In this document: piece after piece, positions 1 through 34,315 of the stretch
Layout: each line of letters opens with the position of its first letter
Numbering within the stretch: the first letter of the stretch is position 1
Made by a program: the position numbers and the translations under genes
The notes under the pieces: generated by a model
What the model was told of the DNA's origin: nothing
Databases searched by the model: none
What the model saw: the letters and a program-made list of their open reading frames with translations, nothing else
From: Rhodobiaceae bacterium
Lineage (GTDB): Bacteria; Pseudomonadota; Alphaproteobacteria; RS24
NCBI GenBank assembly: GCA_024645085.1
Contig: JAHEGN010000017.1
Location: forward strand, 1-34,315
Reading direction: 5' to 3'
DNA: 34,315 bases

Positions 1-2
1 AT

Positions 3-536
3 ATCACCGCTGACTGCATTGCCGCGGCCTTTGAGGTGAAACTTGAAAAACACCCGCTGGCCATGCAGGCTTTGCAAGCCCATTATGACGCCCAAGAAGC
101 TGATTTCAACGAAGCGCGGCAACGCATGGCGCGGATTCCCGAAGGCGCCAGCTTGATTGAAAACCCGGTCAGTACGGCGCCGGGGTTCAAAATCGACAAT
201 GTCTATGTCATGGCTGGCGTGCCCAAAATCATGCAAGCGATGATGGAAAATATTTTACCAACCCTCAAAGGCGGCGAGACCTTATCGTCAATCACCGTCA
301 CTTCCAGCATACCCGAAGGCAGCATTGCCGCTGAAATGGGGGCTTTGCAACAGCAATATCCTGACGTCAATATTGGCCTCTATCCGTTTTACAGTGCCCA
401 AGGGGCGGGTGTTAGCGTGGTGGCGCGCGGTCGCGATATGGCGCAATTACAAGCCGTTGAAACCGCTATTAAGGCGCATTTGGCAGCCATTGGCGCGCCC
501 TTGGTAGCGCGTCCCAAGGCGATTGCCAGCCAATAA
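3..536 (+). CDS. Molybdopterin-binding (MoCF/CinA N-terminal-like) protein, 3' part
   Basis: The gene is cut by the window edge; its frame is open from base 3 and begins with residues ITADCIAAAFEV. This matches the region after the GPTHDD motif of the MoCF domain found in CinA N-termini and in stand-alone COG1058 proteins. The visible 177 residues include the family-typical VMAGVPKIMQAMM stretch, in which the nucleotide/pterin-binding fold closes. There is no C-terminal CinA amidohydrolase domain: the protein ends soon after the MoCF-associated segment, so it is the short form common in alphaproteobacteria. The substrate is unproven; such proteins are annotated as molybdopterin-binding by homology only. 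A GTG lies at position 36, but sequence upstream of it is clearly family sequence, so it is not the start. The next gene follows after about 85 bases. Confidence 0.85.
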   Translation: MTADCIAAAFEVKLEKHPLAMQALQAHYDAQEADFNEARQRMARIPEGASLIENPVSTAPGFKIDNVYVMAGVPKIMQAMMENILPTLKGGETLSSITVTSSIPEGSIAAEMGALQQQYPDVNIGLYPFYSAQGAGVSVVARGRDMAQLQAVETAIKAHLAAIGAPLVARPKAIASQ

Positions 537-580
537 AGCGGCACCAACGAACCTTACAAAAAGTTTAGTTTTACTTTATC

Positions 581-607
581 GAATGAGCGGGCATTGTAGT
601 CTCATTC
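581..607 (+). repeat. Inverted repeat (hairpin) in the 5' leader of the small exported protein gene
   Basis: GAATGAG (581-587) and CTCATTC (601-607) are perfect 7-base complements separated by 13 bases. The second arm ends 4 bases before the strong GGAGGG ribosome-binding site at 612-617. No T-run follows, so this is not an intrinsic terminator for the upstream gene. It could be an operator, or an RNA hairpin that affects stability or ribosome access. The role is inference. Confidence 0.5.
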
Positions 608-621
608 ATACGGAGGGTTTT

Positions 622-870
622 ATGATGAAAAAAATGATTTCTGCAATGGCTGTAGCTGCAATGTTCGCTCTGCCAACTTCTGCCTTGGCTCTGGACTCAG
701 GTTTTGACGCAATGGCAAAATCTGGTAGCCACCAATTCTATGTTTGGTGCACAGGTAAAGCTGATTACACAGCAGCACAAAATGGCGACAATGCCAAAGC
801 TGCTCAGTTGGCTCTGTCAGCGAAAGCTGGCGGCAACTGCTGGCCAGTATGGCAAGGCCTGAACGACTAG
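622..870 (+). CDS. Small exported protein with two cysteines, unknown function
   Basis: An 82-residue protein whose ATG at 622 follows a strong GGAGGG ribosome-binding site (612-617). The frame is open further upstream, to 523, but that part overlaps the previous gene and has no such site. Residues 1-24 form a signal peptide: MMKK, a hydrophobic stretch, and a likely cleavage after ALA. The mature part is about 58 residues, with two Cys (in VWCTGK and GNCWPVW) that could form one disulfide, three Trp and an Ala-rich middle. Codon choice (GCT, GCA, GGT, TCT) differs from the GCC/GGC-rich neighbours and suggests high expression. A leader hairpin lies before it and a perfect terminator after it, so it looks like a monocistronic unit. 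I do not recognise a named family; a small periplasmic disulfide protein is the safest description. Confidence 0.85.
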   Translation: MMKKMISAMAVAAMFALPTSALALDSGFDAMAKSGSHQFYVWCTGKADYTAAQNGDNAKAAQLALSAKAGGNCWPVWQGLND

Positions 871-901
871 TCTTGAAAGACTGGTTGTTTAACCTATTTT
901 G

Positions 902-931
902 AAACGGCGGCCTTGTGCCGCCGTTTTTTTT
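902..931 (+). terminator. Strong Rho-independent terminator after the small exported protein gene
   Basis: AAACGGCGGC (902-911) pairs perfectly over 10 bp with GCCGCCGTTT (917-926) around a 5-base loop, followed directly by a T-run (924-931). It lies 32 bases past the stop of the small gene at 870. It is the only textbook intrinsic terminator I found in the window. Confidence 0.93.
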
Positions 932-962
932 GAGGTTGTTATGAATTTGAGGTTGTTATGAA
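929..962 (+). promoter_or_regulatory. 17-bp tandem duplication spanning RBS and start codon, creating a 6-codon upstream ORF
   Basis: TTTGAGGTTGTTATGAA occurs twice back to back, at 929-945 and 946-962, without a mismatch. Each copy carries a GAGG ribosome-binding element and an ATG (941 and 958). The ATG at 941 opens a six-codon frame, MNLRLL, whose TGA (959-961) overlaps the lipoprotein gene's ATG at 958 as ATGA. The first copy also shares its T residues with the terminator tail. The sequence is seen directly; a role in translational coupling is inference. Confidence 0.85.
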
Positions 963-2070
963 AATGTCAGCAATTTGGGTGGTTACAACATTAATTGGCG
1001 CGGCAATGGTTTTGTCGTCATGCACGGGGTCTGGCGTCCCGCGCGGCGAGGGCGCGCCATATCATCACTTGACCAATGGCTTTCGTAATCCGCCAGACAG
1101 CCCCAAGCGCGACACCAGCCTAGCGACGCGTTTGTCGTTTTTTGGCTCTATTATCAGCCGCAATATAAGCGGCACGAAGCCGACCCTTCCCGATAATCAT
1201 ATTGTGCCGCCAGAGCAGGCTCGCGCGCAATTCGCAGCGCTTGGCGATGGCGATAGCATTAGCTGGATTGGCCACGCCAGTTTTCTTGTGCGCCTTGATG
1301 GGGTGACGGTGCTCACAGATCCGGTTTTAACCAAGCGCGCGTCGCCCGTATCATTTGCCGGCCCAGAGCGGGTTTTCGCCCCGGGCCTGAGTGTTGAGGA
1401 TTTGCCGCCGATTGATGTGCTGGTCGTCAGCCATGCGCATTATGACCATCTCGATACAAACACCCTAGACTTATTGCCCAACCGTCAGGCGATTACCGCC
1501 ATTGTGCCATTGGGCATGGGTAAATATTTCACCGCCCGTGGCTATGGCACCGTCCATGAGGTCGATTGGTATGATGACATCACCCTGCCCAGTCGCAGCG
1601 GCAGTTTCCGCCTGACCGCCTATCCGGCCGTTCATTGGTCGAATCGCTCACCCTTTGATGTCAATCGTATCTTGTGGATGTCTTATGGGTTTAGCGCTGG
1701 CGGCCGTTCGATCTATCACACGGGCGATACTGAAGTGCATCCTTATTTGTTTGCTGAGATTGGTGCGCATATGCAAAAAACCCATGGCGGTTGTGACATT
1801 GGGCTGATGAGTGCAGGGGCTTATAATCCGCGTCCAATGATGATGGGCGCGCATGCTGACCCTGAGGGTGCGGTAAAAATTGGCCGTGATATTGGCTGTC
1901 AGCGCATGGTGCCGATGCATTGGGGCACATTTGTTCTGGCTTTAGAGCCGTTTGAGGAGCCACGCCAAAGATTTATTGCGGCGGCGGGCAATCAAGCCTT
2001 AGTGATGAAAATCGGTGAGAGCTTGAGTTTATCGGATGTGGCTTTGCAGCGGCAAGAGTCGCTGAATTAG
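958..2070 (+). CDS. Metallo-beta-lactamase-fold hydrolase, predicted lipoprotein (UlaG/NAPE-PLD-like)
   Basis: A 370-residue protein. Residues 1-22 are a lipoprotein signal ending in the lipobox LSSC (Cys22), so the enzyme should be membrane-anchored and face the periplasm. The metal site of the superfamily is visible: HAHYDH at residues 159-164, HTGDTE at 254-259 and a late His at 321 in PMHWGTF. The sequence IGHASFLV near residue 103 is typical of the UlaG/NAPE-PLD branch, whose members hydrolyse lactones or phosphodiesters including N-acylphosphatidylethanolamines. The exact substrate cannot be read from sequence. The start at 958 lies in a duplicated RBS/ATG unit directly behind a terminator, so any promoter must overlap the terminator, or expression comes from readthrough. 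tRNA-Leu follows after 53 bases. Confidence 0.9.
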   Translation: MKMSAIWVVTTLIGAAMVLSSCTGSGVPRGEGAPYHHLTNGFRNPPDSPKRDTSLATRLSFFGSIISRNISGTKPTLPDNHIVPPEQARAQFAALGDGDSISWIGHASFLVRLDGVTVLTDPVLTKRASPVSFAGPERVFAPGLSVEDLPPIDVLVVSHAHYDHLDTNTLDLLPNRQAITAIVPLGMGKYFTARGYGTVHEVDWYDDITLPSRSGSFRLTAYPAVHWSNRSPFDVNRILWMSYGFSAGGRSIYHTGDTEVHPYLFAEIGAHMQKTHGGCDIGLMSAGAYNPRPMMMGAHADPEGAVKIGRDIGCQRMVPMHWGTFVLALEPFEEPRQRFIAAAGNQALVMKIGESLSLSDVALQRQESLN

Positions 2071-2071
2071 G

Positions 2072-2100
2072 CTTGGCGAGCTGGCAATCTATGCTATACA
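2072..2100 (+). promoter_or_regulatory. Likely promoter of tRNA-Leu
   Basis: TTGGCG (2073-2078) and TATACA (2095-2100) are 16 bases apart. The flanking bases give CTTGGC and CTATAC, close to the alphaproteobacterial housekeeping pattern CTTGAC/CTATAT. Transcription would begin near 2107, about 17 bases before the mature tRNA. This is pattern matching only. Confidence 0.5.
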
Positions 2101-2123
2101 ACCGCCAGTCTGACACCCATGAT

Positions 2124-2211
2124 GGCCTCGTGGTGGAATTGGTAGACACAGCAGACTTAAAATCTGCGGCCCGTAACGGGCGTGACGGTTCGAGTCCGTC
2201 CGAGGCCACCA
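2124..2211 (+). tRNA. tRNA-Leu (anticodon UAA)
   Basis: The 88-base gene folds as a class II tRNA. GGCCTCG (2124-2130) pairs with CGAGGCC (2201-2207), followed by discriminator A and an encoded CCA (2209-2211). The anticodon stem GCAGA/TCTGC encloses CTTAAAA, giving anticodon TAA. A long variable arm (GCCCGTAACGGGC) marks it as Leu. The T-arm is GACGG-TTCGAGT-CCGTC. It lies between the lipoprotein hydrolase gene and the converging zf-CHCC gene. Confidence 0.97.
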
Positions 2212-2235
2212 CTTTTGGCAGATGCCTCACATTAT

Positions 2236-2433
2236 TTATGCTTTGAAACGATAGCGCGTCGAGCAATATGGGCAGATGATTTCGTCTTCGCCGCCCATGT
2301 CGAGATAAACATGCGGGTGGTCATGCGGGGCGCTGGCGCCGGTGCATTCAAACTCGCGCACGGCGATGAACATTTCGCTGTCGCCATTATCATTGCTGAA
2401 TTTTGGTATCGCTGCATCGGCCATATTGGTCAC
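2236..2433 (-). CDS. zf-CHCC zinc-finger protein (NDUFS6-like)
   Basis: A 65-residue protein matching the zf-CHCC family, the small zinc-binding module related to the mitochondrial complex I accessory subunit NDUFS6. Possible ligands are Cys30, a His in PHDHPHVY (residues 36-43), Cys54 and Cys57 (CPYC), followed by the family ending STRYRFK. Alphaproteobacterial members are short stand-alone proteins like this one; a link to complex I is known for the eukaryotic relative and only presumed here. The start given is a GTG just behind GAGAG; an in-frame ATG at 2424 would shorten it by three residues. It lies 81 bases downstream of the M20 gene on the same strand and converges on tRNA-Leu. Confidence 0.85.
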   Translation of the reverse strand: MTNMADAAIPKFSNDNGDSEMFIAVREFECTGASAPHDHPHVYLDMGGEDEIICPYCSTRYRFKA

Positions 2434-2514
2434 TTTCTCTCGTGGTGTTGGCGCACTTTGGCGCGCGCTCGGCGTGGCGTTTATATAAACCCAGCCGCCT
2501 TGGGCTGCAAGCGC

Positions 2515-3783
2515 TTAGCAACAGCCGCAGCCACCAAGCGTCACATCGCCATCGCCGTGGCCGCCTTCGCCATGCCATGCGGCAAGCAAAGATTGCGCAG
2601 AAAAACTGGCGGTTTGAGCGAAATCTTCATGCGCCTTTTGCCGCAAAGCCTGATCACCGAGCACGTCAATGGCGGTCATGGCAAGCGCTTTGGCACCATC
2701 AATCACGGCCGCATCGCCGCTCGGCGAGCCCGCATATGTGGCAAATTCTGGATTGTGAATCACCACATGCGCTGGTGCGCAGGCAATCATCGGATGAATC
2801 GACGGTACCCTATGGCTGACATTGCCCATATCGGTGGAGCCGCCACTGCCAAGCGGCATTTTATCGAGTGGAAAAAACGATCGTCCAAGGCTCTCAGCAT
2901 TGGCCTGATAGCGCGCGGCGATTTCCCAACTATCTTTAATTTCCAAATAATCACCCAGCGCCCAGTCGATTTGTACTTCGCAACCGGCCGCCAACGCACC
3001 CGCTTCAAAGCAATTTTTGACCCGCTGTTTGAGCGCGCTCAGTGCCATGCCGTCGGCGGCGCGCACATAAAACGTGCCGACCGCTCGATCGGGCACAATA
3101 TTCGGCGCCAATCCGGCCTCATTGAAAATGCCGTGAATACGCTCATTCGCAGCAATATGTTGGCGCAATTGGGCAATGCTTTGATAGGCGGTGACCAGCG
3201 CATCAAGCGCATTGAGACCGGCTTGTGGCATGGCCGAGGCATGTGCCGACTTGCCGGTATAGGTCACCCGCACTTCATTGACCGCCAAGCTCGGCATGGT
3301 CAGCAGATTGACACCGGCCGGATGCACCATCATTGCCGCATCGAGCCCATCAAAAGCGCCTTGCCGCGCCATTAATTCTTTACCATTGCCAGATTCTTCT
3401 GCCGGTGTGCCGAGATAGCGCACCCTCCCAGGCAATTTCTGCCCCAGTTTCGACAGCGCCATTGCCGCCCCAAGACCGCTGGTGGCAATAATATTATGGC
3501 CGCAAGCATGGCCAATGCCGGGCAGGGCGTCATATTCAGAAATAATCCCCACTTGCGCGTCCCCAACGCCAAATTCAGCAATAAAAGCCGTCTCCAAACC
3601 GCAGGCATGGCGGCTGACATCGAGCCCCTCATCGGCGACAAAATCGGTGAGCAGGCGATGGGCGAATTTTTCCTCAAAGGCAATCTCCGGCCGCGCGTGA
3701 ATGGCGTGGCTGGCGTTGATCAGCTTATCGGCCATCTGGTCAATGGCGTCGCAGGCTTGTTTTTTCAGTTGTTCAAGTGACAT
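2515..3783 (-). CDS. M20-family amidohydrolase (AbgB/PM20D2-like) with a Cys-rich tail
   Basis: A 422-residue zinc amidohydrolase/peptidase. The metal-binding core is clear: EYDALPGIGHACGHN (residues 83-97), PAEESGNGK with the catalytic Glu pair at 129-130, and MMVHP with His154. The GIGHACGHN form is typical of the branch that includes p-aminobenzoyl-glutamate hydrolase AbgB and PM20D2, which split amide bonds of small N-acyl or dipeptide substrates. The start is the ATG preceded by GAGGAG. It is the last gene of a minus-strand run: the SDR upstream ends 30 bases away. The C-terminus is unusual: a Gly/His/Asp-rich segment leads into GGCGCC (residues 417-422), which is not part of the M20 fold. 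The natural substrate is unknown. Confidence 0.9.
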   Translation of the reverse strand: MSLEQLKKQACDAIDQMADKLINASHAIHARPEIAFEEKFAHRLLTDFVADEGLDVSRHACGLETAFIAEFGVGDAQVGIISEYDALPGIGHACGHNIIATSGLGAAMALSKLGQKLPGRVRYLGTPAEESGNGKELMARQGAFDGLDAAMMVHPAGVNLLTMPSLAVNEVRVTYTGKSAHASAMPQAGLNALDALVTAYQSIAQLRQHIAANERIHGIFNEAGLAPNIVPDRAVGTFYVRAADGMALSALKQRVKNCFEAGALAAGCEVQIDWALGDYLEIKDSWEIAARYQANAESLGRSFFPLDKMPLGSGGSTDMGNVSHRVPSIHPMIACAPAHVVIHNPEFATYAGSPSGDAAVIDGAKALAMTAIDVLGDQALRQKAHEDFAQTASFSAQSLLAAWHGEGGHGDGDVTLGGCGCC

Positions 3784-3813
3784 CGGGTCTCCTCGCGGCT
3801 CGATTTAGCTGGC

Positions 3814-4596
3814 TTAACTGGCCGGCATGCCCAAAAGCATACCGCCATCGACAACCAGCAATTGTCCGGTGACATGTTGGCTGAAACGGCTGGCGAAAAA
3901 TAAAATTGGGCCGGTGATGTCTTTGGCGCCAGCCACTTGGTTCATTGGCGTGACGGCTTTTTGCCCCTCGGAAATTTGATTAAAAATTTCTTCGCCAAAA
4001 GCATTGAGAAACCAGTCCGTGCCGACAAAACCTGGGCATACCGCATTGACGCGAATTTTGTCTTTGCCCAAGGCGCGGGCCAAGGACATGGTGGCGGTGT
4101 TGAGGGCGCCTTTTGATGCCGCATAGGCAATCGATGAGCCAATGCCGCGCACGCCAGCGACAGACGAAATATTAACCACTGACGGGGCGCTGCTTTTTTT
4201 CATATGCGGGCGCGCTTGTTTGATCATTTGATAGGGGGCAATCAGATTAAGCGCATAAATTTGCTCAAAATCGGTTTTGTCCAAACCGTCTAAATCATCG
4301 TGATTCATAAATTTTGTGGTGCCGGCATTATTCACCACAATGTCGAGCTGTCCCCATTGGTCAATCGCCGCCTCGACCAGCATCTTGCAATTGGCGTCTT
4401 CAGAAACATCGGCGCCAACCGCAATGGCGTCGCCGCCAAGCTGTTTGCATTGCGCCACAATATCGTCACCAGCTTGTTTATTGGAGGCGTAATTGACCAC
4501 GACTTTGCCGCCATGGCGGGCAATGCCAAGGGCGGCCTCGGCACCAATGCCATTAGACGACCCCGTAACGATGGCAACTTGACCTGAAAAATCCAT
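3814..4596 (-). CDS. Short-chain dehydrogenase/reductase (FabG-like)
   Basis: A 260-residue classical SDR. The cofactor motif TGSSNGIG is at 11-18, D63 follows at the adenine pocket, NNAG is at 89-92, and the catalytic Ser (144/145), Tyr158 and Lys162 are all present. NYASNK after beta-2 lacks an Asp, so NADPH is plausible. The C-terminal GQLLVVDGGM is typical. It should oxidise or reduce a hydroxyl/keto group on an acyl or cyclic substrate. It sits third in a four-gene minus-strand run; the crotonase gene ends 9 bases upstream, and the RBS GGAG precedes the ATG. Together with a hydrolase and a crotonase-fold enzyme this suggests a beta-oxidation-like or ring-opening pathway. The specific substrate is not recognisable. 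Confidence 0.9.
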   Translation of the reverse strand: MDFSGQVAIVTGSSNGIGAEAALGIARHGGKVVVNYASNKQAGDDIVAQCKQLGGDAIAVGADVSEDANCKMLVEAAIDQWGQLDIVVNNAGTTKFMNHDDLDGLDKTDFEQIYALNLIAPYQMIKQARPHMKKSSAPSVVNISSVAGVRGIGSSIAYAASKGALNTATMSLARALGKDKIRVNAVCPGFVGTDWFLNAFGEEIFNQISEGQKAVTPMNQVAGAKDITGPILFFASRFSQHVTGQLLVVDGGMLLGMPAS

Positions 4597-4605
4597 TTTA
4601 CTCTC

Positions 4606-5409
4606 CTATTTACCGGTAAACACGGGTGTGCGTTTGGCCATAAATGCCTGACGTCCCTCGGCATAATCTGCGCTTTCAAGACAATCGGCCAGCCGTTGTG
4701 AGATATCTTCAGACGAAGCGTCTCGGTTTTCAATAATAAATTTTGAGCTTTGCAAGCTCATCGGCGCATTGGCGCAAATTTGCGCAATCAGGGCGTCGCG
4801 GCTTGCGGCAAAATTTTCTGCCGTGCTGATTTGGTTGACCAGCCCCATGCGCATCGCTTCGGTGCAGTCAAATTTGCCCGCCGTGAAAATAATTTGCTTG
4901 GCATAGGCGGCCCCAACCGTGTCCACCAAACGCCGCGTGGCATTGGCCGGATAAGCCAGCCCAAGGCGTCCGGCGGGAATGCCGAACAGACTATCATCGC
5001 GCGCCAAACGCACGTCACAAGATAAAGCAATGCCCAAACCGCCGCCAATGCAATGGCCCTCAATGGCCGCCAAAGTCGGCACGGGACACGCGGCAATGGC
5101 GTCAAAACCGTCAATGGTGGCGCGGTCATATTGGCCACTGGTTGGGCCAGAAAAAGCCTCTTCAAATTGCGAAATATCGGCGCCTGCAACAAATGCTTTG
5201 CCGCCGGCGCCCGACAGCACAATCAAGCGCAAATCATCTTGCTGTTGCAGTTTGGCGAATAAATCTGGCAGCGCCAGCCAGCCCTCAAGATCGACAGCAT
5301 TCATCCGCTCCGGATAAGAAAAACAAATATGCCCGACATGGCCGAAATCGGTTTTTTCTATATGAGCCTTCAAACGGGCAGCATGGGTCTCAATGGTCTG
5401 TATTGTCAT
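4606..5409 (-). CDS. Enoyl-CoA hydratase/isomerase (crotonase) family protein lacking the two classical glutamates
   Basis: A 267-residue crotonase-fold protein. The oxyanion-hole segment FVAGADI is at 73-79 and the second one at GHCIGGGLGIA (118-128). In rat mitochondrial hydratase the catalytic glutamates lie in GGGCELA and FGQPEI. The aligned residues here are Gly126 (GGGLGIA) and Ala146 (FGIPAG), so both acids are missing. That argues against ordinary 2-enoyl-CoA hydration and fits another crotonase activity such as isomerisation, decarboxylation or thioester hydrolysis. I recall a crotonase subfamily in alphaproteobacteria with IPAARLGLGY in this place, so this may be a natural subfamily rather than decay. 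The start is 4 bases from the end of the alpha/beta hydrolase gene, so the two are almost certainly co-transcribed. Confidence 0.87.
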   Translation of the reverse strand: MTIQTIETHAARLKAHIEKTDFGHVGHICFSYPERMNAVDLEGWLALPDLFAKLQQQDDLRLIVLSGAGGKAFVAGADISQFEEAFSGPTSGQYDRATIDGFDAIAACPVPTLAAIEGHCIGGGLGIALSCDVRLARDDSLFGIPAGRLGLAYPANATRRLVDTVGAAYAKQIIFTAGKFDCTEAMRMGLVNQISTAENFAASRDALIAQICANAPMSLQSSKFIIENRDASSEDISQRLADCLESADYAEGRQAFMAKRTPVFTGK

Positions 5410-5413
5410 GGCG

Positions 5414-6217
5414 TTAGCTTTGGCTTTTGAAAAAATTAATCAGGTCAGGAAACACACGCCCATCTTCCACCATAAATAAGTGCCCGCCTTCATAAAATGT
5501 CAGCTCGGCATGGGGAAGGCGACTGGCCATATTGCGCATGGCTTCCGGCGTGGCGATGCCATCATAATGACCGCCGGCCAGCCACACCGGACACTTAATG
5601 TCGGCCAGCCTATCCCAGCAGTCATGATATTTGCGCGCTTCCAATTGTTGCTCACGCCCCCACTGATGATTGGCTTCATCAGCAAATGCCGAATGGTCGG
5701 CGCGGGCGATGGTGGCAGCTACCACATCAGGATTATCGGCAATAAATTCATCAGTGACCCGCGTGTCGGCAACTTTCATATAGGTCGTCAACGCGGTTTG
5801 CGGGTCAAGCTCGCGCAATTTGTGCAATGGAAAAGAAGCGCCACCGGCACCACCGGCAGCGGTGCAAAACATGGCGAGGCTTTTAATGCGTTGGCCGTGG
5901 CGCGTCGCTAAATGCTGCGCCACCATGCCGCCAAAAGAAATGCCCAAAACATGCGCTCGCTCTATGTTGAGCCCATCCATCAAAGCGGCGGCGTCATCGG
6001 CATAGGCGGCCATTGTGTAACCATCATCGGGTTTTTCGCTCTGGCCAAGCCCGCGTTGGTCATAGCTTGTGAGCTGAAAATGACTGCTCAGCGGTGAGCC
6101 CATAATATTCGGTTTTTTGCGCAAATCAGCGCCCGAACCGCCCAAAACCAGCAGCGGATCGCCGTTTCCGGCCTGTTCATAGTAAATATTTAGATTGGGT
6201 GTAGATAAAAAGGCCAT
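5414..6217 (-). CDS. Alpha/beta-fold hydrolase (PcaD-like)
   Basis: A 267-residue alpha/beta hydrolase. The nucleophile elbow is GISFG (residues 92-96, Ser94); the likely acid is Asp219 in GGHYDG and the base is His246 in EGGHLF. The N-terminal DQRGLGQS region is typical of the group that includes 3-oxoadipate enol-lactonases and related ester/lactone/C-C hydrolases. No signal peptide is visible, so it is cytoplasmic. It is the first gene of the minus-strand run alpha/beta hydrolase, crotonase-like protein, SDR and M20 amidohydrolase, and is divergent from cysE across 107 bases that should hold both promoters. The substrate is unknown. Confidence 0.9.
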   Translation of the reverse strand: MAFLSTPNLNIYYEQAGNGDPLLVLGGSGADLRKKPNIMGSPLSSHFQLTSYDQRGLGQSEKPDDGYTMAAYADDAAALMDGLNIERAHVLGISFGGMVAQHLATRHGQRIKSLAMFCTAAGGAGGASFPLHKLRELDPQTALTTYMKVADTRVTDEFIADNPDVVAATIARADHSAFADEANHQWGREQQLEARKYHDCWDRLADIKCPVWLAGGHYDGIATPEAMRNMASRLPHAELTFYEGGHLFMVEDGRVFPDLINFFKSQS

Positions 6218-6324
6218 GGATTAAGTCCGACTGATAGCTTGCATGATTTTCGAAGCAGATGGTATCCTCACTGACATGTTTGCGCAAAGCCTAATCAAGG
6301 GTCGCGTATTAGGAATGATTGAAT

Positions 6325-7143
6325 ATGTCAGATACAGCGACAAATTTAGACCATGTTGATCCGGTGTGGGCCCGCATCCAAGAAGAAGCCCGCCAATTAG
6401 CCGACACCGAATCGGGCATGTCCGGTTTTGTGCATGCCACGGTTTTGCAGCATGGCTCATTGGAAATGGTGATTGCCGCGCATTTGGCTGAAAAAATGGC
6501 CAATTCAGAATTTGGCGCCAGTAATTTATGCGATGTGTTCGCTGACGCCTTTATTGGCAATGACGCCTTTGCCGAATCCGTACGCGCTGACATTGCGGCC
6601 ACTTTTGACCGCGATCCGGCGTGCCGCGCCTATCTCGATGCCGTGCTTTATTACAAAGGCTTTCTGGCTTTGCAGGCCTATCGCGCCGCCAATTGGCTAT
6701 TGCACCAAAACCGTCGTGGCATTGCGCTGTATATCCAAAATCGTGCCTCGGAAGTGTTTCAGGCCGATATTCATCCGGCGGCAAAAATTGGTCGCGGCGT
6801 GTTTATCGACCATGCCACCGGTGTGGTGATTGGCGAGACCGCCGAAGTTGGCAATGATGTGTCCATGCTGCATTCGGTCACTTTGGGTGGCAGTGGCAAA
6901 GAGGGGGGCGACCGGCATCCGAAAATTGGCAATGGTGTGTTGATTTCTGTTGGTGCCAAAGTGCTCGGCAATATTCGCATTGGCGATTGCGCCAAAATCG
7001 GCGGCGGCAGTGTGGTGCTCACCGATGTGCCCGCCTATACGACAGCGGTTGGCGTGCCGGCAAAAATTATCGGCAAGGTCAGTGGCCCAGAGCCGTCGCG
7101 GCAAATGGATCATAGTGTCGATCAATCAGATGACGACGCATAA
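6325..7143 (+). CDS. cysE: Serine O-acetyltransferase
   Basis: A 272-residue enzyme that transfers acetyl from acetyl-CoA to L-serine, the entry step of cysteine synthesis. An N-terminal helical SATase domain (about 10-125, with KGFLALQAYRAANWLL) is followed by the left-handed beta-helix of hexapeptide repeats: HPAAKIGRGVFIDHATG (150-166, catalytic His163), VVIGETAEVG and TVTLGG-like SVTLGGSG. The end PAKIIG is also standard. The ATG at 6325 is preceded by AGGA at 6311-6314; a TTG six bases earlier is a weaker choice. The C-terminal tail is acidic (DQSDDDA) and lacks the usual terminal Ile that binds cysteine synthase in some species, so complex formation is uncertain. An SDR gene follows after 27 bases. 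Confidence 0.96.
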   Translation: MSDTATNLDHVDPVWARIQEEARQLADTESGMSGFVHATVLQHGSLEMVIAAHLAEKMANSEFGASNLCDVFADAFIGNDAFAESVRADIAATFDRDPACRAYLDAVLYYKGFLALQAYRAANWLLHQNRRGIALYIQNRASEVFQADIHPAAKIGRGVFIDHATGVVIGETAEVGNDVSMLHSVTLGGSGKEGGDRHPKIGNGVLISVGAKVLGNIRIGDCAKIGGGSVVLTDVPAYTTAVGVPAKIIGKVSGPEPSRQMDHSVDQSDDDA

Positions 7144-7170
7144 CAAGACATTAATCAAAGGGAGATGATG

Positions 7171-7944
7171 ATGAGACTTGAGGGAAAAACGGCATTCATA
7201 TCGGGTGCGGCACGCGGTCTTGGGGCGGAAATGGCGCGGCTTTTGCACAGCCATGGCGCCAATGTCATGGTCACTGATATTCTCGAAGAAGAGGGCGAAA
7301 AACTGGTCTCAGCGCATGACAATATGCGCTTCATGCGCCATGACGTGCTCGATGAAGCGCAGTGGGCAGCGGCCATGCAGGCCACGCAAGAGGCGTTTGG
7401 CGGGCTTGATATTTTGGTCAATAATGCGGGCATTGCTCATGATGCGTCCTTGACTGAAGAAACCACGCTAGAGCAATGGCGCAAAGTCATTGGCATTGAT
7501 TTAGATGCGGTGTTTTTGGGCTGCAAACACGCCATTGGGCTGATGAAGAAAAGCGGCGGCAGCATTATTAATATTTCGTCGATTTATGGCATTGTCGGTT
7601 CGGCTGGCCAAACCCCTTATCACGCGGCCAAAGGCGGTGTGCGCTTGCTGACCAAGGGCTTGGCGGTGGAATTGGCACAATTGCAATATGGCATTCGGGT
7701 TAATTCCATTCACCCCGGTTTTGTGGTCACGGATATGGTGCGCCAGGGGTTAAAACAGGCGGTCGATGGCGGGCTGATGCCGGGTGAAAACGAAGCCATT
7801 GAAATGTTGACCATGCAAACCCCATTGGGGCGTTTGGGTGCGCCGCGCGATATTGCCAATGCGGTTTTGTTTTTGGCCTCAGACGAATCGTCATGGATGA
7901 CCGGTTCGGAAGTGGTTGTTGACGGCGGCTATACGGCCCAATAG
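7171..7944 (+). CDS. Short-chain dehydrogenase/reductase, probably NADH-dependent
   Basis: A 257-residue classical SDR. SGAARGLG (11-18) is the nucleotide-binding loop, Asp36 at the end of beta-2 (VTDI) favours NAD(H), NNAG is at 84-87, and the catalytic Ser137, Tyr150 and Lys154 (YHAAK) are present. The sequence resembles hydroxysteroid- or cyclic-alcohol dehydrogenases (RLEGKTAFISGAARG, HPGFVVTDM). Three ATGs in a row (7165, 7168, 7171) follow AAAGGGAG; the third gives the best spacing. It lies 27 bases after cysE and 43 bases before the DUF3126 gene. Those two are commonly neighbours in alphaproteobacteria as I recall, so this SDR looks inserted between them. It is only a distant relative of the SDR at 3814-4596. 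Confidence 0.9.
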   Translation: MRLEGKTAFISGAARGLGAEMARLLHSHGANVMVTDILEEEGEKLVSAHDNMRFMRHDVLDEAQWAAAMQATQEAFGGLDILVNNAGIAHDASLTEETTLEQWRKVIGIDLDAVFLGCKHAIGLMKKSGGSIINISSIYGIVGSAGQTPYHAAKGGVRLLTKGLAVELAQLQYGIRVNSIHPGFVVTDMVRQGLKQAVDGGLMPGENEAIEMLTMQTPLGRLGAPRDIANAVLFLASDESSWMTGSEVVVDGGYTAQ

Positions 7945-7987
7945 GTTGTGCCGATTGTCAAAGCGGTAATGAGATGAGGAGAATGTA

Positions 7988-8200
7988 ATGAACACCGATG
8001 AAATTCTACGCGTACAGGCCTATCTGCGCCTGAAGTTCCAAAATGAGTTAATGACGCTGAAGCGTGGCGCCAAGGACGACATGGTTGAAGTGTTTTTGGA
8101 AGACGAGTTTATCGGCACCTTGTTCCGCGATGATGAAGAAGGTGAAGTGTCTTACGCCTTTAACATGGCAATTCTCGATTTCGATTTACCGACGCTTTAA
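7988..8200 (+). CDS. DUF3126 family protein
   Basis: A 70-residue acidic cytoplasmic protein. The pattern is that of DUF3126: an N-terminal helix EILRVQAYLRLKF, then beta segments MVEVFLEDEFIGTLFRDDEEG and the conserved ending MAILDFDL. The family is confined largely to alphaproteobacteria and its function is unknown. The RBS GAGGAG is at 7976-7981, 7 bases from the ATG. The stop codon overlaps the stop of the converging gene within TTAA (8197-8200). Association with cysE suggests, without proof, a link to sulfur or cysteine metabolism. Confidence 0.92.
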   Translation: MNTDEILRVQAYLRLKFQNELMTLKRGAKDDMVEVFLEDEFIGTLFRDDEEGEVSYAFNMAILDFDLPTL

Positions 8201-8946
8201 TTGGCAATACGGGCGGCCGAGCGGAAGCCTTTGATGAGGTCTTTGACCTTGGTGTCGATGCTTTGCCAATCGCTCAAATGGCGGCGCTTGAACAAATAGC
8301 TGACCTCAGCCGAGGGCCCCAGCGAATAACGGGTTTCACAAATGGCACCACGTTTGTCGTCTGTCTCACAAATAAACACAGCTGCCTCGGCACGCTGCAA
8401 GCGGCTGCCGGCCAGCATGGCGCGGAATAAATCCTTCCCCCGATAGGGCGTTTCATTGCCAAATTGATAGGCTTGTAGGTCATTTTCGATGTCGCTGGTT
8501 TTCAGTTCAATATAGGGCGCATAAAGCGACTCAAAGCGCCGCTCATTGGGCAATTCGCGGTCGACCCCACTTATCGAAATAATCACCAGCGGCGAGGCGT
8601 CGTCAACGCGCAAAAATTGCTCTTTCGTCGATAATTGATAACCCGTCAAGTTGGGCAAAAGCGCGTGCAGCGTCATATGCTGGTGCTGGCCAGCCCGACG
8701 ACTGGCCGCATTGCGCGTGTAATTGGCCGGCACGGCAAATAATGTGCCGCCGACTTCCAGCTTGACGGCATATGTTTTGCTGCTCGGATTGTAATCAAGC
8801 CCACGCCAAAACGACAGGCCAGGGCCAAAATAAAGCCCGTAAAACAGACCACCTGCGAGCACAAAACCGATGCTTAGCATCAGCGGAAGCCGCCAAACCG
8901 GCCATTCTTCTTCATCCACAGCGCGCGACAAAATGCGTTTTATCAT
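8197..8946 (-). CDS. Membrane-anchored protein of unknown function
   Basis: A 249-residue protein with one N-terminal transmembrane segment at about 20-40 (LPLMLSIGFVLAGGLFYGLYF), after an acidic, Trp-containing cytoplasmic lead (DEEEWPVW). The rest should be periplasmic: a strand-rich region (TYAVKLEVGGTLFAVPANY, residues 58-76) and a later stretch with two Cys (FICETDDKRGAICETRYSL) that could pair. It ends in an amphipathic helix near ISDWQSIDTKVKDLIKGF-like sequence. I do not recognise a family. The RBS GAGAGGAAAC precedes the ATG. The gene is monocistronic, divergent from the gamma carbonic anhydrase gene and tail-to-tail with the DUF3126 gene, sharing TTAA. Confidence 0.8.
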   Translation of the reverse strand: MIKRILSRAVDEEEWPVWRLPLMLSIGFVLAGGLFYGLYFGPGLSFWRGLDYNPSSKTYAVKLEVGGTLFAVPANYTRNAASRRAGQHQHMTLHALLPNLTGYQLSTKEQFLRVDDASPLVIISISGVDRELPNERRFESLYAPYIELKTSDIENDLQAYQFGNETPYRGKDLFRAMLAGSRLQRAEAAVFICETDDKRGAICETRYSLGPSAEVSYLFKRRHLSDWQSIDTKVKDLIKGFRSAARIAN

Positions 8947-9023
8947 GGTTTCCTCTCGACAGGCGTTAATTTGCGATTACCATGTCCCTAGAAACGCTAG
9001 CACTTTACGGCGAGGGAGAGAAT

Positions 9024-9554
9024 ATGGCGATTTACGCTTTAGGCGACAGCCAACCGCAATTTCCAGACTCAGGCAATTATTGGGTGGCACCCGATGCGCA
9101 AGTCATGGGAGCAATTAAATTGCTCGAAAACGCCAGCGTCTGGTTCGGTGCGGTGCTGCGCGGCGACAATGAGCTGATTACCATTGGCGAAAACTCTAAT
9201 GTGCAAGACGGTTCTGTCATGCACACTGATATGGGTTTTCCGCTGACCCTTGGCAAAAATGTCACCGTCGGTCATCAGGCCATGTTGCACGGCTGCACGG
9301 TCGGCAATAATTCGCTGATTGGCATTGGCGCGACGATTTTGAATGGTGCCAAAATTGGCAATAATTGCCTCATTGGGGCCCATGCTTTGGTTGGCGAGGG
9401 CAAAGAGATTCCCGATAATTCCATGGTGCTGGGCATGCCCGGCAAAATTGTCCGCACGCTGGATGAAGAAAATGAAAAAATCATGATCGCCTCGGCTGAA
9501 CATTATGTTGAGAATTGGCGGCGTTATCAAAATAACTTGAAGAAAATTGGATAA
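9024..9554 (+). CDS. Gamma-class carbonic anhydrase family protein (hexapeptide repeat)
   Basis: A 176-residue left-handed beta-helix protein of the gamma carbonic anhydrase/YrdA type. His67, His84 and His89 match the three zinc ligands of archaeal Cam (the last two in VGHQAMLHG). [18 protein letters not shown] and the closing [11 protein letters not shown] are typical. The frame is open from an ATG at 8982, but the ATG at 9024 has the strong GAGGGAGAG site and fits the family length of about 175. Many bacterial members lack measurable CO2 hydration, so activity is not assured. It is the first gene of a four-gene run; the GMC gene begins one base after its stop. Confidence 0.93.
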
Positions 9555-9555
9555 A

Positions 9556-11199
9556 ATGACGAATACAGTAGATTATATAATTGTTGGGGCTGGCAGCGCT
9601 GGTTGTGTTTTGGCCAATCGTTTGTCGGCGGATGAAAACGCCACAGTGATGCTGTTGGAAGCTGGCAAAGAAGACAAAAATTTATTCATCCACATGCCAG
9701 CCGGTTACTCACAATTAGTGCCGGAAGCCAATGACCAAAATTACGGTTTTGAAACCGAAGCGGAAGCCAATCTCAATGGCCGCAATCTATATTGGCCGCG
9801 CGGTCGTGGTTGGGGTGGCTCGTCGTCGATCAATGCCATGGTCTACACACGCGGCCACGCTTGGGACTATGACCATTGGAGCCAGCTCGGCAATGCCGGT
9901 TGGTCATATGAAAGCGTGTTGCCTTATTTCCGTCGGGCCGAAGATTTCTCTGGCGATGGCGACGACGATTATCACGGCACAGGCGGGCCGTTATCGGTGC
10001 AAAAATCAGATCGTGAAAACGATATTCTGCTCGACGTTTTCGTTGAAGCTGGCCAGCAGGCTGGATTTCCGCTGACCAAAGATTTCAACGGCAAAAAACA
10101 AGAGGGCTTTTCGCGCTATGAGCACACCATTCGCGGGTCAAAGCGTTGTAGTGCGGCGCGCGGGTATTTGCATCCGGTTTTGAACCGCAAAAACCTTTTC
10201 ACCGAAACCGAAGTCACCGTTGATAAGGTGATTTTTGACGGCAAAAAAGCCACTGGTGTGGCCTTTAAGCAAAATGGCCAAGACCGTGTCGTGCACGCCA
10301 ATCGCGAGGTTATTTTATCGGCTGGGGCGATTAACTCACCGCAAATCCTAATGCGCAGCGGCGTTGGCGCCGTCGATGACATCAAGCCGCATGGCATTGA
10401 AATGGTGCATGAGCTCAAAGGTGTTGGCAAAAACTTGCAAGATCATTTGGGCGTGGCCAGTCAGTTCGAATGTTTGCAAGAGGTTACTTTGCACCGGTCG
10501 GCCGTGTGGTGGCGCACGCAATTGGCCGGTATCCAATATCTGCTCTTTGGCAAGGGCGATGCGTCTTATCCACCAACGGCGGCTGGGGCGTTTATTAAAT
10601 CGCATCCAAGCAAAGACATTCCCGATATGCAAATTCATTATGTTTCTGTCGCTGTGCCAGATACGCATGGCCGCGAAGATTTGCCATCACGGCATGGCTT
10701 CACCTCAATTGTCTATGGCTGTCGGCCAGAAAGCCGCGGCTATATCACTTTGAAAAGCGCCCGCCCCGAAGACGCACCGGCCATGCATCCAAATTATTTA
10801 TCGGCTGAGCAAGACATTATTGATTTACGAAATGGCTTCCGCGAAACCCGTCGGGTGTTTTTGCAGCCGGCGTTTGACCCCTATCGCGGGGCCGAGCTGA
10901 AACCGTCGCCTGAGGTCAATGTCGATAATGATGATGAGCTTGATGCGTGGATTCGCGCCACTGGCGAGACGCTTTATCACCCTGTCGGCACCTGCAAAAT
11001 GGGCAAGGATGATATGGCGGTGACTAATGAGCATGGGCAAGTGCATGGGCTGCAAGGCCTGCGCGTTGTCGACGCCTCATTGATGCCTACCTTGGTTGGC
11101 GCCAATACCAATGCGCCGACGATCATGATGGCGGAAAAAATTTCCGACCATATTAACGGCGGTCACTTTCTACCGCCGCAACAATTAGCCGGTGAGTAA
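9556..11199 (+). CDS. GMC-family FAD-dependent oxidoreductase (choline/alcohol dehydrogenase-like)
   Basis: A 547-residue flavoprotein. GAGSAG (11-16) and Glu35 (LLEAG) form the FAD dinucleotide fold; GRGWGGSSSINAMVY is GMC signature 1, and GAINSPQILMRSG is signature 2. The catalytic His475 lies in HPVGTC and a conserved Asn near 517 in GANTNAPT. These enzymes oxidise primary or secondary alcohols; BetA (choline) and AlkJ (alkanols) are relatives. There are no choline or betaine genes nearby, so BetA is not claimed. No signal peptide is visible. The ATG at 9556 is preferred over an in-frame TTG at 9547 inside the previous gene. It is joined to both neighbours by one-base gaps. Confidence 0.93.
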   Translation: MTNTVDYIIVGAGSAGCVLANRLSADENATVMLLEAGKEDKNLFIHMPAGYSQLVPEANDQNYGFETEAEANLNGRNLYWPRGRGWGGSSSINAMVYTRGHAWDYDHWSQLGNAGWSYESVLPYFRRAEDFSGDGDDDYHGTGGPLSVQKSDRENDILLDVFVEAGQQAGFPLTKDFNGKKQEGFSRYEHTIRGSKRCSAARGYLHPVLNRKNLFTETEVTVDKVIFDGKKATGVAFKQNGQDRVVHANREVILSAGAINSPQILMRSGVGAVDDIKPHGIEMVHELKGVGKNLQDHLGVASQFECLQEVTLHRSAVWWRTQLAGIQYLLFGKGDASYPPTAAGAFIKSHPSKDIPDMQIHYVSVAVPDTHGREDLPSRHGFTSIVYGCRPESRGYITLKSARPEDAPAMHPNYLSAEQDIIDLRNGFRETRRVFLQPAFDPYRGAELKPSPEVNVDNDDELDAWIRATGETLYHPVGTCKMGKDDMAVTNEHGQVHGLQGLRVVDASLMPTLVGANTNAPTIMMAEKISDHINGGHFLPPQQLAGE

Positions 11200-11200
11200 G

Positions 11201-11824
11201 ATGACCAAATTTGAGTTCTTTTTTGATGTTTCCAGCCCGTGGACTTATCTCGCCTTTTCGCAAGTTGAAAAAGTCGCGGCACGCTGTGGCGTCGATATTA
11301 TCTGGAAGCCCATTCTGGTGGGGGGCGTGTTCAACAGTGTCAATGAAACCGTCTATGAGCAACGCGCCAATCCGCATCCGGTCAAGGGGCGTTATTACGT
11401 CAAAGATTTGCGCGATTGGGCCAATTTTTGCGGCGTTAAAATTGGCAATCCGCCGGTGTTTCCCGTCCGCGCCGTGACTATTATGCGGGCCTGTTTTGTC
11501 GCCCTTGATGCCGGTTGTTTGCCGGCTTTTGCCAAGGCTGCGTTTGAAGCCTATTGGGGCGATTTGAAAGACATCAGCCAGCCAGAAGAAATCGCCGCCA
11601 TTGCCCAAAGCGTCGGCCTTGATGTTGGGCATTTGGCCGCCGCCATACAAAGCGATGATGTGAAAGCGCGGCTGCGCGATAACACCGAAGAGCTGATTGC
11701 CCGAGGCGGCTTTGGCTCGCCGACCATGTTTATCAATGAGCAAGATATGTATTTTGGTAATGACCGTCTGGTCTTGGTTGAGGCTGCCTTAATGGCGGCG
11801 CAAAACCAGAAGACGCAGGCCTAA
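11201..11824 (+). CDS. 2-hydroxychromene-2-carboxylate isomerase-like DsbA-fold protein
   Basis: A 207-residue thioredoxin-fold protein of the DsbA/HCCA-isomerase (kappa GST) family. The N-terminal FEFFFDVSSPWTYLA has Ser11/Ser12 where DsbA has CxxC, which marks the glutathione-using isomerase branch. The cis-Pro motif GGFGSPTMFI lies near the C-terminus, and the helical insertion between them is typical. In naphthalene degradation the family isomerises an aromatic intermediate; no other such genes are here, so the true reaction is open. GGTGAG at 11191-11196 serves as RBS for the ATG at 11201, and a GTG at 11192 is possible. It directly follows the GMC oxidoreductase, so it may act on that enzyme's product. 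Confidence 0.9.
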   Translation: MTKFEFFFDVSSPWTYLAFSQVEKVAARCGVDIIWKPILVGGVFNSVNETVYEQRANPHPVKGRYYVKDLRDWANFCGVKIGNPPVFPVRAVTIMRACFVALDAGCLPAFAKAAFEAYWGDLKDISQPEEIAAIAQSVGLDVGHLAAAIQSDDVKARLRDNTEELIARGGFGSPTMFINEQDMYFGNDRLVLVEAALMAAQNQKTQA

Positions 11825-11825
11825 T

Positions 11826-12605
11826 ATGCGTCAAGACGAGACCCCGGCGAAACAAAAACAACCGATTTTACGCGCCCCCGCTAGTGTGCTGGTATTGATT
11901 GGCTTGATTGTCATTATTCAGGCGCTCATGGCCACTGGTGGGCCGTCAACCACCACTAGCTTTCTCGTTGAAATGGCTTTATTTCCGGCGCGGTTTTTTG
12001 CCGAGGGTCTGGGCGGTTTGCCTGGTGGCCTCGGGCAGGGCATTGCAACCTTATTCACCTATAGTTTGCTGCATGGCAGCTGGGCGCATTGCCTGATTAA
12101 TGTTGCCTTTTTGCTGGCCTTTGGAGCGCCAGTGGCCAAACGGCTTGGCGCGCGCCGGTTTATTTACCTCTATGTCTTATGTGTCATGCTGGCCGGCTAT
12201 GGGCAAGTCTGGATGACCTCATTTGACGGCTATTTAATTCCCATTATCGGCGCCTCTGGCGGGGTTGCGGGCATGGTTGGTGCAGCGGCGCGCTTTGCCT
12301 TTTCGCAAGGCGTCTGGGGCGTCAGCAATGAACACCAGCGGCTGTTATCTCTGCGCCAAGTGGTGACCCATAGAACGGTGATGATGTTCATACTTGTGTG
12401 GCTGGGCATGAATTTGATTTTCGGTCTGCTCGGCCCGCTTGGCATGGCGACGCCCGACGGCAGTCCAGCCAATATTGCTTGGGTGGCGCATGTTGTTGGC
12501 TTTTTGAGCGGCCTATTGCTCATTGGCCTATTTGATAAGCCACCGCTGTCTGCCTCTGGCGGCCCGGGCAATGTTGATTTCGGCGATTGGAAAGACCCAA
12601 AATAA
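11826..12605 (+). CDS. Rhomboid-family intramembrane serine protease
   Basis: A 259-residue membrane protein with about six hydrophobic segments. The rhomboid features are all present: His88 and Asn92 (HCLIN) in TM2, the nucleophile Ser144 in GASGGVAG, and catalytic His222 in AHVVGFLSG. It therefore looks active, cleaving membrane proteins within or near their transmembrane segment. The C-terminal tail (GGPGNVDFGDWKDPK) is hydrophilic and cytoplasmic. It begins one base after the HCCA-isomerase-like gene, as last member of the four-gene run; there is no obvious functional tie to the enzymes upstream. About 80 bases separate it from the CBS gene. Confidence 0.92.
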   Translation: MRQDETPAKQKQPILRAPASVLVLIGLIVIIQALMATGGPSTTTSFLVEMALFPARFFAEGLGGLPGGLGQGIATLFTYSLLHGSWAHCLINVAFLLAFGAPVAKRLGARRFIYLYVLCVMLAGYGQVWMTSFDGYLIPIIGASGGVAGMVGAAARFAFSQGVWGVSNEHQRLLSLRQVVTHRTVMMFILVWLGMNLIFGLLGPLGMATPDGSPANIAWVAHVVGFLSGLLLIGLFDKPPLSASGGPGNVDFGDWKDPK

Positions 12606-12685
12606 GCCCCAATGCGTCGTTCCTAACTGCTCTCTTGTCTGGCGCGTCATTCTGTCGCACAATGGAGGCAGCAAAGGAGGGCGGT

Positions 12686-13117
12686 ATGACAATACAAGCA
12701 ATCTTAAATAACAAAGGCGCCGAAGTGGTGTCGGTTCAGGCTCAGGCCAGCGTCAGGGAAGCCTTGCAAATCATGGATGAGCGCCAGATTGGTGCTTTGA
12801 TTGTGCAAACGGCCAGCAATGAATTTGGCGGTATTTTTACCGAACGCGATGTGATGCGCGCGGTGGCGCGCGGCGATGCGGCGGTTCTCGACCAAGCGGT
12901 CAGCGATCATATGTCGGAGCGGCCGCAGACCGTAACTTTTGAGACGTCGATTCAACAGGCGATGGAAATTATGACGGAAATGCGGTTTCGCCACATGCCC
13001 GTAATTAAAAATGGCAAATTATGCGGCATTATTTCGCTCGGGGATTTGGTCAATTATCGCATTGGTGAGAGCGAGCGCGAGGCGCAGGCGCTCAAGCAAT
13101 ATATTCAAACCGGCTGA
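12686..13117 (+). CDS. Two-CBS-domain protein
   Basis: A 143-residue protein made of a CBS pair: the first at roughly 8-63 (VREALQIMDERQIGALIV ... GIFTERDVMRAV) and the second at about 74-130 (IQQAMEIMTEMRFRHMPVI ... GIISLGDLVNYRI). CBS pairs bind adenosine nucleotides such as AMP or ATP and act as energy or ligand sensors; the partner of stand-alone versions is usually unknown. The ATG at 12686 follows the very strong AAAGGAGG at 12673-12680; upstream in-frame codons from 12587 overlap the rhomboid gene and were dropped. Its TGA abuts the converging hisI stop with no gap. Confidence 0.93.
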   Translation: MTIQAILNNKGAEVVSVQAQASVREALQIMDERQIGALIVQTASNEFGGIFTERDVMRAVARGDAAVLDQAVSDHMSERPQTVTFETSIQQAMEIMTEMRFRHMPVIKNGKLCGIISLGDLVNYRIGESEREAQALKQYIQTG

Positions 13118-13594
13118 TTATAATTTTGTCGGATTGGGCGCATCGCCATAGACGGCGACCGGGTCAAAGACTTTTTCATCTTCTTCATAAGTCAAGGTGA
13201 CGGCAGTGTCTGGCAAATCGCCGGTCGGCAAGGACCGATAAAAACATGAGCGATAGCCAACGTGGCAACTGGCGCCATTGCCGCCGACGCGTACCCGCAG
13301 CCAGACGCAGTCTTGATCATCGTCAATGCGCATTTCGACAATATTTTGCACCAAACCGCTGGTTGCGCCCTTGTGCCAAATGGCTTCGCGCGAGCGCGAA
13401 TAATAATGCGCTTCTCCAGTGGCAATGGTTTGTTTCAAGGCTTGTTCATTCATAAACCCATGCATCAGCAATTCGCCGCTGTCAAAGTCAGTGGTGACAG
13501 CGGGAATCAGGCCGTTGGCGTCAAATTTTGGCGCCAACACATGGCCTTCTTCCACTTGTTCAATGGTTTCGCGTGGTGCAAATGGTCCGGTCAT
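13118..13594 (-). CDS. hisI: Phosphoribosyl-AMP cyclohydrolase
   Basis: A 158-residue enzyme that opens the adenine ring of phosphoribosyl-AMP, the third step of histidine synthesis. Diagnostic segments are GEAHYYSRSREAIWHKGATS (60-79), the metal-binding DDDQD (91-95) and the zinc cysteines Cys96, Cys110 and Cys117. It lacks the HisE pyrophosphohydrolase domain, as expected for the monofunctional alphaproteobacterial form. It lies 36 bases downstream of folE on the same strand and is probably in its operon; a short AAGGG site precedes the ATG. Both proteins act on purine nucleotides, and this pairing is, to my recollection, seen in other alphaproteobacteria. Confidence 0.96.
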   Translation of the reverse strand: MTGPFAPRETIEQVEEGHVLAPKFDANGLIPAVTTDFDSGELLMHGFMNEQALKQTIATGEAHYYSRSREAIWHKGATSGLVQNIVEMRIDDDQDCVWLRVRVGGNGASCHVGYRSCFYRSLPTGDLPDTAVTLTYEEDEKVFDPVAVYGDAPNPTKL

Positions 13595-13630
13595 TTTGAA
13601 AACCCTTAATCTGTTTGGGGCTTTATAGAC

Positions 13631-14257
13631 CTAGCGGCTAATCATGGCAAGGAAGCGTGCTTCCATGCGCGGATCTTCAGCAAAAACACCGGTAAATTGT
13701 GTTGTGATGGTCGCCACATCTGGCTTTTTAATGCCGCGTGTGGTCATGCATTGGTGTTTGGCATCGACCAAAATAGCAATCCCGGCTGGCTCCAGCACGC
13801 GCTGAATACAATCCACGACTTGCGCCGTCATGGTTTCTTGGGTTTGCAGGCGTTTGGCGAAAATTTCAATGACCCGCGCCAATTTTGAAATGCCGACCAC
13901 TTTATTGACTGGCATATAGGCGATGTGCACTTTGCCAAGAATGGCCACCATATGGTGTTCGCAATGGCTTTCCAGAGAGATATCGCGCAGCATGACCATA
14001 TCGTCATAGCCTTCGACATCTTCAAATGTGCGGCCGAGCACCTCATCTGGGTTTTCGTCATAACCGGCAAAAAATTCTGTATAGGCATTAACCACGCGTT
14101 TGGGCGTGTCAATCAGACCCTCGCGTTCTGGGTTATCTCCGGCCCACGCAATCAGCGTGCGAACCGCGGCCTCTGCTTCGTCGCGTGAAGGTTTTTTCAC
14201 TTTTACATCCCGTTCTCTGGCTGATGGCGTATTTGCGCCGCCTACTTTAGCATCCAT
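13631..14257 (-). CDS. folE: GTP cyclohydrolase I
   Basis: A 208-residue enzyme converting GTP to 7,8-dihydroneopterin triphosphate, the first step of tetrahydrofolate synthesis. Zinc ligands Cys99, His102 (CEHH) and Cys170 (HQCMTTRG) have exactly the spacing of the E. coli enzyme (Cys110, His113, Cys181), so it is the zinc-dependent type. [20 protein letters not shown] is the family core. The N-terminal 22 residues are a variable polar extension. The ATG lies next to a 294-base intergenic region shared with cysS, which must hold the promoter. hisI follows on the same transcript after 36 bases. Confidence 0.97.
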
Positions 14258-14396
14258 TTTTTTGCCTACTTATCAAGAAATACGTCCTGAAATTCGTTGG
14301 GCTACCGGTTACCCTTACACACATTTGGCCCCCGGTTGGTCATGGACTTATGCCACAAAGCGCTAAAAACGCCGCCACAATAATTTTGCATAGCCA

Positions 14397-14412
14397 TTTG
14401 CACGAATGCAAA
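14397..14412. repeat. Perfect inverted repeat TTTGCA-CGAA-TGCAAA
   Basis: TTTGCA (14397-14402) and TGCAAA (14407-14412) pair around a CGAA tetraloop or operator centre. It sits in the middle of the folE/cysS divergent region, where a dimeric repressor could control either gene. There is no T-run, so it is not a standard terminator. Confidence 0.45.
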
Positions 14413-14423
14413 AACCGCAAAAC

Positions 14424-14440
14424 TCAGAGAAACTCTCTGA
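14424..14440. repeat. Perfect inverted repeat TCAGAGA-AAC-TCTCTGA
   Basis: Seven-base arms (14424-14430 and 14434-14440) around a three-base centre, 11 bases after the previous inverted repeat. The 17-base length and symmetry resemble a transcription-factor site. It is followed by an A-rich, not T-rich, run on the plus strand. Function unproven. Confidence 0.45.
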
Positions 14441-14526
14441 AAACAATATAAGCCGATAGGGGCTGCGCTTCAAGGTTTGAGAGGATTTCTGTTGGTTTTA
14501 TTTTGACGAAACTGGCTTGCCGAATA

Positions 14527-14554
14527 GGCGGGGGCTATTTATGGTGCGCTGATG
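14527..14554 (+). promoter_or_regulatory. RBS and three-codon ORF (MVR) overlapping the cysS start
   Basis: GGCGGGGG (14527-14534) lies 6 bases before an ATG at 14541, ideal spacing, but 17 bases before the cysS ATG at 14552. The ATG at 14541 encodes Met-Val-Arg and stops at TGA 14550-14552, whose A is the A of the cysS ATG (TGATG). Ribosomes could start here, stop and restart on cysS. Sequence is direct; the mechanism is inferred. Confidence 0.5.
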
Positions 14555-15916
14555 AGCAGCCAATTAACCCTTCACAATCATCTGACGCGCAAAAAACAGC
14601 CATTTGAACCGGCCGACCCGCAGCGTGTGACGGTCTATGTTTGCGGGCCGACCGTCTATGGCGCGGCGCATATTGGCAATGGCCGTGCGGCCGTGGTTTT
14701 TGACGTTTTAGTGCGGCTTTTGCGGGTGCTTTACCCAAATGTGACCTTTGCCCGCAACATCACCGATATTGACGATAAAATTAATGCCAAAGCGGCTGAT
14801 GAGGGGGTGGATATCTCTGTTATCACCGCCCGTTATCACGCCAAATATCTGCAAGATATGGGCGCCTTGGGGGTGTTACCGCCAGATATTGAACCCCACG
14901 CCACGGATCATATGCCAGAAATGATGGCGATGATTAGCGATTTAATCGCCAAGGGCCACGCCTATGAAGCCGAAGGCCATGTCTTATTTGACGTCACCAG
15001 CGATGCTGAATATGGCCGCTTTTCGGGTCGCAATCGCGACGAAATGCTGGCCGGTGCGCGGGTTGATGTGGCGCCTTATAAGCGCGATGCCGGTGATTTT
15101 GTGTTGTGGAAACCATCATCAGATGATTTGCCTGGTTGGGACAGCCCATGGGGGCGCGGACGCCCGGGTTGGCACATTGAATGTTCGGCGATGATTGAAA
15201 AACATCTGGGCGAGACCATTGATATTCATGGCGGCGGGGCTGATTTGCAATTCCCGCATCACGAAAATGAATCGGCGCAAAGTCGCTGTGCTCACGGCAA
15301 ACCTTTGGCGCGCTTTTGGCTGCATAATGGCATGTTGAATATGGGCGGCGAAAAAATGTCCAAGTCTCTGGGCAATATTGCGCTGGTCGATGAGCTGATT
15401 GCCGATATTCCCGGCGAGGCGCTGCGTTTGGCGCTGTTGCAGGGGCATTACCGGCAAATCCTCGACTTTAATGATGAGCTGATTGCTCAATCAATGAAAA
15501 ACCTCGACCGGCTATATGGTGCTTTGCGTGAGGCCAGTGATATGGCAGCCGATGATATCAGCGCCGCTGATGTGCCAGCCGGTTTTCTGGCCGCGCTGTG
15601 CGATGATGTTAACACGCCGAAAGCCCTCGCTGAGCTTTTCGTTTTGGCCAATGATTTATCGACGCCGGAAAAAAAGCGCGCCCTATTGGCCGCCGGTCAG
15701 GTCATGGGCCTGTTGCAGCAAGATCCGGAAGCATGGTTTGCCACGGATGACAGTCACATTGATAAAGCCGAGGTTGAGCGTTTGATTGCGGCGCGCCAAA
15801 CCGCACGTCAGGCCAAAGACTATGCCGCCGCCGACGCCGCGCGCGATCAATTGACCGCCCTGGGCGTGGTCATTGAGGATACCGCCGATGGGACGATTTG
15901 GCGTCTCGCCAGATAG
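14552..15916 (+). CDS. cysS: Cysteinyl-tRNA synthetase
   Basis: A 454-residue class I synthetase charging tRNA-Cys. The zinc-binding YVCGPTVYG has Cys31, the HIGH motif is HIGN at 40-43, the WHIECSAM zinc loop is near residue 210, and KMSKS is at 268-272. The C-terminal helical and DALR-type anticodon region follows, with normal length for the family. Homologues begin like this one ([16 protein letters not shown]), supporting the start at 14552 despite its weak own ribosome-binding site. The nearby cysE gene is 7.4 kb away and not linked. The NifU/IscU-like gene follows after about 27 bases. Confidence 0.97.
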
Positions 15917-15943
15917 CCCAATTCGGCCTATGTTCAGGGCATG

Positions 15944-16366
15944 ATGAACGAACTTTACAATCAGCGTATTTTGAAACTGGCTGGCAATATTGAGCATATT
16001 GGCCATCTTCAGGCACCGGCGGCGCAGGCCGATGCGGTGTCGCGCCTATGCGGGTCAAAAGTTCACGTTGAATTATCGCTGGATGACGGCAAAGTCAGCG
16101 CCTTTGCCCATCAAGTTGAGGCCTGCGCTCTGGGCCAAGCGTCAAGTTCGGTAATGGCGCGCCAGATTATTGGGTCGACGCCTGATGAATTGCGCCAAAT
16201 CGGCCAGCAAATGCGCGCCATGTTAAAACAAGACGGCCCGCCGCCAAGCGGTCGTTGGCACGATTTAGAAGTTTTGCAATCGGTCAAAGAGTTCAAAAAC
16301 CGCCATGCCTCAACCCTACTGACCTTTGACGCAGTGGAAGCCTGTCTCGCCGACTTGGGCGTTTAA
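15944..16366 (+). CDS. NifU/IscU-like protein with only two of three cluster cysteines
   Basis: A 140-residue member of the IscU/NifU-N fold family, in the alphaproteobacterial branch labelled iron-sulfur cluster scaffold. Cys36 (RLCGSK) and Cys61 (EACALGQASSS) match the first two ligand cysteines of IscU. The Asp after the first Cys is Ser, and the third cysteine site, HCS in IscU, is HAS here (Ala122). A later Cys134 is not at the equivalent position. A scaffold role is thus doubtful; a carrier, regulatory or structural role is possible. The C-terminal RHASTLLTFDAV is a hallmark of this branch. An ATG at 15941 directly before is an alternative start. The stop overlaps that of the DUF1905 gene within TTAA. 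Confidence 0.9.
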   Translation: MNELYNQRILKLAGNIEHIGHLQAPAAQADAVSRLCGSKVHVELSLDDGKVSAFAHQVEACALGQASSSVMARQIIGSTPDELRQIGQQMRAMLKQDGPPPSGRWHDLEVLQSVKEFKNRHASTLLTFDAVEACLADLGV

Positions 16367-16671
16367 TTGAGAATTTTCATAAACACATCGACGGTGTCGC
16401 CGACGCCGATATTTTCGCTTTGCCGCACGGTTTTTTTCACTGGCAATATATAAGACTGGCGTTCAGTGCTTGGAAAAATAGAGGTTTTCCATTGTGTGTC
16501 GCCAATGGTGACGCTGACACGCAAAGATTTGAAGCCACGCTGTAAATGGGCGGAGAAAAACCTTATATGGTCGGCGTCGTCCACCGGTAGGGTCAAGAAA
16601 TGCCAAGCCGTGCCCTTGCCCGATGTCCACAGCCATAAGTCACTGCTGAAGCGATAGCTTAAATCTTCCAT
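16363..16671 (-). CDS. DUF1905 domain protein
   Basis: A 102-residue protein that is a single DUF1905 domain, a small beta-barrel-like module. Family features seen are [18 protein letters not shown] at the start, the [21 protein letters not shown] centre and [20 protein letters not shown] near the end. Function is unknown; it is often found alone or fused to a YdeI/OmpD-associated region. The ATG at 16671 follows GGAGG at ideal spacing. An in-frame ATG at 16716 would run into the yidD start and was rejected. Convergent with the NifU/IscU-like gene and divergent from yidD. Confidence 0.9.
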
Positions 16672-16714
16672 ATTTCCTCCTTCCACCGTCAAACCATATG
16701 ATATGCTAGCGACC

Positions 16715-17026
16715 ATGATCCGTCGTGTCTTTCATTTTATTGTGCTGTTGCCGGTGTATTTCTACCGCTATCTGGTGTCGCCGCTTTTGGGCCCGCGCTG
16801 TCGTTTTGCCCCCAGCTGCTCTGAATATGCCGTCGATGCTGTGCGCTTACACGGGGCATGGGCTGGCGGCTGGTTGACGCTCAAAAGACTGGCGCGCTGC
16901 CATCCATTTGAAAAATTAGGTGCGGGCCATGGTTTTGACCCAGTTCCTGTTGAGATTTTGCGCGGAGCTTGGTATGCACCTTGGGGTGTCCGTGCGCATG
17001 TGCAAACGGCTGATGATAAGAAATGA
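16715..17026 (+). CDS. yidD: Membrane protein insertion efficiency factor YidD
   Basis: A 103-residue YidD family protein. An amphipathic/hydrophobic N-terminus ([25 protein letters not shown]) is followed by the three conserved cysteines: Cys29 (GPRCRF), Cys35 (PSCSEYA) and Cys62 (RCHPF). YidD sits at the inner membrane and supports YidC-dependent insertion in E. coli. It is slightly long at the C-terminus because of a polar tail. The ATG at 16715 matches the family start; 16703 is an alternative. Here it is not beside rpmH/rnpA/yidC but, as in other alphaproteobacteria, near the NifU/IscU-like gene. thrS begins 12 bases after its stop. Confidence 0.95.
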
Positions 17027-17038
17027 CGGAAATATAAA

Positions 17039-19000
17039 ATGATAACGCTGACTTTACCCGATGGTGCCACACGCCAATTTGACGAACCGCTCGACGGGCT
17101 GACCTTTGCGACTTCGATTTCCAAATCCTTATCGAAAAAAGCGCTGGCGATTAAGCTTGATGGCGAGCTGGTTGATTTGGCGACGCGCATTGAAAAAGAT
17201 GCCAATATTGCCGTCATCACTGCCGATGATGATGAGGGTGTTGAGTTAATGCGCCATGATTGCGCCCATGTGATGGCCGAAGCGGTGCAAGAATTATTCC
17301 CCGGCACACAAGTAACTATTGGGCCGGTCATTGAAAACGGGTTTTTCTATGACTTCGCCCGCGACACACCTTTCAGCCTTGATGATTTGGAAATCATTGA
17401 AAAACGCATGCATGAAATTGTCGCGCGCAATGAGCCAATCACCCGCGAAGTATGGGCCCGCGATGAAGCCATTGCCCATTTTAATGAAATTGGTGAAGCC
17501 TATAAGGCTGAAATTATCGCCTCAATTCCTGAGGGCGAGGATGTCAGCATTTATCGGCAAGGCGCCTGGAAAGACCTGTGCCGTGGCCCGCATTTGCCGT
17601 CCACTGGCAAGCTTGGCAAAGCCTTCAAATTAACCAAATTGGCTGGCGCTTATTGGCGCGGTGATAGCAAAAATGAAATGTTGCAGCGGATTTATGGCAC
17701 CTGCTGGGGCCATGAAAAAGATTTGAAAAACTATCTGCATATGGTCGAAGAAGCCGAAAAGCGCGACCACCGTAAAATTGGCCGCGAAATGGATTTATTC
17801 CATTTGCAAGAAGAAGCGCAAGGCTCGGTTTTCTGGCATCCCAAAGGCTATGTGATCTGGCAGGCGCTGGAGCAATATATGCGCCGCCGCTTGTCGTCAC
17901 ATGATTATGAAGAAGTTAAAACCCCGCAAGTGCTCGACAGCCGTTTCTGGGAGCAGTCGGGCCATTGGGATAAGTTTCGCGAGAATATGTTTGTCGTGCC
18001 CGATGAAGTGCCGACGGCGGAAGATGGCCAGCAGATTATTTCACCCGATGCTCATCTCATGGCCTTGAAGCCAATGAATTGTCCGGCCCATGTGCAAATT
18101 TTCAAACAGGGCATTAAAAGCTATCGCGATTTGCCGATACGCATGGCTGAGTTTGGTTGTTGTCACCGCAATGAGCCGCATGGCGCCCTGCATGGTTTGA
18201 TGCGTGTGCGTCAAATGACGCAAGATGACGCGCATATTTTTTGCCGTGAGGATCAAATCATTGCTGAAGCCGTCGATTTTTGCGCCCTCGTGCGGCAAGT
18301 CTATGACGACCTCGGCTTTACCGATGTGTCGGTAAAACTCGCCCTGCGGCCAGACAATCGCGCCGGTTCCGATGAGGTCTGGGATCGGGCTGAGAATGGT
18401 TTGCGCGAGGCCTTGTCAGCGGCTGGCTTGGCATGGGATGAATTGCCCGGCGAGGGAGCGTTTTACGGCCCGAAAATTGAATATCATTTGCGCGATTCGA
18501 TTGGCCGCACATGGCAATGCGCCACTTTGCAGCTCGACTTTGTGCTGCCCGAGCGCCTTGACGCCACCTATATTGGCGAAGATGGCGACAAGCACCGTCC
18601 GGTGATGTTGCACCGTGCCGTCTTGGGCACTTTGGAGCGCTTTATTGGCATTATGATTGAGAGTTATGCCGGTAAATTGCCGCTATGGCTATCGCCCGAG
18701 CAAGTGATTGTGTGCCCGATTACCACAGAAGCCGATGATTATGCCCATCAGGTGGCAGCTGCCCTGAGCGCTCAAGGCGTGCGGGTGCGGGCCGATACGC
18801 GCAATGAAAAAATCAATTATAAAGTGCGCGAGCATTCGGTCGCCAAAGTGCCGGTCATTCTCGCCGTTGGTATGCGCGAGGCCGAGGGGCGCACAGTGTC
18901 CATGCGTCGGCTTGGCTCGAACGACCAAACAGTGCAAGCGCTTGATGAGGTGGTTGAGGCCATTAAGGCCGAAGCCACGCCGCCGGATTTGCGCCCTTAG
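17039..19000 (+). CDS. thrS: Threonyl-tRNA synthetase
   Basis: A 653-residue class II synthetase. The N-terminal TGS domain covers about 1-62, then the editing domain ([16 protein letters not shown], with HxxxH) and the catalytic core. Zinc ligands Cys348, His399 and His525 have the spacing of E. coli ThrS (Cys334, His385, His511). Motif 2 lies at [20 protein letters not shown] and motif 3 at [13 protein letters not shown]. The C-terminal anticodon-binding domain is complete. The 12-base gap to yidD leaves no room for a separate regulatory leader, so expression probably starts upstream. Its TAG overlaps the TAA of the converging barrel protein gene. Confidence 0.98.
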
Positions 19001-19815
19001 AACGTCATTCGCAGCTCTAATCTTGTGGTGTCGAACGCATAGGGCTGGCTGCTGTCCCGCTTGTTGCCATGCAGTAAAATAATCGCCATGTGAGAGGCTG
19101 GCCGGTGCCATTCAAGATAATAGCCATGCGTTAAATTGGCGTAATCGGATGGCCGGTCCCAAAAGGCTTCGCTCTGCTGACCGACCCGCCATTGGGCGCC
19201 AAAGCCCATTTCAAAACGATAACTCCATTTGTGCCATTGCTGTAGCTTATCGCCGCCCGTGCCATATTGAATTTGTTGCATCAGGCTGAAATGATTGATC
19301 AAAATCTTGTCAGCCAAAGACAAGGTAAGGCCAACATCCGTGTTATCGGCGCGCGTGCTTTGCTGGTCGAAACGCGCTGTAACTTCGAGGCTGGCCACGC
19401 GGTCGCGATGCAAATGACAGTCTTCACACAACCGTTCAATTGTCCGATAAAAATATGGTGGCATTAGCCGGGTGCGCAACAATGGTGTATCGCGGCGCAG
19501 GCCAGCGGCGATTTGCCATTCGTCATAGGTCGTCGCATCAATTTGTAGACGGCTGTCAAACGCCTTGCCAGTGAGCGTCCATTTCTCGGTCAATCCATGT
19601 TCAACAAACAACTGCCTGCTGTCTTGGCGCACCTTTCTGTTTAGGTTCACCGGCGCGCCGTCGCTGGGTAGGCTCTGCTGATAGCGCAAACGATTGGCCT
19701 CAAGGCTGAAACTTAGTTTGGTCACATCTTCGGCTACCACCCATGCGCTGGCGGCAGCTGGCGCGGCGCCGAAGACGAGAGCTATGGCAAGGAGATGGGC
19801 GGCGTAACGTGGCAT
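18997..19815 (-). CDS. Putative exported beta-barrel protein
   Basis: A 272-residue protein with a clear signal peptide ([20 protein letters not shown], cleavage near AASA). After it, alternating hydrophobic/polar strands with many aromatics ([44 protein letters not shown]) end in a terminal Phe (LELRMTF), the usual outer-membrane sorting signal. The outer membrane is therefore the likely location. It also contains CEDCH, formally a haem c motif, within [11 protein letters not shown]; in a barrel this could be a disulfide or a metal site instead. I do not recognise a family. The frame extends upstream to 19866, but the ATG at 19815 begins the signal peptide and follows AGAAGA. Confidence 0.78.
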
Positions 19816-19888
19816 TTTCTTCTGTTTTCTTGACTTTATATTGGGCCAACGATAAGCCAAAGGCAATTCAACAAATCATGGTGGTGTT

Positions 19889-20476
19889 ATGTCGGCGTCT
19901 CACATTTTAGAATTTATGCACAAGCGTCGTTCGGTGATGGCGCGCCATATGCTGGCGCCAGGGCCGGATGCGGCAGCGCTTGAGCAAATTCTGACCATTG
20001 CCGCGCGCGTGCCTGATCATGGAAAATTAGCGCCATGGCGGTTTGTTGTCGTGCAAGGCGATGATCGCGCCACCCTTGGTGCTGTGGCGCAAGCCGCCTT
20101 TGTGGCCGGCAATGGCGATGCGGAGACCAGTTTGCAAGAGGCTGCGGCACAGCAATTTTTGCGCGCGCCCTGCGTGATTGCCGTATTGGCGCGCCCCGTC
20201 ACGCACCCAAAAATTCCGCGTTCAGAGCAAATTCTCAGCGCTGGCGCGGTTTGCATGAACCTGTTAATGGCGGCGCAAGCCATGGGTTTTGCGGCCCAAT
20301 GGCTGACCGGTGCCGCGGCTTATGAGCCTGCAGTTTTGGCTCGTTTGGGAGGCCAAGACGGCGATGAAATCGCTGGCTTTATGTATCTTGGAACCGCCGC
20401 CGAAGCCCCCAGTGAACGGCCGCGTCCAGCTTTAGATGAGATTGTTCACCTCGGTTTGCCAGAAGTGGCCGGCTGA
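19889..20476 (+). CDS. Nitroreductase family protein (YdjA-like)
   Basis: A 195-residue FMN-dependent nitroreductase-fold protein. The FMN-binding start RRSVMARHM, the RVPDHGKLAPWRFVVV segment (residues about 42-57), SAGAVCMNLLMAAQAMGFAAQW and the closing LGTA are typical of the small YdjA type. These enzymes transfer electrons from NAD(P)H to nitro or quinone substrates; the physiological substrate is unknown. It begins divergently from the barrel protein gene across 73 bases. Its TGA shares an A with the ATG of the MATE gene (TGATGG), so the two are translationally coupled. Confidence 0.92.
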   Translation: MSASHILEFMHKRRSVMARHMLAPGPDAAALEQILTIAARVPDHGKLAPWRFVVVQGDDRATLGAVAQAAFVAGNGDAETSLQEAAAQQFLRAPCVIAVLARPVTHPKIPRSEQILSAGAVCMNLLMAAQAMGFAAQWLTGAAAYEPAVLARLGGQDGDEIAGFMYLGTAAEAPSERPRPALDEIVHLGLPEVAG

Positions 20477-21828
20477 TGGCGCAATTGTTCAAGGATTTTT
20501 TGACACTGGCCAATTTGGCTTGGCCGGTGGTGATTTCGCGAATAGGCATTATGACGCTGACCGTTGTCGACACCGTCATGGTTGGCCGCTATGCGTCGGA
20601 ACATTTGGCTTACCTTGGGGTTGGGCTGGTGCCGCATAATATCTTCATTCTGATTATGTTGGGTCTGATAATGGGCACTTCGGTGCTGGTATCAAACCGG
20701 TTTGGCGCTGGCGAGTTACAAAAGACCGGCGAGATTTGGTGGATTGCGCTGCCATGGGCGCTGGCCATTGGGCTCATTGGTTTTGTCGTTTGCGCCTTTG
20801 GTGAAATATTATTACTGCTCTGGGGTATTGAGCCAGAAATCGCCGAGAAAGCTGGTTACATATCATTTATTGCTGGCATGACCTTGCCCTTGGCTTCTTT
20901 GCATATGGTCAGCGGCATGTTTCTTGAGGGCGTGCGCAACCCACGGCCCGGCATGGTGATTATGCTGATTGCCAATATCGTTAATGTCGGCGCCAATTAT
21001 GTTCTGGTCTACGGGCTATATGGCCTTCCGGAATTGGGCGCTGAAGGCTCGATTTGGGCCACGCTCATCGTCCGGTTTTTCCAGATGATTGGCATTTTTG
21101 CCTATATTTGGTTTGTTCTCGATCGCCAGAAATTCGGCGTCACGCCGCGCCCTAAATTCAGTTGGCGGGCGGGTGCGCGTTTGCGCCAAATCGGCTATGC
21201 CACTGGCGTTTCCATGGGTATTGAAAACACCGCCTTTAATGCGCTGGTGGTTTTTGCTGGTTGGTTGAGCATGACAGTGGTCGCGGCGCATGTCATCTCA
21301 ATCACCGCCTTTGCTCTATTTTTCATGATGGGGCTGGGCTTTGGCGTCGCCACCTCGGTGAGTGTTGGCAATGCTTATGGGGCCGGTGATTTTCGCGGCG
21401 TCAAGCGGTGGGCCTGGTTGGGGCTTGGCGTGCAATCGCTGCTGATGATTATTTGCGGCCTGTTTTTGGTGGTTTACGCTGAGGGCTTTGCTGGCTTTTT
21501 CAGCCAAGACCCGGCAGTTATTGCCCTGGCGACACAGCTTTTAATATTCATGTCCATGGCGTTGATTTTTGACACGGGTCAATCCTTACTTGCCATGTCC
21601 TTGCGTGCCCGTGGCGATACATGGTGGCCAACGACCATTCACATCATTGCCTATGCGGTGCTGATGATGCCACTGACCTATGTGTCAATATTCATCTTCA
21701 ACCGAGGCGCCATGGGGCTGGCTGACGGTGTTGTCTTTGGCACCTTATTTCCATTCGTGATGTTGGTCGGTCGCTATCTTTATCTCGACCGCCAGCAACT
21801 CCGTCTCAACCTTAATGTTGGCGAATAA
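20476..21828 (+). CDS. MATE-family efflux transporter
   Basis: A 450-residue membrane protein with about twelve hydrophobic segments in two homologous halves. The N-terminal LANLAWPVVISRIGIMTLTVVD and the GYA-like GRYASEHLAYLGVG motif are typical of MATE exporters, which expel cationic drugs or metabolites using a Na+ or H+ gradient. MSMALIFDTGQSLLAMSLRARGDTW is the usual second-half signature. It is coupled to the nitroreductase gene by a one-base overlap, suggesting joint reduction and export of a toxic compound (inference). Its last 17 bases overlap the converging CoA-transferase gene. Confidence 0.95.
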   Translation: MAQLFKDFLTLANLAWPVVISRIGIMTLTVVDTVMVGRYASEHLAYLGVGLVPHNIFILIMLGLIMGTSVLVSNRFGAGELQKTGEIWWIALPWALAIGLIGFVVCAFGEILLLLWGIEPEIAEKAGYISFIAGMTLPLASLHMVSGMFLEGVRNPRPGMVIMLIANIVNVGANYVLVYGLYGLPELGAEGSIWATLIVRFFQMIGIFAYIWFVLDRQKFGVTPRPKFSWRAGARLRQIGYATGVSMGIENTAFNALVVFAGWLSMTVVAAHVISITAFALFFMMGLGFGVATSVSVGNAYGAGDFRGVKRWAWLGLGVQSLLMIICGLFLVVYAEGFAGFFSQDPAVIALATQLLIFMSMALIFDTGQSLLAMSLRARGDTWWPTTIHIIAYAVLMMPLTYVSIFIFNRGAMGLADGVVFGTLFPFVMLVGRYLYLDRQQLRLNLNVGE

Positions 21829-23014
21829 TTTTATTCTCAAGCAAAGCTGAGCAGGTCGCCTCATCAACGCCCAAATCGCGCAACACGGCTAATGTATGTT
21901 CGCCAATTTCGGGGCTTGGGCCTTTCGGGTCGGTGTTGGTGTCGGAAAACCGAATTGGCGAGGCTGGCGCTTTATAGCTGCTGCCATCGGCTTTTGGCAT
22001 GTCAACAAACACGCCAGCCGCTTCCATTTGCGGATCTTCCAAGGCTTGCGCAAAAGATTGCACGGGCGACCAAATAATGCCCTCGGCATCCAGTCGCTCG
22101 CCCCATTCCGCCAATGGCCGTTTGGCAAAGGCTTCATCCATGATTTTCACCAGAGCCGTGCCATTTTTGCGGCGCGCGCGGAAAGATGAAAAACGTTCGT
22201 CACCGTCAATATGCTCAAGTTCCAACGCCCGCACCATTTCTGGCCAATCCGGCTCACCGGGGCGCGAATTGAGAAACAGCCATAAGTCGTCGGCGGTTTT
22301 GAAAAAATTACTCGACGGCACAACCGCTTCTTCGCGCGGGCGCGAGCGGGCAATGCGGCCATAGCGCATATAGGTTGAAAAATCTGACCCCACCACATAG
22401 GCCCCAGAGCGCACCAACGACCCCTCAACCAATGTGCCTTGGCCGGTGTCGCGGGCTTTCAGCAGGGCGGCGAGAATACCGCTGGCAGTGCTAATGCCAG
22501 TGATGTGATCGCCGACCGCAACCCGCAGTGGCACGGGTGAGGCGCCTTTTGGCGTCATCATCCAGCCAATGCCAGACTTGGCCCAAAAGGCGGCTGTATC
22601 AAACCCCGGCTTGTCGCGCTCGTCGCCCTCTAGACCGAAACCGGTGACGCTGGCATAGACCATTTTCGGGTTAATTTTATTAAGACTGGCAAAATCAAGG
22701 CCCTGTTTTTCCAATTGCGCCGGACGCACATTGGTGATGAACACATCGGCATCGGCAATAATTTGCCGCACAAGGTCGGCCCCTTCTTGCGTTGACGTGT
22801 TAATAGAGACAGCGCGCTTGCCCCGATTATCGAGGGCAAAAACCGGATTATCTGGATAGTCATCGGTCATGGCCGTGGCAAAGAAATTGCGCATTGGGCA
22901 GCCGCCCAGAGGTTCGATTTTAATGACATCGGCGCCCCAGTCAGCCAACATGCCACCAGCGGCGGGGGCGGCGATATAGGTTGCCATTTCAACGACTTTA
23001 ATACCTTCAAGCAT
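21812..23014 (-). CDS. CaiB/BaiF (family III) CoA-transferase
   Basis: A 400-residue family III CoA-transferase, the normal length. Family segments are EMATYIAAPAAGGMLADWGADVIKIE at the N-terminus, NRGKRAVSIN, ADVFITNVRP, PKMVYASVTGFGLEG and the C-terminal RFSDT...GEHT pattern. These enzymes move CoA between carboxylates, often activating a catabolic substrate. The substrate is not recognisable. The ATG at 23014 has AAGGGAG upstream; the frame stays open to 23281 but that part lies over the DksA-like gene. It is divergent from that gene across 34 bases and overlaps the MATE gene by 17 bases at its 3' end. Confidence 0.93.
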   Translation of the reverse strand: MLEGIKVVEMATYIAAPAAGGMLADWGADVIKIEPLGGCPMRNFFATAMTDDYPDNPVFALDNRGKRAVSINTSTQEGADLVRQIIADADVFITNVRPAQLEKQGLDFASLNKINPKMVYASVTGFGLEGDERDKPGFDTAAFWAKSGIGWMMTPKGASPVPLRVAVGDHITGISTASGILAALLKARDTGQGTLVEGSLVRSGAYVVGSDFSTYMRYGRIARSRPREEAVVPSSNFFKTADDLWLFLNSRPGEPDWPEMVRALELEHIDGDERFSSFRARRKNGTALVKIMDEAFAKRPLAEWGERLDAEGIIWSPVQSFAQALEDPQMEAAGVFVDMPKADGSSYKAPASPIRFSDTNTDPKGPSPEIGEHTLAVLRDLGVDEATCSALLENKIIRQH

Positions 23015-23048
23015 GGTCAATTTCTCCCTTTGGCGGTAATCTACACGC

Positions 23049-23393
23049 ATGGCAGAGAAAAAGGCAATCACTGAGCAACAAATTCGCGCGCTTTTAACCG
23101 AACAAAAAAGCGAAATTGAAAGCCTGATGGCGGCAAGCGTGCAAGATGCGGCGCCAGTGGCGTTGGACCAAACCCAACAGGGGCGCTTGTCGCGTATGGA
23201 TGCGCTGCAACGCCAAGCCATGGCCGCCGAGACGCAAAGGCGTCGGGCACGCAAATTGCAAATGATTGACGCAGCCCTCAAGCGCCTCGAAAGCGGCGAC
23301 TATGGCTATTGCGTGTCGTGTGGTGAAGCCATTGACGCCGAACGTCTGGCCCTTGACCCCGCCGTCGCCAGTTGTCTTGAGCACGCTAAATAA
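23049..23393 (+). CDS. DksA/TraR-type C4-like zinc finger protein with a His in place of the last Cys
   Basis: A 114-residue protein of the TraR/DksA family: an N-terminal coiled-coil-forming helical region (about 8-80) and a zinc finger at 88-112. The finger has Cys88 and Cys91 (CVSCG), a 17-residue spacer, then Cys109 and His112 (CLEH); canonical DksA has CxxC there. Zinc binding as C3H is plausible. DksA relatives enter the RNA polymerase secondary channel and modulate stringent transcription; this short form lacks the long DksA N-terminus, so its role is uncertain. The gene lies 34 bases from the divergent CoA-transferase gene. Confidence 0.9.
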   Translation: MAEKKAITEQQIRALLTEQKSEIESLMAASVQDAAPVALDQTQQGRLSRMDALQRQAMAAETQRRRARKLQMIDAALKRLESGDYGYCVSCGEAIDAERLALDPAVASCLEHAK

Positions 23394-23440
23394 GCACTAA
23401 ACCGCTTGCCCAGAGAAGGGCGAGAAGTTATCACCTGTGC

Positions 23441-24655
23441 ATGACATATTTCAGCTTTCTGCGCCGCCATGCTGGCTTTTTATTCTTCGGCTTTAGCATG
23501 ATGGGGTTGTCGAATTTTGGTCAGACATTTTTCATCTCCCTACATAGCGCAGAAATCAAAGCGAGTTTTGGCCTGAGCAACACCAGTTTTGGCGCGCTTT
23601 ATTCATCGGTGACTTTGCTCAGCGGGCTGGCGCTTTTATATTCTGGCCGCCTCATTGACCATTGGTCTTTGCCACGTTTTACCGCTTTGACATTGGTCGG
23701 CTTTGCCGCCGGCTGTTTGCTCATGGGGCTGGCAGAAAATGTAATCGCGCTGGCCATCGCCCTATTTTTACTGCGCCATTTTGGTCAGGGGCTGAGCAGC
23801 CATACGGGCATGACCGCCATCTCGCGCGCTTTCACCGCGCAGCGCGGGCGGGCGGTGGCGTTTATTCAGCTTGGCTATGCAACCACAGAAGGCGTGTTTC
23901 CGCTTTTGTTGATTGGCGTATTAATGTGGGTCGGCTGGCAGCAAAGCTGGCTTTTGGCGGGTGGCTTCTTGCTATTCATTGCCTTGCCGGTGCAGGCTTA
24001 TTTCTCGCGCTTTGCGCCCGCCGCACAAGCCGACGAGGCCGATACGGGGCATGGCGCCATCGTCGCTGGCCGTCGCGAGGTTTTGCGTGACATTCGTTTC
24101 TACATGCTGTTGCCGCTCTATACCGCCTCCCCATTTTTGCTGACCGGCATGTTTTTTCATCAAGTGCAATTGGCGCAAGCCTATCAATGGTCACTCACCG
24201 CTTTGGCCAGCGCCTTCGCTTTTTACGCTGTCACGAAAATCATCACCTCGCTTATTTTCGGGGCTTTGGTTGACCGCTATACCAGCCTGCGCTTATTTCC
24301 CTTTGCCTTTGTGCCGCTGGCCCTTGGCTTTGCGGTTTTGCTGTTCCCGACATTCATTCCCGCCGCCATTGCGCCGTTTGCTTATTTGATTTTCATGGGG
24401 GTGAATTTGGGCATGGCGGCGCCATTGAGTGGCGCTTTATGGCCAGAATTATTTGGCACGAAAAACCTTGGCGCCATTCGCTCCATGACCACGGCGATTG
24501 TCATTTTTTCAACCGCCGCCGCGCCGGTTTTATTCAGCGCCTTGCTTGATATGGGGGTTGGTTTTGGCGCCATCAGCAGCGCCTGTATTGGCTATTTAAT
24601 TCTATGCGGCGGACTTGCCTTTCTCGCATCACGCATTACACTCGCTGGCAGATAG
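23441..24655 (+). CDS. MFS transporter
   Basis: A 404-residue membrane protein with about twelve hydrophobic segments. The start (HAGFLFFGFSMMGLSNFGQTFFISLHSAEIKASFGLSN) and the loop GRLIDHWSLPR between TM2 and TM3 match the major facilitator superfamily, as does GALVDRYTSLRLFP in the second half. It resembles the oxalate/formate-antiporter-like branch, but the substrate cannot be assigned. The ribosome-binding site is weak (AGAAGG lies too far upstream). It is followed after 10 bases by the Nudix gene, probably in one transcript. Confidence 0.9.
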   Translation: MTYFSFLRRHAGFLFFGFSMMGLSNFGQTFFISLHSAEIKASFGLSNTSFGALYSSVTLLSGLALLYSGRLIDHWSLPRFTALTLVGFAAGCLLMGLAENVIALAIALFLLRHFGQGLSSHTGMTAISRAFTAQRGRAVAFIQLGYATTEGVFPLLLIGVLMWVGWQQSWLLAGGFLLFIALPVQAYFSRFAPAAQADEADTGHGAIVAGRREVLRDIRFYMLLPLYTASPFLLTGMFFHQVQLAQAYQWSLTALASAFAFYAVTKIITSLIFGALVDRYTSLRLFPFAFVPLALGFAVLLFPTFIPAAIAPFAYLIFMGVNLGMAAPLSGALWPELFGTKNLGAIRSMTTAIVIFSTAAAPVLFSALLDMGVGFGAISSACIGYLILCGGLAFLASRITLAGR

Positions 24656-24665
24656 GGAGACGACA

Positions 24666-25448
24666 ATGAGTGAGGCAGAAAACTTTATCGCTGCGGCGAC
24701 AGTGATGATTGTGCGCGATGGCGTCGCCGGTCTGGAAGTATTTATGGTGGTGCGCCATCACCAAATTGACTTTGCCTCTGGCGCTTTAGTGTTTCCCGGC
24801 GGCAAGGTAGATGCGGCAGATTATGACGCCACATTGCGCAATTTTTGCCCGAATTCGGACGGCTTTTCTGACACTGAATTGGCCCTGCGTATTGCCTCGA
24901 TCCGCGAGTCTTTCGAGGAATGCGGCATTCTCATGGCGCGCGAAAAGGGGCAGAGCGACTTTGTCTCGGCTCAGCGTTTGGCGCAATTGGAAAACTGGCG
25001 CACCCGATTTAACAATCGCGACGCCACCATGCTGGCTTTCGCCGAAGAAGAAGGGCTTGAGTTTGCCGTCGATGCGCTCGGTCACTTTGCGCATTGGAAA
25101 ACCCCCGACATGATGAAAAAGCGCTTTGACACTTATTTCTATTTAGTGCGCGCGCCGCAAGACCATATTGGTTTGCACGATGGCAGTGAAAGCGTCGATA
25201 GTGTCTGGTTGACGCCGCAGCAGGCCATGGATGACGCCGATGCGGGCACGCGGACGGTGATTTTTCCAACCCGTATGAATTTGCAAAAATTAGCTGAGCG
25301 CAATGACGTCGCTGAAGCGATTGCCAAATGCGGTGATGTGGTCACTGTGCAGCCATTTATTGAAGTCGATGGCGATAAAAAATATCTCCGCATTCAGGCC
25401 AATGCAGGTTATGGCGACCCGCGCGAAGACATCACCGGCGGCATGTAA
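24666..25448 (+). CDS. Nudix hydrolase with an insertion in the Nudix box (NUDT19-like)
   Basis: A 260-residue Nudix-family pyrophosphohydrolase. The start of the box is FPGGKVD (43-49); the catalytic helix RESFEECGIL is at 80-89 (REUXEEXGU). The two parts are separated by about 30 residues instead of the usual short loop. Such an insertion is known for NUDT19, a CoA diphosphatase, so hydrolysis of CoA or acyl-CoA is a reasonable hypothesis. The ATG at 24666 has AGGGAGACGACA before it; longer frames overlap the MFS gene. The stop directly abuts the converging NAD kinase stop. Confidence 0.9.
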   Translation: MSEAENFIAAATVMIVRDGVAGLEVFMVVRHHQIDFASGALVFPGGKVDAADYDATLRNFCPNSDGFSDTELALRIASIRESFEECGILMAREKGQSDFVSAQRLAQLENWRTRFNNRDATMLAFAEEEGLEFAVDALGHFAHWKTPDMMKKRFDTYFYLVRAPQDHIGLHDGSESVDSVWLTPQQAMDDADAGTRTVIFPTRMNLQKLAERNDVAEAIAKCGDVVTVQPFIEVDGDKKYLRIQANAGYGDPREDITGGM

Positions 25449-26228
25449 TTACGGGCTGAATTGCTCAGCCAAAATCCGCTCATCAAGACTATGGTCAGCA
25501 TCAAACAACATGAACAGCTGATGGCTGCGGTCTTGTTTAATCTCGACTTCAATGACGTCACGAAATTCAGCGTGATCGGCGACCGCGCTGACCGGACGTT
25601 TGTCGGCCTCTTGGGTTTTAATAATGACTTGCGCCTTTTCCGGTAAAACCGCGCCGCGCCAGCGTCTCGGCCGGAAAGCAGAAATTGGCGTTAACGCCAG
25701 AAGTGCCGCATCAATGGGTAAAATCGGCCCATGCGCAGATAAATTATAGGCGGTGCTACCGGCTGGCGTTGCCACTAAAACCCCGTCGCAAATCAATTCT
25801 TCCATGCGCACGCGCCCATCAATAGAAATTTCTAGCTTGGCGGCTTGCGCTGTTTCGCGCAGCAGTGACACTTCATTAATGGCCAATGCCTCATGGGTTT
25901 CGCCACTGGCGGTTTTGGCAATCACTTTCAGCGGGTGCAGCAAAGATAATTTGGCTTGGCTGAGGCGGTCAATCAGCCCATCTTCTTCAAACCGGTTCAT
26001 CAAAAAACCGATGGAGCCATGGTTCATACCAAAAATTGGCGTGCCATTTTTCATATTGGCATGCAGTGTTTGCAGCATGAGCCCGTCGCCGCCTAGCGCA
26101 ATAATCACGTCGGCTTGGTCGACCTCGACACCATTATAGCGGGCATGCAAACTCTGCCGCGCCGCTTCAGCATCTGGATTATTGCTGGCAACAAAAGCCA
26201 GCTTTCGGGTGTCGAGTTTCTGTGTCAT
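25449..26228 (-). CDS. nadK: NAD kinase
   Basis: A 259-residue enzyme that phosphorylates NAD to NADP. The signature GGDG is at 46-49 ([16 protein letters not shown]), then [13 protein letters not shown], the NE motif in [11 protein letters not shown] and the Gly-rich [15 protein letters not shown]. Length and order are standard. The start used is the ATG at 26228; an in-frame ATG at 26252 adds eight residues with no better ribosome-binding site. It is divergent from glpK across 92 bases and abuts the Nudix gene at its 3' end. Confidence 0.96.
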
Positions 26229-26273
26229 TCTACGGCCTATAACATGGTGCACTTATATTGCATAGTTTGAGTA

Positions 26274-26289
26274 TCACGGTTTAGCGTGA
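26274..26289. repeat. Short inverted repeat between nadK and glpK
   Basis: TCACG (26274-26278) and CGTGA (26285-26289) pair around six bases, 31 bases before the glpK ATG. It could be part of an operator or a weak hairpin. The five-base arms are short enough to arise by chance. Confidence 0.3.
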
Positions 26290-26320
26290 AATGCATTAGC
26301 GCAACCGGCAGGAGAAAAAT

Positions 26321-27826
26321 ATGAGCGACCAGTTTATTCTCAGTATTGATCAAGGCACAACCTCTTCGCGGGCTTTGGCCTTTGCTCGCAATGGTCAAGT
26401 GCTCGGCCTTGGGCAAAGCGAATTCCGGCAAATTTTCCCAGCCGATGGGTGGGTGGAACACGACGCGTTGGAAATTTGGCAGACCACGCTGCAAGTATGT
26501 CGGCAAGTGTTGGATGAAAACGGCGCCGAAAATTGCGCCGGTATTGGCATTACAAATCAACGCGAAACCGTCGTTTTATGGGATCGTGCCACCAGCCAGC
26601 CGTTGGCCAATGCCATTGTTTGGCAAGACCGGCGCACCGCAGAATTTTGTGACGATTTGAAAATGCAAGGTCATGAGGCCATGGTCAGCGCCAAAACCGG
26701 CCTCTTGCTCGACCCCTATTTCTCGGCCAGCAAGCTCGCTTGGCTGCTTGACCATATCGATGGCGCGCGGGCGCGGGCGGAAGCTGGCGAGCTTGCCTTT
26801 GGCACAATTGATAGTTGGCTGGTTTGGCAATTGACCAATGGGCAGGCGCATGTCACCGACGCCAGCAATGCCGCGCGCACCTCGCTATTTAACATTCACG
26901 ACAATCAATGGGATGAAGACTTATTAGCGCTGTTCAATATTCCTGCCAGCCTATTGCCGGAAGTCCGCGATAATGCCGCTGATTTCGGCCATAGTGAGGC
27001 CTCGGTTTTGGGCGCAAGCCTACCGATTTGTGGCATGGCTGGCGACCAGCAGGCGGCGACCATTGGTCAGGCGTGTTTTCAAACCGGCATGATTAAGTCA
27101 ACCTATGGCACCGGCTGTTTTGTCTTGGCCAATACGGGCACGCGGGCGGTGGCGTCGCAAAACCGTTTGCTGACGACCATTGGCTATCGGCTTAATGGCC
27201 AAACCTATTACGCCCTTGAGGGTAGTATTTTCATGGCTGGCGCGATTATTCAATGGCTGCGCGATGGCTTGCAAATTATTGAAAAAGCGTCGCAGACGCA
27301 AGCGCTGGCCGAGCAGGCGCGGGCTGACAGCCAAGTGGTGATGGTGCCTGCATTCACCGGCCTTGGCGCGCCGCATTGGGCGCCCAATGCGCGGGCGGCG
27401 ATTTTTAACATGACCCGCGATACCGGGCGGGCTGAAATTGTCCGTGCGGCGCTTGAAGCGGTGAGTTTGCAAACCGCCGATTTAATGCAGGCAATTGGCG
27501 ATGATATGGCGGCGGCTGGCCTCGATGTGCCGCCTCATTTGCGGGTTGATGGCGGCATGGTGGCCAATGATTGGTTATGCCAAAACCTCGCCGATATGTG
27601 CGACTGCCCAATCGACCGGCCAGAAATCACCGAAACTACGGCGCTCGGCGCCGCCATGCTGGCCATGTTGCAGCTTGGTTGGTTTGCCAATTTGCAAGAC
27701 TTAGCGGCCAATTGGGCGCTGCAAAGCCAGTTTGAGCCGTCCATGGATGCAGCGCACAGAGCGGCAAAAAAACACATTTGGCAACTTGCCATAAATCGTG
27801 TTTTGCATGATGATAGGTTAAATTAA
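26321..27826 (+). CDS. glpK: Glycerol kinase
   Basis: A 501-residue FGGY-family kinase that phosphorylates glycerol to sn-glycerol-3-phosphate with ATP. The N-terminal [11 protein letters not shown] (phosphate 1 loop), [27 protein letters not shown] and [10 protein letters not shown] are diagnostic of glycerol kinase among FGGY enzymes. [15 protein letters not shown] and [15 protein letters not shown] complete the ATP and adenosine sites. AGGAG lies at optimal distance before the ATG. No glpD, glpF or glpR accompanies it here. The next gene, a class II aldolase/adducin homologue, follows after 59 bases and may or may not be cotranscribed. Confidence 0.98.
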
Positions 27827-27885
27827 AACCTGGCGCTGGGCCGCGATACATTGCCCGCGTCAACACAATTAATGGGGAGATAAAA

Positions 27886-28650
27886 ATGTCAGCTGCAGAA
27901 GAAATGAAAAGCGTCAAAGATTTGGTCAGTGCCGAAGAATGGGCCTTGCGGGTAGATTTGGCCGCGACCTATCGTTTGATTGCCATGTATGGCTGGGATG
28001 ATATGATTTTCACGCATATTTCCGTGCGCGTGCCGGGGCCAGAACACCATTTTCTGATCAACCCTTATGGCATGTTGTTTGAAGAAATCACCGCCTCCAG
28101 CTTGGTTAAAATTGACCTTGAGGGCAATATCGTTATGGATAGCCCGTATTTCGTCAATCCAGCCGGTTTCACCATTCACTCGGCCATTCACTCGGCCCGT
28201 GAAGATGCGCAATGCGTGTTGCACGTGCACACAGATGATGGTGTGGCCGTGTCAGCGCAAAAGGACGGCTTGCTGCCAATTTCCCAACCTTCGATGTTGG
28301 TGATACCGAATTTGGCCTATCACGACTATGAGGGCGTGGCGCTTAACTTAGATGAACGCGAGCGTTTGATTAACGATATTGGCGACAAAAAACTGCTCAT
28401 GCTGCGCAATCACGGCACGCTGGCGGTGGGCGAAAATTGCGCCTTGGCCTTTGTCGCCATTTATTTCCTTGAGCGCGCCTGTACAGCACAAGTTCGTGCC
28501 CAAGTGGCAGAATTGAACATGCCGAGTAAAGAAGCCTTGGCGACCACTGAGGCACAGTCATCAACCCTGTTCACCTCTGGCGTTGATATGCTGGCGTGGC
28601 CGGCTTTATTGCGCAAATTGGATCGCCTCGATCCATCATTCCGCGATTAA
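27886..28650 (+). CDS. Class II aldolase/adducin family protein
   Basis: A 254-residue single-domain class II aldolase/adducin homologue. Likely zinc ligands are His113 and His115 (HVHTDDG) and His176 (RNHGTL). The N-terminal LAATYRLIAMYGWDDMIFTHISVRVP and NPYGMLFEEITASSLVKID are typical of the large group annotated only as class II aldolase/adducin. Characterised members cleave sugar phosphates such as fuculose-1-phosphate; this subgroup has no established substrate to my knowledge. GGGGAG gives a strong ribosome-binding site. The next gene starts only about 12 bases after its TAA, so the two share a transcript. Confidence 0.92.
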   Translation: MSAAEEMKSVKDLVSAEEWALRVDLAATYRLIAMYGWDDMIFTHISVRVPGPEHHFLINPYGMLFEEITASSLVKIDLEGNIVMDSPYFVNPAGFTIHSAIHSAREDAQCVLHVHTDDGVAVSAQKDGLLPISQPSMLVIPNLAYHDYEGVALNLDERERLINDIGDKKLLMLRNHGTLAVGENCALAFVAIYFLERACTAQVRAQVAELNMPSKEALATTEAQSSTLFTSGVDMLAWPALLRKLDRLDPSFRD

Positions 28651-28662
28651 TTGGAGTTTAAT

Positions 28663-29127
28663 TTGACAATCTATCGGCATATTTTTTCCGCCCTTGCGGT
28701 AACCGGCATGGTGTTCACCATGTCGGCGCAGGCGGCGCATCATGGCAAGCATGACTCCAATGTCGATGCGGTTGTCGAAAAACGCATTGATAATTTCAAG
28801 ACCAGCGGTCGCGATATTCAGGCGATTTTCAAAACCCATTTGGGGGCAGGCGATTTTGCCGCCATTGAAGCAGCGGCGACAAAAATGGCCGACTGGGCCG
28901 ATAAAATGCCAGTGTATTTTCCCCAAGGCAGCAAAAGCGAAGGCGCCAAGCCTGCGATTTGGGAAAACCAAGATGATTTCTCAAATAAAGCGGCAGCCAA
29001 TGCAGCAGCAGCGCGGCATTTAGCGGCCATGGCCGCGAGTGGCGATAAGGCTAAAACCGCGCAAGCGGCGAAAGATTTGGGCGCCACATGCAAATCCTGT
29101 CATCAATCCTACCGCAATAAGAAATAA
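28663..29127 (+). CDS. Cytochrome c' (class II c-type cytochrome)
   Basis: A 154-residue protein with a signal peptide (MTIYRHIFSALAVTGMVFTM, cleavage after SAQA) and a mature four-helix-bundle-like sequence. The single haem site CKSCH lies at the extreme C-terminus, the hallmark of cytochrome c'. Such periplasmic proteins bind NO/CO or transfer electrons. The start is unusual: a TTG at 28663 with GGAG six bases before, since the first ATG in frame lies inside the signal peptide. It converges, 22 bases away, on the cytochrome b561 gene; b561/c' pairs are a recurrent neighbourhood and may exchange electrons. Confidence 0.92.
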   Translation: MTIYRHIFSALAVTGMVFTMSAQAAHHGKHDSNVDAVVEKRIDNFKTSGRDIQAIFKTHLGAGDFAAIEAAATKMADWADKMPVYFPQGSKSEGAKPAIWENQDDFSNKAAANAAAARHLAAMAASGDKAKTAQAAKDLGATCKSCHQSYRNKK

Positions 29128-29149
29128 TCCAGTCAGCGTCAGCACCGCC

Positions 29150-29806
29150 TCAATAATTTGGTGTCAGCAAGGCGAGAGACAAAGCGCCAGCGACACAAAT
29201 AACCAATAGTCCCACCCCATAACGGCTGCGCGTCGGGCTAATTGGCGCGCCCATATTATTAGCAAAATCCGTGCCGCTGATCATCCGCGCTACCAGCGGC
29301 TCTTTGAGCCATATTTTATGCACCAAAATTGCCAATAAATGCAGGCCGACCAGCGGAATGACCAATAAATGTAACCGGTCGTGCCATTTGCCGGCGATTG
29401 GCGAAAATTGCGTAAAAAGCTCTGGCGCAATCACTGCCATTGGCCCGTCATATAAAATATCGTCGCTATTCCACGGGCCGGTGAGTGCCATGCCGCCAGT
29501 GACCGCGAACAGCGCCACCACGGCCAGCCCGCCGAGCGGATTATGACCGATGTAATGCGGTGGGCGACGCATCATAACCGCTGTGACATAGGCCCAAATA
29601 ATTTTTGGGCTGTGCAGCAGCGATGAAAATCGCGCCGTTTGATGGCCAACAAACCCCCAAATAAAGCGAAACACCAAGAGCCCAAGAGCGCTCAGACCAA
29701 ATAATTCATGCCCATTGGTAAAGCCATTTTCGCCGGAAATATAAGCGCCAATAATCACCACTGCAAAGCTCCAGTGAAACAGCCGCGTTGGCAGGTCCCA
29801 GCTCAT
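29150..29806 (-). CDS. Cytochrome b561 family protein
   Basis: A 218-residue membrane cytochrome b with about five hydrophobic segments. Candidate haem ligands are His11 (RLFHW), His33 (NGHELFG), and His142, His146 and His156 in KWHDRLHLLVIPLVGLHLLA. The opening WDLPTRLFHWSFA is the classic start of the Ni/Fe-hydrogenase-type b561 family. It would pass electrons between the quinone pool and a periplasmic partner, plausibly the cytochrome c' encoded next door. Its ATG overlaps the stop of the CobW gene (ATGA), so it is translationally coupled to the GTPase. Confidence 0.93.
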   Translation of the reverse strand: MSWDLPTRLFHWSFAVVIIGAYISGENGFTNGHELFGLSALGLLVFRFIWGFVGHQTARFSSLLHSPKIIWAYVTAVMMRRPPHYIGHNPLGGLAVVALFAVTGGMALTGPWNSDDILYDGPMAVIAPELFTQFSPIAGKWHDRLHLLVIPLVGLHLLAILVHKIWLKEPLVARMISGTDFANNMGAPISPTRSRYGVGLLVICVAGALSLALLTPNY

Positions 29807-30735
29807 TGCCTGGCCTCGGTTTGCCGGTGGGCGGGCAAGGGCGCCTGCGGCGTCAAAAGCTGCTCCAGGCTGGCGTCATCAGGCATATCTGGTTTGCCAA
29901 TCAACACAAAATGCCCCGACGGGCTGGCGTCAAAGGGTGATACAGAGCTTTGCCCGCCAGCGTAATGCAGCACATAAGCCCCTTCGGCATCGTGCAAAAC
30001 CGCTTTGGCGCGCAATAAATGTGGTGCCAGCGTGCTCAGGCTATTAAGCAAATCAAGTCGCGGCACAGGCGCCGTCATATGCGCCGACCACTGCCGCAAG
30101 TCATGCTTAATCTCTGCTTGCGCTGGCAATAGACCGGTCTCATTGAGGCCCAGCAAAACCTTTGCGTCAAACACCCCATGCTCAATTATGGCAATCGGCG
30201 TTGTTGGTTTTTGCGCTGCCAATTGCTGGCTAACGCTGTGCGTCTGGGCGGCGCTTGCCAAATCTGTTTTCGACAGCAGCAAAAAATGCCCAGCCGCAAT
30301 TTGCCGCTGATAATTATCCGCCAAATGTGGGTCATTGGCGTGGCGCTGATGGGCGAGGGCGTCGACCAGCGTAATAATACCGTCGAGGCGCAACTCCCGG
30401 TCAACTTGGGCAAAACCAGCAATCCGCGCCGGATCAGCGACGCCGCTGGCTTCAATCAAAATATGGTCTGGGCGCGGCGTTTGATTCATCACTTGCGCCA
30501 AAGCCAGCGTTAAATCATCGCCAATCGAGCAACACACGCAGCCATTGGCCAGCGATATTTGATTGCCATTTTGCGCCGCAATTAATTCGCTATCAATATT
30601 CAATGCGCCAAAGTCATTGACCAGCGCCGTCAATCGCCGCCCCTCAGCATGCGCCAAAAGATGGTTCAACAGGCTGGTTTTGCCCGTGCCGAGAAATCCG
30701 GCGATGATGGTGATGGGGACGACTTTATTGCTCAT
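29803..30735 (-). CDS. CobW/G3E-family GTPase (putative metallochaperone)
   Basis: A 310-residue COG0523 protein. The P-loop GFLGTGKT is at 13-20, NDFGALNIDSE follows at 40-50, the family metal motif GCVCC is at 65-69 (CxCC), ASGVADP is the G3-like region and SKTD the base-specificity motif. The C-terminal CobW domain is present. Members deliver zinc, cobalt or other metals to target enzymes or assist cobalamin synthesis. No cobalamin genes are nearby. It lies 3 bases after a metal-dependent amidohydrolase gene and overlaps the b561 gene by four bases, so all three should be one transcript. Confidence 0.95.
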   Translation of the reverse strand: MSNKVVPITIIAGFLGTGKTSLLNHLLAHAEGRRLTALVNDFGALNIDSELIAAQNGNQISLANGCVCCSIGDDLTLALAQVMNQTPRPDHILIEASGVADPARIAGFAQVDRELRLDGIITLVDALAHQRHANDPHLADNYQRQIAAGHFLLLSKTDLASAAQTHSVSQQLAAQKPTTPIAIIEHGVFDAKVLLGLNETGLLPAQAEIKHDLRQWSAHMTAPVPRLDLLNSLSTLAPHLLRAKAVLHDAEGAYVLHYAGGQSSVSPFDASPSGHFVLIGKPDMPDDASLEQLLTPQAPLPAHRQTEARQ

Positions 30736-30738
30736 TCT

Positions 30739-32394
30739 CTATTTTGCGCCGCGTTTATTGACGTGAACCTTGCCGCCCAAAATCGTGCCATAAACCGCAA
30801 TATCTTTCAAATGCGCGGCCTCAACTTGCAATGGGTCTGCTTCCAAAATTGCTACATCAGCGCGTTTGCCGACTTCAAGACTGCCAATTTCATGGTCCAT
30901 ATGCAGCGAATAGGCGGCCCCCATTGTGATGGCATAAAGCGCTTGTTCGACCGTCAGTTTTTCCGTCTCGCCGCCCAATTTCACCCCTTTGGAGCTCACC
31001 CGATTGACCGCACACCAAGCGGTAAATAGCGGCGCCAATGCTGTCACTGGCGCATCAGAGTGAATGGCCACGGGCACGTTTTCCGCCAGCGCCCCGCCGG
31101 CATCATCCAGTCGAGCGGCGCGTTCGGGGCCCATGGTGATGTTAATATGCGCATCACCCCAATAATATAAATGATTGGAAAACAGATTAACCCCAACCCC
31201 CAATTTGGCCATGCGCTTAAATTGCGCTCGATTGGCCATTTGGCAATGTTGCAATGTATGGCGGTGGTCGGGCCATGGGTTTTCGCGCAAGGCCGCTTCA
31301 ATCGCATCAAGCGCCACATCTGTGCATTCGTCGCCATTGGTGTGAATGTGAATCTGAATACCAGCCGCATGATAGGCTGAAATCAGCGCTTTCAACCGGT
31401 CGGGCTCAATATACCAAAGGCCATTATCGGCGCCGTTGAAATAGCCGGGAAATTTAAGCCGCGCGCTAAATCCTTGAATCGAACCATCAGCGACAAATTT
31501 AACCAGCGAAAACCGCAATTTATCGGTTTGCTGGCTTTGTAATTCCTGAATTCTGGCAATACCGGCTTGCGGGTCGGCGCCGCCGCCTTGAAAAGCCACC
31601 ACCAAGCGCATGGGAAAACTATCTTGCGAAACAGTGTCGCGCATGGTTTGCACCGCCTCAACCGGCACTGGATTGGCCAAATCAGTGGCCGTGGTGACGC
31701 CGGTTTGGCGCGCCACATTGGCGAAATTTATCAGCGTTTGGGCTGAGCCCGCCGCCCCCAAAAGATCCAGCCCCGTGGTGCGCATTGCCATATACATGCC
31801 CAATTGCCCCAAAAATTCACCCGATGGGTGGCCATTTTCGTCGCGCCGCACCGCCTCATTATTATCGCCCGGTGTCACGCCGGCTTGCTCAATCACCAGA
31901 CTATTGGTGTTGAGAATATGCAAAGAGGCGTGCAGCACAATCACCGGACAATCCGTGCTGACCTTGTCCAAGTCGGCCGTATTCATCCGCCGTCCGTCGA
32001 AAAAGATCGGGTCAAATCCCCAGGCAATCAGCGGTTGGGTTTTATCGTCGCGCTGCTGGTTAATCTGCGACAGGCGGGCGACAACATCGTCAATCGATTT
32101 CAAACCAGCAATCACATTGCCGTCCGGCCCCTCGCGGTCGTAATAGCCGACATAGTCATAATTCCAGAACAGGCCTTCCATCATATGCGTGTGGCCCTCG
32201 ACAAAGCCGGGCATTAAAATTTTATCGCTCAAGCTTTCGTCAATTGGCATGTCGCCCCAAGCCTGCCGCCATTGCGCAATATGGCTGGCGTCGCCGACGG
32301 CGAGAATATGGCCATCGCGCACCGCCATATGAGTGGCGCGCGCTTGGCTTGGATTCATGGTGATGATTGATTTAGCTGCAAAAATAAGGCTCAT
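30739..32394 (-). CDS. YtcJ-like amidohydrolase (Amidohydro_3)
   Basis: A 551-residue metal-dependent hydrolase. The amidohydrolase signature MPGFVEGHTHMMEG has His68 and His70; later IHIHTNGDECTDVALDAI, HTLQHCQ and the catalytic Asp in AIHSDAPVTAL complete the metal site. The ending LEVGKRADVAILEADPL is typical of the family. It belongs to the YtcJ/N-substituted-formamide deformylase branch; the substrate is unknown and no signal peptide is present. The ATG at 32394 follows GGGGGA; an upstream in-frame ATG (32409) lies before that site. It heads the run amidohydrolase, CobW, b561 and is divergent from the GST gene across 116 bases. Confidence 0.93.
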   Translation of the reverse strand: MSLIFAAKSIITMNPSQARATHMAVRDGHILAVGDASHIAQWRQAWGDMPIDESLSDKILMPGFVEGHTHMMEGLFWNYDYVGYYDREGPDGNVIAGLKSIDDVVARLSQINQQRDDKTQPLIAWGFDPIFFDGRRMNTADLDKVSTDCPVIVLHASLHILNTNSLVIEQAGVTPGDNNEAVRRDENGHPSGEFLGQLGMYMAMRTTGLDLLGAAGSAQTLINFANVARQTGVTTATDLANPVPVEAVQTMRDTVSQDSFPMRLVVAFQGGGADPQAGIARIQELQSQQTDKLRFSLVKFVADGSIQGFSARLKFPGYFNGADNGLWYIEPDRLKALISAYHAAGIQIHIHTNGDECTDVALDAIEAALRENPWPDHRHTLQHCQMANRAQFKRMAKLGVGVNLFSNHLYYWGDAHINITMGPERAARLDDAGGALAENVPVAIHSDAPVTALAPLFTAWCAVNRVSSKGVKLGGETEKLTVEQALYAITMGAAYSLHMDHEIGSLEVGKRADVAILEADPLQVEAAHLKDIAVYGTILGGKVHVNKRGAK

Positions 32395-32510
32395 GATTTC
32401 CCCCAACAAGCGCCCACACTAGCATTGCTGCGGCCAAGGTCAAAGCTGTTGCTGCTTGCGCTGAGCCATGGCTTGGGTCAAAATGACCACAGTTTGTAAC
32501 GGAGATGATT

Positions 32511-33192
32511 ATGCAATTACTTGGCGCGCCGCTTTCCCCCTTTGTCAAAAAAGCCCGTATTGTGGCGGCAGAAAAAGCCATTGATTATGCCTATGACCCG
32601 CGGCCAAGTCCGCTTGGCTGGCCGGAAGGCTTTGAGCGCATAAACCCGTTAAAACGCGTTCCGGCGCTGTTGCCAGATCCGGCCAATCCTGATTATGCGA
32701 TTAATGACAGTTCGGCAATTTGCGCCTATTTCGACCGCTTAAAGCCAGAACCAGCATTATTTCCAGCGGCGGCGGAAGCGCTTGGGCGGGCTTTGTGGAT
32801 TGAAGAATTTTGCGACAGCGAAATGGCGTCGAAAATAGGCATGGGCGTGTTTCGGCCGGTTTTTTTCAATCTGGCAAGCGGCAAAGCGGCTGATTATGGA
32901 GCTGCCAAAGCGGGTTTTGAAACGGTCGCCAAAACATTGCTGACCTATTTGGAAAACCAATTAGATGGCAAAACATGGTTTGCTGGCGATGCCTTCTCAA
33001 TCGCCGATATTGCCGTCACTTGCCAATTATATAGTCTGTCATTTGTTGGCTTTGATATTCCGGCCACGCGGTTTCCGAATTTGGCGGCGCATTATCAGCG
33101 CTGCAGCGCCCGCCCGTCGGTTGCCGGTTTGATAGCCGATGACCAAGCCTTTGTCGCCAAAGCCGGTTGGGACTTGCCCAAGCAAGACGTGT
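32511..33192 (+). CDS. Glutathione S-transferase family protein
   Basis: A 227-residue GST; the stop ends at about 33194. The N-terminal thioredoxin domain (1-75) begins LLGAPLSPFVKKARIVAAEK with Ser in the position of the catalytic residue, then NPLKRVPALL with the cis-Pro and NDSSAICAYFD with the glutathione-gamma-Glu-binding Ser. The C-terminal helical domain has FAGDAFSIADIAVTC, the N-capping box. It probably conjugates or reduces with glutathione in the cytoplasm; substrate unknown. GGAG at 32501-32504 fits the ATG at 32511 better than the in-frame one at 32505. The BASS gene follows within about six bases. Confidence 0.92.
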
Positions 33193-33199
33193 AACCGCC

Positions 33200-34126
33200 A
33201 TGATGCATACCAGTCTTGACGGTCTCAACCTATTGGGCATGCAAGTTTTTGGCGTGTCGCTATCGCTGCTTGGCACAATAGCGCTTTGGGTCATTATGTT
33301 GACTATGGGGCTGACTTTGACGCTGCGTGATTTTGCCAAAATTGGCACTGACCCGCGCGGCGTGGCGCTTGGGCTGATTGGTCAATTGCTGGTTTTGCCG
33401 CTGGCAGGGTTTTTTCTCGTGTGGCTGCTGCAACCGCCCTTGGCCATTGGCATTGGGCTGATATTACTGGCCGCGTGTCCGGGCGGGGCGACGTCGAATT
33501 TCTTCTGCCATTTGGCGCGCGGCGATGTCGCCTTATCCATTGTGTTGACGGTGATTTCCGGCTTGGCGGCCTTATTGACTGTGCCGTTTTACGTCAATCT
33601 TGGGCTCGACATATTCGCTGGTGAAGCCAGCGATATTCGTCTGCCGGTGGTGCGCACGATGGTATTTATTTTCATCACGCTGATTGTGCCGGTGATAATT
33701 GGCATGAGTTTTCGGCATTTTTTCACCGCTATGGCGGCGCTTATTGAGCCCTGGGCGACGCGTTTATCCTTCGCCTTTTTGCTGTTCACCATGGCTGTGA
33801 TGTTGTGGTCATTGCGCCATCAATTGTTGAATATTATGCTTGATGCGGGGCTGATTAGCTTATTGCTGAACGCCAGCATGATGCTGATTGGCTTTATTGT
33901 GGCGCGGCGTTTTGCGCTAGGCGAGCGGCAGGCGCGCAGTATTTCGATTGAGATTGGCGTACAAAATTATATTTTGTCTTTTGTCATTGCGCTCAGTCTT
34001 TTGCAGCGGGCGGAATTTGCCATTACTGGCATTATGTATTTATTTGTCATGTATATCACTGTCTTCAGCTTCATCGCCTGGTCGCGCGCCCGCCCGCTTG
34101 GTGCGGGTGAGGCAGTGGCGCCGTAG
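33200..34126 (+). CDS. Bile acid:sodium symporter (BASS) family transporter
   Basis: A 308-residue membrane protein with about nine or ten hydrophobic segments. LTMGLTLTLRDF, ACPGGATSNFFCHLARGDVALSIVLT and the GVQNYILSF segment are BASS family signatures. Bacterial members move organic anions such as pantoate or keto acids with Na+; bile acids are unlikely in this setting. The ATG at 33200 (or 33203) lies five bases after the GST stop, so the two are one operon. Upstream codons from 33167 overlap the GST gene and were dropped. Confidence 0.93.
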   Translation: MMHTSLDGLNLLGMQVFGVSLSLLGTIALWVIMLTMGLTLTLRDFAKIGTDPRGVALGLIGQLLVLPLAGFFLVWLLQPPLAIGIGLILLAACPGGATSNFFCHLARGDVALSIVLTVISGLAALLTVPFYVNLGLDIFAGEASDIRLPVVRTMVFIFITLIVPVIIGMSFRHFFTAMAALIEPWATRLSFAFLLFTMAVMLWSLRHQLLNIMLDAGLISLLLNASMMLIGFIVARRFALGERQARSISIEIGVQNYILSFVIALSLLQRAEFAITGIMYLFVMYITVFSFIAWSRARPLGAGEAVAP

Positions 34127-34194
34127 TGGCCCTTTAGTGGCTGAGTGGTGGTTTAGTTGTGGGTTAAAAACTTAGTAGAAACGTCAAAAACCGC

Positions 34195-34223
34195 TTGCTC
34201 TCTGGCTGGTTTATGGTTATTTC
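34195..34223 (+). promoter_or_regulatory. Possible promoter of tRNA-Thr
   Basis: TTGCTC (34195-34200) and TATTTC (34218-34223) are 17 bases apart, 10 bases ahead of the tRNA. CTTGCTC resembles the alphaproteobacterial -35 CTTG core; the -10 is weak. The 107 bases between the BASS gene and the tRNA show nothing else clear. Confidence 0.3.
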
Positions 34224-34233
34224 ATGCGCCAGT

Positions 34234-34309
34234 GCCGGCATAGCTCAGTTGGTAGAGCATCTGATTTGTAATCAGAGGGTCGCGAGTTCAAATCTTGCTG
34301 CCGGCACCA
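34234..34309 (+). tRNA. tRNA-Thr (anticodon UGU)
   Basis: A 76-base cloverleaf. GCCGGCA (34234-34240) pairs with TGCCGGC (34299-34305), followed by A and encoded CCA (34307-34309). TCTGA-TTTGTAA-TCAGA gives anticodon TGT, so it reads ACA/ACG-type Thr codons. The D-arm TAGCTCAGTTGGTAGAGCA and T-loop TTCAAAT are standard. It ends six bases from the window edge. Confidence 0.97.
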
Positions 34310-34315
34310 TTTTTC

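Follow-up and report, generated by a model that had tools for sequence, protein, structure and literature searches.

A small, probably exported two-cysteine protein encoded behind a CinA/MoCF-like gene in Rhodobiaceae and relatives

Small, exported, disulfide-bonded periplasmic proteins form a general kind. The protein described here is encoded near the start of a 34,315-nucleotide stretch of DNA that was analysed as a whole (the window). It has in common with that kind a signal pattern, a short mature chain and one pair of cysteines, although no sequence relation was found between it and the described families of small exported disulfide-bonded proteins. Its direct homologues, with 56-95% identity over most of the length, are proteins of Rhodobiaceae, PS1-clade and Parvibaculum metagenome genomes (L022-L033), which share both the chromosomal site and the same two motifs; no function was found for any of them in this unannotated collection. 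In structural comparisons the small layout of YkzG (PDB 4njc), an RNA polymerase interacting protein, is similar to that of the window protein (Foldseek E 8.1; Z 4.0 with an rmsd of 2.4 across 45 residues), with which it has 2% identity. Chance arrangements are common at such Z scores, and we claim no relationship between YkzG and our model. The literature titles listed and the openings of abstracts contain no mention of the protein.

Family motifs, distribution and selection

For the member counts given below we used a family set of 42 members (38 distinct), which holds all matches from the family search, the relatives and the first class draw (24/387). Copies of one and the same contig were counted once, and a later-found member, G777, was left out. 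Two motifs, H-x-[FY]-Y-V-x-C and C-[WK]-[PA]-[VI]-W-[QR]-G, are present in 42/42 members, and every whole precursor has exactly two cysteines, both within the motifs (42/42). The stretch FYVWC occurs in 37/42 members, and G777 has two cysteines with both motifs in slightly altered form (YVYC). A preliminary description of this DNA had proposed looking for conserved spacing of the cysteines and for a WPVWQG ending, and both were found: 29 residues separate the cysteines in 30 of the 42 members (26-34 overall), CWPVWQG is exact in 33/42, and the chain ends 2-4 residues past the last motif across the 42. Besides M1, the positions invariant in the 38 distinct rows are G34, H36, Y39, V40, C42, G54, C72, W76 and G78, while W41 and W73 are substituted in some members. 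As candidates for the Sec-exported, single-disulfide kind, these proteins display the signal pattern, judged by eye, and one conserved Cys pair (42/42).

Homologues were detected in 16 of the 28 genomes of the protein's own family (f1) and in 3 of the 33 other genomes of the same search (19/61 overall). Two overlapping class draws returned them from 24/387 and 22/385 genomes, and in a phylum draw of 397 genomes the own genome was the sole match (1/397). Nine family groups carry the protein: f1 (its own), f4, f5, f10, f50, f110, f115, f151 and f239. The labelled relatives are metagenome genomes of Rhodobiaceae, the PS1 clade, Parvibaculum and one Alphaproteobacteria bacterium. The preliminary description had allowed that the frame might be spurious if related genomes held no homologue and neither transcript nor peptide existed; across the nine groups both cysteines and the WPVWQG-type ending are kept. 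In 11/11 hand-chosen pairs the dN/dS of the mature part lies between 0.00 and 0.11, and on these ratios the coding sequence is under purifying selection.

Database searches placed the protein in no registered family. The window protein matched 0 families of Pfam-A; with the 38 distinct members, seven families appeared at E ≤1, each for one member (best E 0.059) and all below gathering scores. Against NCBIfam the window protein reached 11 bits where the cut-offs are 277 and 357, and the 38 members touched 15 families at E ≤1 (best E 0.03), all below the curated cut-offs. There was no usable match in PHROGs. A PDB sequence search with the single protein returned two chains of one Diels-Alderase (E 0.47 and 0.49), which we judged to be chance, and a search with the 38-row profile returned none. 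By these sequence comparisons the family is unregistered in Pfam and NCBIfam, but it is a common type of protein and not a new kind of system.

Gene structure, flanking signals and codon usage

The coding sequence runs from 625 to 870 on the forward strand and specifies an 81-residue precursor, or 82 residues if the adjacent ATG at 622 is used; both ATGs and the stop codon TAG at 868-870 are read directly from the sequence. The nearest relative, L072, has ATT in place of the first ATG, and the start at 625 is therefore likelier. The preliminary description had given 82 residues for an exported protein: the frame and the exported pattern stand, and the length is corrected. That 625-870 is a real gene is as good as certain. 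The features of the locus are as follows.

1-536, forward strand: 3' part of the CinA/MoCF-like gene, the upstream neighbour outside the unit (family searches, locus comparison)
550-572, forward strand: conserved AT-rich promoter-side element, AACCTTACAAAAAGTTTAGTTTT, with 12 columns invariant in 15 same-family leaders
581-607, forward strand: 7-bp leader inverted repeat, GAATGAG at 581-587 and CTCATTC at 601-607, loop of 13 (sequence)
612-617, forward strand: ribosome-binding site GGAGGG (sequence)
625-690, forward strand: predicted signal peptide, residues 1-22, ending in ALA (sequence pattern kept across members)
691-867, forward strand: mature domain of 59 residues, predicted beta-beta-alpha-beta, with C42 and C72 (model from residue 24)
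860-891, forward strand: 14-bp hairpin overlapping the stop codon (sequence, folding)
901-931, forward strand: intrinsic terminator, GC-rich stem at 903-925 followed by a T run (terminator scan, folding)
2124-2208, forward strand: tRNA gene (tRNA-Leu TAA in relatives), a downstream landmark (Rfam, locus scan)

The strong ribosome-binding site that had been claimed is present as GGAGGG, and a GGAG-type site precedes the gene in 16/16 same-family loci listed. Most of the 38 aligned members show, by eye, a basic start, a hydrophobic stretch and an A-x-A-like end, and from this pattern the precursor is very probably exported, with a presumptive location in the periplasm. After ALA the mature part has 59 residues, close to the 58 or so first proposed, and contains the expected two cysteines (C42, C72) and three tryptophans (W41, W73, W76). 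The precursor ends in NCWPVWQGLND.

Upstream signals are less uniform. The leader hairpin of the preliminary description is present in the window as a 7-bp repeat, but its conservation is unclear. Folding of 570-640 was no better than that of shuffles (z -0.26, 78/200), while the 42 nt ahead of the ribosome-binding site gave p 0.037 in the window. Among 16 same-family leaders the mean z was -0.88, with p < 0.05 in 4/16, and among 23 leaders of other families it was -0.33, with p < 0.05 in 0/23. A conserved regulatory RNA at this place is thus unsupported, since 570-640 folds like shuffled sequence, although 4/16 f1 leaders do reach p < 0.05. The longest conserved block in 15 f1 leaders lies at 550-572, upstream of the interval 581-931 first described, and resembles AACCT[TA]ACAAAA..TTTA.TTTT. 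This could be a UP-type promoter element or an operator. In genus g4 (L071, L007, L010) the promoter-side element is palindromic, CCAAAT-GTTA-ATTTGG in 2/3 loci, a form that hints at an operator. With up to 3 mismatches allowed, the 550-572 element occurs just once in the own genome, and a single copy at that threshold argues against a regulon-wide operator.

At the 3' end, the hairpins of 860-935 fold far beyond shuffles (z -9.1, 0/200). A terminator scan requiring a stem of 7 or more, with 5 or more GC pairs and 6 or more T in 8, passed two sites in the window, the one at 901-931 and one at 5861-5839 on the reverse strand. This second site falls within the frame 5414-6217 (reverse strand) and has a broken T run, which leaves 901-931 as the only clean terminator of the window, as had been asserted. 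A GC-rich stem and T run of similar type follow the gene in most relatives. An Rfam search of the window matched two tRNAs only.

Codon choice was compared with two backgrounds by a log-likelihood ratio, ribosomal versus window, on which the small gene scores +0.248 per codon. None of 197 80-codon pieces from 29 window genes reaches this value (maximum 0.040), nor does any of 74 pieces from 24 ribosomal and EF-region genes (maximum 0.223), and EF-Tu scores 0.128. By a CAI-type index, however, the small gene is unexceptional, with 61/197 window pieces scoring as high. The distinct codon choice noted earlier is seen by one measure and not by the other. We give the log-likelihood ratio more weight, as it sets two backgrounds against each other, and we retain the CAI result as a caution. 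The product is likely to be highly expressed, an expectation drawn from codon bias, which is not a measure of abundance.

Chromosomal site and inheritance

Upstream of the small gene, and on its strand, 39 of the 42 loci have the CinA/MoCF-like gene; two of the remaining three are too short to judge, and the third (G303) has a map homologue upstream instead. The distance from the end of the CinA-like tblastn match to the start of the small gene is 84-114 bases in most f1 loci and 157-424 bases in other families. Inserts separate the two genes in four f1 loci, and in three of these relatives (L025, L027, L070) the insert is a gene of roughly 330 residues in antisense orientation. With its own terminator, its own conserved upstream element and an antisense gene between it and the upstream gene in those three relatives, the small gene deserves the label of a self-contained unit that it had been given. 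On the downstream side, tRNA-Leu(TAA) was found in 19/27 member loci scanned and in 5/16 loci where the CinA-like gene is present but the small protein is absent. The gene at 958-2070 encodes a metallo-beta-lactamase-fold hydrolase (Lactamase_B_2, E 2.1e-34) with a lipoprotein-like start (LSSC), and in 14 loci its relatives follow the small gene. Separately, an exact copy of window positions 1-121, which lie inside the CinA-like gene, sits at the end of contig C21. That contig encodes the N-terminal part of the CinA-like gene as well as a map homologue, an arrangement that resembles a break in the assembly with overlapping contigs.

The protein is missing in 12/28 f1 genomes, some of which are incomplete (56-99%), so that gaps may explain part of the absences. 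Eight of these twelve (six genomes of genus g3 together with G007 and G010) also yielded no CinA-like gene, and the other four have it at a contig end; for this reason there is no intact-but-empty site among the f1 genomes examined. In G021, one of these four, the contig stops just past the conserved promoter-side element. Within genus g3 (G004, G008, G011, G014, G017, G020) neither gene was found in 6/6 genomes, which suggests that the site was lost or rearranged once. The CinA-like gene is present without the small protein in 16 class genomes that were examined, and no diverged members were recognised by eye behind it among the frames listed. Pairwise identities of the small and CinA-like proteins correlate (Spearman 0.53, 38 loci, the pairs being non-independent). 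On a CinA-like tree of 56 rows with many long branches, in which G003 and G021, of undecided carrier status, were counted as carriers, the carrier label requires two changes (bootstrap 2-4) against a shuffled mean of 14.1. This pattern fits inheritance in place. A mobile or phage-borne protein was considered and rejected: there was no match in 72,556 plasmids and 50,697 phages, eight pattern matches in viral contigs gave 0 confirmed, and the same neighbour is kept in 39/42 loci.

Predicted fold and possible roles

An AlphaFold model of the mature part (from residue 24, 12 sequences) has a mean pLDDT of 91.5 and a pTM of 0.74. Its order is beta(11-19)-beta(25-31)-alpha(34-45)-beta(49-56), preceded by a short helix, and the cysteines fall where strand 1 ends and strand 3 begins. 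If strands 1 and 3 are neighbours, both cysteines would sit on the same edge. DsbB is encoded in the own genome, which also gave two Thioredoxin_4 matches over cut-off, so a disulfide could be made, and we consider with good confidence that C42 and C72 form one. Foldseek gave weak matches to the PDB (best E 2.5 for the precursor model and 3.7 for the mature model) and a best E of 0.45 against viral models; second looks with VIA-align reached Z 4.3 and 4.4. The matches of these models stay within a common small alpha/beta arrangement and give no evidence of a new fold.

We favour the reading that the protein is an abundant, exported, disulfide-bonded, non-enzymatic periplasmic binder or structural factor, because it is probably abundant, exported and two-cysteine, with no obvious catalytic set; taken whole, we give this a probability of roughly 0.4. 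We hypothesize that a vertically inherited single-gene unit yields a small exported protein at high level, that the precursor would leave the cytoplasm through Sec, and that its two cysteines would be joined in one disulfide by the DsbA/DsbB system. The protein may then stay periplasmic, abundant and without enzymatic activity, and the conserved aromatic strand residues Y39, W41 and W73 might bind an envelope component or partner, or serve self-association. This aromatic face is not strictly kept, since W41 and W73 give way to other residues in some members. Against the same reading we count these replacements, the CAI-type index, the lack of a structural relative of known role and the 12/28 absences in f1.

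Strong conservation over the whole mature length of a small exported protein, with invariant C-terminal residues, is what a tight interface needs, and the disulfide-locked domain could instead cap one specific partner as a dedicated inhibitor or regulator of a single periplasmic or envelope enzyme or sensor. We regard this as rather unlikely: no gene for a partner accompanies it, its regular neighbours being the CinA/MoCF-like gene and genes unlike envelope enzymes, and the codon bias suggests bulk amounts. Secretion past the outer membrane, for example as a matrix component or an antagonistic peptide, is improbable as well. The export signal pattern, small stable disulfide domain and high predicted expression would suit an extracellular or surface protein, but the conserved neighbourhood has no immunity gene or transporter, and strict purifying selection at a fixed position is not diversification.

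There is little chance that the protein shares a pathway with the upstream CinA/MoCF-like product. Adjacency in 39/42 loci speaks for it, as do the eight f1 genomes, six of one genus, that are without both genes; that joint loss, however, may reflect one deletion or assembly gaps. Furthermore, the small protein is very probably exported and the CinA-like product is without sign of export, and the CinA-like gene stands alone in 16 class genomes examined and is separated by inserts in four f1 loci. Strong 3' hairpins notwithstanding, a spurious frame over a conserved RNA is next to impossible given the dN/dS values, protein-level conservation in nine family groups, the codon bias and an Rfam search that matches only tRNAs.

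Returning to the periplasmic binder or structural factor, its boldest form, which we hold to be unlikely, would be an undescribed disulfide-locked beta-beta-alpha-beta family that is among the most translated proteins of PS1-clade marine bacteria and their relatives, has its own promoter element and serves as a bulk binding or assembled part of the envelope. In a small genome of 1.7 Mb this gene has been retained; purifying selection on it is strong, and its codon bias exceeds that of the ribosomal genes. If the protein is as abundant as its codons suggest, an envelope protein absent from Pfam and NCBIfam would be a blind spot of marine metaproteomics, and the relatives in Parvibaculum make its role testable beyond the uncultivated marine clade.
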